Program-made: the position numbers and the translations under genes
Notes under the pieces: model-generated
The model's database searches: none
What the model was told of the DNA's origin: nothing
Seen by the model: the letters and a program-made list of their open reading frames with translations, nothing else
Part shown: positions 1 to 64,000 of the stretch, in pieces
How positions within the stretch are numbered: position 1 is the first letter of the stretch
Layout of the letters: each line of letters starts with the position of its first letter
Origin: Methylacidiphilum caldifontis
GTDB taxonomy: Bacteria; Verrucomicrobiota; Verrucomicrobiia; Methylacidiphilales; Methylacidiphilaceae
NCBI RefSeq assembly: GCF_017310505.1
Contig: NZ_CP065957.1
Coordinates: 1,798,001 to 1,862,000 of the forward strand
Direction of reading: 5' to 3'
DNA length: 64,000 bases

Positions 1-1364
1 GAGAAGTCTTAGCTTATGTCGCTGAAGCCGACAAAGAAGACGTAGATAAAGCAGTAAAAGCAGCAAGAGAAGCTTTTGAAAACGGACCGTGGGCGAAAAT
101 GTCTCCTGCAGAACGAGCAAAGTTAATTTGGAAACTTGCTGATTTGATTGAAGAAAATCTTGAAGAGTTAGCTCAAATAGAATCTTTGGATAACGGAAAA
201 CCCATGGCCGTGGCCAAAGTTGCCGATCTTCCTTTATCCATTGATCTGTTTCGCTATATGGCGGGATGGGCTACAAAAATAGAAGGCAATACGATTCCTT
301 TTTCTTTGGCCTCACCTGAAAAATTTGTAGCTTATACAAGGAGAGAGCCTATTGGAGTGGTTGGGCAGATTATCCCTTGGAACTTCCCTTTATTAATGGC
401 TGCGTGGAAATTAGGACCTGCTCTTGCTACAGGATGTACGGTTATTCTTAAACCCGCAGAGCAGACTCCACTTTCGGCTTTATGGATAGGCGAACTCATC
501 CAGCAAGCGGGATTTCCCGATGGAGTCGTCAATATTTTACCTGGTTTTGGAGAAACGGCCGGAGCTGCTATTGCGGCTCATGGGGATATTGACAAGGTTG
601 CATTTACAGGTTCAACAGAGGTAGGTAAAATTATTGTTAAAGCGGCAACTTCAAATTTGAAAAAAGTTAGTCTTGAACTCGGAGGCAAATCTCCAAACAT
701 TGTGTTTTCTGACGCTGATTTGTCTGTTGCGATACCGGGTGCTGCATCCGCTATATTTTTTAATCATGGACAGTGTTGTTGTGCAGGAAGCAGACTTTAT
801 GTGGAGAAGAAAGCTTTTGATAAGGTCTTAGAGGGAATAACTGAAGAGGCAAAAAAAATCCGTCTTGGTCCTGGCCTTGATCCCTCAACAGAAATGGGAC
901 CTCTTGTATCTCAAGAACAGTATGATAGGGTATTTTCTTACATTCGCTCCGGATTAGATGAAGGAGCAACCGTAGTCACAGGCGGTAAACGCTTTGGAGA
1001 GAGAGGTTATTTCATAAGCCCTACGATATTTAGTGGGGTCAACTCCTCCATGAAAATTGTTAACGAAGAGATATTTGGACCTGTTGTTTGTGCTATTCCT
1101 TTTGAAGATACCGAAGAAATAGCCCCTGTAGCTAACCAGACGATATATGGACTTGCGGCAGGAATATGGACCAAAGATATTTCTAAAGCTCATCGGCTTG
1201 CAGCAAAGCTCAAGGCGGGGACAGTTTGGATTAATTGTTATAATGTGTTTGATGCCTCTTTGCCTTTCGGAGGTTACAAGCAATCGGGATGGGGTAGGGA
1301 AATGGGGCATGCGGTGCTAGATAACTACCTGGAAACAAAATCTGTCTGTATCCAAATTGATTAA
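1..1364 (+). CDS. NAD(P)-dependent aldehyde dehydrogenase, 5' end outside the window
   Basis: This oxidises an aldehyde to the carboxylic acid with NAD(P)+, in the cytoplasm. The reading frame is open from position 3, so the start codon lies before the window; an in-frame ATG at 99 is internal, because family-like sequence precedes it. About 453 residues are visible against roughly 490 for the family. Counting from the Met at 99, the general-base Glu sits in LELGGK (about residue 193) and the nucleophile is the middle Cys of GQCCCAG (about 227). The IIPWNFP motif and the cofactor-loop motif FTGSTEVG are intact, as is the C-terminal PFGGYKQSGWGRE motif. The long Cys-Cys-Cys signature resembles the ALDH1/2 (retinal/acetaldehyde/betaine aldehyde) branch, but the substrate cannot be told from sequence. 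The next gene runs convergently. Confidence 0.95.
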   Translation, partial: EVLAYVAEADKEDVDKAVKAAREAFENGPWAKMSPAERAKLIWKLADLIEENLEELAQIESLDNGKPMAVAKVADLPLSIDLFRYMAGWATKIEGNTIPFSLASPEKFVAYTRREPIGVVGQIIPWNFPLLMAAWKLGPALATGCTVILKPAEQTPLSALWIGELIQQAGFPDGVVNILPGFGETAGAAIAAHGDIDKVAFTGSTEVGKIIVKAATSNLKKVSLELGGKSPNIVFSDADLSVAIPGAASAIFFNHGQCCCAGSRLYVEKKAFDKVLEGITEEAKKIRLGPGLDPSTEMGPLVSQEQYDRVFSYIRSGLDEGATVVTGGKRFGERGYFISPTIFSGVNSSMKIVNEEIFGPVVCAIPFEDTEEIAPVANQTIYGLAAGIWTKDISKAHRLAAKLKAGTVWINCYNVFDASLPFGGYKQSGWGREMGHAVLDNYLETKSVCIQID

Positions 1365-1413
1365 GGATCCTCAAAAGGAAGGAGGGAAAAGAACTTCGGC
1401 TTCATCGGAGTAG

Positions 1414-2091
1414 TTAGCCTCCAGCGGAAGCTTCATCAATGTCTTTAAGAATTTCCGAAAGGCTTTGAACAGAGAGGTCTTCTTTGAAAAAAGAACTATC
1501 CAAAATGAGCGTATTAGCTCCTGCAATAACAGTCGAAGGGATTGTTTGAGCCGAAAGCCCTCCTTCCACAAGTATTTGAAAGTTCAGGTTATTCTTTTCA
1601 CGGAATTCCCTGGCTTTTTTTATCTTTGAAAGCTTGTCGGGCTGGAAAGCATGGCTTTTGGGTGGAAAATTCGTAACAAGAATAAGAAGAGCTTGAAGTT
1701 GAGAAAGATATTTGATGCTTTTCTCGAAAATGGTCAATGGATTTAAAGCTAGTCCACAGCGACAACCCATGCCATGGATAAGATTAATTGTTTTTTTAAT
1801 ATCATGATGTGATTCCATGTGCACAATGAGCAAATCAGCTCCGGCTTCAACAAAATCTCTAGCGAAACGATCGGGTTGTTGAATGAGAAGATGCACTTCA
1901 ATGGGTAGGTTAGTCATCGATCGCAAAGCAGCAATAAAATCTGGTCCGATAGAAAGGTTGGGCACAAAATGCCCATCGGTTACATCCACATGTATTGAAT
2001 CACAATTGAATATTTCAGCTTTTTTAATCTCTTTTGGCAATTGGAAAGGATTTATTCCGATATTTATAGATAGACGAATTGGATGAGCCAT
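1414..2091 (-). CDS. Ribulose-phosphate 3-epimerase-like protein, divergent active site
   Basis: This is a 225-residue TIM-barrel protein of the ribulose-phosphate 3-epimerase family, which interconverts ribulose-5-P and xylulose-5-P in the pentose-phosphate and Calvin cycles. The metal ligands His34, Asp36 (HVDVTDGHFVPN) and His67 are present. The fourth ligand and catalytic acid, normally Asp175 in a VDGG motif, is Glu here (VEGG). The conserved phosphate-binding loop NPGFGGQ is replaced by NFPPKSHAFQ (about 140-149). Length is typical of the family. These changes suggest either a paralogue with another sugar-phosphate substrate or a weakly active epimerase. It lies just downstream of the glyoxalase-like gene on the same strand (6 bp gap), so the two are probably co-transcribed. 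Confidence 0.75.
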   Translation of the reverse strand: MAHPIRLSINIGINPFQLPKEIKKAEIFNCDSIHVDVTDGHFVPNLSIGPDFIAALRSMTNLPIEVHLLIQQPDRFARDFVEAGADLLIVHMESHHDIKKTINLIHGMGCRCGLALNPLTIFEKSIKYLSQLQALLILVTNFPPKSHAFQPDKLSKIKKAREFREKNNLNFQILVEGGLSAQTIPSTVIAGANTLILDSSFFKEDLSVQSLSEILKDIDEASAGG

Positions 2092-2097
2092 AAACTT

Positions 2098-2511
2098 TCA
2101 AATTGAATCATTCTCTTTTCGTTCGATTAACTCGATTTCATACCCGTCAGGTCCATCAATAAACGCAAATTTTGTTCCAGAGCTCGTTATTGTTGGACCA
2201 TCAGAAAACGGGTAACCCAGCTTTGAACTGTGAATGCCAAACTGTTCAAGATTATCGACCTCGAATGCAAGGTGGATTAAATCAGGGGGAACATCGACTT
2301 TTCCACTTTCTGGATAATAACAAAGTTCTATTTCTTCTTCGCTTCCAGCAATCCTGAGAAATGTAAGAACAGATCCCCTTGGGGATTTTGTCTGTCTGAC
2401 CACGTTCATTCCAAGAACTTGAGTAAAAAATTTAATCGACTCTTCGAGATTGCTTATCCTAAGTCGGGTATGGAGGAGTCTTTTTGCCTTCATACTCATT
2501 TGTTCACCCAT
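2098..2511 (-). CDS. gloA: Glyoxalase I-like VOC protein (lactoylglutathione lyase)
   Basis: This 137-residue protein has the vicinal-oxygen-chelate fold typical of glyoxalase I, which isomerises the methylglyoxal-thiol hemithioacetal to a lactoyl thioester. The four expected metal ligands are visible: His in LLHTRL, Glu in EIELCYY, His in LIHLAFEV, and Glu in GYEIELIE. The GPDGYEIE signature near the C-terminus is typical. Met1 and Met6 are both possible starts; the shorter form starting MKAKRLLHTR matches the usual GloA N-terminus better. It probably heads a two-gene unit with the epimerase-like gene. Detoxification of methylglyoxal is the likely role; another VOC substrate cannot be excluded. 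Confidence 0.85.
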   Translation of the reverse strand: MGEQMSMKAKRLLHTRLRISNLEESIKFFTQVLGMNVVRQTKSPRGSVLTFLRIAGSEEEIELCYYPESGKVDVPPDLIHLAFEVDNLEQFGIHSSKLGYPFSDGPTITSSGTKFAFIDGPDGYEIELIERKENDSI

Positions 2512-2777
2512 TTTATCATAACAACCTAATATCCTATTGAAATATTTAATTGTTTATCCAGTACATCATTTAAAAAATTCATAAGAATGTGAATCAACAA
2601 TCACCCACTATTATTTCGTAAATGTATCAAAAAAGGGTTATAGGGAAAAAACGCCTTTTTTGAACGATCTTGTTGTAATATTTTTCAATTTTTAAAAGAG
2701 ATAAAGGGAAAAAAATTTATTCTCTCACTTTTCTTTAAAACGATTCTTATTTAAAGGTTTTTTCTTTTGATTTTTTT

Positions 2778-3842
2778 TTATAAGCCCAGAATTTCTTCCT
2801 TACTCTTAATTTCTTTACAAAATGAGGCAATCCACAAAGCGGCCGTTTCTAGATCTCTTAAATGGAAAGCTTCCACAGGGCTATGCATGTATCTATTGGG
2901 GATTCCAATGGAGCAAGTGGGAATTCCTCCTCTTTGAATAAATAGAGCATCGGCATCAGTCCCTGAGCGTCTAGGATCAATACCGTGTTGATGATTAATA
3001 GACAATTTATGGGCTATTTTATTAAGATAACTGACCAGTCCAGGGTGGTTTACACTCCCATGACTTAAGATAGGACCTTTGCCAAGGTGGATGTCTCCGA
3101 ATTTTTTCTTTTCAGCGATAGGAATATCTGTGGCATGGCCAACATCAAATACAAAAGCGATATCAGGATAGACCGAATAACCGATCATGCTTGCTCCATA
3201 GAGTCCATTTTCTTCCTGGATGGTTGAAGCGGCTATAATGCATGGACCAGAAATATTTTCTTCTGAGCATATTCTCAACACTTCCGCAGCCGTAAAAGCG
3301 CCGACCTTATCGTCACAGCCGCGGGAAACCCATATGTCATTTAAAAGGCAGAAGACTTCGCTCTCATAAAGGGCGAGATCTCCAACCTGGACATGCTCGA
3401 GTGCTTCTTGCTTTGTTGAGGCCCCAATATCTATAAAAAGTTCGTTCCATTTTGGAGTTTTTCCCTGCTCTTCCTTCTCTTGCATATGGATTGCCAGAGT
3501 TCCGATAACTCCGGGAACGGATTTGCCTTCGTGAAAAATGTTCACTTTTCTTCCCCTGGCAAGTTTGGGATCAGGCCCTCCAATCGGGGAAAAATAGAGG
3601 AAACCCGAATCGTCTATATACTGGATCTGAAAGGCGATTTCATCAATATGTCCATTGACTAGGATTTTGGGTTTGCCTTCTAAGTTTAGAGATGCTATGG
3701 CGTTGCCGTAGGCATCCACTTTTACTTGATGGGCATAGCGTTTTACATAATCAATCCACACTTTTTGACAAGCCGTTTCATATCCTGATGGACTGGGAGT
3801 TTTAAGCAAGGATAAAAGGAATTCAAAGGATTCTTTTTTCAT
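2778..3842 (-). CDS. M42 family metallopeptidase (glutamyl aminopeptidase/TET-type)
   Basis: This is a cytoplasmic di-metal aminopeptidase of family M42, which trims peptides left by the proteasome or other proteases and often forms TET dodecamers. Metal ligands and catalytic residues are all visible: His and Asp in NGHIDEIAF, Asp in RGCDDKVGA, the Glu pair in QEENGLYGA, Asp in FDVGHATD, and the C-terminal His in YMHSPVE. The open frame extends 10 codons further upstream to 3872, but those residues are hydrophobic and unlike the family. The Met starting MKKESFEFLL at 3842 is the better start and gives about 354 residues. Some M42 members were annotated as endoglucanases; that activity is unlikely. 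Confidence 0.9.
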   Translation of the reverse strand: MKKESFEFLLSLLKTPSPSGYETACQKVWIDYVKRYAHQVKVDAYGNAIASLNLEGKPKILVNGHIDEIAFQIQYIDDSGFLYFSPIGGPDPKLARGRKVNIFHEGKSVPGVIGTLAIHMQEKEEQGKTPKWNELFIDIGASTKQEALEHVQVGDLALYESEVFCLLNDIWVSRGCDDKVGAFTAAEVLRICSEENISGPCIIAASTIQEENGLYGASMIGYSVYPDIAFVFDVGHATDIPIAEKKKFGDIHLGKGPILSHGSVNHPGLVSYLNKIAHKLSINHQHGIDPRRSGTDADALFIQRGGIPTCSIGIPNRYMHSPVEAFHLRDLETAALWIASFCKEIKSKEEILGL

Positions 3843-3912
3843 CTTTATCATCCTAAATATTAAGATGATCAACTTAATTGTTAGAGACCTCTATGCAATA
3901 TTTTCTATGGTT

Positions 3913-4578
3913 TTATTTTTTAGAACCAGAGATTGGAAATCTTCCCACTTTACTATAAAAGCTGGATTTTATCCACTCGATAATGAGGGGCAGAACGGAA
4001 ACAAAGATGATTACATAAATACAAATTTTAATATTGTTTTTAATAATGGGTTGATTGCCCAAAAAAAACCCTAATCCAAGGAAAAGACTGATCCAACAAA
4101 TCCCTCCTGAGATATTATAAAAAACAAACCGACCATAACTCATTGAGCCTACTCCGGCAACAAAAGGAGTGAATGTTCTAATAATAGGGATAAATCGAGA
4201 TAAAAACACCGCTTTAGCTCCAAATTTAACGAAAAATTTTTCCGTCTTATGAATATGTTCTTTTTTAATCAAAAAGAATTTTTCTACCGAACAGATCATT
4301 TTGCCAAGCCTATGACCCACAAAATAGTTGATATTGTCACCTCCAATCGCTGCTAAGCTCAGAAAAACAAACAAATAATAGATATTAAGCCAACCTTCAG
4401 CAGCGAAGATCCCCAGTGTAAAAAGAAGAGAATCACCAGGAAGAAAAGGGGTAAAGATTAAGCCTGTTTCACAAAATATGAGGGCAAAAAGCAAAAGATA
4501 AATCCCCTCTTTATGAGTAATAATGATTTCCCTGAGATAATGATCCCAGTGAAAAATAAAGTCCAAGATAAAGGTCAT
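3913..4578 (-). CDS. DedA/SNARE-associated family membrane protein
   Basis: This 221-residue inner-membrane protein belongs to the DedA (VTT domain) family, whose members are proposed lipid scramblases or flippases tied to proton-motive-force homeostasis and envelope integrity. The FTPFLPGDSLLF motif near residues 42-53 and the downstream arginine-containing segment FLSRFIPIIRTFTPFVAGVG (about 120-139) are family hallmarks; the second is a re-entrant region with functionally essential Arg residues. Several hydrophobic segments follow. It has the same orientation as the M42 gene, 70 bp upstream of that gene's start. The substrate is not predictable. Confidence 0.92.
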   Translation of the reverse strand: MTFILDFIFHWDHYLREIIITHKEGIYLLLFALIFCETGLIFTPFLPGDSLLFTLGIFAAEGWLNIYYLFVFLSLAAIGGDNINYFVGHRLGKMICSVEKFFLIKKEHIHKTEKFFVKFGAKAVFLSRFIPIIRTFTPFVAGVGSMSYGRFVFYNISGGICWISLFLGLGFFLGNQPIIKNNIKICIYVIIFVSVLPLIIEWIKSSFYSKVGRFPISGSKK

Positions 4579-4674
4579 TCGGCAAAATTAAAACAAAGTC
4601 GAGTTATTTTTTTTTAGGATTATTCCTTCATAAAATCCATAAAATATTTTGATTAACTGTTTATTTTCAATGGC

Positions 4675-4707
4675 TTGACAATAAATTATTCTCTTTTAAA
4701 TTACAAT
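4675..4707 (+). promoter_or_regulatory. Possible sigma-70-like promoter for hsp20
   Basis: A perfect TTGACA lies at 4675-4680. A TAAATT at 4697-4702 (16-bp spacer) or a TACAAT at 4702-4707 (21-bp spacer, too long) could act as the -10. No CIRCE-type inverted repeat is visible. The site is 30-60 bp ahead of the hsp20 start codon. Confidence 0.35.
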
Positions 4708-4738
4708 TGAAAACTAAAAACATCAACAAGGAGGTGTT

Positions 4739-5227
4739 ATGGCTGATCTACTATCCAAGAGGAGTCCTTTTCAACCAGCACTTTGGAATCCATTTAAGGA
4801 ACTTGAAGAGATGCGGAGAAAAATGGCTTCTCTTTTTGAAAGGCCTTTAGAACTCCTGACTTCGGAAGAGATCGAACCTTTTGAATTGAGTGAATGGCGT
4901 CCCTTTACGGACATCACAGAGGATGACAAGGAGTTTTTAGTCAAAATGGATCTTCCTGGAATTAAAAAGGAAGAGGTTAAGGTATCGATACAAAATAATA
5001 TCTTAACCGTCTCTGGCGAAAGGAAAGTGGAAAAGGAAGAAAAGGACAAAAAGAAAAGATATATCCGGGTCGAAAGGGCATATGGGGCATTCAGCAGAAG
5101 TTTTGAATTACCCGAGGGAGTTGAGGAAGATAAAATATCTGCAGAGTTTAAAGATGGGGTTTTGTATCTCCACATGCCTAAGGGAGAAAAGGCGCAGCCA
5201 AAGACTGTTGAAGTTAAAGTGAGCTGA
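4739..5227 (+). CDS. hsp20: Small heat-shock protein Hsp20 (alpha-crystallin family)
   Basis: This 162-residue ATP-independent holdase binds unfolding proteins in the cytoplasm. The alpha-crystallin domain runs from about residue 52 (WRPFTDITEDD) to 160 and contains the expected VKMDLPGIKKEEVKVS and EFKDGVLYLHMPK motifs. The highly charged E/K segment in the middle (VEKEEKDKKKR) is a loop of the family. The C-terminus lacks an obvious I-x-I motif, which usually mediates oligomer contacts; the tail ends KTVEVKVS. A very strong ribosome-binding site, AAGGAGGTG at 4728-4736, precedes the ATG, in contrast to most genes in this window. It is a single-gene unit closed by a terminator. Confidence 0.96.
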   Translation: MADLLSKRSPFQPALWNPFKELEEMRRKMASLFERPLELLTSEEIEPFELSEWRPFTDITEDDKEFLVKMDLPGIKKEEVKVSIQNNILTVSGERKVEKEEKDKKKRYIRVERAYGAFSRSFELPEGVEEDKISAEFKDGVLYLHMPKGEKAQPKTVEVKVS

Positions 5228-5256
5228 AGAGTTGGACTTGGAGCGATTATTTAATG

Positions 5257-5295
5257 GAACCGGCATAAAGGGGGCAAAGCCGGTTCTTTTTTTTC
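5257..5295 (+). terminator. Rho-independent terminator after hsp20
   Basis: A perfect 8-bp stem is formed by GAACCGGC (5257-5264) and GCCGGTTC (5279-5286), with a 14-nt loop. A run of eight T follows directly (5287-5294). It lies 30 bp after the hsp20 stop. Confidence 0.9.
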
Positions 5296-5415
5296 TCATT
5301 TAGTTCTGATTGTGAGCCCAAAAAACGCAATTGTTGATAGAAAACCATTGACAGTTTTAAAACAATAATGATAGCAAATCCATTAAGGTTATTTATTGTT
5401 TAACGTTTTCTAGAA

Positions 5416-6393
5416 ATGATATATTTCAAAAAGAAAAGAGAAAGTTTAGCTTGTCTGATATGTCTTATCTATTTGACTCTGTGTGTAGGGGTTTTTTCTT
5501 TGAGAGCAGAAATCGAAGATGAATATGCTGAAGAAAAACCTAATTTGGTCTCTTCTAACCGCAATACATCTGATCCTCAAATGGAAGGTGGGGATTCGGC
5601 AGTTTTAGCAGCAGTTCCTCAAAATGAGAACACCTTGCCCTCAGATAAAAGAGAGCTAGAAAAAAACCTCAAAGAAGAATACCAAAAAAAGGCTCCTTTT
5701 TCCTTGAAGACTGGTCTTTATGCGGGGGTATTTGGAGGAGGATCTTTTTCTGCTCCTGGAAATTACGGTTATTCATTGTATCCTTCACCCGTTGGTATAG
5801 CCACATTTAATCCTAGAGGAGGAATTGTGAATGGAGTGGGGGGGATCGAGATTGGATATGAGTTTCCCAAGGAAATGATGGGGACTACAGGAGATTTTTT
5901 TTGGTCTCCATCTGTGCAGTTTGATGGTTATTATATGGGAATGACGGCTGCTGCCTCGCAACTGAACCCGGTGGCGGGAAATATCGATTTTAAGGATAAT
6001 TTTAACTCAGGGCTGTTTTTCATAGATGGTCTTCTTAGACTCTATACTCCGATTCTTGTTATTAACTTTGGAGTGGGTGTCGGAGGAGCTTACTTATGGG
6101 AATCGACCATATCTGGAATTGGAGGAAAAGGAAATTTTGCAGGAAAAAATTTATTTGGCAAAGGCATAGATACTTCTAATGGAGCTTTTGCTCTTCAGGG
6201 TATTGCTGGAGTCGAAAGGTGGATAACTGATCGGTTAAGTTTTATTGTTGAATACCGGTTTGTCTGGGTTGGAAGTTCGAACTTTTCGTATGCAGGCAAT
6301 CCAGCTGTTTTTGGTCCATCAACAACGATCTCTACTCATTTTGATCAATTTGAAGCCAATCTTGTTCTTGGTGGGTTGAGATACAAATTTTGA
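5416..6393 (+). CDS. Outer-membrane beta-barrel protein, unknown function
   Basis: I do not recognise a specific family. The 325-residue product starts with a basic stretch (KKKRES) and a hydrophobic segment ending near LRA (about residue 31), as expected of a signal peptide. A charged, low-complexity linker of about 60 residues follows, and then a Gly- and aromatic-rich region with alternating strand patterns (GLYAGVFGGGSF, IEIGYEFP, WSPSVQFDGYY, LVINFGVGVGG). The last residue is Phe in a GGLRYKF ending, a typical outer-membrane insertion signal. A TTGACA at 5348-5353 could be a -35 element. The next small secreted gene starts 10 bp downstream, so the two are probably co-expressed. Confidence 0.75.
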   Translation: MIYFKKKRESLACLICLIYLTLCVGVFSLRAEIEDEYAEEKPNLVSSNRNTSDPQMEGGDSAVLAAVPQNENTLPSDKRELEKNLKEEYQKKAPFSLKTGLYAGVFGGGSFSAPGNYGYSLYPSPVGIATFNPRGGIVNGVGGIEIGYEFPKEMMGTTGDFFWSPSVQFDGYYMGMTAAASQLNPVAGNIDFKDNFNSGLFFIDGLLRLYTPILVINFGVGVGGAYLWESTISGIGGKGNFAGKNLFGKGIDTSNGAFALQGIAGVERWITDRLSFIVEYRFVWVGSSNFSYAGNPAVFGPSTTISTHFDQFEANLVLGGLRYKF

Positions 6394-6402
6394 TCATTTT
6401 CC

Positions 6403-6714
6403 ATGAAAAAGGCTTTAGGTTTTTTCTTTATATGCGTTTTTGTTGTTGCATTGGGTAGAGCTTTTGCTCTTCCCTTAATGGGCAAGCATTTTGATGCTAA
6501 GTATCCTTCGTTTCCTTATGGTTCAACAGATCCCTATGGGTATGCCTACTGTGTGGTTGCAACCAATTTGTATTATACCCCTGAAAAACCTTATGTGCGA
6601 TCATTTCTACCCGTAGCGGAAAGCCCAACAAAAAGATTCAGTCAAAAGAAGACTTCTTCCCCTGGTAGATTAAAGAAACAGATTATTGTTCCCAAAAACA
6701 AACCTAACCGATAG
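6403..6714 (+). CDS. Small secreted protein, unknown
   Basis: This 103-residue protein is not recognised. It has a clear signal peptide (MKKALGFFFICVFVVALG, then RAFA as the probable cleavage site), followed by a Tyr/Pro-rich region (YPSFPYGSTDPYGYAY) and a strongly basic C-terminal tail (KKTSSPGRLKK, PKNKPNR). It begins 10 bp after the outer-membrane protein gene and may work with it in the envelope. The stop codon overlaps the region before the azoreductase start. Function is unknown. Confidence 0.6.
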   Translation: MKKALGFFFICVFVVALGRAFALPLMGKHFDAKYPSFPYGSTDPYGYAYCVVATNLYYTPEKPYVRSFLPVAESPTKRFSQKKTSSPGRLKKQIIVPKNKPNR

Positions 6715-6731
6715 TGCGAGAGAAAGAAAAA

Positions 6732-7355
6732 ATGGCCAAAGTTTTATATATAGAAGCTTCTCCAAGAAAAGAGAGATCTTTTTCCATTGCAGCAACCAAG
6801 GCTTTTATTCAAAAATATAAAAAAATACATCCAGAGGATTCCATTGAATTATTGGATCTCTGGTCAAAAGATTTGCTGCGGTTCGATGGGTATATACTCG
6901 AAAGCAAATATGCTCTTTTGCATGGATTAGAACCAACGCCGGAACAGAAAAGGGCATGGAAAGCGGTGGAAGACCTAATTGTCCATTTTGTATCTTTTGA
7001 TAAGTACATCTTTTCGTTGCCAATGTGGAATTTTTCTATTCCCTACCCACTGAAACATTATATAGATATCCTCGTTCAGCCTTCCTATACCTTTTCTTAT
7101 AGCCCGCAGGAAGGTTACAAAGGACTTGTTCTAGGGAAAAGGGCTTGTCTTATTTGTGCTCGAGGAGGCCGTTATCCTGAGGGAACCGAATTCCAGAAAT
7201 ATGACTTTCAACTTCCTTATCTTAGACTTATTCTTGGGTTTATAGGCATAAACGACATTGTAACGGTGGTTGTCGAAGGGAGTCTTTTTGAAAAAAGAGA
7301 AGAACTTTTATCCAAAGCTATCCAGGAAGCTCAAAAAGCCGCTGAAATTTTTTAA
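6732..7355 (+). CDS. azoR: FMN-dependent NADH-azoreductase family (flavodoxin-like fold)
   Basis: This 207-residue protein matches the FMN-dependent NAD(P)H:quinone/azo reductases, which carry out two-electron reduction of quinones and azo compounds in the cytoplasm. The N-terminal FMN-phosphate loop reads IEASPRKERSFS; the flavin-contacting LPMWNFSIPYPLKHYID motif (about 93-109) and the RGGRYPEGTEF motif (about 142) follow. The frame is open from a GTG at 6714, but the ATG at 6732 gives the normal MAKVLYIEAS start and has a purine-rich GAGAGAAAG upstream. Its 3' end overlaps the convergent membrane-protein gene by 38 bp. A quinone-protective role is likely. Confidence 0.9.
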   Translation: MAKVLYIEASPRKERSFSIAATKAFIQKYKKIHPEDSIELLDLWSKDLLRFDGYILESKYALLHGLEPTPEQKRAWKAVEDLIVHFVSFDKYIFSLPMWNFSIPYPLKHYIDILVQPSYTFSYSPQEGYKGLVLGKRACLICARGGRYPEGTEFQKYDFQLPYLRLILGFIGINDIVTVVVEGSLFEKREELLSKAIQEAQKAAEIF

Positions 7356-8874
7356 TTCTTTTTGGTAAATGAGGTTCAAGGGTTTGCTTTTTTGTTGATT
7401 CGGGGATCAGCGAGGAAGGAGGAAAATAAAGTCCTAGATAAGTCCTATCCCACCAGAGGCCTTTTTCTTTCTTCTCAGAGGCAGAGCTATATTCATAAAT
7501 GTAGAGATGTGCACGGATGTATTTGGGTGGCGATGAAGGGAAAGGGTTTTCTTTGAAGAGATTGATGACATCTTTTTTCCCTTTGAGCAAGCAAGATAAT
7601 AAAGAAACAAACCATGGATTTTCCCTGGGGGTACTGAGTGCGGCAAACCACATTTGCCAATCCATTCGAGGATGGAAAGGCGAAACAAATGATGGAGCTT
7701 TGTGGGGATCATCTGGCTTCCATCGAAACGGATATTCTTTCCATTCGATCCCATCCTTACTCCCTTCGATAATAATTTCGGGTCTTCTCGTTGTCATTAC
7801 AGCAAAGGCTCCATAATTGTTTATTGAGCGGAAGGAAGCGATAAAATTTAAAATTCTTTTTATATCTTGAGGATAAGGAGGAAGAAAAGATTCTAAAAAA
7901 AACAAAGCACTTATTAAAAAAACAAAAAGGGAAAGAAAAGGAGAAAATTTTTTCTGAATTGAAGGGCAGCAAGTAGGAGTCAATCGAAGAAAAAAGGGAA
8001 AGATTTTTTTTATCCAATCATCGTCAAGCAGAGTAAGACCTAATGCCAGGGATAGCCAATTGAAAAAGGCATGATTTCCTGTAAAGATAATAAAAAGTTG
8101 TAAAAAAGAAAAAAGAATAAAGCTTATTCTTCTGCCTATTTTGCCCAAAAAAATAGCAAAGGGAACGACCAGTTCAATGAAGAGAACCATAAAAGTTGAT
8201 ACTTCATGGAAGGTCATCGGAAAATGATAGAAAAACCAAGCGGGAGGCGTAGGTAAGGGTTCTGTTTCGTAATGATATTTGAGAGCCGTTAATGCACGCC
8301 AAGTGGGATCATGGCTTTGGAGCTTAACAATGCCTGAGAGAAACATGAGTTTAAAGAGAAGCCAATGAAACATGAAGGTAGCCCAAGGAGGGAGAGCCGT
8401 CAAAGTAGAGAGTCGGCAAAAGAGATTCCATGGTGAAAAAAGAATAGAAAGCAAACCACATTCAAGGAGTAAACCATCCCATTGAAAATTAAAAAAGACT
8501 TGCCCTATGGATACATAAGAAAGATAAAGGATCCAAAGACATAAGCTTGAGACAGAAGGAGCGATATTAAAAAAAAGGAAGACCGAAAAAAGAAGACCCA
8601 GTATAGTTCCTAGCTTGAGAATGATGTCAGTTGGGGGAATAAACCAGAAAAGGGTAGGAACATAAAAAAATCTTTCCCAACCCGTTTGGTCATGAACAAA
8701 ACGAAGAAATTGTGCAGCGGGAAGAATGCCTTCTGATCCGACTAATCCATGGATTTGCCAAGAAAGAGACAAAAAGGCGATGAAATAAATAAAGGAAAGA
8801 AATCTAAAAAATAGCCATAAAGCTAAGGGATTATCAATATTTTTAAACTGAATGTGTAGAATAGAAATTTTCAA
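7318..8874 (-). CDS. Lipase maturation factor (LMF1/DUF1222) family membrane protein
   Basis: This 518-residue polytopic membrane protein resembles the lipase maturation factor family, named after the vertebrate ER chaperone LMF1. Motifs I associate with the family are FNFQWDGLLLECG (about 124-136), the LMFLSGIVKL and DPTWRALTALKYHYETEPLP region (about 180-205), FIELVVPFAIF, and TGNHAFFNWLSLALGLTLLDDDW (split across about 265-290). The C-terminal third is soluble and Trp-rich. The bacterial function is unknown. Translation starts at TTG and overlaps the stop of the upstream peroxiredoxin gene (TTGA), implying translational coupling. It may help redox folding of an exported protein, but that is inference. 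Confidence 0.82.
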   Translation of the reverse strand: MKISILHIQFKNIDNPLALWLFFRFLSFIYFIAFLSLSWQIHGLVGSEGILPAAQFLRFVHDQTGWERFFYVPTLFWFIPPTDIILKLGTILGLLFSVFLFFNIAPSVSSLCLWILYLSYVSIGQVFFNFQWDGLLLECGLLSILFSPWNLFCRLSTLTALPPWATFMFHWLLFKLMFLSGIVKLQSHDPTWRALTALKYHYETEPLPTPPAWFFYHFPMTFHEVSTFMVLFIELVVPFAIFLGKIGRRISFILFSFLQLFIIFTGNHAFFNWLSLALGLTLLDDDWIKKIFPFFLRLTPTCCPSIQKKFSPFLSLFVFLISALFFLESFLPPYPQDIKRILNFIASFRSINNYGAFAVMTTRRPEIIIEGSKDGIEWKEYPFRWKPDDPHKAPSFVSPFHPRMDWQMWFAALSTPRENPWFVSLLSCLLKGKKDVINLFKENPFPSSPPKYIRAHLYIYEYSSASEKKEKGLWWDRTYLGLYFPPSSLIPESTKKQTLEPHLPKRIKKFQRLFELPG

Positions 8875-9371
8875 TCTTTAGGCCAATAATCACTGACTGT
8901 AATTGCTTCAAGAACATCTTCAGCAGTTTTCCATATGTTAGGGTGGAAATCCCGCCAGATCAATTTGCCTTCTTGAATTAAAAAAGAAACGCGTCTAGGT
9001 ATGCCCAGAAAAAGGGGTATTGAAAAAGCTCTGCAGGCTTCCCCGTTGAGATCACTTAGCAAAGGAAAATTAAGATTATAGCTTTGGGAAAATTTTTTTT
9101 GCGTGCAAGGCTTATCCCTACTTATACCATAGACCTTTATATTTTTCTTCTGAAGATCTGTTAAGCGATTCCTAAGATGGCATGCTTGTATAGTACAAGC
9201 AGGAGTATTAGCTTTGGGGAAAAAATAGAGTAATGTTAATCCCCCTTTGCAAATTTCTCGAAGAGAAAGGGGATTGCCATCGACATCAAAAACTTTGGCT
9301 TCTGGTATGTCAGAGCCGATTTCAAGCCCGTTTTTTTTATTTTTGTTCATCATTGGGAAGAATAAGCTCAT
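8871..9371 (-). CDS. bcp: Peroxiredoxin, PrxQ/Bcp type
   Basis: This thiol peroxidase of the AhpC/TSA family reduces H2O2 and organic peroxides. The peroxidatic Cys59 lies in TPACT, and a second Cys64, five residues later (CTIQAC), is the resolving position of the alpha-type PrxQ/Bcp group. YFFPKANTPAC replaces the usual YFYPKDNTPGC. The first seven residues (MSLFFPM) are weakly supported; Met7 or Met8 are equally good starts. It is 166 residues, about the normal size. Its stop codon overlaps the start of the LMF-like gene by 4 nt, so they form a tight two-gene operon. Confidence 0.88.
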   Translation of the reverse strand: MSLFFPMMNKNKKNGLEIGSDIPEAKVFDVDGNPLSLREICKGGLTLLYFFPKANTPACTIQACHLRNRLTDLQKKNIKVYGISRDKPCTQKKFSQSYNLNFPLLSDLNGEACRAFSIPLFLGIPRRVSFLIQEGKLIWRDFHPNIWKTAEDVLEAITVSDYWPKD

Positions 9372-9468
9372 AGAACACTATTTTTTTTTATGTATAATTA
9401 TCATGTTCAACAATTTTTTTTTGTTAAATTAAACAACAACAATTAGGAAAAGATCAGGAGCGATTTTG

Positions 9469-10830
9469 ATGGAATTATGGCTTGAACAGTTGCACAACCT
9501 TTTTGCTGGTAAATTTTCGTTCCAAAAAGAAATTCTTGAAAAATATGCGAAGGATGCATGGCTCTATGCTCGTATTCCAGATGGGGTCTTTTTCCCGGAG
9601 TCTAAAGAAGATGTTATAGCCTTGATGCAATTTGCTCACTCAAAAGGTATATATGTCACAGCGAGGGGTGGAGGAAGAGGTTATGTGGGAGGAGCTGTTC
9701 CTGCAAAAGGGGGAGTTGTGATCTCTTTTGAAAAAATGAATAGGATTAAAGAAATTCATCTTGAAGATGCTGTTGCTGTGGTTGAGCCAGGTGTTATAAC
9801 CGGAATACTTCAGGAAAAAGTCAAAGAGAGAGGGCTTTTTTACCCCCCAGATCCTGCTAGTGTTATGGAATGCACGATTGGAGGAAATGTAGCTACAAAT
9901 GCTGGGGGACCTCGGTGCCTGAAGTATGGGGTTACAAGGAATTATGTTTTGGGTCTTGAGGTCGTTTTGGCCGATGGATCGATTACTAAAGTTGGGGGAA
10001 GGACAATTAAAAATAAAACGGGATTTGATTTGACTGGGCTTTTTGTGGGTTCTGAAGGATTGCTTGGCCTTGTTACAGAAATTACATTGCGACTGATAGC
10101 TAAGCCTCCGTTTAGAGCTGGGCTTTCAGCTTATTTTGAGCAAATGGAGGAGGCGATTTCATGCATAAACCATGTATTGTCTTCTGGGATTATGCCCTCG
10201 GCCTTGGAAATTGCTGATCGATTTACCCTTAAATGCGCCCGAGAGTTTACAAAGGAACAAATTCCTCTCTATGACGCCCATATCTTGTTAGAGGTGGATG
10301 GGAGCGAAGCAGCAGTCAATGCGGACATCGGGTTTTTTGAAAATCTGTTGAAGAATTTTTCTCCAAAGAGGTTATCTAAAGCATTTGGTGAAGAGGAATG
10401 TGAAAAGTTATGGCAAACGCGCCGTCTTTTTTCCATGTCTCTTAAAGCAAGTGGATTAACAAAACTCAACGAAGATGTCACAGTCCCTCGCAGTCGACTT
10501 ATCGATTTGATCAACTTAGGGAAAGATCTTCAAAAAGAATTTAATTTAACGGTTGCTTGTTTTGGTCATGCTGGAGATGGGAATATTCATGTCAACCTGA
10601 TGGTTGATTGGTTGCAAGAAGAGAAACGCAAGCAGGCCGAAGAAGCTTTAAATATTCTTTTCGATTCTGTATTGTCATGGAATGGTGCGATAACTGGAGA
10701 GCATGGCATAGGGATCGCCAAGTTGCCTTGGTGGCAAAAAGCGGTAAGTCAGCAATCAAGATTGCTCCATGAAAAAATTAAAAGGAGTTTGGATCCAAAA
10801 GGAATTTTAAATCCTGGAAAATTTGTTTAA
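9469..10830 (+). CDS. glcD: FAD-linked glycolate/D-lactate oxidase subunit GlcD-like
   Basis: This is a PCMH-type flavoprotein that oxidises a 2-hydroxy acid such as glycolate or D-lactate. The FAD-binding domain (about 35-215) carries ARGGGRGYVGGAVP and the PDPAS...CTIGGNVATNAGG flavin-contact block. The C-terminal catalytic domain has FGHAGDGNIHVN (metal and substrate site) and ends with TGEHGIG and LDPKGILNPGK motifs. An in-frame TTG at 9466 directly precedes the ATG; the ATG has AGGAG at 9456-9460, 8 nt away, and is the better start. Length is 453 residues, as usual for GlcD. No GlcE or GlcF partner follows, so it may act alone or with partners elsewhere. Glycolate salvage in a CO2-fixing organism would fit. 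Confidence 0.9.
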   Translation: MELWLEQLHNLFAGKFSFQKEILEKYAKDAWLYARIPDGVFFPESKEDVIALMQFAHSKGIYVTARGGGRGYVGGAVPAKGGVVISFEKMNRIKEIHLEDAVAVVEPGVITGILQEKVKERGLFYPPDPASVMECTIGGNVATNAGGPRCLKYGVTRNYVLGLEVVLADGSITKVGGRTIKNKTGFDLTGLFVGSEGLLGLVTEITLRLIAKPPFRAGLSAYFEQMEEAISCINHVLSSGIMPSALEIADRFTLKCAREFTKEQIPLYDAHILLEVDGSEAAVNADIGFFENLLKNFSPKRLSKAFGEEECEKLWQTRRLFSMSLKASGLTKLNEDVTVPRSRLIDLINLGKDLQKEFNLTVACFGHAGDGNIHVNLMVDWLQEEKRKQAEEALNILFDSVLSWNGAITGEHGIGIAKLPWWQKAVSQQSRLLHEKIKRSLDPKGILNPGKFV

Positions 10831-10909
10831 TTTTGTATAGCTTATAACTTTTAAATGCTTTATTTTTAAATTTTTACTATGTTTTTACAGGATAAAGCTG
10901 AGTAAAAAT

Positions 10910-11440
10910 ATGAATTTTGAAGACAACTTTTTATATGCTTTAGAAAATACACAAATTATTTTACCGCCTCGGCGTGTTGTTTCTACTTTTGGGACGACTC
11001 TTCTCAATTATCACCTTGTTACTGAAGATCTCGACAGGGTGGAAGTCTGTTTTGTGAGGGAAGGAAAACTGGAGGCCGAGAGACCCCGGATTATTACTTC
11101 ACGGCAGTTTGCCAAGCTTTCATTGGAGGGTTTTGGTAAAGAAGCTCAAGAGTATGCCGAGTGGTTGCTAAAGAATGCTCAACAAGGGAATGTTTCTTTC
11201 TTGCGCTACGGATTTTTATTCAAGAAAGATGACATTCGTTTCAATGAAGTTAAAGGTTCTCCTGAAGAGGTGTGTGAAAGACTTAAAGAAGAGCTGCTTA
11301 AAGAAGGAGATCCTTTATCACTTCTTTTGAAAGGGGAAGAAGAACTTTGGGAAGTCTCCCTACTTAAGTTTCTGATCGATTGGGTGCGAATGTCTGTTGG
11401 GAAAAATATTTATGATTTTCGCCAAGAGGGTTTTATTTGA
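10910..11440 (+). CDS. Conserved-looking protein of unknown function
   Basis: I do not recognise this 176-residue protein. It has no signal peptide or membrane segment. The N-terminal half contains RRVVSTFGTTLLNYHLVTE and VREGKLEAERP, giving a mixed alpha/beta look. The middle is FGKEAQEYAEWLLKNA and the rest is charged and helical. Codon use and low GC match the neighbouring chromosomal genes. The stop codon at 11438-11440 lies directly at the junction with GC-rich transposase debris, so the C-terminus may have been cut or altered by an old insertion. Confidence 0.6.
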   Translation: MNFEDNFLYALENTQIILPPRRVVSTFGTTLLNYHLVTEDLDRVEVCFVREGKLEAERPRIITSRQFAKLSLEGFGKEAQEYAEWLLKNAQQGNVSFLRYGFLFKKDDIRFNEVKGSPEEVCERLKEELLKEGDPLSLLLKGEEELWEVSLLKFLIDWVRMSVGKNIYDFRQEGFI

Positions 11441-11636
11441 TACATCCTTGGGCTACAAGCTCCACGGGTTGGGGGGCTGGCTGAGGATCGTACTGGCCCC
11501 GTACACGAGCCAGACTGGTCCGGTGCCGGAATGCGGACATGTAAACCAAGCGAATCGGCCGAGGCAAACGACATTCCGGTGCGAGAGGTGCGGGTATGAG
11601 GGTCATGCCAATACAGTGGGAGCGATGAACATATGA
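11441..11636 (+). pseudogene. TnpB (IS200/IS605-type OrfB) C-terminal remnant
   Basis: About 60 codons in the frame of the GTG/ATG-less stretch ending at TGA 11634-11636 match the C-terminus of TnpB RNA-guided nucleases: APYTSQT, then CGHVNQANRPRQ, FRCERCGYEGHANTVGAMNI. The zinc ribbon is damaged: the expected CxxC after SQT reads GPVPEC, so the first Cys is lost. The RuvC motif with the final conserved Asp reads HANT instead of HAD, so it is also lost. GC content is clearly above that of the neighbours. The rest of the gene is absent; this is debris of a transposon end. Confidence 0.85.
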
Positions 11637-11770
11637 AGGGCTGGACTGGCCCGGATCGCCTGTTCTCCAGTGTAGCGCTGGGGAGTCGGTTGTTCGACCG
11701 ATCCAAGGGGTGCAACTAGGTCTCTAGTGGCAGGAAGGAATCCTCCGCCTTCAGGCGGGGGAGGAGGTCA
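11637..11770 (+). mobile_element. Right-end/omega-RNA-like region of the decayed IS200/IS605-type element
   Basis: GC-rich sequence between the TnpB remnant and the next gene ends in a hairpin: CCTCCGCC (11742-11749), loop TTCA, GGCGGGGGAGG (11754-11764). A short loop over a CCTCCGCC/GGCGGGG stem directly at the 3' end is what I recall for the right ends of IS605/IS1341-type elements, where it also forms the scaffold of the TnpB guide RNA. The element boundary would be near 11765-11770, immediately abutting the stop codon of the convergent gene. Confidence 0.6.
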
Positions 11771-11771
11771 A

Positions 11772-12683
11772 TCATTGACCACTTTTGGAACGTTCTATAA
11801 TGAGAGTGACTCGGCCTACATTTGGAAAAGGAAATTTTGAAATTTTTATTTTTAGCCCTAAAATCAGGGGATTAGTTAACAGCTCTTCCGCAATCTCTTC
11901 AGCTAAAGATTCAATGAGATTTCTTGGTTTTGAGGAGGCAATCAGTTCTACCTTTTGTTTTATTACAGCATAGTCCAAGGTGTTAGAAAGATTATCGGTT
12001 AGCCGGGCTTCGTGGATAACCTGAAGGGCTAAATAAAGATCAAGCGATATAACAATCCGCTGTTTTTTTTTCCTTTCCTCTTCTGTTACTCCAATGAATG
12101 CTTCTACATTTATATCTTCTAGCCTTATTATGTCTCTAAGGGAGGTTAACTGATTTTGTTGATTTTTTTGTCTAAAAGCTAGGGCTAAGCCGTAATCGGG
12201 AGCTCGAAAAAAACTTTCCGGTAGCACTTCTTTTTTGATGGAGTGTTCGAGAAGTTGATAGCAAAATTCGTAAATGCCTTTCTCTTTACTTTCTCTGGAG
12301 CCTGCAACATTAAGAATTTCGATCGTATTTGAACTTAGAAATTCTTGGACCCTGATCTCTTTTTCTGGGGAATTTTCATGAATATGAAGCCAAGGTTTTC
12401 CAAAGTTTTCTGCAAATTTTTGGGTGGCCAGAGAGCCTTCGGTTAAGCTTGGATTTAAAGTGACAATCAAAGTGCCATCCGAATCCCATACATTCCATGC
12501 CGTTCTTGTTGTGTAACTTGTTGTAGGGGTTTCTGAAAGCTGATAACGTAAGGGAATGATTCCCGACTCTGAAAGCCTGCCTTTAGGACACCATCCTCCA
12601 TGAGGTATGTCCTTTGCAATTGCCCAATCCAGAGCTGCTCTATCTGCCCCTGTTTGGCCACCAGATACGATTTTTCTTATCAT
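11772..12683 (-). CDS. folB: Fusion: putative molybdenum-carrier (SLOG-like) domain + dihydroneopterin aldolase FolB
   Basis: The 303-residue product has two domains. Residues 1-150 match the putative molybdenum-carrier family (Rossmann-like, SLOG group): the N-terminal phosphate-binding SGGQTGADRAALDWA, the GGWCPKGR block and WDSDGTLIV. Residues 186-303 are dihydroneopterin aldolase (FolB), which cleaves dihydroneopterin in folate synthesis. The catalytic Glu203 (GVTEEE), Tyr238 (LDYAV) and Lys283 (KISKFPFP) are all kept, so the aldolase should be active. A variable linker of about 35 residues joins them. The fusion is unusual and hints at a pterin- or nucleotide-linked role for the first domain. 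The gene lies convergent to the TnpB debris and appears complete. Confidence 0.88.
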   Translation of the reverse strand: MIRKIVSGGQTGADRAALDWAIAKDIPHGGWCPKGRLSESGIIPLRYQLSETPTTSYTTRTAWNVWDSDGTLIVTLNPSLTEGSLATQKFAENFGKPWLHIHENSPEKEIRVQEFLSSNTIEILNVAGSRESKEKGIYEFCYQLLEHSIKKEVLPESFFRAPDYGLALAFRQKNQQNQLTSLRDIIRLEDINVEAFIGVTEEERKKKQRIVISLDLYLALQVIHEARLTDNLSNTLDYAVIKQKVELIASSKPRNLIESLAEEIAEELLTNPLILGLKIKISKFPFPNVGRVTLIIERSKSGQ

Positions 12684-12748
12684 TAAGGTTGATTTTTAAG
12701 TAAAAAAAGCATGAACATGAAGCAAAAAATCTGTAATAGTTTTTTCAG

Positions 12749-13189
12749 ATGCCCAATCTAGCCGAACTTCCTGAATCAGAGTCAAAAATCAAGGTCTTTT
12801 TTTTCGATACGGATTCCTGTGGGGTTGTCCATAATATTGCTTATTTACGTTTTGTAGAGGTTGCCCGTTCAGAACTGGCCGAAAAGCTTGGATGGCCTTT
12901 GAAAGAAATGGAACGGACGGGTCTTGTGCCCGTGGTGGTAAAAACGGAGATCGATTATAAAGCCCCGGCTAGGCTAGGTGACGAGGTGCAAATCATTTCC
13001 AGGCTTAGTCGGGTAGAAAAAGTCCGGTTTCAGATCGAGTTTGAATTAAGGAAAGAAAATTCTGCGGGTCAACTGCTTGCCCTTTGCCGTCAGACTCTTG
13101 CTTGTGTTAAACTGCCGGAAGGCAAACCTGCTCCAATTCCTTTAAACTGGGCTCAAATTTATCCATGGCTTGTGGGCAGGAAAAAATAA
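12749..13189 (+). CDS. ybgC: Acyl-CoA thioesterase, YbgC/4-hydroxybenzoyl-CoA thioesterase family
   Basis: This 146-residue single hot-dog-fold thioesterase hydrolyses acyl-CoAs in the cytoplasm. The signature FFDTDSCGVVHNIAYLRFVEVAR occupies about residues 18-40 and contains the catalytic Asp22 and the helix that binds CoA. Family members are often associated with the Tol-Pal system, but no tol genes are adjacent here. It is divergent from the folB fusion gene (65 bp between starts) and followed by an oxidoreductase gene on the same strand. Confidence 0.88.
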   Translation: MPNLAELPESESKIKVFFFDTDSCGVVHNIAYLRFVEVARSELAEKLGWPLKEMERTGLVPVVVKTEIDYKAPARLGDEVQIISRLSRVEKVRFQIEFELRKENSAGQLLALCRQTLACVKLPEGKPAPIPLNWAQIYPWLVGRKK

Positions 13190-13225
13190 TCAAGTTGGTT
13201 TAATGAAAAGAGTGTCCTGTTGATA

Positions 13226-14215
13226 ATGAGAAGCTGCTGGATAATCGAAGAAGAAAATAAGCACAGAAAGCTCAAGCCGGTTTGTCTCCCTTCCCTTCAT
13301 CCTGGAAGAGCCGAATTAAAAATTGATGTTTATTATGCGGGTATCAATAGAGCTGATCTCCTCCAGTTGCAAGGTGTCTATCCCCAACCAGGACCAGCTG
13401 TTCCATATGAGATTCCAGGATTGGAGTTCTCTGGTATTATAAGCGAGGTGGGCTTAGAAGTACAATCTTGGAAAGAGGGCGATCAGGTGTTCGGATTAGT
13501 TATAGGTGGAGCCTTTTCATCGGAAATCATCGTTCATGAAAGAATGGCGTTGGCTGTTTCTGGAAAACTTTCTCTGATGGAGGCGGCAGCCATTCCAGAA
13601 ACCTTTTTTACAGCATGGGATGGATTAGAGTATAGACTAAAAGCTAAAGAAAATGAAACTCTTTTGATTTCGGCAGCGGGAAGCGGTGTTGGTCTTTCTG
13701 CTTTGGCTTTGGCCAGGATAAAGAATTTAAAGCCCTTTTGTACAGTGAGGACTCCCTCCAAAAAAAATAGGCTGCTTGAGGTTGGAGCCTTAGATGTCGT
13801 TGTAGCTGAGGAACAAAATCTTGTTGAGTGGGCTTTATCCAGAACTGAGGGGAAGGGAATGGATATGATTTTTGACCTAGTAGGAGGGGCAAACTTTAGT
13901 CTTTATCTTTCCCTGGTTGCTGAAAGAGGTAGAATTTTGTGTCTTGGGCTTTTAGGAGGAACAAAGACAGAGATCTCCCTTGAGCTTTTACTTCGGAAAA
14001 GGTTAACCCTCGTTGGATCCACACTGCGTTCGAGACCCATAGAAGAGAAGATATGTTTAACTCAGGATTTCCGGAGAAAAATTCTTCCTTATTTTATTAA
14101 TGGAGAACTAAAGCCAGTTATAGATCAAGTTTTCCCTTGGGATCAGTTACCTCAAGCTTTGAGTGTTTTGAAAGCTAATAAAAATTTTGGGAAACTATTG
14201 CTTAAAGTAAGATAA
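13226..14215 (+). CDS. Zinc-independent NAD(P)H quinone oxidoreductase (MDR superfamily)
   Basis: This 329-residue medium-chain dehydrogenase/reductase resembles the quinone oxidoreductase/PIG3 subgroup, which reduces quinones or enones with NADPH. The N-terminal GroES-like domain contains YYAGINRADLLQLQGVYPQPGP and PGLEFSG; the Rossmann domain has SAAGSGVGLSALALAR in place of the canonical GxGxxG block, and later FDLVGG. Cys ligands for structural zinc are missing, as expected for this group. The frame opens at a TTG two codons before the ATG at 13226. It follows ybgC by 36 bp and may be in the same unit. Confidence 0.87.
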   Translation: MRSCWIIEEENKHRKLKPVCLPSLHPGRAELKIDVYYAGINRADLLQLQGVYPQPGPAVPYEIPGLEFSGIISEVGLEVQSWKEGDQVFGLVIGGAFSSEIIVHERMALAVSGKLSLMEAAAIPETFFTAWDGLEYRLKAKENETLLISAAGSGVGLSALALARIKNLKPFCTVRTPSKKNRLLEVGALDVVVAEEQNLVEWALSRTEGKGMDMIFDLVGGANFSLYLSLVAERGRILCLGLLGGTKTEISLELLLRKRLTLVGSTLRSRPIEEKICLTQDFRRKILPYFINGELKPVIDQVFPWDQLPQALSVLKANKNFGKLLLKVR

Positions 14216-14362
14216 AATTGAATTTTTTAAGCTTAATTTCCATTAGATAACAAGTTGTAAAAAAAGTTGTTTTTATAAGGAACTTTTAACCGCTTTCAAT
14301 AACATAGCTTATCAGTTCGAGATGAAATTTAATGGAATGATTTAAAGAGCAATAGAGTTATG

Positions 14363-14436
14363 GGCGACCGACGGGACTTGAACCCGCAACAGCCAGAGCC
14401 ACAATCTGGTGCTCTACCGATTGAGCTACGGCCGCC
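14363..14436 (-). tRNA. trnH: tRNA-His(GTG)
   Basis: Reading the minus strand, the cloverleaf starts GGCGGCCG, pairing with CGGTCGCC at the 3' end: an 8-bp acceptor stem with the extra G-1 opposite C73, diagnostic of tRNA-His. The D arm is AGCTCAATCGGTAGAGC. The anticodon stem CCAGA/TCTGG holds the loop TTGTGGC with anticodon GTG. The T arm is GCGGGTTCAAGTCCCGT. The CCA end is not fully encoded. Confidence 0.97.
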
Positions 14437-14608
14437 ATTTTTTTTAGGCTTAATTTATAATTATTATCTGTAGTTTTTTAGATTGCACTTAAAAACATGT
14501 ATTAATAAAGAAAAAATTGTTCGCTTGTCGTATGTTCATCTTAATAGAGATCAACATTGAATGATTTTAAATTAAAAAGCTCTCCCGTTGAGCATAATGA
14601 TTTGAACA

Positions 14609-16165
14609 ATGAATATAGTTGATGTCCAGGGGATAAGAAAACTTGAAGAAGAGGAAATAGCGAGTGGTACTCCTGCTGAGGTTTTAATGGAAAGGGCAGG
14701 AAGAATGGCTGCTGCATTCGTTGAGGAGTATTGTTCTCGGCATCGTTCTCTTCTGGCTATAATTGGAAGAGGGAACAATGGGGGAGACGGTCTTGTTATA
14801 ACAAGAGAATTATTAAAAAAAGGATGGGTTGTTTATGTTTATCTTACAGCGGAAAGAGCCAAGTTAGGACCTTTATGCAAAAAGAAGTTGGATGAATTGG
14901 TTCAGAATTTTCCTGACTTAGCCATTTTTGAATATCCAACTCCTGCTCCCTGGACTAAGGCTGATTATGTTTTGGACTCCATACTTGGCATTGGCATGAA
15001 AGGTGAGCTACAGGGCGAGCTGGCTAACCTTGTAATGGAACTTAATGAAAAGAGAAATCGGTGTTTTTTTGAAACGATTGCTGTGGATTGTCCTACAGGT
15101 CTTTGGGAAGGTTCCAAGCACAACTCTCTTGCTGTTGTCGCTGATTTAACGATTGCAATAGGATATGGTAAGGATTTTTTGTTTAGAGAGGAGCTTTCTC
15201 ATTTCACGGGAAGAATCGAAATTATACCGATTTTTGAAAAATCTCCTTCTTATTCAGGTTTCGAGTCCTTAACAGGATGGGAGCTTGCTTGCCTATTCCC
15301 TTTTAGAAGCTATTATTCCCACAAGGGTAATTATGGCCGGGTAGTGATTTTTGGTGGATCCATAGGCTATACTGGAGCTCCTGTTATGGCTGCCCAGGCT
15401 GCACTACGCATAGGTTCAGGTCTTGTTTATATTGGGGTCCCGCAGGAAATCTATTCAATAGTCGCTACAAAAGTTTTTCCTGAATGTCTTGTTTTCCCTT
15501 TCGAGGATAAGCGACTATTTGATGCAGTGGTTTCTCAAGCATCGGTTGTCGCCATGGGGCCAGGGTTCGGATTAGAAAAGAAATCAGAGTTTTTTTTTAG
15601 AACCCTTATGCAGCTGGACAAGCCTTTAGTCATTGATGCCGATTGTTTGACCTTGCTTGCTCGTAATCCTGAGCTCTACGAGGAGATTAAAAAATGGGCT
15701 GTTTTAACACCCCATCCCGGTGAAATGAAAAGATTGTTAAGAAAAGAATTTTCAGCTGAAGAAAGAATGGAAATAGCTAAGTCTTTTGTCAAAGACAAAA
15801 AAATTACCTTGGTATTGAAAGGGGTAAGAACATTGGTTGCTCAAGAGGGCAAAGCTTTGTTTGTCAATACCAGTGGTAATCCTGGACTATCAACAGGTGG
15901 CTCAGGAGACAGCTTATTGGGTATTATTGCTGGACTTATCGCCCAGGGGTTTGATCCCTTTGATGCTGCACGGTGCGGGGTATGGATCCATGGTAAATCC
16001 GCTGACATAGCGGCAGAAAAAAGAAAAACTAAAGAAGGATTGTTACCCATGGATGTGGCTGAAAATATAAGTGCAGCTCTCTTATGGATGCGTTCGGATT
16101 TGCGTCGGGTACTGGATCAAAAAAGTTATTGGAATGAAATTCAAGCCTATTATGCAGCCAAATGA
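14609..16165 (+). CDS. nnr: Bifunctional NAD(P)H-hydrate epimerase/dehydratase
   Basis: This 518-residue repair enzyme reverses hydration of NAD(P)H. The N-terminal epimerase domain (about 1-215, YjeF_N) has IGRGNNGGDGLV near residues 52-63. The C-terminal ADP/ATP-dependent dehydratase (about 225-510, ribokinase-like) has KGNYGRVVIFGGS, LTPHPGEMKRL and the nucleotide/Asp motif NTSGNPGLSTGGSGDSLLG with the catalytic Asp. Both domains look intact. It stands alone downstream of the tRNA; the next gene is convergent. The weak ribosome-binding site is typical of this window. Confidence 0.95.
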   Translation: MNIVDVQGIRKLEEEEIASGTPAEVLMERAGRMAAAFVEEYCSRHRSLLAIIGRGNNGGDGLVITRELLKKGWVVYVYLTAERAKLGPLCKKKLDELVQNFPDLAIFEYPTPAPWTKADYVLDSILGIGMKGELQGELANLVMELNEKRNRCFFETIAVDCPTGLWEGSKHNSLAVVADLTIAIGYGKDFLFREELSHFTGRIEIIPIFEKSPSYSGFESLTGWELACLFPFRSYYSHKGNYGRVVIFGGSIGYTGAPVMAAQAALRIGSGLVYIGVPQEIYSIVATKVFPECLVFPFEDKRLFDAVVSQASVVAMGPGFGLEKKSEFFFRTLMQLDKPLVIDADCLTLLARNPELYEEIKKWAVLTPHPGEMKRLLRKEFSAEERMEIAKSFVKDKKITLVLKGVRTLVAQEGKALFVNTSGNPGLSTGGSGDSLLGIIAGLIAQGFDPFDAARCGVWIHGKSADIAAEKRKTKEGLLPMDVAENISAALLWMRSDLRRVLDQKSYWNEIQAYYAAK

Positions 16166-16198
16166 AAAGCTGAGTTTAACCTACCAAGCCTCTTTCTC

Positions 16199-17371
16199 TT
16201 AATAAACATCTTTGCGATAACGCTTTTGTTCCTTTGCCAGAACGATATTAATATAATGGGTAGCTTCTTGTTGAGCCATGCCACCAGCCTCTCTAGCTAT
16301 ATCGATGAGTGTTTGATGAACATCCTTGGCCATGCGTTTGGCATCACCGCAAACATAGACATATGCTCCATTTTGTAACCAATCCCAAAGCTCTTTTGCA
16401 GAAGCTTTCATTTTATGCTGCACATAAACTTTGTAGGATTGATCCCTAGAAAAAGCGGTATCTAACCGTGTTAAAACTCCTTGATTTAACCAATGAAGCA
16501 GTTCCTCTTTGTAAAGAAAATCAGTACTTTGATGTTGTTCACCAAAGAAAAGCCAATTTCTTCCCCTATGTCCAGCGACCATCCGGTGTTGGAGAAAGGC
16601 ACGAAAAGGAGCTATCCCAGTTCCAGGCCCAATCATGATGATATCGGCTAAGGGATCTTCAGGAAGATGAAAATGTTTTGCAGGTTGGTTATAAACAGGG
16701 ATTTCTTTGACTCCTTTTTTTACAAACCGACTTAGAAAGCCTGTAGCCAGTCCATACCTCATTCTTCCAGCAACCTTATAACTTACTACTGCAACTGTCA
16801 GATGCACTTCTTCTGGAAACAAAAGAGGTGAAGAAGCTATGGAATAAAGGCGAGGAACCATCCGGCCCAGTGAAGAGACAAGCTCATGGCTACTGAAGGA
16901 AACTCCAGGGAATTCTTCTAAAAAATCCAAGTAATCTTTTCCCCATAAATAAAACTCTAGTTCTTTTTCATTTTGTAAAATCTCTTCAAGCCTTGTTCTT
17001 GCTGAAGGGGAGGAAACTTTTTGCGCTAAAAGCTGTACAAATTTTTTGGTTACTCGTGTTAACACAACATGCTTTGAAAGGAACTCCTTAAGGGGAAGTT
17101 TTGTATTTTGAAAGACAACTTCTTCTTCAGGGTCGAGGGATAAACTTTCCAATATCTGATCAACAATAAAGGGAGGGTTAGAAGGGAAGATGCCTAGAGA
17201 GTCTCCAACCTGATAGTTCAGCCCACTGCCTTTAATATCGATAACGATATGCCGGGTCTCTTTTTCCGAACCTTCTTTTGTAAGCAAACTATTTTCAGAT
17301 ATAGAAGCAAGGTAAGGATTGGTTCTGCTGATCACATTATTTTTAACTTGTTCCATTTTAGGGTATATCAT
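16199..17371 (-). CDS. CysJ/CPR-like NADPH-flavin reductase lacking the flavodoxin domain
   Basis: This 390-residue protein matches the FAD/NADPH half of sulfite reductase flavoprotein (CysJ) and cytochrome P450 reductase. The connecting domain covers about 40-165; the FAD motif RLYSIASS lies near 174-181, the pyrophosphate motif GPGTGIAPFRAFLQ near 249-262, and the NADPH motif YVYVCGDAKRMAKDV near 343-357. It ends in DVY, the C-terminal aromatic pattern of the family. The N-terminal FMN-binding flavodoxin domain is absent; the partner could be a separate flavodoxin or a ferredoxin-like acceptor. Met6 (MEQVKNN) is an alternative start. Sulfite reduction is possible but no hemoprotein subunit is adjacent. 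Confidence 0.88.
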   Translation of the reverse strand: MIYPKMEQVKNNVISRTNPYLASISENSLLTKEGSEKETRHIVIDIKGSGLNYQVGDSLGIFPSNPPFIVDQILESLSLDPEEEVVFQNTKLPLKEFLSKHVVLTRVTKKFVQLLAQKVSSPSARTRLEEILQNEKELEFYLWGKDYLDFLEEFPGVSFSSHELVSSLGRMVPRLYSIASSPLLFPEEVHLTVAVVSYKVAGRMRYGLATGFLSRFVKKGVKEIPVYNQPAKHFHLPEDPLADIIMIGPGTGIAPFRAFLQHRMVAGHRGRNWLFFGEQHQSTDFLYKEELLHWLNQGVLTRLDTAFSRDQSYKVYVQHKMKASAKELWDWLQNGAYVYVCGDAKRMAKDVHQTLIDIAREAGGMAQQEATHYINIVLAKEQKRYRKDVY

Positions 17372-17435
17372 ACATAAAATAAATTTAACAAATATCTATT
17401 TATTTTTTTAATCTTATCAATCTTTGTTTTCTTTT

Positions 17436-18377
17436 ATGGCGATTTTGCAGTTTAAGCCAATCTACAAAAAAAAAATATGGGGTGGTGATCGCATCAAGCT
17501 CCTTTATTCGAAACAGGAAAGTCAAGAGATATCCCAAGTTGGAGAGGTTTGGGAACTGGTCGATAGGGAAGAAGAGCTGAGTGTCCTTGAATATCCCTAT
17601 GGTTCCTTGCATAATCTCCACGAGCTTTGGATCAACAAAAAAAAGGAGATATTCGGAAAGAAATCTCCATCGGGATCTCGTTTTCCACTGATCGTTAAAA
17701 TCTTGGATTGCCAGCTGCCAACGAGTATTCAAGTTCATCCTGATGCTGAAACAGCAAAGAGTTTTGGTTGGGAAAAGAAAACAGAGTTCTGGTTTTTCCT
17801 GGATGCCTGTCCAGGTTCTTTTGTTTATCTTGGATTTAAGGAGCAGATCTTTGCTGATCAATTAGCCGAAATCATAGGTAAAAAAGAAATAATTGCTTAT
17901 ATAAACAAAATTCCAACCTTGCGTTCTCATGGTCTTTTAGTGCGTTCAGGTCAGATCCATGCTATTGGAGGAGGTAACCTGATACTTGAAATCCAGGAAA
18001 ATTCGGATACTACTTTTCGCATTTATGATTGGGAAAGAAAAAACAAAGAAGGATTGTCCCGGCCCATCCATAACCAAGAAGCCATGCTTTCATTATCGCT
18101 TTCCCCCTATAGCCCTAAACTGCTTTCTCCCGAAGAAATCTTCATTTTAGAAAATAACTTTGCTGTTAAAAGAATTGAACTTGGCTTTGAGCAAGCTTCC
18201 TTTCACCCAATGCATGGAGATTCTTTTATGTACCTCTTTGTTTGTGAAGGGAGGATACGCATTGAAAACAGTCTTTACAAAAAGGGCCAGGGCATCTTGG
18301 TCTCGGCAAATCATGGGCCACTGAAAATTATTGGGGTAGAGAACAAAAATGAAATCATCTCTGTTAGTTTTCCTTAA
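17436..18377 (+). CDS. manA: Mannose-6-phosphate isomerase, class I
   Basis: This zinc enzyme interconverts mannose-6-P and fructose-6-P, supplying GDP-mannose for glycans. The start of the product, FKPIYKKKIWGGDRI, is the class I hallmark. Zinc ligands are visible in SIQVHPD, KTEFWFFLD and HAIGGGNLILEIQE. The protein has 313 residues from the ATG at 17436, typical of short bacterial type I enzymes. The frame also opens four codons earlier at a TTG. There is no good ribosome-binding site. It is divergent from the CysJ-like gene. A manC gene lies about 10 kb downstream, completing the pathway from fructose-6-P except for phosphomannomutase. Confidence 0.92.
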   Translation: MAILQFKPIYKKKIWGGDRIKLLYSKQESQEISQVGEVWELVDREEELSVLEYPYGSLHNLHELWINKKKEIFGKKSPSGSRFPLIVKILDCQLPTSIQVHPDAETAKSFGWEKKTEFWFFLDACPGSFVYLGFKEQIFADQLAEIIGKKEIIAYINKIPTLRSHGLLVRSGQIHAIGGGNLILEIQENSDTTFRIYDWERKNKEGLSRPIHNQEAMLSLSLSPYSPKLLSPEEIFILENNFAVKRIELGFEQASFHPMHGDSFMYLFVCEGRIRIENSLYKKGQGILVSANHGPLKIIGVENKNEIISVSFP

Positions 18378-18511
18378 GGAGTAAACAATTCGCTCTTTTA
18401 AATAATCTTTTCTTGCTTCATCTAGACGACACCGTCGGTAAGCTTTATTTTTAGATTAACCCTAAAAGGGAAGAGAATAAATATTCAGATTATTTGGAGA
18501 AATCTGAGTCA

Positions 18512-19261
18512 ATGATGCACAAAGAGTCAAAAAAGCTTCCAAAATTTTGGATTGGAACCTCGGGGTGGAATTATCAAGAATGGAAAGGGACTTTTTACCC
18601 CGAAGATTTATCTTCATCCCGTTGGTTTGATTATTACTGCAAGATATTCAATACAGTTGAAATCAATGCTACTTTTTATAGGACTTTCCCTCAATCGACT
18701 TATGAACGTTGGGCAAAAAATTCTCCCCAAGGCTTCCGTTTTGTGTTGAAAGTGCCTAGAATAATTAGCCATTTGCATCTTTTACAGAATGTCGGAGAGC
18801 TGATTTCCAATTTTTGTGAACTCTCTTCAGCACTGGGTGAAAAAAGAGGACTCTATCTACTGCAACTTTCTCCCAAATTCCCGCTAGACAAAAAGAGATT
18901 AGAACAGGCTTTAGATGCTTTTCCTGATCCTTCAAAAGTAGCTGTAGAATTTAGAACTAAAGGAGATGTATCTTTTCTTTTAGATCTTTTAAAAGAGAAA
19001 AAAGCTATCTACTGTATTGCTGACTCTCCTTTAGTCCGAATACGTCCTATCTTGACTTCGACAATCGGTTATATCCGGCTTCATGGCAGAAAACAGTGGT
19101 TCTATCATTTTTATACCCCTGATGAAATGAAAGAAATTCTGACTACGGTAAAAGAGCTTGTCGAAGAAGGAGCTGAAGAAATCTATATCTTTTTTAATAA
19201 TACTGCAATGGGGTGGGCTGCGGAAAATGCTCTTACCGTTAAGAAATCCCTGGAGGGCTAA
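18512..19261 (+). CDS. DUF72 (YecE-like) family protein
   Basis: This is a TIM-barrel-like protein of the DUF72 family, whose biochemical function is not established. Signature blocks are IGTSGWNYQEWKGTFYP near the N-terminus, FNTVEINATFYRTFP, FRFVLKVPR, the central AVEFRT, YIRLHGR and the near-C-terminal IFFNNTAMGWAAENA. The frame is open from a TTG at 18494, which itself lies in the GGAGA purine stretch, so the ATG pair at 18512/18515 is more plausible. The product has about 250 residues, the usual size. The next gene starts about 140 bp later on the same strand. Confidence 0.9.
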   Translation: MMHKESKKLPKFWIGTSGWNYQEWKGTFYPEDLSSSRWFDYYCKIFNTVEINATFYRTFPQSTYERWAKNSPQGFRFVLKVPRIISHLHLLQNVGELISNFCELSSALGEKRGLYLLQLSPKFPLDKKRLEQALDAFPDPSKVAVEFRTKGDVSFLLDLLKEKKAIYCIADSPLVRIRPILTSTIGYIRLHGRKQWFYHFYTPDEMKEILTTVKELVEEGAEEIYIFFNNTAMGWAAENALTVKKSLEG

Positions 19262-19399
19262 CAATACATTTAGCCATAGGAGAGGATGCGATAAAATTCC
19301 TTCAACCTTTTCGTTATTTTGGATAAGAAGAAGGAAAAGAAAAAAGAGCAAGCAAAAGGGTAGAAAAGCAGAGTTCTTTGTTTTAAATTGTATTAAAAA

Positions 19400-20092
19400 A
19401 TGCCTTATAGAATATTTTTGGATAGAAAAGAAGCGGGAATATTGTTAGCTGAAGAGCTTCTTGAGTATGGGGGCAAACCGGACGTCGTTGTATTGGCTTT
19501 GCCTCGAGGAGGTGTAGAAGTAGGCTTTGTTATTTCCAAGATTCTTAAACTGCCTTTAGACATTTTTGTGGTGAGAAAAATTGGCGTTCCATGGCAAGAG
19601 GAGCTTGCCATGGGAGCCATCGCTTCGGGTGGAATTCAAGTTTTAAACCAGGCGGTGATCAACTCTTTGAACATTGATGAAGAAACGATCAGGGAAGTAA
19701 CGGCTCGAGAACTCCAGGAATTGCATAGAAGGGAAAATCTTTATCGGAGAGAACTTCCCCCTCTATTACTCGAGAATAAAAGAGTTATTTTGGTGGATGA
19801 TGGCATAGCTACAGGTTCTACGATCCGAGCGGCGGTAGCGGCTATAAGAAAGCTTTCTCCAAAAGAAATTGTGGTTGCTGTTCCTGTTGCTCCGCCTCGT
19901 GCCTTTGAAGAAATGAAAAAAGTTGCCGATAAAGTGATCATATTAATGACTCCAGAAGAGTTTTTTGGTGTAGGTCAATGGTATGAAAATTTCAGTCAAT
20001 TGTCTGATTGGGATGTTTGTTCACTGTTGAGGGAGTCTCGGAAGGAAACCCCTGGCAAGGGCCATGAAGTATTGACTAATTCAGGACTTTAA
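19400..20092 (+). CDS. Phosphoribosyltransferase-fold protein
   Basis: This 230-residue type I phosphoribosyltransferase-fold protein carries the PRPP-binding motif VILVDDGIATGSTIRAA (about 129-145) and the flexible/PPi loop ALPRGGVEVGF (about 33-43). The RKIGVPWQEELAMGAIASGG block identifies the stand-alone group often annotated simply as phosphoribosyltransferase, frequently linked to dienelactone hydrolase-like genes; the substrate is not known. The gene ends 12 bp before uvrB and is likely co-transcribed with it. Confidence 0.88.
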   Translation: MPYRIFLDRKEAGILLAEELLEYGGKPDVVVLALPRGGVEVGFVISKILKLPLDIFVVRKIGVPWQEELAMGAIASGGIQVLNQAVINSLNIDEETIREVTARELQELHRRENLYRRELPPLLLENKRVILVDDGIATGSTIRAAVAAIRKLSPKEIVVAVPVAPPRAFEEMKKVADKVIILMTPEEFFGVGQWYENFSQLSDWDVCSLLRESRKETPGKGHEVLTNSGL

Positions 20093-20104
20093 TCGGCACG
20101 GGTT

Positions 20105-22180
20105 ATGTTTGAAAAAAATTTAGATAGAAAATTTAAGGTTGTTTCTCCTTTTGAACCTTGTGGGGATCAGGGAAAAGCCATAGAAGAACTTTCTGAGGGG
20201 ATTAAAGCGGGGAAAAAACATCAGGTGCTACTTGGTGTAACAGGTTCGGGAAAGACTTTTACCATTGCCAAATGCATTGAAAAAGTCCAAAAACCAACCC
20301 TGATCATTTGTCACAATAAAACCCTTGCTGCACAATTATATAGCGAATATAAGCAATTTTTCCCTGATGCTGCTGTTGAATATTTTGTATCCTATTTCGA
20401 TTACTACCAGCCTGAAGCTTATATTCCTAGCACAGACACTTACATCGAGAAAGATTCGAGTGTCAATGTGGAAATAGAAAGATTAAGGCTTTCGGCGACA
20501 AACTCTTTGCTCACGCGCCGGGATGTTATCGTTGTTGCCAGTGTTTCCTGTATTTATGGTTTAGGTTCACCGGAGGACTACGAGAGTTTGTGTTGCCAAA
20601 TAGAGGTTGGGCAAAGCATCTCAAGGAATCAATTTTTGGCACTGCTTGTAGAGATGCTTTATGAAAGAAACGATTTTCAGCTGACTCGAGGAAAATTTCG
20701 GGTAAGAGGGGATGTGGTTGAAATTTGTCATGTTTCTCCCGATCGAGGTCTGAGGATAGAATTTTTTGGAAATCGGATTGAACGGATCACGGAATTTGAA
20801 CTGCAGACAGGAAGAAGTGTATGTCGTCTTCAGAAAGAGTTGATATTCCCAGCGAGTCACTTTGTAACAACGTCGGAAAAATTAAAAAGAGCCATTAGAT
20901 CGATTCGACAGGAACTCGACGAACGTATAGCCGAACTTGAATCCAAGGGTAAACTGTTAGAGGCTCAAAGATTGAAGTTAAGGACGGAGAATGACTTGGA
21001 AATGCTTGAGGAACTGGGTTTTTGTAATGGGATTGAAAATTATAGTCGGCATTTGAGTGGACGAGCTGCGGGTTCTGCTCCCTATACTTTGCTTGATTTC
21101 TTCCCCCAAGATTTTTTGACCGTTATCGATGAAAGTCATGCAACCATTCCTCAGATTCAAGGTATGTATGAAGGAGATATGTCAAGGAAAAGGACTCTTG
21201 TGGAGCATGGTTTTAGACTGCCTTCAGCCTTAGACAATAGGCCTCTATCCTTTTCTGAGTTTGAAGCTAAAATTGGACAGCTGATTTATGTTTCTGCTAC
21301 TCCTGGAGAATATGAATTGAGAAAGACAGAAGGGAGGGTCATCGAGCAAATTATCAGGCCTACTGGGTTATTAGATCCTGAAGTTGAAGTGCGCCCCCTT
21401 GAAGGTCAAATAGACGACGTGATCAAAGAGAGCTCTTTACGGATAAAAGAAGGCCAAAGAGTACTTGTGCTGACACTGACAAAGCAAACTGCTGAAGATT
21501 TATCAGATTATCTTAGAGAGTTAGGTTTCAAAGTTCGTTATCTTCATTCTGAGCTTGATGCGATTGAAAGGGTTGAGATATTACGTGAACTTAGGTCTGG
21601 AGGTTGTGATGTTCTAGTGGGCATAAATCTCTTAAGAGAGGGACTAGACCTGCCTGAAGTTTCACTAGTATGTATTCTTGATGCGGATAAGGAAGGATAT
21701 TTAAGATCTGAAAAATCTCTTATTCAGATTGCTGGACGAGCTGCTCGTCATGAAAAGGGTAAAGTCATACTTTATGCAGACAACTTGACTCAATCGATTA
21801 AAAAGCTTATCGCCGTCACCAATTATCGAAGAAACAAACAGTTAAAGTATAACGAGCAACATGGCATAACACCAAAGAGTGTGAGAGCAAAGGAGTTGGT
21901 CAGTCTTCATGGGTTGATAAGAGCTGAAGAGAAAGAAGCCTTCACTTTTAAGGATATCCAGACTAAAAGTGATTATATGGAGTTGATAAAGGAACTGGGG
22001 GCTGCCATGATCGAAGCCTCTGCAAAACTGGAATTTGAAAAAGCAGCTCTTTTCCGTGATCAGATAGAAGAACTTAAAAGAAGGTTAAAAGAGGGAAAAG
22101 AACCGTCAGCGGATTTTTCTTTTATTCCTTTAGGAGAAAGGAAAACAAAACGAAAAAAGAAAGTATTGAGGGGAGGATAG
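20105..22180 (+). CDS. uvrB: Excinuclease ABC subunit B
   Basis: This is the DNA-damage-verifying helicase of nucleotide excision repair, which takes DNA from UvrA and recruits UvrC. Walker A is GVTGSGKT (about 44-51); the beta-hairpin that locks the damaged strand is visible as [16 protein letters not shown]. The DEAD-like box reads VIDESH, helicase motifs V/VI read [14 protein letters not shown] and QIAGRAARH. The C-terminal UVR motif for UvrC contact ([20 protein letters not shown]) is present at about 640-660. The protein has 691 residues, complete with a short basic tail. Confidence 0.98.
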
Positions 22181-22268
22181 TCTGGAGAGGTTTTGAAACG
22201 AGATCTATTTTAGATCGACTTTTATTTTTAACTTTAGGAAGATGTCTTAACTTCAAAAAGGCAAAGAT

Positions 22269-23030
22269 ATGGAATTTCTTGATGATCGGAACAGGACTCC
22301 TGTTTACAAAAGAATTCTTTTAAAACTCAGTGGTGAAGTCTTATCGGGTGAATCAGACCATTTAGATCTAGAAGTGGCACGTAAAATTGCCCAACAGATT
22401 GCTGAAATTTACAGTTTAGGGGTAGGAATTGGTATCGTGATTGGAGGGGGTAACATATGGAGAGGATCAATGGCTGCGGGTTCTGAATTTTTGGATAGAC
22501 CTACGGCCGACTACATGGGGATGTTGGCTACAATAATCAATGGATTGGCCTTGCAAGGGGCTCTGGAGCATTTAGGTATTCCCACTCGGGTTCAAACAGC
22601 TATAGAAGTGAAAAATGTGGCTGAACCTTTTATTCGAAGAAGAGCAATCAGGCACTTAGAAAAGGGAAGAATCGTTATTTTTGTTGCCGGCACAGGTAAT
22701 CCCTTTTTTTCTACAGATACAGCTGCCGCTTTAAGAGCCAGTGAAATTGAAGCACAGGTTATTCTCAAAGCAACAAAGGTTGAGGGGGTCTATGATAGTG
22801 ATCCCAAAATTAACCCTAAAGCAAAACGATATGAACACTTGACCTACCTTGATGCGATCCAAAACAGGCTATTAATTATGGATTCAACAGCCTTTTCTTT
22901 GTGCATGGATAATCACATCCCTATTGTGGTCTTTGACATGTTTAAACCAGGTAATCTCAAAGCGGTTATTTTTGGAGATCCAGTTGGAACATTGGTCTCG
23001 GACCATGAGAAGAGTTTAATAAGAAGATAG
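22269..23030 (+). CDS. pyrH: UMP kinase
   Basis: This phosphorylates UMP to UDP in pyrimidine synthesis and is usually a GTP-regulated hexamer. Recognisable blocks are [23 protein letters not shown], the [16 protein letters not shown] segment that contacts [23 protein letters not shown], and [11 protein letters not shown]. The protein has 253 residues, slightly longer than usual at the N-terminus ([10 protein letters not shown]). It is followed by frr, the common bacterial pyrH-frr pair; tsf and rpsB are not upstream here. Confidence 0.97.
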
Positions 23031-23088
23031 AGTTTATTTTAATTCTTTATTATAATATTAAATTGTCGGAGTTTGAAAGGGGATGACT

Positions 23089-23649
23089 ATGAGTGTAGAA
23101 GATGTTTTGTTAGAGGCAGAAGAGAAAATGGAAAAGGCTGTTGAGAAAACCCGTGTTGAGCTTGCTTCCTTGCGTTCTGGCAAAGCGAATCCAGAAATGA
23201 TATCCAATATATCCGTAGAGGCTTATGAGACTCACATGAAATTAAGGGATCTTGCCGCCATTACAGCCCCGGATGTGAGTTTACTTATTGTTCAACCGTG
23301 GGATCTGACCCTTGTTGAACCAATACGTAAAGCGATAGAGGAATCAAAACTTGGCTTAAATCCTGCTGTAGATGCCAAAATGATAAGAATCCCTATTCCC
23401 CCTTTATCAGAAGAAAGAAGACTAGAGTTGATAAAGGTAGCTAGAAAGCTTTCTGAAGAGGGTAGAGTCGGTATTAGAGCGATTCGTCGTCATTGTATGG
23501 AAGAACTGAAAAAGCTAGAGAAGGATGCTCATCTCAGCGAGGATGAACTAGAGCGAGCGGAAAAAGAAATTCAAAAAATAACTGATGAGTATATAGAAAA
23601 GATTGATCACATTTTAGCAACAAAAGAAAAGGATCTCATGAAAGTGTAA
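23089..23649 (+). CDS. frr: Ribosome recycling factor
   Basis: This factor splits the post-termination ribosome with EF-G. The 186-residue product shows the family pattern: [28 protein letters not shown] is split across about 10-38; the [19 protein letters not shown] block is the domain II region; and [30 protein letters not shown] spans the hinge and domain I helix. An ATG two codons earlier (23083) is possible, but the AAGGGG stretch at 23077-23082 directly abuts it and is properly spaced for the ATG at 23089. Confidence 0.97.
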
Positions 23650-23655
23650 AAGATT

Positions 23656-24237
23656 ATGGCAGAAAAAAAGATTTTGATGATTGTTGGGGATTTTGCAGAA
23701 GATTATGAAGTCATGGTGCCTTTTCAATTCCTTTGTGCCATAGGGCATAAGGTGGATGTGGTCTGTCCTGGCAGAACAAAGGGCCAGAAGATAATCACTG
23801 CCATTCATGATTTTGAGGCAGAACAGACCTATTCAGAAAAAAGGGGACATTATTTTGTTCTTAATGCGGATTTTGAAAAAGTGGTCCCTCAAGAATATGA
23901 CGGCCTGGTTCTTCCTGGAGGTCGAGCACCGGAATATTTGCGACTCTATCCAAAGGTGATTGAAATAATTCGTCATTTTTTTGAACAGAAAAAGCCAGTG
24001 GCAGCAATATGTCATGGTATCCAGTTGCTGACCGCATCAAAAGTACTATCTGGCTATCGTCTTACGGCTTATCCTGCTGTAGGACCGGAGGTTAATTTGA
24101 GTGGAGCTGAATATGTTTCCGTAGATTTTGAGGATGCAGTAATAGATCAAAACCTTGTTACGGCTCCTGGTTGGCCTGCTCATCCACGTTGGATGTCTCT
24201 TTTTTTATCTCTTTTAGGAACAAAAGTTTATCTTTAG
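23656..24237 (+). CDS. DJ-1/PfpI family protein
   Basis: This 193-residue class I glutamine-amidotransferase-like protein belongs to the DJ-1/PfpI superfamily, whose members include deglycase/glyoxalase III-like enzymes, chaperones and proteases. The nucleophile elbow is AAICHG with Cys119 and His120; the conserved Glu is in FAEDYE (about residue 18). The GLVLPGGRAPEYLR block is typical of the PfpI branch. It starts 6 bp after frr and so is likely transcribed with pyrH-frr. The precise reaction is uncertain. Confidence 0.88.
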   Translation: MAEKKILMIVGDFAEDYEVMVPFQFLCAIGHKVDVVCPGRTKGQKIITAIHDFEAEQTYSEKRGHYFVLNADFEKVVPQEYDGLVLPGGRAPEYLRLYPKVIEIIRHFFEQKKPVAAICHGIQLLTASKVLSGYRLTAYPAVGPEVNLSGAEYVSVDFEDAVIDQNLVTAPGWPAHPRWMSLFLSLLGTKVYL

Positions 24238-24245
24238 CCAACAAT

Positions 24246-25379
24246 CTATTCTTGTTTTAACCGGATCGGCGAGTAGTGTTCAAGCTCGATGTTAAGGTGG
24301 GAATAATGATCGGGGAGGGCTTCACTGGTGATTAGACATGAGGATATTTCTCCAACTGCTGGAGAAGTTTCTATGCCCGAACCACCCAGAGCAGCTACCC
24401 AAAAAAAACCGGCTTTCTCTGGATCAAAACCAATGACCGGAATTTGGTCTTTGACAAAAGAACGAAGCCCAGCCCATTTTCGATTTATCTTTTGAATTTT
24501 AAGCCGAGTTGCTTTTTCTATCCTTTTTTGAGCTAGCATGCAGTCGGATTCGTCGGGTTTGGCATCACAAGGTATTGATGGGGTTTGATCAGCTGGAGAA
24601 GCCAATATTTCATTGTGATGGGGTTTAAAATAAAACTCTTCACCGATCTCAATAACCATAGGCCAATGTATAATGGAATAATCTGGTGGTGGGTCAAAAG
24701 TAATTACGGTTCTTTTTTTAGGTACAATACCTAAGGGTTTTATTGAAGCCTGTTTTGCTACCTCATCTGCCCAAGCTCCCGCTGCATTGATAAGGACATT
24801 GCCGACATACAGTCCTTTTGCTCCTTCTACCCTCCAACCGATTTGTTGTTTTTCGATATGGCTTACAGGAGTATTGAAATAAATCTTCCCTCCATTTTGG
24901 ATCACCCCTTTAAGGTAGCCTTGAAGCAACTCAGGTTGATGGATATCCTTTCCAGTGGTTTCTATGATCCCTCCTCCGTCTACAGATTCCTTTTTTAAAA
25001 TCGGAACAAACTCAAGGGCCTCCTCAACCGAAATTTTCCTTAGAGAAAGTTCAGGGGATTGGTTTTTCAAAAACCATTTTTCTAAAAGTTCTTTTTTTTC
25101 TTTTCTTGCAATAAACAACGCCATTCTCGGAGTTGTGAGAGGATGTTGAAAAATTTCGGGAGGTGATTCAAAAAATTTTTTGCTTGCCCAAGTTAGGATT
25201 CTTACATGGGGAAGTCCATGACTACCTCGAAAAAAAACAGCCGATCTTCCCGTGGAATGATATCCAGCAGAAGACTCTTTTTCCAGGATAATGACTGAAA
25301 GGCCTTTTTGAGCAAGATGAAAGCCAACAGATGCTCCTGCAATGCCTGCTCCGATAATTATACAATCCGCTTTTTCCAT
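24246..25379 (-). CDS. FAD-dependent oxidoreductase of the DAO (glycine/D-amino-acid oxidase) family
   Basis: This 377-residue flavoprotein has the N-terminal dinucleotide-binding motif IIGAGIAGASVGFHLAQKG (about 7-25), followed by an acidic strand end (LEKES). It has the family's second FAD block NAAGAWADEVA (about 199-209) and the C-terminal WVAALGGSGIETSPAVG motif that closes over the flavin. It oxidises an amine or amino acid (glycine, sarcosine, D-amino acid or similar), but the substrate is not readable from sequence. The STGRSAVFFRGSHG segment is characteristic of a subgroup of deaminating oxidases. The gene is convergent with the DJ-1-like gene. Confidence 0.88.
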   Translation of the reverse strand: MEKADCIIIGAGIAGASVGFHLAQKGLSVIILEKESSAGYHSTGRSAVFFRGSHGLPHVRILTWASKKFFESPPEIFQHPLTTPRMALFIARKEKKELLEKWFLKNQSPELSLRKISVEEALEFVPILKKESVDGGGIIETTGKDIHQPELLQGYLKGVIQNGGKIYFNTPVSHIEKQQIGWRVEGAKGLYVGNVLINAAGAWADEVAKQASIKPLGIVPKKRTVITFDPPPDYSIIHWPMVIEIGEEFYFKPHHNEILASPADQTPSIPCDAKPDESDCMLAQKRIEKATRLKIQKINRKWAGLRSFVKDQIPVIGFDPEKAGFFWVAALGGSGIETSPAVGEISSCLITSEALPDHYSHLNIELEHYSPIRLKQE

Positions 25380-25505
25380 AATGTTATTTTTAAAATAGAG
25401 AAAAGGAGATCAGAGAAAAACAGAAAAATTCTTTCGTAAGGTATTATCTTGTTTATAGATAAAGATCTTATAAAAATATAAGGGCAATAAGAAGGGGAGG
25501 AGATC

Positions 25506-28109
25506 TTGTTAAACTTAAATAAAATTTTAATTTTAGGTTTTATCTCTTTTTGTTGCTTTTATTATTCTACATTTTTTGTTTATGCTCGATCAAGCACCTT
25601 CTGGGTATCTGAACCGGTCGAACCCGCAGATGGAGTTATAGTATATGGTTGGGGATTTGCTCCCAAAGAAGAAATATTTCTTTGGGCATTACCCGATGAG
25701 GATCCCAAAACGGGTTATGTTCCTTTTTCTTTTTCCAAGGAAAAAAGGGTAACGGTTAGCCCGATGCAGGTTACTGAACAGTCTATAAAATTTGAGATCC
25801 CCGCAGTATTTCCCCCTGGAATATTTGGCGTGGAGATAGCCGAAAATCAATTTTTGATTAACCGACCCAGAATAGAATGGTGCCAGCCAAGTAGGCTTCT
25901 TCCCGGTTTAAAACAAGATGAGACTTATCCTGGATCGGAATTATGTATCATTGGACACAATATTCTTTTATCCCCAGAAGACGCTCAGAGAGTAAAGGTG
26001 ATGGTGACAGCCAAGAAAAGCAACCAATCTCTTTTTTTGGAGGTCATTGAAGTCGAAAAATATTGCTGTCGGGTTAAGATTCCAGAAACCCTCTCAACCG
26101 GTGAATACGACTTGTTGATCCATAATGGTCATGGAGGCCAATCGGGATGGAGCGAACCTTTCTTGCTTAGGGTGGTTAACCCGGCCTCATGGCCTTCTAA
26201 GATTCTCAGTATTAGGGAGTATGGAGCAAAAGGTGATGGCAAAAGTGATGATTCAGAAGCTTTACGGAAAGTTCTCAAGGCTGCGGAGTCCAATGGAGGA
26301 GCCATAGTCTATATTCCGGCAGGAATATACAAGGTCAAAGGAAGTTTTTATATTCCTCCAAAAACATTACTGGAAGGGGATGGGGTGGATTTTTCATGGT
26401 TAAGCTGGCCTGAGAATGAACCTCATGGGGAAGAGGATTTTATTCCCGCAGCCTTTGTTTCTTCAGGACAGTTTGCATTGGAAGAGTTGTCGATAAGTGT
26501 CAGAAATGCTAAACGAGTTTTGGTTGATCGTTCTATTCTTAAGGATGAAGAAGTTCTGGGAAATGCAAAGGACTGGGAAGATCTATCCTCCCTTTTTAAA
26601 GGAGGACCCTCTGCTCCAACGGGTAGTGCATCAGATGTCTTTTTGCGCAATATCCGCATTCAGTTTTTCCCTTTCTATGGGTATCCCCAGGATGGTATCC
26701 TCAATAGTCCTCAATGGAAAATATTAAAATGGGGATTGGTCCCTTCTCCTGGACTTGGTTTTGCACTTGCACTTGGCAGCCTTGCAAATGTTGAAATTTC
26801 TGGATGTGAGATTATTGGTTGTAGGCAGAGAGCTGTGCATTTAAAAAACGGCCGCATAACACAAAATAGCTTTTATAACCCGATGGGGGCATTTTGTTTA
26901 ACTGAAATCGGAGGAGAAAAGTTATTTGTTGAAGATAACTGGTTTTCTGATGAATCAGCTTTTTATAGGAGACTTTCTCCTTTGAGGTACATGTATGTTG
27001 CCCATAATCAATTTTCTGAGTTTGGTCGAGGAAATCGATTGGCTTTGTCTTGTAATCTTGGATTTCTCATGGGGAAGAAAAAAGAAAATACTTTAACAAG
27101 GCATCAACCTCTTAAAGCGACAGCGGTTGGCAATGAACTTATTCTTAAAGAAGGGACTTTTGCTAAAGATTCTTTGGTTAATCAACAACTCCTTATTGTC
27201 GAGGATCACAAAGAACCTATAGCAAGAAAGGTAATCGCAAACAACGAGCATAAAGTGTCAATCGATTCTGGAGCTTCTTTGTCCCAGGATAAAGAGCTTT
27301 CTGTCTATCTTCTTCCTTGGAGTAGTCCTTTTGTATGTTCTGTTGTGTCTTCGGAAAAGGCTGAAACCAAAGTTTCAGAAAAAAATCTTCTCCCTGGTCT
27401 TGTGGGTCTGGATGTCCTTGTGGTCTCAGGTAAGGGGGCCGGACAACTCCGCCAAGTAACTGCTCAAAATGCTAATACGATTAGCATTGATAGGCCATGG
27501 GATGTAGCCCCAGATTTTTCAAGTCTTTTGCTTTTTTATCAGTGGGAAGGTAGATCGATTTTTTTCGAAAATCAGGGGCAAGATTGTAGGTTTCTCTTTC
27601 CTTTGAGTCGATTTGGCTATGATGTCATTTTTGATGGAAATCAGGTGAAGAGATCTGGAGGAATGATTGCTGAAGGAGGATATTTTATACAATGGATTAA
27701 TAATATCTTGGATGTAGCAGTGAATTATCCTGCCGTTAGGACTGAAGACCCTCTGGATTTGAGAATTAAAAGCTTGGATTTTGGAGCGCTAGGTTTTCTT
27801 ATAGACAAGCAAATGGATTCTAATAAGGAGGCCCCTTTTGAAACAATCCGCGCAGCAGTGTTAAGATCAAATCGCCTTGCCTTTGGGCATCGTATTGTTG
27901 TAGGGGTTGACCATAATGGAGAGGGTATTTCCACTCAGGCTGTAGTGGGCAAAGATCTCCTTATAGATCATAATTGGTTTGAACATGGACTGAATGGTAT
28001 AGAGATCGGTGAGGGTATCCGTCAAAGTATAGTCATGCGCAACCTGTATTTTGATATAAAAGAACCTTTAAGGATCAAAGAGAAAAAGGATATCTTTATA
28101 AAAGATTGA
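25506..28109 (+). CDS. Large secreted right-handed beta-helix protein (pectate-lyase-3-like)
   Basis: The 867-residue product begins at TTG with GGGGAGGAG just upstream. It has a signal peptide (hydrophobic segment to about residue 27, ending VYARS). Residues about 30-225 look like Ig/immunoglobulin-like or IPT-like domains (ADGVIVYGWGFAPKEEIFLWA, YPGSELCIIGHNILLSP). From about 232, SILSIREYGAKGDGKSDDSEAL followed by GGAIVYIPAGIYKVKG is the entry motif of the pectate-lyase-superfamily/GH55-type beta-helix. Asn-rich repeats such as GNRLALSCN, ISGCEIIGCRQRAVHLKNG and ILDVAVNY continue to the end. It probably binds or cleaves a polysaccharide outside the cell; no catalytic residues can be assigned. 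It precedes manC. Confidence 0.8.
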   Translation: MLNLNKILILGFISFCCFYYSTFFVYARSSTFWVSEPVEPADGVIVYGWGFAPKEEIFLWALPDEDPKTGYVPFSFSKEKRVTVSPMQVTEQSIKFEIPAVFPPGIFGVEIAENQFLINRPRIEWCQPSRLLPGLKQDETYPGSELCIIGHNILLSPEDAQRVKVMVTAKKSNQSLFLEVIEVEKYCCRVKIPETLSTGEYDLLIHNGHGGQSGWSEPFLLRVVNPASWPSKILSIREYGAKGDGKSDDSEALRKVLKAAESNGGAIVYIPAGIYKVKGSFYIPPKTLLEGDGVDFSWLSWPENEPHGEEDFIPAAFVSSGQFALEELSISVRNAKRVLVDRSILKDEEVLGNAKDWEDLSSLFKGGPSAPTGSASDVFLRNIRIQFFPFYGYPQDGILNSPQWKILKWGLVPSPGLGFALALGSLANVEISGCEIIGCRQRAVHLKNGRITQNSFYNPMGAFCLTEIGGEKLFVEDNWFSDESAFYRRLSPLRYMYVAHNQFSEFGRGNRLALSCNLGFLMGKKKENTLTRHQPLKATAVGNELILKEGTFAKDSLVNQQLLIVEDHKEPIARKVIANNEHKVSIDSGASLSQDKELSVYLLPWSSPFVCSVVSSEKAETKVSEKNLLPGLVGLDVLVVSGKGAGQLRQVTAQNANTISIDRPWDVAPDFSSLLLFYQWEGRSIFFENQGQDCRFLFPLSRFGYDVIFDGNQVKRSGGMIAEGGYFIQWINNILDVAVNYPAVRTEDPLDLRIKSLDFGALGFLIDKQMDSNKEAPFETIRAAVLRSNRLAFGHRIVVGVDHNGEGISTQAVVGKDLLIDHNWFEHGLNGIEIGEGIRQSIVMRNLYFDIKEPLRIKEKKDIFIKD

Positions 28110-28167
28110 TTTTTTTTGGATCAAAAGAATTTTTTGTATTTCTAATTTTAGAAATCGTAGAATATTT

Positions 28168-29220
28168 GTGGATAACTATTTTGTTTTTATTTTAGCTGGG
28201 GGAAGTGGAGAACGATTCTGGCCGGTGAGCCGGGCAGATGCTCCAAAGCATTTGATTACTTTTTTCGCAAATAAAACACTTCTCGAAGAAACCCTAGATA
28301 GGGTTAAGAATTTAGTTCCAGAGGATCATCTCTATATTTTGACCAACAGCAACCAACTTTCTCTCATTGAAAAAACGTTGCCCGATTTTCCACTTCGAAG
28401 AATTATTCCTGAACCTGAAAAAAAAGACACGGCTGCAGCCGTTACTTTGGCCACGGCCATAGCTGCAAAGGAGTCTGAGCAAGCCGTTATTGTTTTATTG
28501 CCTGCGGATAGCAAAATAGAAAATAAAGAAATATTTAGAAGACAAATTCTCTCTTCCTTAAGGTTTGCTCAGGATGAGAACTGTATTGTTACTTTTTCTA
28601 TTCCACCCAAGTTTCCCGCTACCGAATTTGGTTACCTCAAGCTTGATAAATCAAGATATTGTGTAAAAAACAATGAAAAATTTTTCCCTGTTGTACAATT
28701 TGTGGAAAAACCAACTGCTGAACGTGCCCAAGGCTATATTGAGGAAGGAAATTATGGCTGGAATTCAGGAATGTTTGTATGGTCAGTCAAAACATTTTTA
28801 GAGGAAACACATAAATGGGTCTCTCCACTCTATCGATTTGTTCTTGATTATCTGAAAGATTCGTCTGGATGGGAAAAACAATTCAAAAGATTACCACAGA
28901 TATCTATTGATTATGCTTTGATGGAAAAAACCGATAAAATATTTGCAATAGAAGCGGAATTTGACTGGGATGATTTAGGAAGTTGGATATCGGTGGCTGC
29001 GTATTTAGAGAATGATGAAAAGGGAAACAGGATAAAAGGAAAAGTTTGTTCATATGGCTCAGAGAAAAACATCGTTGTGTCCCATTCAAAATTGATTGCC
29101 CTATGTGGTGTAAAAGATACAGTCGTTATAGAATCCGATCATGCAATTCTTGTTTGCTCTAAAGAAAGCCTACAGGAATTAAAAAAACTGTATGCGCTTT
29201 TGCCTCCCGAACATAAATAA
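28168..29220 (+). CDS. manC: Mannose-1-phosphate guanylyltransferase
   Basis: This makes GDP-mannose from mannose-1-P and GTP. The N-terminal signature LAGGSGERFWPVSR (about 9-22) with the PKHLI motif binds the nucleotide. The central FVEKP and GNYGWNSGMFVWSV motifs and SIDYALMEK with FDWDDLGSW complete the family pattern. The product has 350 residues and lacks the C-terminal mannose-6-P isomerase (cupin) domain found in longer ManC proteins, which agrees with the separate manA at 17436. The start is GTG at 28168. Confidence 0.95.
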   Translation: MDNYFVFILAGGSGERFWPVSRADAPKHLITFFANKTLLEETLDRVKNLVPEDHLYILTNSNQLSLIEKTLPDFPLRRIIPEPEKKDTAAAVTLATAIAAKESEQAVIVLLPADSKIENKEIFRRQILSSLRFAQDENCIVTFSIPPKFPATEFGYLKLDKSRYCVKNNEKFFPVVQFVEKPTAERAQGYIEEGNYGWNSGMFVWSVKTFLEETHKWVSPLYRFVLDYLKDSSGWEKQFKRLPQISIDYALMEKTDKIFAIEAEFDWDDLGSWISVAAYLENDEKGNRIKGKVCSYGSEKNIVVSHSKLIALCGVKDTVVIESDHAILVCSKESLQELKKLYALLPPEHK

Positions 29221-29337
29221 GGAATGATATTCGCTGGATTTATCAGCCAATATTCTTTCTTCTGGAGAAGAAAAATGGCTTCCCGTAAAAGGGGGGGCAT
29301 AATGATGAAATAATGGGGAAAAAGCAAGCTGACTATT

Positions 29338-30093
29338 TTAAATAGTTTCTGTAGTTGGCCTAATCACTATTTCATTAATGTCGACGTGTAAAGGCTGAAG
29401 AAGAGCATAGAGGATAGCCGAGGCAACTTCTTCGGGCTTAAGCAAAGGAAAATGATCAAGCTCAGTAAGGAGTGATCTTTTAATTTCCTCATCTTCAATC
29501 GTGTCAAAAATCTCGGTTTGTACATAGCCTGTTTCCACAAGGCAAATTTTTATTTGATCATAGGAGGAAAGTTCCAATCTTAATCCTTCGGCTAGGGTCC
29601 GAATGGCTGCTGCTGAAGCTGAATATAGAGTTGAACCCGGGAAAACTTTTCGAGAAGCGATGCTGGAAACAAAGACGAGATGACCGTATTTTTGCTCAAG
29701 AAAGGTAGGCAGTATTGCTGCTATCCCATGAATGGCTCCTTTAAGGTTAATATCAATAGTATTGAGCCATTCGCCCACTCTCATTTTTCTCATCAGAGAA
29801 AGGGGCATTATTCCCGCACTATTAATAAAGATATCCACACCACCAAACTTTTTTTTAGCTCCCAAAACAAGATTTTCAACATCGTTGAGTTCTCTGACGT
29901 TAGTGCGGATCGCTAATGCAGCCGATCCAATCGATTCTATTTTTTGTACAAGATTATTCAACCGTTCTATCCTGCGAGCGCCCACTACGATGTTCGCTCC
30001 TTCACTGGCAAGGGCAAGAGCCGTGGCATAACCGATTCCACTTGAAGCTCCTATTATAATCGCTGTTTTTCTACTCAGTGATTTAGGAGTCAT
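29338..30093 (-). CDS. Short-chain dehydrogenase/reductase with altered catalytic motif
   Basis: This 251-residue classical-type SDR has the cofactor motif IIGASSGIGYATALA (about 13-27) and the NSAG motif (about 91-94). The VSSIASRK segment carries the catalytic Ser. The catalytic Tyr is in LYSASAAAIRTL; in the canonical YxxxK motif the Lys is four residues after Tyr, and here it is Ala. The Lys normally lowers the Tyr pKa and binds NAD(P) ribose. The surrounding GARR block suggests NADP preference. The gene is convergent with manC. It may be a crippled or regulatory SDR, or use another residue. Confidence 0.85.
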   Translation of the reverse strand: MTPKSLSRKTAIIIGASSGIGYATALALASEGANIVVGARRIERLNNLVQKIESIGSAALAIRTNVRELNDVENLVLGAKKKFGGVDIFINSAGIMPLSLMRKMRVGEWLNTIDINLKGAIHGIAAILPTFLEQKYGHLVFVSSIASRKVFPGSTLYSASAAAIRTLAEGLRLELSSYDQIKICLVETGYVQTEIFDTIEDEEIKRSLLTELDHFPLLKPEEVASAILYALLQPLHVDINEIVIRPTTETI

Positions 30094-30277
30094 GATTTAT
30101 CCATATTTTGATAACTAATTTATCATCAACAGATCTTCTATTCGACAAAAATTTTTTTACTTTCTCTCCCACTGAAAAGAAATCGTAACCTTGTTTTAAG
30201 AATATGTTTTTTTTGGATATAGTGTAAAATCGAAATCCAATTCAGCTGTGACATAAACAAAATCACGAGTATGTAAG

Positions 30278-30721
30278 ATGGGTAGAAAATTGGAAAAAAG
30301 TCTTGGGCTTTTCATTTTGGTATTTTTCTGTTTGGTTTCGTGCAGTAAAAGACAACAACAGATCTGTCCGATTACTGAAAGAGATAAACAATTATTTAAG
30401 GAAAGATTGGAACAAAGGCCCTTTGTCAAAATTACTATCCTCTCTATTGAACCGAGTCGGAAATATCCTTGTGGAGTTGCTGTCCAATGGCGTACGGCAG
30501 TAACCGTTCTTACGAGATCTCCAGAGGGAAATGTTGTCAGTGGTTTTTGCGGTCATTTCGACATGAGTCAGGATTTTCCTCGGAATTCATTTGGAGAAAT
30601 CGACGTTACGGCGCACATTTCTCCATTTTGGACAGATATGATTCATGAACTTCAAACATATTGGCTCATGAGCCAGCCCGTTAGGCAGATTCCACCTTCA
30701 AGGCCGATACCTCCACCCTAA
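30278..30721 (+). CDS. Predicted lipoprotein, unknown
   Basis: The 147-residue product is not recognised. The N-terminus has a basic start (GRKLEKS), a hydrophobic core and a lipobox LVSC with Cys22, so it is likely lipidated and held in the envelope. The mature part contains ERDKQLFKERLEQRPFVKITILS and a Trp-containing strand (GVAVQWRTAVTV), and it ends in a Pro-rich tail (IPPSRPIPPP). No partner is obvious from the neighbours. Confidence 0.65.
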   Translation: MGRKLEKSLGLFILVFFCLVSCSKRQQQICPITERDKQLFKERLEQRPFVKITILSIEPSRKYPCGVAVQWRTAVTVLTRSPEGNVVSGFCGHFDMSQDFPRNSFGEIDVTAHISPFWTDMIHELQTYWLMSQPVRQIPPSRPIPPP

Positions 30722-30883
30722 GTTCTTCCAGCTGAAGGAAAAAAACAGAATTGCGAATGGAAAATAAATAAAAGAATAATTGGGAATGAAGGAGTTGTAA
30801 AAAGGGATTTTTTCTTTAAAGTTCCTCTTTTAAGTTTCATTTTTTCCTAGTCTCCATAAAATAGTTTTAGTTATGAGGTATTC

Positions 30884-31225
30884 ATGGAAAAGAAGACGGA
30901 TGAAAGTTCTGAAAAAAAAGAACAATTTTGGGGGATAGGAGAACTTATTGTTAGATTTGTAGAGCTCGTTGAAGCCGAGATCCATTATCTGCAGCATCGT
31001 GCATGGTCATTGGTATTCCTTTTTTTGGTCAGTCTTCTTTTCATCTCCTTTTCTCTTCTTTCTCTTTTTATAGGATTTCTTTATGGAATTTGGGGACTTT
31101 ATCTGCTTTTCAGTGCTGGAGTAGGAAAAATTGGAGGAGCATTTCTCTGTGGTGCATTTATGACCCTACTTTCAGGATTTTTTCTATGGATAATAAGAAA
31201 AATAGCAAATCGAATCCTAAAGTAA
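30884..31225 (+). CDS. Small membrane protein, phage-holin-superfamily-like
   Basis: This 113-residue protein has a charged N-terminus (residues 1-20), a helix with Glu residues (ELVEAEIHYLQHRAW), then two long hydrophobic segments (about 41-66 and 70-105). The layout resembles the putative actinobacterial holin-X / phage-holin family III membrane proteins, common in non-phage contexts and thought to act with ribosome-associated or stress membrane proteins. Function is unknown. The following gene starts inside its 3' end, so the two are coupled. Confidence 0.7.
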   Translation: MEKKTDESSEKKEQFWGIGELIVRFVELVEAEIHYLQHRAWSLVFLFLVSLLFISFSLLSLFIGFLYGIWGLYLLFSAGVGKIGGAFLCGAFMTLLSGFFLWIIRKIANRILK

Positions 31226-31521
31226 GACTTGATGAAGCGCGGGCTCGCTTCATTGAATCGGTGAAGCGGGTCAGTGATAATCTTTCAAAGGAAAACACCC
31301 TTCTTATCAGCTTAATTGTAGGAATAGCTGTAGGTCTGCTTCTTTATTCCCTTCGATGGTTTCTTTCCAAAGTGACTCGGATGGGGTTCTTTTATTACAT
31401 CTTGCAACAAGTATGGAAAATGGTATGGAAAAACATCCAAAAGGAGTTTACCAAGGATCAATCTACCGAGGGAAAAGCCAAAGATTCTGCTGATATTGAA
31501 AATCCTCCTTCAAAAAAATAA
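31186..31521 (+). CDS. Small membrane-anchored protein, YqjD/DUF883-like layout
   Basis: The 111-residue product starts at the ATG at 31186 (MDNKKNSKSN), 40 bp before the end of the holin-like gene in another frame. The N-terminal half is a charged amphipathic helix (RLDEARARFIESVKRVSDNLSKEN), followed by one hydrophobic segment LLISLIVGIAVGLLLYSL. The C-terminal tail is Lys-rich. Helix plus C-terminal membrane segment is the organisation of the YqjD/DUF883 family. The frame is open well upstream, but that region is the shadow of the previous gene and not protein-like. Confidence 0.65.
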   Translation: MDNKKNSKSNPKVRLDEARARFIESVKRVSDNLSKENTLLISLIVGIAVGLLLYSLRWFLSKVTRMGFFYYILQQVWKMVWKNIQKEFTKDQSTEGKAKDSADIENPPSKK

Positions 31522-31545
31522 AGGGAAAGGGATCGTCAAGACCTA

Positions 31546-32043
31546 TTATTCGATTTCTTTAAACATGACATAAACATCGGTAAAACCCTTTTTAGGGTGA
31601 CGAAAAGCTTTGGGAACGGTCCCAACTATTTTAAAACCCAGTTTAAGCCATAGGTTAATTGCCGGGTAATTTGTGCTAACAACATAATTAAATTGTAGAG
31701 CGAGAAATTTTAATTCTTTTGCTTTTTTTATCGCATGCCATCCCATGCTTTCTCCAATGCCCTGCTTACGAAAGGGAGGGGCAACAAAAAAAGCGGCATT
31801 GGCGATATGATCACCTAGGCCTATAAAATTCGGTTTGAGAATGTAGCCCCCTGTGATTATATCTTCGACACAAGCACAGAATTTCCAAGAGGGTGTAGGG
31901 ATATGCCAAAAGTGGATAAAATCTTCATAAGAAAAAGGAAGGCTGAAAGGATAGGAGTTTTGTTCTTCAATAACCATCTTGAAAAGAGAATATAAGAGGG
32001 GAAGATCTTTTGGGGTGGCTTCTCTAATGACAAGATTGTCCAT
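31546..32043 (-). CDS. GNAT family N-acetyltransferase
   Basis: This 165-residue acyl-CoA-dependent acetyltransferase has the GNAT core. The acetyl-CoA pyrophosphate-binding motif is FVAPPFRKQGIGESMG, in which R-x-x-G-I-G is the Q/RxxGxG/A signature (about 88-103). The C-terminal motif NYPAINLWLKLGFKIVGTVP is the classical strand 5-helix 4 region of the PhnO/RimI-like group. The substrate is not predictable. It is convergent with the holin-like pair. Confidence 0.87.
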   Translation of the reverse strand: MDNLVIREATPKDLPLLYSLFKMVIEEQNSYPFSLPFSYEDFIHFWHIPTPSWKFCACVEDIITGGYILKPNFIGLGDHIANAAFFVAPPFRKQGIGESMGWHAIKKAKELKFLALQFNYVVSTNYPAINLWLKLGFKIVGTVPKAFRHPKKGFTDVYVMFKEIE

Positions 32044-32173
32044 GGAAAAAAAATAGAGAAAACGAATTAAATCGCTACTCTTTTAAACAAGAAAAAAATA
32101 AAATAAAATTTTTGAAACCTTCGGTTATTTTTAAAGGCATTTCTTGTCAGTGATATAAAATAGTTTAAAGCCA

Positions 32174-33532
32174 ATGGATCTTTTGAAACCCTCAGAGAAG
32201 CAAAAACTTTCAAAAACCCTTAATGCTTTCGATCTTTTTCTTTTTGGAGTTGGTGCAATAATCGGTTCTGGAATTTTTGTTCTTACAGGAGTTGCTGCAG
32301 CCAGGGAAGCGGGTCCTGCTTTGAGTATTTCTTTTGTTTTTGCAGGAATCGTTTGTCTTTTTACAGCCTTTGCCTATGCGGAGTTTTCTTCTTTTGTTCA
32401 TTCTGCTGGCAGCGCCTATACTTATGCATACAGGGCAATAGGTAGATTTGCGGGATGGATCACGGGATGGTGCTTGATCTTGGCTTATCTTCTTACCGGT
32501 GCGGTGGTTGCGATAGGTTGGTCAGCTTACATGGTCGATCTTCTGCGTGTATTGGGTCTTCCCTTTCCTTCAAAATTTGCTCATGCCCCTTACGAGGGTG
32601 GGATAATGAATATTCCTGCTATGGTAATAGTCTTTTTAATTGCTCTTTTACTAGCCAAAGGGGTCAAGGAAAGTGCCTGGTTTAATCATTTTATTGTGGG
32701 CTTGAAATTAGCGGTTATTTTCCTTTTTATTTTTGTGGCTAGCCGGCATATAAACTTGTCAAATTGGGTTCCTTTCATGCCTTTCGGATGGAAGGGTGTC
32801 ATGGGAGGAGCTGCTTTCATTTTTTTTGCTTATCTTGGTTTTGATGCAGTATCTACAACAGCGGAAGAAGCTAAAAATCCAGGCAAAGATCTTCCTATTG
32901 GAATTATTGGTTCCCTGGTGTTCTGTACTTTCCTTTACATATTGGTTGGCTTGTTACTGACGGGGGTTATTCCCTACAAAAAATTAGATGTGAAAGATCC
33001 CGTTACTTATGCTTTGATACAAGTTGGCGAACGGTTCACGGCATCCATTGTCAGTGTAGGGGCTATAGGAGGCATTACATCAGCTCTTCTTGTGAATATG
33101 TATGGTCAGAGTAGGATTTTTTTTGCTATGTCTAGGGATCGGTTTTTGCCACCATTTTTGGAAAAACTTCATCCTAAGTTTAACACCCCTTACAGGATAA
33201 TTTTAAGTTCGGGTCTAATCGTGGCTTTGCTTTCAGGATTTACCCCGATACATACGGTTGCAGAACTGACCAATGTTGGAGCATTGACCGCTTTCATCAT
33301 GGTATCGGTATCCGTATTGGTTGTGAGGAAAAAAAATCCGGAACTGAACGCTCCCTTTAGGGCTCCGGGAATGCCTTGGACAGGCATTCTTTCGATTTTC
33401 AGTTGCTTTTTTTTGATTATCCATTTAAGCCTGACTACAATTCTAGCTTTTATAGGATGGCTTTTCATTGGATTCTTTCTGTATCTTTTTTATTGGGATA
33501 ACCCTTCAAAGAAGAAACCGAAGCAATATTGA
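32174..33532 (+). CDS. Amino acid permease, APC superfamily
   Basis: This 452-residue inner-membrane transporter has about 12 hydrophobic segments. The TM1 signature GVGAIIGSGIFVLTGVAAAREAGPALSISF is split across residues 25-55 and contains the G-x-G-I-F motif that binds the amino-acid backbone. The central FIFFAYLGFDAVSTTAEEAKNP (about 212-233) and the SRDRFLPPFLEKLHP block are typical of the CAT/YhdG-type amino-acid transporter branch. It probably takes up cationic or neutral amino acids by proton symport. The gene stands alone. Confidence 0.93.
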   Translation: MDLLKPSEKQKLSKTLNAFDLFLFGVGAIIGSGIFVLTGVAAAREAGPALSISFVFAGIVCLFTAFAYAEFSSFVHSAGSAYTYAYRAIGRFAGWITGWCLILAYLLTGAVVAIGWSAYMVDLLRVLGLPFPSKFAHAPYEGGIMNIPAMVIVFLIALLLAKGVKESAWFNHFIVGLKLAVIFLFIFVASRHINLSNWVPFMPFGWKGVMGGAAFIFFAYLGFDAVSTTAEEAKNPGKDLPIGIIGSLVFCTFLYILVGLLLTGVIPYKKLDVKDPVTYALIQVGERFTASIVSVGAIGGITSALLVNMYGQSRIFFAMSRDRFLPPFLEKLHPKFNTPYRIILSSGLIVALLSGFTPIHTVAELTNVGALTAFIMVSVSVLVVRKKNPELNAPFRAPGMPWTGILSIFSCFFLIIHLSLTTILAFIGWLFIGFFLYLFYWDNPSKKKPKQY

Positions 33533-33748
33533 TTTTTTTGGAACAAAAATTTTAAGAAGGAAGAAAACGGCTGTTTCCTTTTCTTACCAAGAATTTAAGT
33601 GTTTGATGGAAATTTTCTTACTTTGCTTCTTAACCGGTAAAATAAAACAATAAGCTCGATTTTAAGCCTTGAATGAACGGTCCATTATCCAATTCAAAGA
33701 ACTGGGTAGAATAATAGGGCCTCTTATGGAGTTAAAGATTTTTGAAAT

Positions 33749-34687
33749 TTAGGGGTTTTTAAATCCAAGTTTTGGGCGAGGGCTACTTTTGTTTTTGGGC
33801 TTGTGGCCAACGAAGATAAGAGTTCGATATTTCATTTCTATTCCTCTACCTGGAATGGAAATCTGGGCCAATTTTTCCTTCATCTTATGGATTATCTTTG
33901 TTTTGGTTTGTTGAGGAATGCCTCCTAAAAAATTACCAAAATCGCTCGCTTCGAAAAATTCTATAACTTCTGTCGGAGAATTTAAGTAATGGATATTTTC
34001 TTCAACAGTAAGGGAATCGACAGAATAACCGCATTGATTGGCTAATTGCAGGAGTTGTTCTTTAGAAATGTAATAAGGAGTAACAAGTTCCCCATAGGGA
34101 ATTTTGCCCATTGTTTCTTTAATCGAGGTCATAAGAATAGCAAACACTGTTGAGTTCTGTTGTTTATCACCCATTGTTATCCCGAGTCGTCCACCGGGTT
34201 TAAGAATTCGAAATATTTCTTTGAGAACCGACTTTTTATCAGCAATCCAATGAAACACATAGTTGAGATAAACAACGTCGAAATGGTTAGAAGGAAAAGC
34301 GGAGAGATTATCGGAGCTTGCGACTTGAAAAGAGCAATATTTTATCCTTTTTTTTCGTGCTAGATCTATTCTGTAAGGCGAAGGGTCTATACCAACTACA
34401 ATGCCTCGAGGTGCACAAAGTTGGGCAGAATAGGCAGTAAGTTCTCCAGTCCCGCATCCGATATCCAGGATTTTTTCTCCAGGTTTGATTTTCAAGAGTT
34501 GAATCAGTTTCATCCCTTGGCTGTATTGGGATAGGCTGAGTTTTTGATAAGATCGAGCTAAGGCAGCAGTATCTCTACTGACAGAAACGGCTGAAGAAGC
34601 ATGAATTTCTATTGGCTCATCAAAAAAACATAAATAGAGGCAGAAGAGATAATAGAAAATTAGATTTGACTTTATGGTGATATTCAT
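33749..34687 (-). CDS. Class I SAM-dependent methyltransferase with an N-terminal hydrophobic segment
   Basis: The 312-residue product carries a methyltransferase 11/25-type core: motif I ILDIGCGTGELT (about 73-84), VVGIDPSPYRIDLAR, motif II-like FDVVYLNYVFHWI, and ILKPGGRLGI. What is odd is the N-terminus: MNITIKSNLIFYYLFCLYLCFF followed by an HASSA-like site (about residues 29-33). This reads like a signal peptide or membrane anchor. SAM is not available outside the cytoplasm, so either the protein is anchored with the domain inside or the first 30 residues are not translated. Regions before motif I (SYQKLSLSQYSQGMKLI) belong to the family, so a later Met does not serve. Confidence 0.82.
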   Translation of the reverse strand: MNITIKSNLIFYYLFCLYLCFFDEPIEIHASSAVSVSRDTAALARSYQKLSLSQYSQGMKLIQLLKIKPGEKILDIGCGTGELTAYSAQLCAPRGIVVGIDPSPYRIDLARKKRIKYCSFQVASSDNLSAFPSNHFDVVYLNYVFHWIADKKSVLKEIFRILKPGGRLGITMGDKQQNSTVFAILMTSIKETMGKIPYGELVTPYYISKEQLLQLANQCGYSVDSLTVEENIHYLNSPTEVIEFFEASDFGNFLGGIPQQTKTKIIHKMKEKLAQISIPGRGIEMKYRTLIFVGHKPKNKSSPRPKLGFKNP

Positions 34688-34922
34688 TGGGAAAGCAAGA
34701 AAGCTTTAAATTACACCTTATTTGAGAGAGAATCTTCAAAAACAAATGGGTCTTACTTTTGATTTTTTCAAATCGACATGAGGAAAATAATTACCAGCTA
34801 TTAAGCCATTCATTGGGTACTAAATAAGAATCTCCATGGGATAAGAGTTTTATAAAAACGAGATTGATCAAGCAATGAGAAAAGCACATTTTAAACCATC
34901 AACCACATAGGAGAGTTTTGAA

Positions 34923-35705
34923 ATGTGTGAACATTGTGGATGTAACGATAAGGAACATTCTGGAGCTCGTTTTTCTCATCATTTTCAACATGACCATCAA
35001 TTTTTAGATAAGAATCCAAAGGATACCAGCAATGGAGAAAAGAGGAAAATTAGCTTAGAAATGGACCTTTTAGAAAAAAATGCTTTTTTTGCAAAACAAA
35101 ATCGAGCTTTTTTTAAAAATAACAATCTTTTGGCCGTTAATATAATTTCTAGCCCAGGTTCTGGAAAGACTTCTTTGTTGACACGCACCTTGGAGAGCTT
35201 GCGGGAAAAGATTCCTTCTGTAGTCATTGAAGGGGATCAACAAACAGAACTCGATGCGGAAAAGATAAGACAAACAGGAACATTTGCTTTACAAATTCAA
35301 ACAGGCAAGGGCTGTCACTTGGATGCCCATTTAATTGCTCATGCTTTGGAACAGTTGCCTGTGATTCGGGGGGGGATTGTTTGGATAGAGAATGTCGGTA
35401 ATTTAATTTGTCCGGCCTTATTTGATTTAGGGGAAAGCAAAAGGGTTGTTCTGCTTTCTATAGCCGAAGGTGATGATAAACCTTTCAAATATCCCGAAGC
35501 TTTTTATGGAGCTGATCTTGTCATTCTAACCAAAATCGATCTGCTCCCCTACACAGAATTTTCTATTGAAAGATGCCAGGAGGGATTAAGACGAATAAGA
35601 CCTGGAATTGAAGTATTGGAACTGTCCTCTAAAACGGGTGAAGGCTTTGGACAATGGTTCAAGTGGATAAATAATGAATTGGATAAACTCAGAGAGAAAA
35701 AATAA
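34923..35705 (+). CDS. hypB: Hydrogenase nickel-incorporation GTPase HypB
   Basis: HypB delivers Ni to the [NiFe] hydrogenase large subunit in a GTP-dependent step, normally with HypA. The 260-residue protein opens with the high-affinity Ni motif CEHCGC (Cys2, Cys5, Cys7), followed by a His-rich linker (HHFQHDH) likely to store Ni or Zn. The GTPase domain has Walker A SSPGSGKTS (about 76-84), IEGDQQTELDA, WIENVGNLICP, and the NKxD equivalent TKIDLL. A good AGGAGAG ribosome-binding site precedes the ATG. It starts the run of hydrogenase genes. hypA is not adjacent. Confidence 0.97.
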   Translation: MCEHCGCNDKEHSGARFSHHFQHDHQFLDKNPKDTSNGEKRKISLEMDLLEKNAFFAKQNRAFFKNNNLLAVNIISSPGSGKTSLLTRTLESLREKIPSVVIEGDQQTELDAEKIRQTGTFALQIQTGKGCHLDAHLIAHALEQLPVIRGGIVWIENVGNLICPALFDLGESKRVVLLSIAEGDDKPFKYPEAFYGADLVILTKIDLLPYTEFSIERCQEGLRRIRPGIEVLELSSKTGEGFGQWFKWINNELDKLREKK

Positions 35706-35740
35706 ATAACGGTCTTGTCTAATATTGAAAAAAGAAAGAT

Positions 35741-36436
35741 GTGTTTAACTTGTTGATTGTCTCCTTTGTAAGTGGACTTTTAGTGGGCATAGGACATGCC
35801 TTGAGCGGTCCCGATCACTTAGCCGCTCTTGCTCCCCTTACATTAGAAAAAAAAAGTGGATTTTGGAAGGTGGGATTGTATTGGGGATTAGGTCACAGTG
35901 GTGGCATTTGGATATTAGGGATAATGCTGTTTTTTTTGAGAAAGTTTTTTCCTATTATTCTCCTTTCTAACTGGGCAGAAAGAACGGTGGGATTGGTACT
36001 GATTGGAATAGGAATATGGGGAATAAGAAGAAGTTTCAGGGATCACCTCCATGTTCATTATCATGCTCATGACGGCTTGGAGCACTGTCATATCCATTTT
36101 CACAAGGAAAGAGTCGTGTCCTCTAAGGAGCATCTTGTTGAAGACCATCATCATGTCCATGCTCCTTTAGGAATAGGACTTCTTCATGGAATAGCGGGAA
36201 GTGGTCATTTTTTTTCCGCTTTGCCTGTTCTTTCTTTTCCTCGTTCATCCATGGCTATTACTTACATACTAGGCTTTGGGCTTGGAGCCATTTTAGGCAT
36301 GGTTATTTTTGCTTTTCTTTTAGGAAAGATGATAAGGATAAAGGTTTTTTTTAACCGTGGAAAATGGTTAAGAAGGCTATTTGGCAGTTTAGCTATAGGT
36401 GTGGGACTGTTTTGGGTAATTGAAGGGGGAGTGTAA
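35741..36436 (+). CDS. Nickel/cobalt permease-like membrane protein (UreH/NicO type)
   Basis: This 231-residue membrane protein starts at GTG. The first helix contains GIGHALSGPDHLAALAPL, a variant of the HxnDH metal-binding signature of Ni/Co transporters of the UreH/NicO group. A central loop holds many His residues (HVHYHAHDGLEHCHIHFH and EDHHHVHAPLG), as in RcnA/UreH-like proteins. A second conserved helix GIGLLHGIAGSGHFFSALPVL follows. Location between hypB and hypF makes nickel supply for hydrogenase maturation the most likely role. Direction of transport is not provable here. Confidence 0.88.
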   Translation: MFNLLIVSFVSGLLVGIGHALSGPDHLAALAPLTLEKKSGFWKVGLYWGLGHSGGIWILGIMLFFLRKFFPIILLSNWAERTVGLVLIGIGIWGIRRSFRDHLHVHYHAHDGLEHCHIHFHKERVVSSKEHLVEDHHHVHAPLGIGLLHGIAGSGHFFSALPVLSFPRSSMAITYILGFGLGAILGMVIFAFLLGKMIRIKVFFNRGKWLRRLFGSLAIGVGLFWVIEGGV

Positions 36437-36493
36437 TATCCTTTAAAAAATTACCTTTAAAAAACCTATTAATGTTAATCAGCTTTCATAAGA

Positions 36494-38845
36494 ATGGACA
36501 CAAAGGATCGATCTTTCAGTGCTTGGCATCTTCATTTAAGAGGCAAAGTCCAAGGAGTTGGTTTTCGTCCTTTTGTTTATCGTTTAGCCAAGGAAAAAAA
36601 ACTTGGTGGTTGGGTAAGTAATGATACCGATGGAGTGCATATTTATGTAGAAGGAGAGAAAGAGAAACTGCAAGATTTTTATCTCTTTGTCATAACCCAT
36701 TATCCTCCTATTGCTTTGGTTACAGAATCAAGTTATCAGGAAGTGCCTGTTCAAGGATATAAGGATTTTTTTATAAAAGAGAGTTTAAAAGAAGGAAGTA
36801 GTTCTGTTCTTCTTTTGCCTGATCTAGACGTTTGTGAACAATGCATTCAAGAGCTTCATTGTCCAACCGATCGAAGGTATGGTTATCCTTTTATTACCTG
36901 CACGCAATGTGGACCACGTTACTCGATTATCTTTGCTCTTCCCTATGATCGACAAAGAACGTCCATGGAACCATTTAAGATGTGTGAAGACTGTCAAAGG
37001 GAATATCAAAACCCTTTGGATAGAAGATTTTTTTCTCAAACCAATTCCTGTAAAAAATGTGGAATAGAGCTAAGCCTCAGCGACAATCTAAAAACGAACT
37101 TTTCTTATGGGGAACAAACAATTAATCAAGCAGCGGAGGCGATTTTAAAAGGAGAAATTGTTGCCGTAAAAGGAATTGGTGGATTTCTTCTGATAGCCGA
37201 TGCGGGAAATGAACAAACATTGAAAAGATTGAGAGAAAAAAAGAAAAGACCTCATAAACCCTTCGCCTTAATGTTTTTGGATATACAATCCGTTAAAAAA
37301 GAGGTCGAACTGAGTGACGAAGATCAGAAATTGTTGAATTCAAGATCAAAACCGATTGTTATTTTGGATCGAAAAAAGGGAAACCATAGCTTGGTTAGCC
37401 AATTAGTTGCTCCTGGACAGGATACATTAGGAGTTATGCTTGCCTATAGCCCTCTGCATATTCTTTTGTTAGAACATGTAGGGAAACCCGTTGTAGCCAC
37501 AAGTGCAAACATTTCAGGAAGTCCTATTCTTTCAATGGATCAAGAAATTTATACCCGGTTAGGGCACCTGGTAGATAAGGTTTTAAGCCACAATCGACAA
37601 ATTATTGTAGCTCAGGATGACTCCGTGGTTATTTCGTCTCCATTTTATAAACAACCGATATTTTTGCGCAGGAGTCGATCTTATGCCCCTTTTTATGCTC
37701 ATGAAAATTTGAGATTGGATAAGAAGATTTCCTTGTTAGCTCTGGGTGCTGATCAAAAAGGATGTTTTTCTCTATGTCATGAGGGAAACATTTATGTTTC
37801 TCAATATTTAGGAAGTTTACAAAATTTTGAATCCGAAGAAAATTATAAAAAGCAATTAAATTACTATTTTCTTCTTTTTAATCTAGATCTTAACTCTCTT
37901 GCCATAGATCTTCACCCAGCTTATCGATCTACTGAAATAGGATTATCTCTGGCGGCGGAAAGAAAAATAACTCCTTTTTATGTTCAACATCATAAGGCTC
38001 ATTTTTGGGCTGTGTTAGCAGAAAACGATCTGATTTATGATCTTGAACCTATACTTGGAGTAATTTGGGATGGGACGGGTTTTGGAGAAGATGGAGCAAT
38101 TTGGGGGGGAGAGTTTTTTCTTTATCAAAATGGAAAGATGAATCGGATAAAACATTTTAGCTATTATCCCCTTCTTTTGGGAGACAAAACCATCAAAGAG
38201 CCTAGGCTTTCTGCATTAGGTATTCTCTGGAAAGTCGGCAAAGAATCCCTTCTAAAAGAAAAGTTTTCTAGCTCAGAATGGCATACCTATCTAAAGCTGT
38301 TAAATCTGAAGCACTATTTTTTGTGTTCCAGTGTAGGAAGACTTTTTGATTGTGTTTGTTCAATGCTTGGGGGTTATGACCTTTCTACATTTGAAGGGCA
38401 GGCTGCGATGGAGGTTCAAAAGCTAGCCACAAGATATGCAAAGTCGTTTGGCTCTTTAGATTGTCTGCCATGGGAAAGATTTGCTTTCATAAAAAAATTA
38501 ATTAGAACTCAACCTCAGATTTCTTTAAATGATTTTTTTGTTTGGTTTACAGAAGCAGTCAATAATCATTGGCCCAAAGAGCAACTCGCTTTTGGATTCC
38601 ATTACTGGCTTTGTTGGATTATTATTCAAATTGCTTCTGCTTTTTGCGTCAAAAAGATAGCTGTTTCAGGGGGAGTTTTTCAAAATGCTCTTTTAGTAGA
38701 TCTACTCCGATTTTTTTGTACAAAAGACTTTGAACTTTATTTTCATCGGCAACTTTCTCCCAATGACGAAAACATCTCTTTAGGTCAACTCATTGCTTTA
38801 GCTCATGAGAAAAAATTTCTCCAAAGAAATTATAAAAATACATGA
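36494..38845 (+). CDS. hypF: Carbamoyltransferase HypF
   Basis: HypF makes the thiocarbamate precursor of the CN ligands of the [NiFe] site. The 783-residue protein has the full domain order: N-terminal acylphosphatase (about 10-95, with VQGVGFRPFVYRLA), two zinc-finger-like Cys clusters (CEQCIQELHC/CTQCG and CEDCQ/CKKCG, about 110-190), a YrdC-like domain (GIGGFLL, RPHKPFALMF, ATSANISG), and the Kae1-like carbamoyltransferase domain (HHKAHFWAV, GTGFGEDGAIWGGEF, GGVFQNALL). Every expected block is present. The gene starts 57 bp after the permease and is on the same strand. Confidence 0.97.
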   Translation: MDTKDRSFSAWHLHLRGKVQGVGFRPFVYRLAKEKKLGGWVSNDTDGVHIYVEGEKEKLQDFYLFVITHYPPIALVTESSYQEVPVQGYKDFFIKESLKEGSSSVLLLPDLDVCEQCIQELHCPTDRRYGYPFITCTQCGPRYSIIFALPYDRQRTSMEPFKMCEDCQREYQNPLDRRFFSQTNSCKKCGIELSLSDNLKTNFSYGEQTINQAAEAILKGEIVAVKGIGGFLLIADAGNEQTLKRLREKKKRPHKPFALMFLDIQSVKKEVELSDEDQKLLNSRSKPIVILDRKKGNHSLVSQLVAPGQDTLGVMLAYSPLHILLLEHVGKPVVATSANISGSPILSMDQEIYTRLGHLVDKVLSHNRQIIVAQDDSVVISSPFYKQPIFLRRSRSYAPFYAHENLRLDKKISLLALGADQKGCFSLCHEGNIYVSQYLGSLQNFESEENYKKQLNYYFLLFNLDLNSLAIDLHPAYRSTEIGLSLAAERKITPFYVQHHKAHFWAVLAENDLIYDLEPILGVIWDGTGFGEDGAIWGGEFFLYQNGKMNRIKHFSYYPLLLGDKTIKEPRLSALGILWKVGKESLLKEKFSSSEWHTYLKLLNLKHYFLCSSVGRLFDCVCSMLGGYDLSTFEGQAAMEVQKLATRYAKSFGSLDCLPWERFAFIKKLIRTQPQISLNDFFVWFTEAVNNHWPKEQLAFGFHYWLCWIIIQIASAFCVKKIAVSGGVFQNALLVDLLRFFCTKDFELYFHRQLSPNDENISLGQLIALAHEKKFLQRNYKNT

Positions 38846-38874
38846 TGAGAGGGAATAAGAGATTTTTGCAACGG

Positions 38875-38903
38875 TTGACATAAAGAGTCAAAAAAAATAC
38901 TTT
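38875..38903 (+). promoter_or_regulatory. Inverted repeat and possible promoter before hypC
   Basis: TTGAC (38875-38879) and GTCAA (38887-38891) form a perfect 5-bp inverted repeat with a 7-nt spacer. The left arm overlaps a perfect -35 TTGACA; a -10-like AATACT lies at 38896-38901 (15-bp spacer). The start codon of hypC is at 38910, so transcription from here would give a nearly leaderless mRNA. hypC also lacks a Shine-Dalgarno. The evidence is suggestive only. Confidence 0.3.
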
Positions 38904-38909
38904 TAACCA

Positions 38910-39230
38910 ATGTGTCTTGCCATTCCAGGGAAGGTTATTGAAATCATTTCGACAAAAGACAGTTCACCATTTTTTCAGTTTGCAGTTGTTGAAATTTCCT
39001 CGGTAAGACGGAAAGTCAATATTGAACTTATTAAAGAGGAAGGAGTTTTACCCGGAGATTGGGTATTGGTTCATGTAGGGTTTGCTTTGGAAAAAATATC
39101 TTACCAAGAAGCTCAAGAACAGCTTCAAATGCTTTCTCTGCTTGGAGAAGAAAAGCAGTTCATTGAGGAGATCCAAGGTTATCGGTTAGGAAAAGAAAGA
39201 GAAGATGGACCGCAAGATAAAGAGCTTTAG
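38910..39230 (+). CDS. hypC: Hydrogenase maturation chaperone HypC/HybG
   Basis: HypC binds HypD, carries the Fe(CN)2CO unit and delivers it to the large subunit. The N-terminus is MCLAIPGKVIEI, with the essential Cys2. The rest (VEISSVRRKVNIELI, PGDWVLVHVGFALEKI) is typical of the OB-fold. The protein has 106 residues, about 25 longer than the usual 75-85; the extra is a charged C-terminal tail with no known role. It lies between hypF and hypD with short gaps. Confidence 0.96.
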   Translation: MCLAIPGKVIEIISTKDSSPFFQFAVVEISSVRRKVNIELIKEEGVLPGDWVLVHVGFALEKISYQEAQEQLQMLSLLGEEKQFIEEIQGYRLGKEREDGPQDKEL

Positions 39231-39262
39231 CCGTTTAATTCAGCGCTTGTTTTAAATATCCG

Positions 39263-40381
39263 ATGCAATTTGTAGATGAATTCCGCAATAAAGAGCTAAT
39301 TCAAAAAACAGCTCAGGAAATCGCTCGTCGAGTAGACCCAAAGATTCAATATCGGATTATGGAAGTTTGTGGGGGGCATACCTTTTCGATTTACCGATTT
39401 GGGCTTCATGAACTTTTACCTCCAAATATTGAGCTTATTCATGGTCCTGGCTGTCCTGTTTGTGTTTTACCGATGGGTAGAATTGATGAGGGAATGTCCT
39501 TGGCTAACGATGACTCGGTGATTTTGACCGCTTTTGGAGACATGATGAGAGTGCCAGGCAAAAAGGGAAGCCCTTTAGAATTAAAAGCTAAAGGAAGGGA
39601 CATTCGAATGATCTACTCTCCATTGGATAATTTGAAATTAGCCATAGAAAACAGGGATAAGAAAATAGTTTTTTTTGCCATTGGTTTTGAAACCACTGCT
39701 CCCTCTACAGCATTAACCTTAATACAAGCGAAGAAGTTAGGAATAAAAAATTTTTTCGTATTTTCCAACCATGTCCTCATTGTCCCTGCTATTAGAGCGA
39801 TTCTCGATTCTCCAGACATGAGAATAGATGGTTTTATTGGACCTGGTCATGTTTCTACCGTTATTGGATGCCAGCCTTATGAATTTATTTCTAAAAATTA
39901 TCGTAAGCCCATAGTGATTTCGGGATTTGAACCTTTGGATCTTTTGGAGTCTATCCTTAAAATTGTTCAACAACTTCAAGAAGGAAGAAATGAAGTAGAA
40001 AATCAATACAACCGTGTCGTGAGATGGGAAGGGAACCGGACTGCTTTAAAAGTTATACAAGAAGTTTTTGAGTTGCGTCCTTATTTTGAGTGGAGAGGCT
40101 TAGGGTTTATATCGCAGTCGGCTTTGAAAATAAATAAAAGCTATGCCCAGTGGGATGCTGAAGAACATTTTCAGTTAAATAGAATTGTTCTGACTGATCC
40201 GAAATCTTCTCAATGTGGGGAAGTGCTCAAGGGGGTGTTAAAACCTTATCAGTGCAAACTTTTTGGCAAAGTTTGTAATCCTGAGCACCCTGTAGGAGCC
40301 CTAATGGTTTCTTCTGAAGGAGCATGTGCCGCTTATTATCAACATACTGGCCGGAAGGAAGGGATCACTGATAGCCTTTAG
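39263..40381 (+). CDS. hypD: Hydrogenase maturation protein HypD
   Basis: HypD is the iron-sulfur scaffold on which Fe(CN)2CO is assembled with HypC and HypE. Conserved Cys motifs are CGGHTFSIYRFGL (about 37-49) and GPGCPVCVLP (about 67-76). The 4Fe-4S-binding C-terminal cluster follows as SQCGEVLKG, CKLFGKVCNPEHPVG and SSEGACAAYY. GFETTAPSTA and GPGHVSTVIG complete the pattern. The product has 372 residues, the usual length. No defects are visible. Confidence 0.97.
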   Translation: MQFVDEFRNKELIQKTAQEIARRVDPKIQYRIMEVCGGHTFSIYRFGLHELLPPNIELIHGPGCPVCVLPMGRIDEGMSLANDDSVILTAFGDMMRVPGKKGSPLELKAKGRDIRMIYSPLDNLKLAIENRDKKIVFFAIGFETTAPSTALTLIQAKKLGIKNFFVFSNHVLIVPAIRAILDSPDMRIDGFIGPGHVSTVIGCQPYEFISKNYRKPIVISGFEPLDLLESILKIVQQLQEGRNEVENQYNRVVRWEGNRTALKVIQEVFELRPYFEWRGLGFISQSALKINKSYAQWDAEEHFQLNRIVLTDPKSSQCGEVLKGVLKPYQCKLFGKVCNPEHPVGALMVSSEGACAAYYQHTGRKEGITDSL

Positions 40382-40451
40382 AGCTTAATGGACGCAAAAG
40401 GTCGAAAGATAAATTTCAATGAAAAGGAAATAAGTGAGAGTTTAATGGATA

Positions 40452-41477
40452 ATGAATAGCGAGCAATTGGGACAACAGATTGAGCTGGCGCATGGATCTG
40501 GGGGAAAATCAACGTATCGGTTAATCAGATCGGCTATTTTACCCGCCTTGAAGAATCCGATTTTGGAAAGTCTTTCTGATGCTGCCGTCGTCGATTATGG
40601 AGCAGGACGAATCGCTCTGACCACGGATAGTTTTGTTGTTCATCCATTAATGTTTTCTGGTGGGTCGATTGGCAAGCTGGCTATTAATGGCACGGTAAAT
40701 GACTTGGCTGTATCGGGAGCCCAACCTCGGGCTATCCTTCTAAGCCTCATTGTTGAAGCAGGTCTTCCCATGGATGTGTTTTTAAGGGAAATTCAGGCTA
40801 TCGCTGAGGCTTCAAGAATAGCTACTGTGCCCGTCATTGGTGGAGATACGAAAGTTGTTGAGCATGGTAAAGGCGATGGTTTATACATAACCACAACAGG
40901 GCTTGGGATTGTTGATCCCAAGGTTAATCTATCCCCACAGAGGATAAAGCCTGGTGATCAAGTCATTGTCTCTGGTCCAATTGGTGATCATGGAATTGCG
41001 ATTCTACTCGCTAGAGGAGAAATTGAATTGGAAGCTAATTTAGGGTCTGACAGCCGACCCTTATGGCCACTGATTAAAGCAATGATTTCGGTTCATCCCG
41101 CTGCGGTCAAATGGATGAGGGATCCCACTCGGGGAGGGGTAGCCACGGCTCTCAACGAACTTTCCAGGGAGATAAAAATGGGAGTTGTCCTCTTTGAGGA
41201 GATGATCCCTTTGAGAGAAGAGGTTAGAGGAGCCTGTGAAATCCTTGGACTTGATCCTCTGCATATTGCTTGTGAAGGGCAGTTTGTAGCAATAGTTGAA
41301 AAAGATTTGCTTTTAGAGATATTAAAAGAACTTAGAAAAGTTCCTGGAGGAGAAGAGGCTACCCACATAGGTGAAATAAGGGAACAACCTGCTGGAGTAG
41401 TCTTGGCTGTGTCTTCTTATGGAGGCAGTCGGCGTGTTGACATGCTTATAGGAGATCCCCTTCCAAGAATATGTTAA
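40452..41477 (+). CDS. hypE: Hydrogenase maturation protein HypE
   Basis: HypE dehydrates the thiocarboxamide on its own C-terminal Cys to thiocyanate, the source of the CN ligand. It belongs to the PurM/AIR synthase fold. The N-terminal AHGSGGKST, the central GGSIGKLAINGTVNDLAVSGA with the metal-binding NDLA, and VIGGDTKVVEHG are all present. The protein ends PRIC, with the required C-terminal Cys. Length is 341 residues. The ATG of the next gene lies inside its final codons (ATGTTAA), so the two are translationally coupled. Confidence 0.97.
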   Translation: MNSEQLGQQIELAHGSGGKSTYRLIRSAILPALKNPILESLSDAAVVDYGAGRIALTTDSFVVHPLMFSGGSIGKLAINGTVNDLAVSGAQPRAILLSLIVEAGLPMDVFLREIQAIAEASRIATVPVIGGDTKVVEHGKGDGLYITTTGLGIVDPKVNLSPQRIKPGDQVIVSGPIGDHGIAILLARGEIELEANLGSDSRPLWPLIKAMISVHPAAVKWMRDPTRGGVATALNELSREIKMGVVLFEEMIPLREEVRGACEILGLDPLHIACEGQFVAIVEKDLLLEILKELRKVPGGEEATHIGEIREQPAGVVLAVSSYGGSRRVDMLIGDPLPRIC

Positions 41478-42871
41478 AGATCCAAATGAACAAGGAGCTT
41501 TTATGGATCAACAAAAGCATTGAACAGAGAAATCAACTCTGCAGGGATTTTTTCCAGCAAGAAGCTTTTCGGCTGGCTCAGATGAGTCAAAAGATCGCTG
41601 AGCGGTTTTTGGATGGAGCAAAAATATTAGCTTTTGGCAAAGGACAGGCTGTTACAGATGCCCAACATATCGCTGTGGAATTTGTACATCCGGTCATTGT
41701 AGGTAAAAGAGCTCTTCCCGCTTTGGATATTTCAGTGGATTTTACCCATTGGCTAAAAGTTTTGTGTTCTTCAAAGGATATTGTATTTGGATTCTCTCCC
41801 CTGGAAGAAGATTCAGCAGTAAAAGAAGCCTTGCAATGGGCTTATTCAAGGGGAGCAATGACATTTTCTTTGCCAGGTAAAGATGGCAGCTATGCTCTTT
41901 GTTCACCGACTACAGATCCTTGGGTATTTCAAGAAATAGTCGAAATGCTTTATCACATGCTCTGGGAAACTGTACATCTTTTTTTTGAACATCGTGAGCT
42001 GGGCCTTGATCTTGAGCAGGCTTCGTTTCTTTATCCTTTTCTTGGACAAGAAAAACAGAAAACTGATCAACTCCTTGAACAGGTTGCTCAATCCATTATG
42101 GCTAAGGCAAAGGAAGTTGAGGTTTTAAGAAAAAAAATTGCTGATGAAGAATCAGAAAAAATTATCCAGGCCATTATTGAGGTTAAAGAAAGGCTAAAAA
42201 AAGGTGGGAAACTTATCCTTATAGGCAATGGGGGTTCAGCAACAGATGCTAACGATTTTCTTTTGGATTTGATTAATCCGCCTATTCCCAATGCTAATCC
42301 CATTCCAGCCATTTCATTGGCCATGGAATCAGCGGTTCTTTCAGCTTTAGCTAATGACATTGGGGTCGAAGTCCTCTTTTCTCGACAACTCCATGCCCAT
42401 GCGAAACCGGATGATGTCGCTATTGTCCTATCCACGAGTGGAGGTTCCAAAAATGTGATCCATGCTCTTGAGGAAGCAAACAAAAGGGAACTATTGACCG
42501 TAGCTTTACTCGGTAATGAAGGCGGAGAAGTTGTCCGAAGACAGTTAGCCCATATTCCCATTGTTGTTCGTTCTGATTATATTCCTCGAATACAGGAAGT
42601 GCAGGCTACGATCTATCACCAGCTTTGCGAAGCTCTTGTTGATTCAGAGCCTATTTTGGAACTATTCGGGTCAAAAAGTTGTCCATTTACAGCAGAGTTG
42701 AGGGAAGAGCTGATTGGACAAAAAAAGAAATTCATCGAATATGATTGTGAGACCGACCTCGAAGCTTTACAAAAGCTTTTTGAAATCACCCAATCAAGAA
42801 GCGTGCCTGTTCTGGTAGAAAACAACAGGGTTATTTCTCTTGGATGGCAGGGAAGAAGTTGCATGATCTGA
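41471..42871 (+). CDS. Fusion of two SIS domains with a UXX-star/glutaredoxin-like domain
   Basis: The 466-residue protein has three parts. Residues about 30-190 are a degenerate SIS domain related to phosphoheptose isomerases (ILAFGKGQAVTDAQHIAVEF). Residues about 205-390 are a second, better-conserved SIS domain (LILIGNGGSATDANDFLLDL, LSTSGGSKNVIHALEEA, VQATIYHQLCEALV), GmhA-like. Residues 396-466 are a thioredoxin-fold domain of the UXX-star group: FGSKSCPFTAELREEL with CPFT (Cys404 at the seleno/Cys position), SRSVPVLVE, and the terminal GWQGRSCMI with Cys464. The gene overlaps hypE by 7 nt, so it is made with the hydrogenase maturation proteins. The enzymatic role is unknown; heptose isomerase activity is doubtful. 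The likely job is an accessory function of hydrogenase maturation or redox control (inference). Confidence 0.85.
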   Translation: MLKIQMNKELLWINKSIEQRNQLCRDFFQQEAFRLAQMSQKIAERFLDGAKILAFGKGQAVTDAQHIAVEFVHPVIVGKRALPALDISVDFTHWLKVLCSSKDIVFGFSPLEEDSAVKEALQWAYSRGAMTFSLPGKDGSYALCSPTTDPWVFQEIVEMLYHMLWETVHLFFEHRELGLDLEQASFLYPFLGQEKQKTDQLLEQVAQSIMAKAKEVEVLRKKIADEESEKIIQAIIEVKERLKKGGKLILIGNGGSATDANDFLLDLINPPIPNANPIPAISLAMESAVLSALANDIGVEVLFSRQLHAHAKPDDVAIVLSTSGGSKNVIHALEEANKRELLTVALLGNEGGEVVRRQLAHIPIVVRSDYIPRIQEVQATIYHQLCEALVDSEPILELFGSKSCPFTAELREELIGQKKKFIEYDCETDLEALQKLFEITQSRSVPVLVENNRVISLGWQGRSCMI

Positions 42872-42904
42872 TCTTTTTTTTCCCATAATACCCTTACCAT
42901 CTAC

Positions 42905-43090
42905 CCCAGAAGGCGTCGCAGTGCCCCCGCCTGCTGTAACCGCATGGTGGTTCAGGGGGTGGTGAAACGGACTTTTCCCTTGAAAAAGTTTTGAAAACTC
43001 TTTATAAGAGAGTCACGCTGCGTCGAAGCACGAAACTCAGGCCATAGCCGTCTAGTCTTGGCGGGAGTAGTTTATTCAATGGGTATAAAG
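42905..43090 (+). ncRNA. Omega-RNA-like scaffold (IS607/TnpB right-end type) without adjacent intact tnpB
   Basis: A GC-rich stretch right after the SIS fusion gene resembles the 3' scaffold of TnpB guide RNAs that I recall from IS607-type elements. Features: AACC (42938-42941) and GGTT (42949-42952) form a hairpin inside a CCTG/CAGG and C-run/G-run stem (42924-42960). A long-range pairing GCAG-TG (about 42918) with CACGCTGC (about 43014) closes the domain. The block ends with GTCTAG and GGCGGGAGTAG (43050-43070), the typical terminal motif, after which about 20 nt would be the guide (from about 43075). It lies upstream of a tnpA remnant, not behind a tnpB, so it is a solo or displaced right end. 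Confidence 0.55.
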
Positions 43091-43162
43091 AGTAACGATT
43101 TGAGTTTATCCTTTTAAGGGCTTGAACAGTTAGGTTGAATTCCAAATTCGATACTCTCCAAT

Positions 43163-43792
43163 ATGGAAAGATTGGTAAGCATTGGTGAAGCCGCCTCGGT
43201 GTTGGGCGTATCGATTACGACGCTGCGCCGCTGGGAGGCGACGGGCAGACTGGACACCGAACACACGGTGAGGCGGCCATCGCTGCTATGACCTGGCCAA
43301 GATCAAGCCTGAATTATTCTGTGCCAAGGCGGACGCTAGCGCCGGACTGTGGCCTATTCACGCCTGTCCAGCCACGGTTAGAAAGATGACCTGGAGCGGC
43401 GAAAACAAGTGCTAGAACTTTATTGTGACCGTCAGGGATGGACTTTTGAGGTCATTGCCAACCTGTGTTGGGCCATGAACTACCTCAAGAAGGGATTGAA
43501 GCGGCTGCTCAATGCCATCCTTGCAAGCCATGTTGACCGACTCGTCATCACGCATGAAGATCGGCTACTGTGCTTCGGCGCGGAACTGGTCTTTGCCATT
43601 TGCGAGGCAAAGAGTGTTGAAATGGCCATTTTCAACTAGGGCGAGAAGACGATTTTCGAGGAAGACTTAGCCAAGGACGTACTGGAGATCATCACAGTGT
43701 TCAGTGCTCGGCTCTGCGGCAACGTTCCTGCAAGAACTTGAAGCTGCTCGATGGCGTGAAGAAAGCGGTTGAGGAGACGCAGGCATGCTGAT
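43163..43792 (+). pseudogene. Broken tnpA serine recombinase of an IS607-type element
   Basis: The start reads MERLVSIGEAASVLGVSITTLRRWEATGRL, a MerR-like DNA-binding head, here split across several short lines of good match. A frameshift near 43270-43285 follows, after which HRCYDLAK resumes. In a further frame TVAYSRLSSHG contains the catalytic Ser of the recombinase, followed by a TAG (43379-43381) where Gln is expected, and then KDDLERRKQVLELYC. A further stop (TAG after AIFN at 43637-43639) interrupts before the FEEDLAKDVLEIITVFSARL block. A frameshift leads to the C-terminal KKAVEETQAC and TGA at 43790-43792. There are at least two frameshifts and three stops, so it cannot be functional. 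GC is well above that of its surroundings. Confidence 0.88.
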
Positions 43793-44618
43793 GACTTACA
43801 TAATCGCCCTTGATCCCAACAACACGCAGGCAACCTACTTTGCCCGTGCCGCTGGCACTGCGCCGACAGCTTGGGTGCCATCAAGCGCGAGCTTTTCTCT
43901 TGTATGCAGAACGTCAGCAAATGCGCCCTGCAGATGGCGATCATTTAGCTAGTCGAAGCGTTCATGAACTTTTGGATCGGGTGGGCGAAAATCCCTAAGC
44001 CTAGGGGAAAAGGCCGCGCGGAAAACAAAGGCACGGTTGGGATGGATTTGGGCGTTGCGGCCCAGGCGACGCTCTTGACGGGAGAGACCCTCCTCGGCCC
44101 AAAGGACGAACACGGCCTTGCTCAAGCGTCTGCTCAGGCTCTTGTGCCGTCTTTCGCGCAACTGGGCGAAGGCGTGTATAAAGCAGACATAGCTTTACGC
44201 TCGCATCGCCAAACATCTGACAGGAGGCCCTGCACAAGCTTATATCCAGCCTCAGCCGGCGATTCCACACCATCGCCATCGAGGTGCTGAATGCGCGTGG
44301 GAGGGGCAGAAACCGCCCTCTGGCTCGATCTATTGCCAACATGGGCTTTTTCGAGTTCCGGCGACAGTTGGAATACAAGCCCGAACGGCACGGCGGCTTG
44401 GTGCTTGTGGCGGATCGGTTCTTCGCCAGTAGCTAAGAGGTGCTCCGCGTGCGGGTAGGCGATCGATGTGCTGCCGTTATCGACGCGGAAAGGGGCATGA
44501 CCGGCTCGTGACACACGCCGGAGGTCAAGCCTGTAGAGAGAAAGGCTCTGGATTCAGTCACAAGGCCGAAGTAAAACCGGTCTCGATAAAGAAGGAAGTT
44601 AGCTCTGTTGCTGTTTGA
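43785..44618 (+). pseudogene. Broken tnpB (RNA-guided nuclease) of the same IS607-type element
   Basis: The start ATG overlaps the tnpA stop, the normal IS607 arrangement. MLMTYIIALDPNNTQATYF is the family N-terminus. Then the frame is lost and the middle is largely deleted. The fragments QNVSKCALQMAII, MNFWIGWAKIPK, and GTVGMDLGVAAQATLLTGE (RuvC I with its catalytic Asp) survive in shifted frames, followed by ALHKLI, RFHTIAIEVLN, RSIANMGFFEFRRQLEYK and LVLVADRFFASS. Stops interrupt the last stretch. The zinc ribbon and final RuvC Asp are not intact. Remaining length is about half of a normal tnpB. The gene ends at TGA 44616-44618. Confidence 0.88.
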
Positions 44619-45104
44619 GCTGGAATGAGTAAGTCTGATGAAACAGTTTTCTTTTTGGATATAGGTCGTTATATAAAAGTTAGACAAATATGTATGCGAC
44701 CTTTATGGCTAGGGAGTTTTTTTATTGTTTCAGCTAAGAATTTCAACAAAGACTGTCAAAGAATGAGCTATAGAAAGTGTTGATAAGTTCATCCGAGCTA
44801 TAGGCAAAAGATTACTTTAGGAACATTACCCTGAATTTTACCAATAATGAGAAGATTAGGGTGGGAAGATAGAAAAGCTTAAATTAAGACAAAAGATAAG
44901 AATGAGTTCTTTGAGCATTATTATGCCTATGTTTACTGAGAGTATTGATGGGATTTAGAAAAGAATGAATAATTTTTTAAAATCAAGCAATGCAAGATGG
45001 AAAAGATCAAAATTGGATTTTTCCAGCAAAGGATATTACAGATTTCTACCGAGAAATTAAAAATAGTATTGACATAGATAAGAAAAAAATCCAATGAAAG
45101 AGGA
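44619..45104. other. Gene-free stretch after the IS607 remnant
   Basis: There is no convincing ORF, RNA or repeat in this AT-rich stretch. A TATGGCTAGGGAGT near 44705 is weakly like an eroded version of the GGCGGGAGTAG right-end motif seen at 43060 and might mark the old right end of the element. A TTGACA at 45069-45074 could be a -35 for the following small gene, but no good -10 is visible. Confidence 0.4.
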
Positions 45105-45488
45105 GTGAAAAAGATTGGCTCCATTCTTTCCTTGCTATCTCTTTTTGGCATAGTGGGGCTACATTGGATTTTAATTCTCTTTGTTGCCTATGGGAAGATG
45201 ATCTCCCAATATTCCTCTAATTATGGAGTGGAGAGTGGAATAACAATGACTTTTGATGGCAAACATCCCTGCTCTATCTGTAAAAAAGTTTCAAAAGAAC
45301 AATTTAAGGAAGCAAAGAAAATGGCATGGTCGAAGTCCTTGAAAAAGGCCTCTCCCATGATCACGCCTTCTCTAACTATTGTTGTAAAAAGAAACAACCT
45401 TTTTTTACAGACTCTCTATCAGATCCAGAAAAATCTCGATTCGGTTTGTCTTTTATCCCTTAGTCCTCCTCCTAAATCTTTTTCTTAA
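45105..45488 (+). CDS. Small membrane-associated protein with DGKHPCxxCK motif
   Basis: The 127-residue product starts at GTG, with AAAGAGGA just upstream. It has one N-terminal hydrophobic segment (SILSLLSLFGIVGLHWILIL, about 5-24), then YGKMISQYSS and the motif FDGKHPCSICKKV (about 50-62), with two Cys in a CxxC spacing. I recall a family of small verrucomicrobial proteins with the same GKHPC-x-x-C motif, of unknown function. The C-terminal part is basic. It could bind a metal or a redox partner through the Cys pair, but this is inference. It is the first intact gene after the transposon debris. Confidence 0.7.
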   Translation: MKKIGSILSLLSLFGIVGLHWILILFVAYGKMISQYSSNYGVESGITMTFDGKHPCSICKKVSKEQFKEAKKMAWSKSLKKASPMITPSLTIVVKRNNLFLQTLYQIQKNLDSVCLLSLSPPPKSFS

Positions 45489-45694
45489 TTGATAAAGCTA
45501 GGGCTAGATAAGGGAGTCATGAATTTCCTTGTCGTTTTCTTTCTTAGGTAATGTCAATTTTAAGGCTGACTTAGTTTTAGAGAAAGGAAAACCTAGCAAT
45601 CCTCAATTTTAGTCCCGGGTAATCTTTTTACCCTCTGCAATATAAATTTTCAGTCCAACAAATCTTTCTAAGAAAGTTAAAGGACAAAAGGGTT

Positions 45695-46222
45695 ATGAAT
45701 AGAGAAGAATTTGAAAAGGTTTTTGAAGAACATTACAAGGATGCATACCGGTTTGCTTTGTCTCTTTGTAGAGATGTCGATCAAGCATGTGATTTAGTCC
45801 AGCAGGCTTTTATTCTTCTTTATACACATAAGGAAGCATTAAAGAATGGTTTGAAAGTGAAGAACTGGCTTTTTACCACTTTGTATCGGTTGTTTCTTCG
45901 TTTGAGAAAGAAAGAAGAACGCTATCAAAACATGGGTATCGAAGAGATGGAAAATTTTCTTATAGAAGAAAATAAAGGAGATCTAAGAGTTGACTGCCAG
46001 TATGTTGTGGACTGCCTGCTTCAACTTGAGGAGCCTTACCGAATCGCCTTGTTACTCTATTACATGGATGAACTGACTTATCTAGATATTGCCCAGATTC
46101 TAAAAGTGCCTATTGGAACTGTTATGTCTAGGATATTTCGTGGAAAGAAGCTTTTACGAGATTTAGTTCTTGCAAAAAGATCTAATAAAAAGAAAAATAG
46201 AAGATTAAAAGCAAAAGTCTAA
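45695..46222 (+). CDS. ECF-type RNA polymerase sigma factor
   Basis: This 175-residue sigma-70-family factor has region 2 (about 8-75: FEEHYKDAYRFALSLCRDVDQACDLVQQAFILLY, split over several helices), and KNWLFTTLYRLFLRLRKKE as the end of region 2. Region 4 runs from LLQLEEPYRIALLLYYMDELTYLDIAQIL to the recognition helix PIGTVMSRIFRGKKLLRD (about 110-155). There is no region 1 or 3. The Lys/Arg-rich tail (KRSNKKKNRRLKAK) is unusual. A small ORF follows 17 bp downstream, in the place where an anti-sigma gene normally lies. Confidence 0.92.
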   Translation: MNREEFEKVFEEHYKDAYRFALSLCRDVDQACDLVQQAFILLYTHKEALKNGLKVKNWLFTTLYRLFLRLRKKEERYQNMGIEEMENFLIEENKGDLRVDCQYVVDCLLQLEEPYRIALLLYYMDELTYLDIAQILKVPIGTVMSRIFRGKKLLRDLVLAKRSNKKKNRRLKAKV

Positions 46223-46238
46223 ACAAGGAAGTTCCAAA

Positions 46239-46469
46239 TTGAAGAGGGTTATTCATAAAGCTTGGAATAAACAAAGAAATAATAAAATTTCTGCAATGGA
46301 TAACTCATTGAGCTTTAAGACTCTAAGAAAGCCTGTTTTAAAAGAAGAAAAAGAGGACCCTCTGAATAAGATTATTAAGAAATCCATTCAACAGATTATC
46401 CCACCCGTATGCCTAAAAGAAAATGTCATTGAAGCTATAAAAGCATTTGAAGACTACACATACCGCTAG
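46239..46469 (+). CDS. Possible short anti-sigma-like partner of the ECF factor
   Basis: This 76-residue ORF starts at TTG 17 bp after the sigma gene. It is highly basic, with no membrane segment or zinc-finger Cys/His pattern. The C-terminal IIPPVCLKENVIEAIKAFE resembles the PPxLxExVxxAI segment that often precedes the body of an anti-sigma domain, so it may be a truncated or cytosolic anti-sigma. The unusual start codon, small size and lack of a ribosome-binding site keep confidence low. Confidence 0.35.
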   Translation: MKRVIHKAWNKQRNNKISAMDNSLSFKTLRKPVLKEEKEDPLNKIIKKSIQQIIPPVCLKENVIEAIKAFEDYTYR

Positions 46470-46514
46470 ATTGATCCCTTTTGGTTTTAAATCTTCCTTG
46501 TAAAGAAAAAACAA

Positions 46515-46569
46515 AGCAAAAATTGTTACAATTGTTAAAAAATTGTTACAATTGTTAAATATTTTTGCT
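46515..46569. promoter_or_regulatory. Tandem palindromic operator upstream of the ParA-like gene
   Basis: Two copies of a 20-bp unit lie back to back (46521-46540 and 46541-46560), each beginning with the perfect 13-bp palindrome AATTGTTACAATT. The two palindrome centres are 20 bp apart, two helical turns. The block is bounded by an outer 9-bp inverted repeat, AGCAAAAAT (46515-46523) and ATTTTTGCT (46561-46569). It looks like a cooperative binding site for a dimeric regulator. Confidence 0.75.
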
Positions 46570-46574
46570 GTCTA

Positions 46575-46603
46575 TTGACCGTTCCTATTTATTTTTGTAA
46601 ACT
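46575..46603 (+). promoter_or_regulatory. Sigma-70-like promoter for the ParA-like gene
   Basis: TTGACC (46575-46580) and TAAACT (46598-46603) are separated by 17 bp. The -35 lies 6 bp downstream of the tandem palindromes, and the ATG is at 46640, leaving about 30 nt of leader. Confidence 0.5.
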
Positions 46604-46639
46604 ATGCCCGCTCAGCAATTCTAAAATTTTTTCTCTTTC

Positions 46640-47377
46640 ATGCTTAAAAGTTACCTTTTAATGTCCATTGGGTCTAAAGGAGGAACAGGGAAAACTACAG
46701 CTATGCTTCTTTTGGCTGATTGGCTGTTGTTGAAGGGCAAAAGTGTCCAGGTTATTGAAGCTGATCTGGAAAATTCAGGGAAAGCAGGGGGTATAAGCCA
46801 CTGGTTTAGAGAGAGTCTTAAACTTGACATACGCAGTGCAAGAGAATGTGACATGGTTTTAGAAACGGCAGCAGAAAATGAGTTTACTCTTGTCGATCTT
46901 CCAGCTAATAGTGGAGTTGAAATCAAGGGGTGGTGGAAAGAGCTAATTACTCCTGAAGTGCTTACAGAAATGAAAGTAGAAGTAGTGGCCGTGGGTTCGA
47001 TCACTCCTTATCCTGGGTCTACTGGAGGAATATTCGATTGGGCGACCGTTCTTCAGGATCATTGTAAATATCTCATTGCAAAAAATATGATGCATTCAAA
47101 AATTGCGCATTTCAGTGATTATTACGACTCTAAATCTGGGCAACAATTTAGAAAAAGTTATTTACCCTATGAAATTAAAATTTCTTCACTTTTGCAAGAG
47201 GCGATGCAACAATTGGTTAAAACTGGTTTAAGACCATCCCTTGCATTGGATGATAAATCTATTCCTCTTCTTCTGAGGCAACGGATAAGAAACTGGAGTC
47301 AAGCCGTTTTTGATCAACTTGATGCGTTGGATCTATTTTCCCCACTCCATAAAAAGGGAGATTTATCGGAAATTTAA
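46640..47377 (+). CDS. ParA/MinD-like P-loop ATPase, orphan
   Basis: This 245-residue deviant Walker ATPase has the KGGTGKTT motif (about 13-20) with the signature Lys. A Walker A' aspartate lies in IEADLENSGK, and FTLVDLPANSG forms the Walker B-like strand. The rest (GWWKELITPEVL, SITPYPGSTGGIFDW) resembles ParA-like proteins of plasmid and conjugative-element maintenance (MobD/StbB-like) more than chromosomal Soj. No parB follows, and the tandem palindromes upstream could serve as its operator or centromere-like site. Together with the neighbouring IS607 debris and sigma factor it suggests a mobile-element fragment. Function is unknown. Confidence 0.75.
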   Translation: MLKSYLLMSIGSKGGTGKTTAMLLLADWLLLKGKSVQVIEADLENSGKAGGISHWFRESLKLDIRSARECDMVLETAAENEFTLVDLPANSGVEIKGWWKELITPEVLTEMKVEVVAVGSITPYPGSTGGIFDWATVLQDHCKYLIAKNMMHSKIAHFSDYYDSKSGQQFRKSYLPYEIKISSLLQEAMQQLVKTGLRPSLALDDKSIPLLLRQRIRNWSQAVFDQLDALDLFSPLHKKGDLSEI

Positions 47378-47410
47378 GTTTAGATCAGAGTAAAAAGAAA
47401 CAACGGCAAC

Positions 47411-48304
47411 ATGCAAGATTCAGCTGAGTTAAAATGCAGAAAAGAAAGCGATATGGCTTCTCGACTTGAAGAGTTGCGGGGTCACTACCTCAAGCTGATT
47501 AAAAAAACGCTGACGCGCCGGCTATGGCGTACCCATCTCAGCCCGGTTTTTCAGTCAAACTCCTTCTCAGCCAGGTTGGCTCGTTGGATCACAGACCGGA
47601 TTCTCTCGCTACCACCCTTCGCAAATTGAGGCATGGTCCTTCTGAGACAACTCCCCGAGTCAGCTACCGAAGAGGGATCTTTTTGGCCAATCGATGGTCA
47701 TACCATGGTAGGCTGGAAACGGCTTGAGAACGTGCAGGCTTGTGTCGAGACGATTTTAGCCGAAGGGATCGAAGGCGATCTGCTCGAGGCGGGGGTCTGG
47801 CGTGGTGGAGTTGCGATCTTCATGAAAGCGTTACTCTACGCCTATGGGGAAGACATGCGGCGGGTTATTGTCGCTGATTCCTTTGCTGGTTTTCCCAATC
47901 CAAGACTGGAAGATCGAGAAGACCGTCATTGGACTGTTAAGAATAGTGCAGCGGAAGCCTTTATGTCTGTTTCGGAGGAGGAGGTTCGGGACAACTTTTC
48001 CCGTTACGGGCTCCTCGATGACAAGGTGGTTTTCCTCAAGGGTTTTTTCCATGAAACCCTTCCGAATGCCCCGATTGAGAAGCTTGCGCTCCTTCGAGCT
48101 GATGCTGATATGTATCGCTCAACTATGGACATTCTAGAGTCCTTGTATGACAAGCTTTCTCCTGGTGGATTTTGCATTATTGACGATTATGCAATGAGTT
48201 CCTGTAAGGCTGCTGTTGATGAATTCCGCAAGCGGAGGAAAATTTCAGAACCTCTAATGGTGATTGACTGGACTGGTCGTTACTGGCGAAAGGGGCAAAC
48301 TTAG
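47411..48304 (+). pseudogene. TylF-type macrocin O-methyltransferase-like gene with in-frame TGA
   Basis: The frame reads continuously from 47411 to 48304 except for a TGA at 47627-47629. Upstream is MASRLEELRGHYLKLIKKTLT..., the usual N-terminus of a TylF-like sugar O-methyltransferase. Downstream, MVLLRQLPES... leads to GDLLEAGVWRGGVAIFMKALL, IVADSFAGFPNP, FSRYGLLDDKVVFLKGFF, RADADMYRSTMDILESLYDKLSPGGFCIIDDY, and the WTGRYWRK end. The ATG at 47633, 4 bp after the stop, could allow a shorter SAM-binding protein to be made. The GC content is clearly higher than that of the neighbours, so it was probably acquired. I call it a disrupted gene; the SAM-binding half may still be expressed. Confidence 0.7.
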
Positions 48305-48485
48305 CGACTACTCCACGAGAAATCAAGGAAATATGTGATAACTTTCTCTAGTAGTGAAAGTTACCCTCGTGACACTAAAATGGATATTCCATAAAAAGTC
48401 GATTACTGGAGTTCGATAGCTTAGGTTTGCAAAGTTTAAAATCTCTAATATTTTTTAAATCAAGTAAGAAAAGAAGGGGAGGGAT

Positions 48486-48908
48486 ATGAAATCGATACTT
48501 GGTTTTAGTCTTGCTTTTACGATGTTTTTATTGCCTATGACCCTTCTAGGCAAAGATACTCATTGTGGTTGTACGGAAAGAAAAATAGTCATTGTGAATA
48601 ATGGAAAAGTTTTGAGCCCAACCGATCCTGAAGCTCTAAAGATATTAGAAAGGGTTAATCAAGAGATAGTTTCTTTGGAGGAATGGGAAAATGATCTTTG
48701 GGAAAGACTATCTCAGCTTGAATCTCTTTTTTTGGAAAAACAAAGAGAGCTATTTAAAATCCAGCAAGAGTTATTGAAAAATCTTAAAAAATCTACAGAA
48801 CCTTTTTGGGAAGAACAAAAACCCAACCGAAAAACTTTGCCCCAACCCAAGAATAATCCGATTCCTTTTCCCCAAGGACAACCCATTTTAGTTTCTAGCG
48901 GTCGGTAA
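48486..48908 (+). CDS. Secreted coiled-coil protein, unknown
   Basis: This 140-residue protein has a signal peptide (MKSILGFSLAFTMFLLPMTLLG, cleaved near LLGKD) and a Cys-containing CGCTERK motif just after it. A helical, coiled-coil-like segment (EALKILERVNQEIVSLEEWENDLWERLSQLESLFLEKQ in outline, about 55-105) follows. It ends in a Pro-rich tail (PQPKNNPIPFPQGQP). A GGGGAGGG ribosome-binding site precedes the ATG. No homology is recognised; an envelope role is likely. Confidence 0.65.
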   Translation: MKSILGFSLAFTMFLLPMTLLGKDTHCGCTERKIVIVNNGKVLSPTDPEALKILERVNQEIVSLEEWENDLWERLSQLESLFLEKQRELFKIQQELLKNLKKSTEPFWEEQKPNRKTLPQPKNNPIPFPQGQPILVSSGR

Positions 48909-48957
48909 TGGTTCGAATATTTTCTTTGTTTTAAGAAGTTCCTATTTCAGAGTTTTC

Positions 48958-50016
48958 CTATAAAGGGGGTATCTTTTCTTCTTCCATCCATTTATGATAC
49001 TCAATTAAAGGAAGATCACTGGGACGCAAATACATTGACAAGCTTGAAGACATTGGAGGGAGTAACCATGGTCTTTGGCTTTCTATAACGCGTCTATCTT
49101 CCTCCATGATCTGAATCTGGATTTTTTCATAAATAGGATCACGCTCGGACAGCTTATCAAAATTTCGTGCAATTCTCCAAAATACCCTGCTTTCATGATA
49201 GCTTAATGGAGAAATAAGTTGAAGAAGAACCCATGCTTCTCCCTTGTCATTGGTTTTTCGTAAATGAATCCAATTGATTCCAGCAGCTATTGTATAATGA
49301 ACCGTATTGGTATCTTCCTTTTTTGCAGTTTCTGCCCTACTAAATCCGGATGAAGGAGCCGTTGTTCTTTGGCAGATGGTAAAAGTAGAGAGGATAAATC
49401 CATTTTCCTTAGTGACTCGATGAGAGGGGGCTTCAACAATGTCAGGATGACCTATAGTCGAAGGATGGACCCATGCGAAATGGGTATCATCGAGCTGACC
49501 TAAAACAATTCTCTGAGGACTTGCTCGCCAATGGCTTTCTTTCCATTTTCCTTCGTCAAGTTGATGGAAATCGTTATTTTCAAACTCTTCGAAACGAGGA
49601 ATAGGATACTTGGGGTTAGATACAAGGCTTACCCAAATCATACCCATGGATTCCTGGGTTAAATAAGAACGGATGCGAGCGTCTAAAGGAATTGGAAGGG
49701 AGCGTCGAGAAGGGATCTCTATACAGCGTCCCTCCTCGTTATAAAGCCAACCATGGTAAGGACATCTCAAGAAACTCTTTTTTTCAATTTTACCTCCGGA
49801 AAGAGCAGCACCTAGATGACGACAGAGATCATCAAAGCAGCTTACTTTCCCATTAAGACGTGCGAGTACAAGACGCCTGCCCAATAGCTGAATTCCAAGA
49901 GGTTTGTCTAATAAAAATGAAGAAGGACAAACCGGATGCCAAAATGTAGACATTGAGGAATAGTAGGCCTTAACAAGCGAAAAATTTTCTTCTAGAAAAA
50001 AAGTTTCATTTACCAT
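48958..50016 (-). CDS. Rieske non-heme iron oxygenase, alpha subunit-like
   Basis: This 352-residue protein belongs to the aromatic-ring-hydroxylating/demethylase Rieske oxygenases. The Rieske [2Fe-2S] site is C65-x-H67 (CRHLGAALS) and C85-x-x-H88 (CPYHGWLY). The mononuclear iron site is LGQLDDTHFAWVH with His179 and His184. The domain order (Rieske, then catalytic) is like the VanA/phenylpropionate-dioxygenase-like group, whose members demethylate or hydroxylate aromatics, choline-like amines or sterols. No reductase is adjacent. The substrate cannot be assigned. Confidence 0.9.
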   Translation of the reverse strand: MVNETFFLEENFSLVKAYYSSMSTFWHPVCPSSFLLDKPLGIQLLGRRLVLARLNGKVSCFDDLCRHLGAALSGGKIEKKSFLRCPYHGWLYNEEGRCIEIPSRRSLPIPLDARIRSYLTQESMGMIWVSLVSNPKYPIPRFEEFENNDFHQLDEGKWKESHWRASPQRIVLGQLDDTHFAWVHPSTIGHPDIVEAPSHRVTKENGFILSTFTICQRTTAPSSGFSRAETAKKEDTNTVHYTIAAGINWIHLRKTNDKGEAWVLLQLISPLSYHESRVFWRIARNFDKLSERDPIYEKIQIQIMEEDRRVIESQRPWLLPPMSSSLSMYLRPSDLPLIEYHKWMEEEKIPPL

Positions 50017-50170
50017 AGTGAAAAATATTCTACTTTAGTAGCGATTCCAATAATGAGGGGGAGAAAAGAGTTTCTTACAGGTTTTATTTTCTTTCGAGGA
50101 ACTTTTTCTTTATCTCAAGGTTATAGCAGCTAGAATACTTCATTTTTATTTGATCAAAAAAGGGTTATGT

Positions 50171-50728
50171 ATGAAGAGTTGTTTGTGGAAAAGAAAAATA
50201 TTATTGTGTGCTTTCTTGATTTTGTTTTCTCTTTCTTTAACCCATGCCTCAACTGAATATATTGCATATAAGCATCCAAAGATGAGGGTCGGGAATGGAG
50301 GTAAGGTAGTGAGGATAAAAAGGGTTGATGTATGGCTGAAAGGTAGTCCTGCCATGCGTTATTGGATCGATGGGGTTCTTATGGATGAACGGACTACAGA
50401 GAACTGGGCTAAGGTTGATAAAGAAAAAAAAGAGGCCATAAAGAAAGCTGTCGATAAAGCCCGAGATAAGCATGCCAATGGAGTCGTTCGACTCTACTCG
50501 AAAGTATTAAGGGAGAAAAGAACTGAGACCTATTATGACTCTCTGGGTATGGGTTATGGATATGGGATGTTGGGATATCCTTTTGGATTTGGAGATCCGT
50601 TTTGGGGACCAATGATGTATCCTGGTTTTGGGATGGGTTACGGAGGACCTGTTCAAAGTTCCACCCAACTCATCACTGTTTTTCATATTAGGTCAAAATT
50701 TGATATTATCCATTACAATACCTATTGA
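50171..50728 (+). CDS. Secreted Gly/Tyr-rich protein, unknown
   Basis: The 185-residue product from the ATG at 50171 (AAAAGGG, 6 nt upstream) begins with a signal peptide (MKSCLWKRKILLCAFLILFSLSLTHAS in outline). The mature part has a YKHPKMRVGNGGKVV stretch, a charged helical segment with many Lys (DKEKKEAIKKAVDKARDKH), and a Gly/Tyr/Phe-rich region (MGYGYGMLGYPFGFGDPFWGP). No known family. The 3' end overlaps the convergent methyltransferase gene by 7 bp. The frame also opens seven codons earlier at TTG. Confidence 0.6.
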   Translation: MKSCLWKRKILLCAFLILFSLSLTHASTEYIAYKHPKMRVGNGGKVVRIKRVDVWLKGSPAMRYWIDGVLMDERTTENWAKVDKEKKEAIKKAVDKARDKHANGVVRLYSKVLREKRTETYYDSLGMGYGYGMLGYPFGFGDPFWGPMMYPGFGMGYGGPVQSSTQLITVFHIRSKFDIIHYNTY

Positions 50729-51666
50729 TATTTCGTAGTGTTTTTTAGAAGTTTTTGGAAAAACCGAATGGGTTTGGTTATTTTCCAACTGAAGGAATTT
50801 TTTATCTTTTCGATTTCTTCTTCTTTTTCAGCCAATTGTTGAAGGAGTTTTTCCTCTACGAAATCGGGATTCGTTTCATTAGACCAAAAATTTCCTTTTT
50901 GATCCGGAAAGGATACAGCACCCTCCGAATCTTTTACCCCAGGGATAACTTGAGCTACTTTTCCGGCAACAATCGGTTTGCCAATAGAAGTTTCTTCTTC
51001 GGCTGATTTAGTTATCATACAAATGGAATTGACAAATTCTATTTTATAAATTTGACAAAGGGATTCATTTTCAATCCGAATGCCATAAACTTTTTCGAAC
51101 CCCCTTATCAAATCATCCCTTTTCATAGCTACACCCCAATAGGGATGATGAATAATATCCACAAGTTTTTTGAGAAATCCGACTGTGGTATAAGGGTAGT
51201 AAAGACCTCCTTCGAACTCTTTCCAATAACTACAATGGAGATCTTCTACAATATAAATTCCATTATTTTCGAGATAAGGGAAATAGAGGGCAAAGTTTTT
51301 AATGACATCAGACGACTTGTGGGAACCATCGTCGATAATGAGGTTAAAGGTGGATGATTCTGAAATAATCTGTTTTTTTGTATCTTCTTGGCTTGCATCA
51401 CCAATGATTACACGGATTCTGGGATCTGAAAAAATCAACTCTTTGCAACGAGAATTAATATCACAACCCACGATTTTTGCCGCTTTTTTAAAATATTGAG
51501 ACCAAATCTCAAGAGATCCTCCATTTTGAACGCCTATTTCGAGTAAATTAATAGGCATATTCTTAAACTTAAGAAAAACGGAATCATAAAATTTGAGATA
51601 TGAAATCCACTTATGAGCTATCTTTCCTTCGTGTTCTAAGTAAAGTTGGGTCAGTGTCTTGTGCAT
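50722..51666 (-). CDS. Class I methyltransferase (type 24-like) with C-terminal glycosyltransferase-style tail
   Basis: The 314-residue product has a SAM-binding core: LLEIGVQNGGSLEIWSQYF (about 41-59), IVGCDINSRC, RVIIGDASQ, and FNLIIDDGSHKSSDVIKNF (about 107-125), as in cephalosporin-hydroxylase/methyltransferase-24-like proteins that modify sugars or antibiotics. The middle is long and the last 45 residues form a coiled coil ending NSFSWKITKPIRFFQKLL. Such SWKIT-P tails are common in glycosyltransferases and cell-surface glycan methyltransferases. It probably O-methylates a surface glycan, but nothing next to it proves this. Confidence 0.8.
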   Translation of the reverse strand: MHKTLTQLYLEHEGKIAHKWISYLKFYDSVFLKFKNMPINLLEIGVQNGGSLEIWSQYFKKAAKIVGCDINSRCKELIFSDPRIRVIIGDASQEDTKKQIISESSTFNLIIDDGSHKSSDVIKNFALYFPYLENNGIYIVEDLHCSYWKEFEGGLYYPYTTVGFLKKLVDIIHHPYWGVAMKRDDLIRGFEKVYGIRIENESLCQIYKIEFVNSICMITKSAEEETSIGKPIVAGKVAQVIPGVKDSEGAVSFPDQKGNFWSNETNPDFVEEKLLQQLAEKEEEIEKIKNSFSWKITKPIRFFQKLLKNTTKYQ

Positions 51667-51755
51667 TCCAGGGAAAAAATTATAGCTTAAACTAAAAAAA
51701 CCTTTTATGTATCGAAAGTGATTATAAAGGGATTGTGAAAAGAAGAAAGCTTATT

Positions 51756-52988
51756 TTACTGTGAGCCTACAACGATCACTTTAGAACCTTCGACTTTTGC
51801 TTCATCAGGTGGATTGAGAACTACCCTATCCTGTGGAGTAACCCCTTTTAATATTTCCACTTTATAACCATCGTTATTTCCCACTTCGACTTCTTTAAGA
51901 TGGCAAATATTATTTTGATCTACCGTCGAAACATAGGGTTTAGCTTCTTTAAAAAACAATGTATTGACGGGTATTGTCCATGGAGCAATGCTTGGAACTT
52001 TGATCGATACGATAACATAGAGTCCAGGCAGGAGTTTCATATCGGAATTTTCCACGTCGACCTCCGTCAGTAGAGTCCTTGAAGCCGATTCAAGCCCATA
52101 AGATGTCCGCACTACTTTACCCGAGTAGATTTTTCCAGGTTGCTCGGGTACAATGACTTCAGCCGCCATGCCTTCATTGATCGAAAAAGAATAGGTCTGA
52201 GGGACAGCGATGTAAATCCTTAAAATGTCAATCTGAGCAATGCGATAGAGTTGTTTGTGGGCTCCTTGAACCGCTTCATTTTGTCCAGCAACAAGGGTTC
52301 CAATATCAATGTTTCTTGCTGTAATGACCCCATCGAAGGGTGCGGTGACCTTTTCGAAACTTTGCCACTGCAACAGTTTATCCAACTCAGCTACAGCTGC
52401 TTCATAACCCGTTCTTTGAACGTCATATTCCTGAGCTGAAACAGCTCGGGTAGAGGCAAGGTTTTTCCATCTTTCATAACTTATCCTTGCGATCTCTACT
52501 TTAGCTCGAGCATGTTCAACTTCCTTATCTACTTCTGGTGCATCAATTTCACAAAGAAGTTGTCCCGCTTTGACCTTGTCACCAATATCCACGTACCATT
52601 TTTTAATATAACCGTTTACCCTAGCCCAGATTGGGGTTTCATAGAAGCCTTGAGTTGTCCCAGGCAAGGCTAAAGAAGTAAACTCTTTTGTTTTTTCTGG
52701 ATGGATTACCTTGACATAAACATTTTGGGATTCCTTCAGGGTGGCTTGAAGCTCAAACCAGTTTAAGATTCTTTGAAATAAAGACAAAATGAGAAGTAAA
52801 AAAAATAGTGTCCCTAAAATAAACAATGGTTTTTTTTCTTTTAAAGACTTTAAGGCACCAATGCTTTTCCCTTTAAAAAAGTGAATCACAGATTGGAAGA
52901 AAAAGAGAATTCCTTTTTTTTTTACAAAACGAGGATTATCCTCCTTTTCTTCTTTTTTCTCTATGTCTTTTTTAATTCTTTTAGTCAT
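51756..52988 (-). CDS. RND efflux adaptor (membrane fusion protein)
   Basis: This 410-residue periplasmic adaptor links an RND pump to an outer-membrane channel. An unusual cytosolic, Lys-rich extension of about 50 residues precedes one hydrophobic segment (PLFILGTLFFLLLILSLF). The HlyD-like domains follow: PIWARVNGYIKKWYVDIGDKVKAGQLLCEID (barrel-sandwich, split), a coiled-coil hairpin, and ITARNIDIGTLVAGQ. The C-terminal part has beta-barrel and membrane-proximal domains. It lies 12 bp downstream of the pump gene on the same strand. A TolC-like gene is absent from the window. Confidence 0.92.
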   Translation of the reverse strand: MTKRIKKDIEKKEEKEDNPRFVKKKGILFFFQSVIHFFKGKSIGALKSLKEKKPLFILGTLFFLLLILSLFQRILNWFELQATLKESQNVYVKVIHPEKTKEFTSLALPGTTQGFYETPIWARVNGYIKKWYVDIGDKVKAGQLLCEIDAPEVDKEVEHARAKVEIARISYERWKNLASTRAVSAQEYDVQRTGYEAAVAELDKLLQWQSFEKVTAPFDGVITARNIDIGTLVAGQNEAVQGAHKQLYRIAQIDILRIYIAVPQTYSFSINEGMAAEVIVPEQPGKIYSGKVVRTSYGLESASRTLLTEVDVENSDMKLLPGLYVIVSIKVPSIAPWTIPVNTLFFKEAKPYVSTVDQNNICHLKEVEVGNNDGYKVEILKGVTPQDRVVLNPPDEAKVEGSKVIVVGSQ

Positions 52989-53000
52989 CGATTCACATTT

Positions 53001-56000
53001 TTATAATTTTCTCTGTCGAATAGTGGTAAACATTGCGGGGACGAAAAATAAAGTCCCAACTGTCCCTAAGAGTAATCCACCAATGACAGCTCGACCCAAA
53101 GGTGCGTATTGTTCACCTCCTTCAGTTAAACCTAATGACATAGGAAGCATGCCTATAATCATAGCCGAAGCCGTCATGATAATGGGTCTAAATCGGATGA
53201 GTCCAGACTCTATCGAAGCCTCAAGAGGATTTAGACCTTCTTTGACTCTCTGATTAGCAAAAGTGATGAGAAGTATACTATTTGATGTAATAACTCCTAC
53301 AGACATGAGCATACCCATGAGTGAAGGAACATTAAAAGTGGTATGACTTAAAAGCAACATCCATAAGACACCGCATCCTCCAATAGGCAGCCCAGTAAGA
53401 ATAATGAAAGGTTCTCTCCATGACTGGAAATTAACCACCATCAAAAGATAAACGAGTATTATGGCAAAAATAATTCCAAATCCTAGCTGCTGAAAAGCGC
53501 TGTTCATGCTTGTCAGTTGTCCAGTTAAGTTGATTCGATAGAGAGGAGGAAGTTTTTTCCTAATGGGCTCGAGTTTTTTTTCTATAGCGGAAGCGACTGA
53601 CCCTAAATCTGTATCCTGGATATTACAAAGGATATCGAAAACAGGTTTCATAGTTGAATGGCTGACCATAGCTGGTTCTTTTGTATGAGTCAACTTGGCG
53701 ACATTAGCTAAGAGCTCGGAATTTAAGACGTTGCCAAGAAGGGTTTGCGTTGATTCGACTGGAGGAGAAGTTCCCACCAAAAAAGGGGTAGTGATGGAGG
53801 TTAAAGGAAAATTCAATAAATCGTTGACAGAGTTAATCTTAATTTGTGGGCTGAAAGCAAGCAATGGATAATTAATTGTCGTTTTGGGATCTGGCCAGTA
53901 AGTAGGCTTGACCATATAACTTGTTGAAAGTTGATTTAACACATTATTAGCGATATGAATTTGAAAAAGACCCATCTCAACAGCTTTGACTTTATCCACT
54001 TCAAGATGAAGGGTGGGATAATCTATCCGTTGATGGATATGAGCGTCTACAATTCCAGGGATCCCCTTGATTTTGGAAAGAGATTCCGTAGCAAATTGCC
54101 AGGCAATCTTATCGTCAGTACCAATCACTTGAATGTCGATAGGTGCAGGAGTACCGAAGTTAAGAACTTGATTAACCATGTCTGCGGGTTGAAAAAAGAA
54201 AGTACAATCAGGAAATTCTTTTCTTAAAGTTGTTCTGATTTTTTTCATGTAGAATTCAGTAGGGCGGTGTTTTTCCTTTAAATTGATCATGATTTCCCCA
54301 TCGAAAGAGGCTTGGTTCATGGAATCGGACATGGCAAGAGTGGCCATAAAATAGATGGGTAAGCCCATGTTATCCACAATGGTTTCGAGTTCAGTAGGGG
54401 GGATTATTTTTTTTATGGTCGCTTCGATTCGGGAAAAGTACTCCTCCGTTTTTTCAAGACGGGTTCCCGTAGGAGTGTACACATGCAAGCGCATGATTCC
54501 CGCATCGACTGTTGGGAAGAAATCCCTTCCAATAAAGGGAAGGATTAATAGGCTTCCTAAGATGAACAAAAGCACCCCACTATAAAATTTCTTTCTGTTG
54601 TTTAAAACAACCCTCAAGGTGTTAACATAGGAATGACGAAATCTTTCAAAGTTTCGATAAAAGGAACTCTGGAAGGGATAAAAAAAGGAGAAAAGCTTAT
54701 CGATCCAGCTTTCTTTATGTTCTTGAGATTCCAATAAAAGAACCATTGTGGGGACAAGAGACCGTGATAATACATAAGAAAAAAGCAGAGCAAGAACAAC
54801 GGCAAGAGCCATGGGTATAAAAAGGTATTTCGGTGGACCTTCTAGAAATATGACAGAAGTAAAGACTATAGAAATCGATAGTGTGGCAACGAGTGCTGGA
54901 AGAGCTATCTGTTGAGAGCCATCCATTATTGATTGCAAATTGGGTTTCCCTAACTCCTTATTTCTATGAATATTTTCGATAGCTACTGTTGCATCATCAA
55001 CAAGTATGCCTACTGCTAGAGCAAGACCCCCAAGCGTCATCAAATTCAAGGTGTGGCCCAAGAGTTTAAGCAGAAATAAAGCGGTTAATATGCAAAGGGG
55101 AATTGAAGTGAGAACGATAAAAGTGCTTCTTGGGCTTCTTAGAAACAAAAGGATCATTAGTCCTGTAAGAAAGGCAGCTGTGCCAGCCTCAGAGACTACC
55201 CCTTTTATGGCTGCACGAACAAATACGGATTGATCGAAGAGTTCTTGAATTTTTTTGTCTGGGTTTGCTTTACGTATTTCGGGCAGGAGCGCTTTAATTT
55301 GATCAACAATTTGAATGGTCGAAGCTCCCATTGTTTTGAGTGTGGTCATGAGAATACCACGAACTCCATTTAATCTGACAACATTGACTTGAGGAACCCC
55401 TCCATCGTGCACTGTGCCAACATCCCGAAAATAAATTACCCGATCGTTGATATTTTTTCGCACATAAGCGAAGCTAGGATCATATACCCTTTTTATCGGA
55501 AAATCATTAATTTCAAAAAGGTTCTTTGGCACATTGTTCAAGGTTACAAAATAATCCCGATCCCCAATTTTTATATCCCCTGAAGGATAATTGAGCACTT
55601 GCCCATCAAGTGCATTCAATGCATCTTGGGCTGAAACTCCCCTAGCAAGGAGTTGATTGGGATCCAAATCTACGGTCATCCACCTAACTATTCCCCCCCA
55701 TGGGGGAGGAAACATTGTCCCTTTAACCGACAATAGATCGCGGCGCAGTTGCCAGATGGTATAATCATAAAGAGCAGGTTCAGAAAGAGAAAAACTGGAA
55801 ACAGCAATTTGTAAAACAGGAACAGATGAGGCATTAAACTTAAATATAAGAGGTGGGGTTGTCCCAGGAGGCATTCTTTTTATGATAGGTTGAAGAACGG
55901 CTGTGATTTCTGCAACTGCCATGGAAATATCTACGTAAGGTTGAAAATAAACTTTACTGACTGAAAAACCGAAATAAACATTTGAGTCTATCCGTTTTAC

Positions 56001-56231
56001 ACCATCGACAAAATTTGCAATCTGATAATCGCTAAATGTGGTTATGTAATTGGTCATATCAGTTGGAACTAGTCCCAGATATTGCCAAGTCACTACAACA
56101 ACGGGAATATCAATTTCAGGAAATATATCGGTAGGGGTCGTTTTAATGCTAAAGAAACCGAGGAAAAAAATCAGAATGACCAATACGCCGATAGTATAAG
56201 TTTTTTTTAAGGCTAATTTGACCAACCACAT
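53001..56231 (-). CDS. RND superfamily efflux transporter permease (AcrB/MexB/CzcA-like)
   Basis: This 1076-residue inner-membrane proton antiporter has 12 predicted membrane segments and two large periplasmic loops. The TM4 proton-relay Asp pair is in GLALAVGILVDDATVAIENIHRN. TM1 begins IGVLVILIFFLGFFSIKTTPTDIFPEID, the classical RND start. C-terminal blocks include PIGGCGVLWMLLL, GVITSNSILLITFAN and RFRPIIMTASAMIIGMLPMSLGL. The substrate class (multidrug versus metal) cannot be fixed; the paired Asp and absence of the CzcA-type heavy-metal signature favour multidrug/organic export. It forms an operon with the adaptor. Confidence 0.95.
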   Translation of the reverse strand: MWLVKLALKKTYTIGVLVILIFFLGFFSIKTTPTDIFPEIDIPVVVVTWQYLGLVPTDMTNYITTFSDYQIANFVDGVKRIDSNVYFGFSVSKVYFQPYVDISMAVAEITAVLQPIIKRMPPGTTPPLIFKFNASSVPVLQIAVSSFSLSEPALYDYTIWQLRRDLLSVKGTMFPPPWGGIVRWMTVDLDPNQLLARGVSAQDALNALDGQVLNYPSGDIKIGDRDYFVTLNNVPKNLFEINDFPIKRVYDPSFAYVRKNINDRVIYFRDVGTVHDGGVPQVNVVRLNGVRGILMTTLKTMGASTIQIVDQIKALLPEIRKANPDKKIQELFDQSVFVRAAIKGVVSEAGTAAFLTGLMILLFLRSPRSTFIVLTSIPLCILTALFLLKLLGHTLNLMTLGGLALAVGILVDDATVAIENIHRNKELGKPNLQSIMDGSQQIALPALVATLSISIVFTSVIFLEGPPKYLFIPMALAVVLALLFSYVLSRSLVPTMVLLLESQEHKESWIDKLFSFFYPFQSSFYRNFERFRHSYVNTLRVVLNNRKKFYSGVLLFILGSLLILPFIGRDFFPTVDAGIMRLHVYTPTGTRLEKTEEYFSRIEATIKKIIPPTELETIVDNMGLPIYFMATLAMSDSMNQASFDGEIMINLKEKHRPTEFYMKKIRTTLRKEFPDCTFFFQPADMVNQVLNFGTPAPIDIQVIGTDDKIAWQFATESLSKIKGIPGIVDAHIHQRIDYPTLHLEVDKVKAVEMGLFQIHIANNVLNQLSTSYMVKPTYWPDPKTTINYPLLAFSPQIKINSVNDLLNFPLTSITTPFLVGTSPPVESTQTLLGNVLNSELLANVAKLTHTKEPAMVSHSTMKPVFDILCNIQDTDLGSVASAIEKKLEPIRKKLPPLYRINLTGQLTSMNSAFQQLGFGIIFAIILVYLLMVVNFQSWREPFIILTGLPIGGCGVLWMLLLSHTTFNVPSLMGMLMSVGVITSNSILLITFANQRVKEGLNPLEASIESGLIRFRPIIMTASAMIIGMLPMSLGLTEGGEQYAPLGRAVIGGLLLGTVGTLFFVPAMFTTIRQRKL

Positions 56232-56302
56232 AACTTTTGTCGGGAAAGCGGATTTTTAGTTTAAAAAAAAATAATTTATTAATTAAAATTATGTAAAAGA
56301 AA

Positions 56303-56845
56303 ATGTTTAATGGTCAAATTAGTTTGATTCTATTATTTAATATTTTTGTTCTTTTTGAACTGACAAGTTGTGCTCCTTTTACGAACGTTAGAATGGAGAG
56401 TGTAAAAAAGCAGCCCACTTTTTTAGAACTCCTGGCAAAGCCGCAGAAATACAAAGGCCAGGAGGTTTGGCTTGGAGGAACGGTTGCGGCTTTGAATAAA
56501 AAAGGACAAAAAACCCTTATGGAAGTTATTGAACTTCCCTTAGATGATAATGGAAGGCCTCAGATCGATTATCCGTCAGGTGGAAAATTTATAGCCGAAG
56601 TATCACAGCAGATTGATCCCGATTTATTTACAATTGGGACACCTCTGACAATGATTGGAAATGTGATGGGAAAAGCTCCAGGACTACTTCCTGAAGGAGG
56701 GATTTTGTTACCCCTCATCCGGGTTAAAAGAATTATGCCATGGAAAGAAAAAATGTCTTATGGGAAAAATTCTTCGAATTGGTTTGATCAGCCTGAAGGA
56801 AATCTCCATGCATGGGGATGGGGTCCAGGATTGTACTGGTGGTAA
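56303..56845 (+). CDS. slp: Slp-family outer-membrane lipoprotein
   Basis: This 180-residue lipoprotein has an N-terminal signal with lipobox LTSC (Cys23). The rest follows the Slp pattern: QPTFLELLAKPQKYKGQEVWLGGTV, KKGQKTLMEVIELPLDDNGRPQ, SGGKFIAEVSQQIDP, and GTPLTMIGNVMGK. Slp is a starvation/stress-induced outer-membrane lipoprotein of enterobacteria with unclear function. It is divergent from the pump operon. The C-terminal tail is Trp/Gly-rich (WGWGPGLYWW). Confidence 0.85.
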   Translation: MFNGQISLILLFNIFVLFELTSCAPFTNVRMESVKKQPTFLELLAKPQKYKGQEVWLGGTVAALNKKGQKTLMEVIELPLDDNGRPQIDYPSGGKFIAEVSQQIDPDLFTIGTPLTMIGNVMGKAPGLLPEGGILLPLIRVKRIMPWKEKMSYGKNSSNWFDQPEGNLHAWGWGPGLYWW

Positions 56846-56953
56846 ATAAACATCTATTGTCGATCATTATTAGAAAAGATATAATAAAAGGGTTATTCCA
56901 AAATCTGTGGGTCATTGTAATTGCTCCTTTAAAATTTTAAAGAGGAGGATCTG

Positions 56954-58303
56954 ATGCTTGGTTTTAATTACTCCCTTTTATATCCAGTTGCTCGGTTTGG
57001 TCTTATACTCTTGGCTTTTGCTCTTTTGTATTTTTTAAGTAGGCCTTTTAGTCGTTGGATAGAAAAAAAACTGAAAATAGAAGATGTAAGCAAGCCCCTA
57101 AACCTTTTAAAAGTGCTCTTTAGCAGCTTTTGGGTGCCCTTTTGGATAGCTTTTCTCTTTTCCCTTTCTATTATAGGAGCCATATTTTTAACTCTATTTG
57201 TAGAAGAAAAGTTTTCTCTAACCCTTTCTTTTATAGAGCTTTTCTGGGGGTTATCCATTGTCTGGTATGTTGCTTTTTTTGTTTTTTTATTCCGCCTTTC
57301 TAAGGCTAATTTAGCATTTGTCAAAAACAAGTTTGGGAACGATCAGCAGTTTTGGAACATCATCATTGGTCGACTTGCTCGAGTAATCTATGTGGTTATT
57401 CCTGTCATTGGTGTTGCCGGAGCGATAGAAATTTATCCTTTTCATTCTGAAATACGTAGAGTGCTTAATAAAATTCTTGAAATTTTGCTTATCGTTCTTT
57501 TGTCTTATGTCTTTTTCGAATTGGTGTCGGTTTCTGGAGAATTTATCATCTATAGATGGCGGAAAGCGGAAAACGATTTTACCCGAAGAAAGGTATATAC
57601 TCAGGTTAAAGTTATCGAAAGAATACTCTATTTTTTTATCATTCTTTTTGCCGTCTCTTCGATATTAATGTTGTTTCCTGAAGTAAAACATATCGGGGCC
57701 AGTATGCTTGCTTCAGCTGGGGTTTTGGGCATCATTGTGGGTTTTGCTGCCCAGCATATATTTTCAAATATATTTGCTGGGATTCAACTGGCGATCACTC
57801 AGCCTATTAGGCTTGGCGATGTTGTGGTTGTCCAGGGATATTGGGGAACCATTGAAGAGATCACTTTGACCTATGTTGTGGTGCATATATGGGATCACCG
57901 CCGGTTGGTTTTACCTATTAGCTATTTTACTTCTAATCTTTTTGAAAATTGGACAAGGCATTCTTCTGAGCTTTTGGGAACAGTGCATATTTATGTCGAT
58001 TATTCTATTCCTGTTGATTTTTTACGAGCCCATCTTAAGCAAATTCTTTCCGATTGTCCTCTTTGGGATAAGAAAGTAGCCGTGATTCAGGTTACCCATG
58101 CGACGGATAAGGCAATGGAGCTTCGGTGTCTTGTGAGTGCGGAAAACTCATCAAAACTTTGGGATCTTCGCTGTTTTGTCCGAGAAAAAATAATCGATTA
58201 CCTTAGGCAAAACTATCCTCAAAGTTTACCCAAATACAGACTTGATTTTGTTAACGAAAAGGGCTTTAAGGAAAGCTCTTTATCTGCTTTATCTAAAGAT
58301 TAA
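56954..58303 (+). CDS. MscS-family mechanosensitive channel
   Basis: This 449-residue protein has about five N-terminal hydrophobic segments, more than the three of MscS proper. A typical MscS channel core follows: the pore-lining helix SMLASAGVLGIIVGFAAQHIFSNIFAGIQLAITQPIRLGD is split around 250-290, followed by the beta-domain motifs VVVQGYWGTIEEITLTYVVVHIWDHRRLVLP and the cytosolic vestibule. It likely protects against hypo-osmotic shock. A weak ribosome-binding site (AGAGGAGG) precedes the ATG. Confidence 0.93.
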   Translation: MLGFNYSLLYPVARFGLILLAFALLYFLSRPFSRWIEKKLKIEDVSKPLNLLKVLFSSFWVPFWIAFLFSLSIIGAIFLTLFVEEKFSLTLSFIELFWGLSIVWYVAFFVFLFRLSKANLAFVKNKFGNDQQFWNIIIGRLARVIYVVIPVIGVAGAIEIYPFHSEIRRVLNKILEILLIVLLSYVFFELVSVSGEFIIYRWRKAENDFTRRKVYTQVKVIERILYFFIILFAVSSILMLFPEVKHIGASMLASAGVLGIIVGFAAQHIFSNIFAGIQLAITQPIRLGDVVVVQGYWGTIEEITLTYVVVHIWDHRRLVLPISYFTSNLFENWTRHSSELLGTVHIYVDYSIPVDFLRAHLKQILSDCPLWDKKVAVIQVTHATDKAMELRCLVSAENSSKLWDLRCFVREKIIDYLRQNYPQSLPKYRLDFVNEKGFKESSLSALSKD

Positions 58304-58306
58304 AAG

Positions 58307-58335
58307 CTTGAAATAAAAGCTTCAAGTTGTTTTTA
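58307..58335 (+). terminator. Weak terminator after the MscS gene
   Basis: CTTGAA (58307-58312) and TTCAAG (58321-58326) form a 6-bp stem with an 8-nt loop, followed by TTGTTTTT. It overlaps the TTG at 58327 that could start the next gene, which argues for a later start there. Confidence 0.45.
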
Positions 58336-59136
58336 AAGCTTTGCGTGAAAAATGCAGAAGAAAAGAATTGCAAAAAGAGGGAACAAGAGTTGATAGCTAA
58401 CCAAGCTATTCCTAAGCCAAGGGCAAGGGAGGAAATTCATCGAGTAGTCACATTGCTCATAGAAAAATTAAACTTACCCCTAGGTTCAAAGGTTCTCGAT
58501 GTTCCTATGGGGCCAGGCTCATTGAGTGTTTTTCTGCATCGCAATGGATATAAAGTTTATGGAGCGGACATCGATTTGAATCAATCTGCAACAATCGATC
58601 CTGCTATTGTTCGCAAGAGAGCCGATTTAAATCAATCTATTCCTTTTGAAGACGATTTTTTTGAGTTGGTTGTTTCTCTGGAAGGCATTGAGCATCTTGA
58701 AAATCCCTTTCAGTTTATCAGGGAAATTGCCAGGGTCCTGCGTAAGGGAGGCTATTTCATTCTTTCTACTCCAAATATTTGTAACCTTGAAGAGAGACTT
58801 AATTTTCTTTTCCGAGGTTGTTTTTATCGGTTTATTCCTCCAGAGGAGTTTAAAAAAAATGGAACCGGTTTTGATCATCAGAATCTGATGACTTGGGTCG
58901 AAATGAAACAAATTCTCCAATGGAATGGACTGGAACCTCTTTTTCTGGAAAAGGACAAGATCAAGTGGAGACAGATTTTTTTTCTTTGGCCCATCGCCCT
59001 TCTTGTCTGGCTATATGGCAAGTTTCAACCACTTTCCAGAAGAAAAAAATATTGCATGGATGACAACGAGTCTTTTCCCGTTATTTTTGGTGGAAGCAGT
59101 TTGATTATCGTTTCGAGAAAGGCCACCGAGGATTGA
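58327..59136 (+). CDS. SAM-dependent methyltransferase (surface glycan cluster)
   Basis: The 269-residue product has a methyltransferase-11 core: VLDVPMGPGSLSVFLHRNGYKVYGADID in outline (about 59-86), a variant of motif I, then DFFELVVSLEGIEHLENPFQFIREIARVLRKGGYFILSTPN. The C-terminal third is hydrophobic and aromatic (FFLWPIALLVWLYGKFQ). The start is uncertain: TTG 58327 overlaps a terminator-like hairpin, and GTG at 58345 (MKNAEEKN) is a good alternative. It precedes a second methyltransferase by 2 bp and a glycosyltransferase, so it probably modifies a cell-surface saccharide or lipid carrier. Confidence 0.85.
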   Translation: MFLKLCVKNAEEKNCKKREQELIANQAIPKPRAREEIHRVVTLLIEKLNLPLGSKVLDVPMGPGSLSVFLHRNGYKVYGADIDLNQSATIDPAIVRKRADLNQSIPFEDDFFELVVSLEGIEHLENPFQFIREIARVLRKGGYFILSTPNICNLEERLNFLFRGCFYRFIPPEEFKKNGTGFDHQNLMTWVEMKQILQWNGLEPLFLEKDKIKWRQIFFLWPIALLVWLYGKFQPLSRRKKYCMDDNESFPVIFGGSSLIIVSRKATED

Positions 59137-59138
59137 AC

Positions 59139-59876
59139 ATGAGTACATATGCCATTTACCATGCTGTCATCGAGAAAATTAAAAAAAAGGAACCTTTGAC
59201 AGCTCAAACAAGGCTTTTAGATATTGGCAGTGGCAAAGGAGAGCTTATTCGGCAAGTAAGGGAAAAATGGAATCTGTTGACTTTTGCCTGTGATTATACG
59301 GACAAACTGATGGAGATTAGCGATCAGAAAGTAGAGGTAGTTGATCTTAATACAGGATCTTTACCTTATGCCGATAATTCTTTTGATATTGTCACCTGTA
59401 CAGAAGTCATTGAGCACCTTGAAAATTACCGGGGTCTTTTTCGGGAAATCTATAGGGTATTAAAACCCCAAGGGTTGGTTATTTTATCCACTCCAAATCT
59501 ACTGAACATCAAGTCTAGGCTCCGTTTTTTTTCTTTTGGGTTTTGGAATCTCTTTGGTCCCCTTCCTTTTGACCGGGTTCAGAGAGAAGACACCGATGGG
59601 CATATAAGCCCCATCCATTTTTTCTATATGGTTCATGGATTACACGAAGTGGGATTTTCTCACATAGAAATTTCTACCGATAAGTATCAACGATCTTCGA
59701 TTTTGGCCCTCAGTTTGTTTTATCTGCCGATCAAATTTTTGGCTGCTCTCTCTTTTTTTAAGGAGAAGTCAAAGTACCAAACCATTCAAAAAGAGAATCT
59801 TCCTTACGTTAAACTCATCAATTCTCTTGATCTGATGCTTGGACGGACTGTTATTGCTACGGGTCTAAAACTATAG
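59139..59876 (+). CDS. SAM-dependent methyltransferase, second of the cluster
   Basis: This 245-residue class I methyltransferase has motif I RLLDIGSGKGELI (about 25-37), the acidic CDYTD, and the block FDIVTCTEVIEHLENYRGLFREIYRVLKPQGLVILSTPN (split, about 80-118). That block is near-identical in pattern to its upstream neighbour, so the two are probably paralogues. It has a hydrophobic C-terminal region (LFYLPIKFLAALSFF). The ATG at 59139 is preferred over a TTG two codons earlier that overlaps the upstream stop. Confidence 0.87.
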   Translation: MSTYAIYHAVIEKIKKKEPLTAQTRLLDIGSGKGELIRQVREKWNLLTFACDYTDKLMEISDQKVEVVDLNTGSLPYADNSFDIVTCTEVIEHLENYRGLFREIYRVLKPQGLVILSTPNLLNIKSRLRFFSFGFWNLFGPLPFDRVQREDTDGHISPIHFFYMVHGLHEVGFSHIEISTDKYQRSSILALSLFYLPIKFLAALSFFKEKSKYQTIQKENLPYVKLINSLDLMLGRTVIATGLKL

Positions 59877-59879
59877 CCC

Positions 59880-61064
59880 TTGGACAAGAATATGGAACCC
59901 TTGCAGCTGGCGGTAGTCTCTATGGAATACGGGTTTGAAGGGGGAGCTGAAAAGTTTGTTTGGGAGATAACCGAAAGGATTAGTCATATTCCTTGGATAA
60001 GGGTTCATCTTTTAGCATCCCGGTGGAAAGAAGTCGGCCCTCAAATTGTTTGTCATAAAGTTCCCCTTGTGAGATTAAATCGGTATACGACTCGACTTTC
60101 TTTTTGCTGGAACGCTTACAACCTGATTCAGAAAGCCAATTTTGATCTTGTGCATAGCCATGATCTCGTCATGAATAGTGACGTTATTACCTTTGGTGTG
60201 CCTCATCTGTTTTGGGTAAAGGAAATACAAAAAAAAAGAACTTTATCTCTCTATAATCGGTTGATGTGTTTTCTTGAAAAAAAAACCCTTTATTCTCGAA
60301 ATCTTTCTTGGATTTTGCCCAATTCAACACGTGCTCAAAAAGCTTTTGAACGGTATTATCCAGATCTTATCTCTAAAGTTAAGGTTCTAAATCCTGGTGT
60401 AGCCCCAGAGAGATTTATGGGTATGGATGATAAAGAGAAATGCAGAAAAAAAATATTAGATCAATTTGGATGGAATGATAGTGATCTTATCGGGATTTTT
60501 GTGGGTAATAATTGGAGGCTCAAAGGATTACTTCAAATTTGTCATGGGATTGCTGAGGCAAAAAGATGGGGAATGACGGTTAATCTTCTTGTCTTGGGGA
60601 GGGGAAATCCTGACGAGATAAGGTTATTTTTAAAGTCAAAAGGCATAGAAAATCAGGTTGGATTCATTGGTTTAATTTCTGAAGGGATTGAACAATTTTA
60701 TAAGGCTGCAGATTTTCTTATCCTTCTTTCTCAATTTGAAAGCTTTGGCATGGTTGTTCTGGAAGCGATGGCCTCGGCTTTACCAGTGATCTTGTCAGCT
60801 GATGTGGGAGCATGGGATGTTGCGAAAGAAGGAGAGAATGCGCTAAAAATAGAAAATCCAGATGACCCAAAGGCTTTGGCAGCCGCATACAATCAGCTTG
60901 CACAGCCTGGGTTCAGAAGGCAACTCAGCTATAATGCGCTTGAAACTGCAAAAAAAAATGATTGGCAAAAAGCATTGAATGAAACTTTAAAGGTCTATTT
61001 TGCGGTTTTAGAAAAAAAGAACATTTTGCAGAAAGTTAAGGGAAAGGGAGATTGGCTAGATTAA
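59880..61064 (+). CDS. Glycosyltransferase family 4 protein
   Basis: This 394-residue GT-B glycosyltransferase resembles WaaG-type LPS core glucosyltransferases. The N-terminal Rossmann domain has EYGFEGGAEKFVWEI and HSHDLVMNSD. The C-terminal donor-binding domain has VGNNWRLKGL, VLGRGN, FYKAADFLILLSQFESFGMVVLEAMASALPVI (split), with the E-x7-E pair (ESFGMVVLE) that binds the nucleotide-sugar. Start may be TTG 59880 or ATG 59892. It is likely to add a hexose to LPS core or a surface glycan. Its last 4 bases overlap the convergent HAD gene. Confidence 0.9.
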   Translation: MDKNMEPLQLAVVSMEYGFEGGAEKFVWEITERISHIPWIRVHLLASRWKEVGPQIVCHKVPLVRLNRYTTRLSFCWNAYNLIQKANFDLVHSHDLVMNSDVITFGVPHLFWVKEIQKKRTLSLYNRLMCFLEKKTLYSRNLSWILPNSTRAQKAFERYYPDLISKVKVLNPGVAPERFMGMDDKEKCRKKILDQFGWNDSDLIGIFVGNNWRLKGLLQICHGIAEAKRWGMTVNLLVLGRGNPDEIRLFLKSKGIENQVGFIGLISEGIEQFYKAADFLILLSQFESFGMVVLEAMASALPVILSADVGAWDVAKEGENALKIENPDDPKALAAAYNQLAQPGFRRQLSYNALETAKKNDWQKALNETLKVYFAVLEKKNILQKVKGKGDWLD

Positions 61065-61861
61065 ATGGAGAACCGAGAAAAAGCAGAGAATTGTTCTTCA
61101 AGGTTTAAAAGGGCTTCAATAATCCCAAGAGAAGCCTCTTTGTTTGCTATGTAGCCTCCTTGAATGGCCACTTTTTCTTTTACTTCTTCTATGGCATTTG
61201 CTGGGCAAGCAAGGTAAGAAGCAATCTCTAGGTCGAGCATGGGAAGATCATTAAAGTGATCGCCGCATACCATGGAGTTTTGAGGGTTAATGTCTAAAAG
61301 GGACTGAATCTGTTTGAGAGCAGAACCTTTGTGGAAATTTTTGTGGGCAAACCGGAAATATACAAAATTCCGGTGGTAGGTAAGGGAAGGATAGTTTCGA
61401 AGTTTCTGATCAATATAAAAAGCAATCTGATCAGCTTCTTCTGAGCTTGAAGCTTCGATCTCTACGGGTGAGCAGGATGAACCATGGATTTTGGCTCCTG
61501 TATATTTGTTTAAATAACAGCTAAGCTCATCGAAAAAAAATCCCATTGAATCAAATAAAACAGCCTGCAGTGTCCTACAAGAAGAGTTCCATTCCTCTAG
61601 AGGATAAATATCGAAGTCATTAACCTTGTACACTTCTTTTTCATACAGTACAACCCAATCTGGACAAAAGGGGATTCGAAGCCTTTGCAATTCTCCAAGA
61701 AGACTCTCCCAGCTTCTTCCCGTATTAATGACCCATATGAAATTGTTCTTGATTTTTTTCTTGAGCAACAGATCGTAAAATTCATCTGCAATCTTTCTTT
61801 CCTTATCGACAGAAAGAAGAGTACCATCAAAATCGGTGCAAAAGAGAAACGGGGATAGCAA
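61061..61861 (-). CDS. HAD hydrolase, sucrose-phosphatase/Cof-like subgroup
   Basis: This 266-residue haloacid-dehalogenase phosphatase has motif I CTDFDGTLL (about 8-16) with the Asp nucleophile and general acid Asp, motif II INTGRS, Lys in the FAHKNFHKGSALKQI block, and motif III MVCGDHFNDLPML. The C2-type cap and the KGSAL motif place it with the Cof/sucrose-6-phosphate phosphatase/mannosyl-3-phosphoglycerate phosphatase group. A sugar-phosphate substrate is likely given the flanking glycosyltransferase. Translation starts at TTG with no clear ribosome-binding site. Confidence 0.87.
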   Translation of the reverse strand: MLSPFLFCTDFDGTLLSVDKERKIADEFYDLLLKKKIKNNFIWVINTGRSWESLLGELQRLRIPFCPDWVVLYEKEVYKVNDFDIYPLEEWNSSCRTLQAVLFDSMGFFFDELSCYLNKYTGAKIHGSSCSPVEIEASSSEEADQIAFYIDQKLRNYPSLTYHRNFVYFRFAHKNFHKGSALKQIQSLLDINPQNSMVCGDHFNDLPMLDLEIASYLACPANAIEEVKEKVAIQGGYIANKEASLGIIEALLNLEEQFSAFSRFSI

Positions 61862-62259
61862 TTTTAGAATCAGTTGTTGTTAAGGGTCTAATCTATAATA
61901 TTTATTTGATTTTCTTTGCCAAATAAAAAAAGGAGATTGGTCATTCTTGAGAAAAGAACATAGGAATAAAGAGCTATCATCCTTGATCATCAAAAATGCG
62001 ATAAATCTACTTTTTGATTATATTTTTTAAAAAAAACATTGATCTTCTATAATTAGTTAGAATACAAGCACTTCTTAAATTCAAAATTGTCACAATATCT
62101 CCATAAAGTTGTCATAATAAATTCACAAAAAGTTAAATGATTTTATGGTATTTTTCTTTAAACTGCATAACACGATTATCAAAACAAAGTCTACATTCTT
62201 TAGTTGAGAAGGGATGGGATTTTTCGATGATTTTAACAGAATAGGAAAGAGGTTTTTAT
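61862..62259. other. 398-bp intergenic region ahead of exbB
   Basis: No ORF of note. It is AT-rich. It contains a perfect 11-bp palindrome ATTGTCACAAT (62086-62096) and, 22 bp downstream centre to centre, the related GTTGTCATAAT (62108-62118). Both match the ATTGTnACAAT core of the operator at 46521. No confident promoter can be drawn; the region must nevertheless hold the promoter of the exbB operon. Confidence 0.45.
62086..62118. promoter_or_regulatory. Paired ATTGTnACAAT-type sites upstream of exbB
   Basis: ATTGTCACAAT (perfect, 62086-62096) and GTTGTCATAAT (two mismatches, 62108-62118) are spaced 22 bp centre to centre, about two helical turns. The core is shared with the tandem palindromes at 46521-46553, so one regulator may bind both. 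They lie about 150 bp before the exbB ATG. Confidence 0.4.
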
Positions 62260-62901
62260 ATGATTGAGTTTTTTTTCAAGGGTGGACCAGTGATGTGGCC
62301 TATTTTAATCCTTGGTTTGGTCACACTGGCTGCTTTGTTAGAAAAAGCTATTTTTTTAATTTCTGAACAGAGTATACGTAACCCCAAGCTGGTTCAAAAA
62401 ATTTTGGAGTTGGCTGAAAAGGGGATGTATGAGGAAGCGATAGCTGTTGGAGAAAAATCAAAGTATAATGTAGCTCAAGTGATTGTTGAAGGTCTTAGAC
62501 ATCGAAATAGTATGCCTGTGGATGCCATGATAGAGGCAGCCAGTGCCCAGATAGAAAAATATTCTCGCGGCTTGGTTGTTTTAGATACGGCGGTGACCCT
62601 TGGACCTCTTCTAGGCTTATTAGGAACAGTAACCGGAATGATGCATGCCTTTAGTATCGTGGGTACAGGAGAGATTGCTGGAAAACAAGCCGCAATCACG
62701 GGAGGGGTAGCCGAATCATTAATCGCGGTAAGTTTTGGTTTAGCCATAGCGATCTTAGCCATAATTCCTTTGAATTTTTTCAATGCCCGAGCAGAAAAAG
62801 TCAGAAGGGAGTTAGAAGGTTATTGTACGAGGCTTGAGTTGATATTGAAAAAGGCACCGAAGAAAAGCAGCAACAGGATGGATGTAGAAATGACTCATTA
62901 A
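62260..62901 (+). CDS. exbB: MotA/TolQ/ExbB proton-channel protein
   Basis: This inner-membrane component of a TonB-type energy transducer uses the proton-motive force. The 213-residue product has three hydrophobic segments: one near the N-terminus (VMWPILILGLVTLAALLEKAIFL in outline), and two in the second half, LGPLLGLLGTVTGMMHAFSIVG and GGVAESLIAVSFGLAIAILAIIPLNFF. The second and third carry the family signature (TLGPLLGLLGTVTGM and the small-residue helix that lines the channel). It is first in an operon with ExbD and TonB. Confidence 0.94.
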   Translation: MIEFFFKGGPVMWPILILGLVTLAALLEKAIFLISEQSIRNPKLVQKILELAEKGMYEEAIAVGEKSKYNVAQVIVEGLRHRNSMPVDAMIEAASAQIEKYSRGLVVLDTAVTLGPLLGLLGTVTGMMHAFSIVGTGEIAGKQAAITGGVAESLIAVSFGLAIAILAIIPLNFFNARAEKVRRELEGYCTRLELILKKAPKKSSNRMDVEMTH

Positions 62902-62930
62902 AGAGCAATCAATTGGGGGAGTTTTGATTT

Positions 62931-63380
62931 ATGAGAATGCGTATCCAGACAGAAAAACATCGACCTCGGTTAGAGATCATTCCGTTTATCGACGTCATGT
63001 TTTTTCTTTTGGCAACCTTTATGATCGTCTCTTTGACGATGTTAAAAAACGAGTCTATCCAAATAAAATTGCCTAAAAGTACCACTGCTGTAAGTCAAAC
63101 TCCTCCCGATCAGATCACCGTAAAGGTACTGGAGGATGGAAATTATCTTTTTGATAAAGAAAAAGTTCTTTCTGAAGCTCTAACTGCAAAACTAAACCAA
63201 ATAAAATCATCTAACGCCGATCCCAAGATTTTTGTAACAGGTGAACCTAACGCCTGTTTCGAATTAGTTGTAAAAATTATCGATGAGGCTCGCAAAATTG
63301 GAATAAACAAAATTGCTATTCAGACAACCAAGCCTCAACAACCACAAACTCAAAAAAGCGGGTTAGCCAATGGAACGTAA
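62931..63380 (+). CDS. exbD: ExbD/TolR-family biopolymer transport protein
   Basis: This 149-residue single-pass protein has a short cytosolic N-terminus (RMRIQTEKHRPRLEIIPFIDVMFFLLATFMIVSLTML in outline). The essential membrane Asp lies in IPFIDVMFF (about residue 21-29). The periplasmic domain follows (VKVLEDGNYLFDKEKV, DPKIFVTGEPNACFELVVKIIDEARKIGINKIAI). It overlaps the tonB start by 11 bp. Confidence 0.93.
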   Translation: MRMRIQTEKHRPRLEIIPFIDVMFFLLATFMIVSLTMLKNESIQIKLPKSTTAVSQTPPDQITVKVLEDGNYLFDKEKVLSEALTAKLNQIKSSNADPKIFVTGEPNACFELVVKIIDEARKIGINKIAIQTTKPQQPQTQKSGLANGT

Positions 63381-63957
63381 CGATTATATTGGATATTTCA
63401 TTTCAATTCTGATTCATGCTACTCTTCTTTTTGTTGTAGGGTACTTCTTTATTCAAAAAGTTGAATATGGGATTAGTGTGGGAGAGAGTAGTGTCGATGT
63501 TGACCTTATCAATACTCCTGAGGTTCCTGTCCCTCCTGAACCGGTTCCTCCTCCGCCTGTTCATGAGGAAATGGCTCTTCCTCAGGAAGCCCCAAAACCT
63601 ATAGTCCAGCCACCACCAAAACCCAAGGCTATAAAACCCAAAGGGTTGCCTTCTACTACACCTCGACCTGCTGCTGGAAAGATGACCATGCCAGGATATT
63701 TAAGAAACCCAGCCCCAGTTTACCCTGCGGCAGCTAAAGCAGCTGGACATCAAGGATTGGTAATTTTACGAGTTCATGTTTCTTCGAATGGATACCCCAC
63801 ATCGGTCACGATTGGGAAATCCTCAGGTTATCCTGAATTAGATCAGGCTGCTGAAACTACGGTCAGAAAATATTGGAGGTTCAAACCCCCGACCATGTTA
63901 GGTATGCCTATAGATGTGGATGTTGACGTCCCCATCCGGTTTAAGATTAATTCCTAG
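63370..63957 (+). CDS. tonB: Energy transducer TonB
   Basis: TonB spans the periplasm and transmits energy to outer-membrane transporters. The 195-residue protein has an N-terminal anchor (YFISILIHATLLFVVGYFFIQ), a proline-rich spacer with PEVPVPPEPVPPPPV and QPPPKPKAIKPKG (about 50-100), and the C-terminal domain with PVYPAAAKAAGHQGLVILRVHVSSNGYPTSVTI in outline and KYWRFKPP. This last domain contacts the TonB box. The gene is complete, with stop at 63955-63957. No TonB-dependent receptor is in the window. Confidence 0.94.
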   Translation: MERNDYIGYFISILIHATLLFVVGYFFIQKVEYGISVGESSVDVDLINTPEVPVPPEPVPPPPVHEEMALPQEAPKPIVQPPPKPKAIKPKGLPSTTPRPAAGKMTMPGYLRNPAPVYPAAAKAAGHQGLVILRVHVSSNGYPTSVTIGKSSGYPELDQAAETTVRKYWRFKPPTMLGMPIDVDVDVPIRFKINS

Positions 63958-64000
63958 TGTCGGCATAGTTTTTAAATCTTACGCTTTATTCAAGGCACTG

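Follow-up and report, generated by a model that had tools for sequence, protein, structure and literature searches.

A fused SIS-SIS-UXX-star gene of Methylacidiphilum caldifontis and its two-gene counterparts as candidate accessories of [NiFe]-hydrogenase maturation

HypC partners HypD in the scaffold where the Fe(CN)2CO group of [NiFe] hydrogenases is made, and a review names both the CO source in the absence of HypX and the electron donor to HypD as unknown (PMC12134894). In GmhA, zinc is held by two His and one Glu from one subunit and a Gln from its neighbour (PMC5387315), and in a GmhA model the sugar-phosphate contacts and the Gln lie on one chain, with the Glu coming from another (PMC7705670). 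In the literature searched, a SIS gene near hydrogenases is mentioned solely in one line of a table of hydrogenase neighbours (PMC12727194), UXX-star is described just as a (seleno)protein family whose role is unknown (PMC13188914), and we found no functional study of SIS-SIS or UXX-star in hydrogenase maturation. The window analysed here, a stretch of 64,000 nucleotides of Methylacidiphilum caldifontis (NZ_CP065957.1, positions 1,798,001 to 1,862,000), holds a gene in which two SIS domains and a UXX-star-like domain are joined. We consider it rather likely that this gene is the fused version of two conserved hyp accessory genes and encodes a [NiFe]-hydrogenase maturation enzyme of this build, a judgement that does not extend to the supply of the CO ligand.

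The fused gene and the hyp operons of its relatives

The fusion ORF comes after hypB, hypF, hypC, hypD and hypE, all on one strand, and its ATG lies, as the earlier note had described, within the final codons of hypE, which ends at 41477, giving an overlap of 7 nt:

34923..35705, + strand: hypB, operon neighbour
36494..38845, + strand: hypF, operon neighbour
38910..39230, + strand: hypC, operon neighbour
39263..40381, + strand: hypD, operon neighbour
40452..41477, + strand: hypE (TIGR02124, 397.6 bits), overlapping the SIS start
41471..42871, + strand: SIS-SIS-UXX-star fusion ORF, 466 aa, ATG start (Pfam and NCBIfam)
41504..42028, + strand: SIS1 domain, residues 12-186; DAQHxxVEF metal ligands kept, without the GNGGS/STSGxS phosphate pocket
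42056..42646, + strand: SIS2 domain, residues 196-392, GmhA-like; GNGGSATDA and STSGGS kept, His/Glu metal ligands replaced by Asp/Asp
42659..42868, + strand: UXX-star-like glutaredoxin-fold domain, residues 397-466 (CPFT ... GRSC)

The interval between hypB and hypF (35741-36436) holds a His-rich membrane protein that looks like a nickel transporter by eye and that matched no Pfam family at E 0.01. Further on, behind the fusion gene (43636-44690), both strands carry ORFs that overlap one another and may be what is left of a mobile element; the one tested had no Pfam match. The sole full-length hydrogenase large subunit found in this genome (G000:C1:68025-69614) belongs to neither the 1h nor the 2a type and is encoded well away from the hyp operon; because it is the only one found, the hyp set of the window probably matures that hydrogenase alone.

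Domain searches confirm that the ORF is SIS-SIS followed by a UXX-star-like tail, as first described. It scores 89.2 bits on SIS_2 (PF13580, Pfam cut-off 27), SIS1 taken alone giving 23.9 bits, under that cut-off (E 5e-5), and the 165.9 bits of the ORF on GmhA (TIGR00441, NCBIfam) fall under the curated cut-off of 209.45. The C-terminal thioredoxin-fold domain that the earlier note had proposed is borne out by Glutaredoxin scores (PF00462) of 30.4 bits, or 32.8 for the tail alone, against a cut-off of 22.9, and by structure prediction, in which the tail folded alone takes a thioredoxin/glutaredoxin fold (pLDDT 95.9) with glutaredoxins as the closest PDB entries. The full-length fold has pLDDT >95 across most of SIS1 and SIS2, with GmhA as the closest PDB entries, and low confidence for the UXX-star tail. 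On UXX-star (NF041212, NCBIfam) the whole ORF reaches 47.9 and the tail alone 52.0 bits, both under the cut-off of 66; standalone orthologues from hyp operons score 75 and 77.8 (Thermus and Pyrinomonas, which pass) and 64.3, and a UXX-star of Rubrobacter type passes with 101.1. Against a profile made from hyp-operon UXX-star proteins only, the tail scores 100 bits, which, together with its CxxT and C-terminal Cys, marks it as an orthologue of these proteins. Neither of the HypX-type domain families, formyltransferase and enoyl-CoA hydratase, appeared in the Pfam scan of the ORF.

A single full fusion protein gave no match as a query in the collection; a SIS1 alignment did, and the scan of GTDB genomes with it found at least 335 relatives, the best 80 of which were taken for the locus counts. 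A joint alignment of SIS-SIS and UXX-star misplaced the UXX-star rows and was left out. Hyp genes lie in the retrieved flank of 79 of the 80 loci (best 80 of at least 335), the remaining one having UXX-star only, and UXX-star lies directly 3' of SIS-SIS in 66 of the same 80, the typical gene order being hypC-hypD-hypE-[SIS-SIS]-[UXX-star]-hypF. Among SIS1 loci of Actinobacteriota, 28 of 30 have adjacent hyp genes and one further has UXX-star. Control loci with ordinary SIS/GmhA genes had a hyp gene within 1.5 kb in none of 43 cases, so that the linkage is conserved well above controls, and the connection with hydrogenase maturation survives the neighbourhood survey that the earlier note had proposed.

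Thermus thermophilus SG0.5JP17-16 has the order hypC-hypC-hypD-hypE-SIS/SIS-UXX-star-hypF, with overlapping SIS/SIS and UXX-star genes, and Sulfobacillus acidophilus the same gene order. On a plasmid of S. acidophilus DSM 10332 (L041:9914-11371), SIS-SIS is frameshifted in SIS2 and unannotated, the downstream UXX-star alone being annotated; near the hyp operon of a Thermus plasmid (L040:15967-17841), hypE and hypD fragments on the opposite strand are apparently the remains of a second hyp set.

The module was found in hyp operons of Acidobacteriota, Actinobacteriota, Gemmatimonadota, Chloroflexota, Thermus, Methylacidiphilum and others, where it often accompanies group 1h and 2a enzymes, types associated with atmospheric H2 oxidation. 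Judged from gene order and homology, SIS-SIS with UXX-star appears to be an accessory of [NiFe]-hydrogenase maturation that is widespread and uncharacterised, mostly in aerobic lineages. SIS1 is present in 53 of 396 Actinobacteriota genomes, and among 388 of Verrucomicrobiota in Methylacidiphilum only (~360 bits, against at most 50 elsewhere), which suggests horizontal gain. In the tree, the SIS2 of the window clusters with Thermus and Bacillota with modest support; SIS1 sequences group together, as do SIS2 sequences, both separately from GmhA. The GmhA-type fold might suggest that the ORF encodes an ordinary heptose isomerase that sits in the operon by chance. This is highly improbable given a hyp linkage conserved across many phyla, the distinctness of both groups from GmhA, a score under the gmhA cut-off, and the fact that this genome has another gene that is GmhA-like (G000:C1:1971051).

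Fusion of all three parts is exceptional; two separate overlapping genes are the norm. None of the 80 relatives (best 80 of at least 335, GTDB genomes) has SIS-SIS fused to UXX-star; the conserved arrangement is of two overlapping genes, SIS-SIS and then UXX-star, between hypE and hypF, and the stop of the first overlaps the start of the second by 8-14 nt in 64 of 67 loci. The fusion reported by the earlier note is thus real in the window's ORF but is not a conserved unit. Comparison of junctions shows that a net 1-nt indel turns the overlap into a fusion or back, and since so small a shift suffices, a fusion would be easy to evolve and equally easy to obtain by sequencing error. The other four Methylacidiphilum genomes searched carry the SIS-SIS gene behind hypE without the UXX-star tail, and UXX-star is missing from these genomes, which indicates that it is not indispensable there.

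In G002, a possible remnant of UXX-star following the SIS gene, read through three stops, was rejected: it scored 1.8 bits, whereas shuffled DNA reached up to 6.6. In G003, a decayed second SIS2 end with UXX-star and many stops (G003:C1:965608-965996) lies just upstream of group 1h hydrogenase genes, ~15 kb from an intact SIS-SIS copy at the hyp operon.

Predicted composite sites of the SIS pair

By alignment and published GmhA geometry, we mapped two composite sites, A and B, onto the SIS pair. Their eight residues, together with the tested serines of the SIS2 pocket, are invariant in 82 of 82 tandem SIS-SIS proteins:

41666..41668, + strand: H66, SIS1, metal ligand of site A; GmhA H64 by alignment
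41678..41680, + strand: E70, SIS1, metal ligand of site A; GmhA E68
41954..41956, + strand: H162, SIS1, metal ligand of site A; GmhA H183
42593..42595, + strand: Q375, SIS2, predicted ligand of site A in trans; present in every split homologue
42227..42238, + strand: NGGS (253-256), SIS2 sugar-phosphate pocket, by alignment
42431..42448, + strand: STSGGS (321-326), SIS2 phosphate-binding loop, by alignment
42254..42268, + strand: D262 and D266, SIS2, ligands of site B in place of GmhA His/Glu
42617..42619, + strand: H383, SIS2, ligand of site B
41930..41932, + strand: Q154, SIS1, predicted trans ligand of site B; lost with site B in split homologues

Site A would be a complete composite site, in which H66, E70 and H162 of SIS1 meet Q375 and the phosphate pocket of SIS2, and site B a metal-only site with changed ligands, made of D262, D266 and H383 of SIS2 and Q154 of SIS1. 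The earlier note had called SIS2 GmhA-like, as we do, and SIS1 degenerate, which needs correction: SIS1 appears to be complementary to SIS2, since it retains metal ligands of the GmhA type and only its phosphate pocket is gone.

The manner in which these residues disappear bears on whether the sites are shared. Split actinobacterial systems, in which the two domains are on separate polypeptides, kept all of H66, E70, H162 and Q375 in eight of eight cases and lost D262, D266 and Q154 in all eight and H383 in seven. Homologue L231 is the reverse: it retains site B, and the ligands that SIS1 gives to site A are gone. The best evidence for sites shared by SIS1 and SIS2 is that residues go missing in the sets that GmhA geometry predicts, sets that span two polypeptides; the eight split systems are related to each other, so their losses of site B are not independent events.

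Many actinobacteria (Mycobacterium and relatives) encode SIS1 in fusion with a HypC-family domain (PF01455, 44.9 bits, cut-off 28.5), with SIS2 as a gene of its own behind it; in one genome SIS1-HypC-SIS2 is a single ORF. As HypC is the partner of HypD, this fusion places the SIS pair at the step in which the Fe(CN)2CO scaffold is active. Actinobacteriota loci with SIS1-HypC or SIS1-HypC-SIS2 include L042:7962-8672, L221-L228 and L231, and the Mycobacterium plasmid record annotates the HypC/HybG/HupF family only; a further locus of this phylum (L247:1035-3518), with separate SIS1-like, HypC-like and SIS2 genes before hypD, looks intermediate between a single SIS and a tandem fusion.

The fusion to HypC would also suit a non-catalytic SIS-SIS, acting as a DiaA-like scaffold that holds HypC, HypD and HypE or as a sensor that gates maturation by the level of sugar phosphate, and the structural neighbours include DiaA, a GmhA relative of known structure whose catalytic residues are altered. 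We hold this to be unlikely, because a mere scaffold needs none of the metal and catalytic positions that are invariant in all 82 proteins and are lost site by site. Site B invites another reading, in which its Asp, Asp, His and Gln carry Fe(II) to HypCD and UXX-star keeps the thiols reduced, since this ligand set is harder than that of the GmhA zinc and comes without a phosphate pocket. We regard such iron donation as quite unlikely: split actinobacterial systems have lost site B, yet their SIS genes remain in the hyp operon, and a published report (Sci Rep 2024, PMC10847431) gives evidence for Isc as the iron supplier in E. coli. Under the catalytic reading that we prefer, SIS1 and SIS2 would pack like two neighbouring GmhA subunits, creating one complete metal/phosphosugar site and one metal-only site; such packing with shared sites would point to a GmhA-derived enzyme that may act on a phosphorylated sugar or triose.

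The thiol domain and the proposed maturation step

HypD resembles ferredoxin:thioredoxin reductase, its thiol chain adjoining a [4Fe-4S] cluster, and this likeness makes a thioredoxin-fold partner plausible. Two Cys of the tail are invariant in 35 of 35 aligned UXX-star proteins of hyp type:

42680..42682, + strand: C404 (CPFT), UXX-star active-site Cys
42860..42862, + strand: C464, C-terminal Cys

The selenium angle of the earlier note is not borne out, since the CxxT position has TGT at 42680 and no in-frame TGA, which speaks against the tail as a selenoprotein, and Cys was present in every hyp-type UXX-star seen. We suggest that UXX-star is the thiol partner of SIS-SIS, most plausibly cycling with HypD; in the species of the window, where the proteins are joined, the thiol domain would be tethered to the enzyme.

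Where UXX-star does not adjoin SIS-SIS, it is encoded elsewhere in six of six checked genomes, and in all four flanks read, Rubrobacter-type genomes included, it lies beside group 1h structural genes. A search for UXX-star without SIS in Bacillota gave 3 matches in 398 genomes, all beside SIS-SIS; Parageobacillus was not among them. The Parageobacillus Huc operon has a gene for a GST N-terminal domain between hypE and hypF, with no SIS gene listed, whose transcript rises ~80-fold at near-zero growth together with hypCDE (PMC12976888), and this gene is probably a UXX-star of the present type. These cases, a UXX-like gene expressed with hypCDE and without a SIS gene, and a UXX-star beside the 1h structural genes of Rubrobacter-type genomes, would suit UXX-star as the core function, donating electrons to the HypD thiols, with SIS-SIS catalysing an unrelated sugar-phosphate reaction from the same operon. 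That arrangement seems distinctly improbable to us, because UXX-star has been lost from four of the five Methylacidiphilum genomes, which still carry SIS-SIS, and the hyp clusters of C. necator and Methylocystis have a SIS gene and no annotated UXX-star.

In the maturation role that we favour, the module would act during assembly of the Fe(CN)2CO group by HypC, HypD and HypE, and carry out a metal-dependent phosphosugar step there, perhaps one that supplies the CO ligand. It is tempting to go further and speculate that SIS-SIS with UXX-star might be a HypX-independent, oxygen-compatible source of this ligand, in which a sugar or triose phosphate, as its metal-bound enediolate, would give rise to a one-carbon unit or CO beside HypC/HypD; we offer this as a tentative possibility, well short of an even chance. 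HypX was found in none of the 34 tandem-SIS genomes tested and none of the five Methylacidiphilum genomes, the window's own included, with a query that as a positive control matched 49 plasmid records. In C. necator, HypX and a single SIS lie in separate hyp clusters ~54 kb apart, and this, with the absence of HypX, fits alternative maturation sets. HypX is rare in general, however, so that its absence from SIS-SIS genomes is weak evidence. The hyp operon of the sister genus g3 is built differently, and this genus has no SIS-SIS, adjacent UXX-star or HypX; as it matures its hydrogenase all the same, SIS-SIS is not the sole HypX-free route in air. For both reasons we hold the CO-supply reading at modest odds.

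The unknown [NiFe]-hydrogenase maturation step that the earlier note had in mind is thus partly supported on comparative grounds: the hyp linkage and the thioredoxin-fold tail argue for it, and its view of the fusion as a unit, of SIS1 and of selenium had to be corrected. The module is a concrete candidate, with named residues, for the HypX-free CO source or the electron donor to HypD. If the CO-supply reading were true, many aerobic H2 oxidisers, atmospheric H2 oxidisers included, would have their own CO-ligand pathway.

Comparison with known systems

SIS-SIS resembles GmhA (D-sedoheptulose-7-phosphate isomerase, TIGR00441; PDB 2x3y, 2xbl, 5i01, 1x92) in fold, SIS_2 profile, phosphate loop and the zinc-ligand pattern of H/E/H with a Gln in trans. 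It differs in its place in hyp operons and in being a tandem of two halves that have diverged, one of its sites being complete and the other metal-only. The set that defines GmhA, H, E, H, Q and the pocket in one chain of a homo-oligomer, is found in neither half: SIS1 has H66, E70, H162 and Q154 without the pocket, and SIS2 has the pocket, Q375 and H383 but D262 and D266. DiaA is likewise a GmhA-type SIS protein with altered site residues; unlike in DiaA, the ligand residues of SIS-SIS are invariant, two domains are fused and the context is that of hyp genes.

With the UXX-star family (NF041212; families 1-3; HUGP/GUXX-star fusion) the tail shares a Cys-x-x-Thr start, a length of ~70 aa, a second conserved Cys at the end and a relationship by score, whereas it has Cys rather than Sec, is hyp-linked and fused to SIS-SIS, and scores under the family cut-off. 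HypX, a formyl-THF/formyl-CoA decarbonylase, is similarly an accessory hyp gene of aerobic H2 oxidisers, but SIS-SIS is unrelated to it in fold and sequence, and none of the SIS-SIS genomes tested yielded a HypX.

At L043:243-1298 (NC_005241 59962-61017), a gene before the 1h large subunit is annotated as HypE; homologues there match the hydrogenase small subunit, and it is probably a misannotated small subunit. The single SIS protein of group 1h hyp clusters (C. necator pHG1, WP_011153996) has a related domain and the same place in the hyp cluster as SIS-SIS, but it has one domain with a complete motif set, presumably forming a homo-oligomer, and its gene adjoins hypD instead of standing behind hypE.
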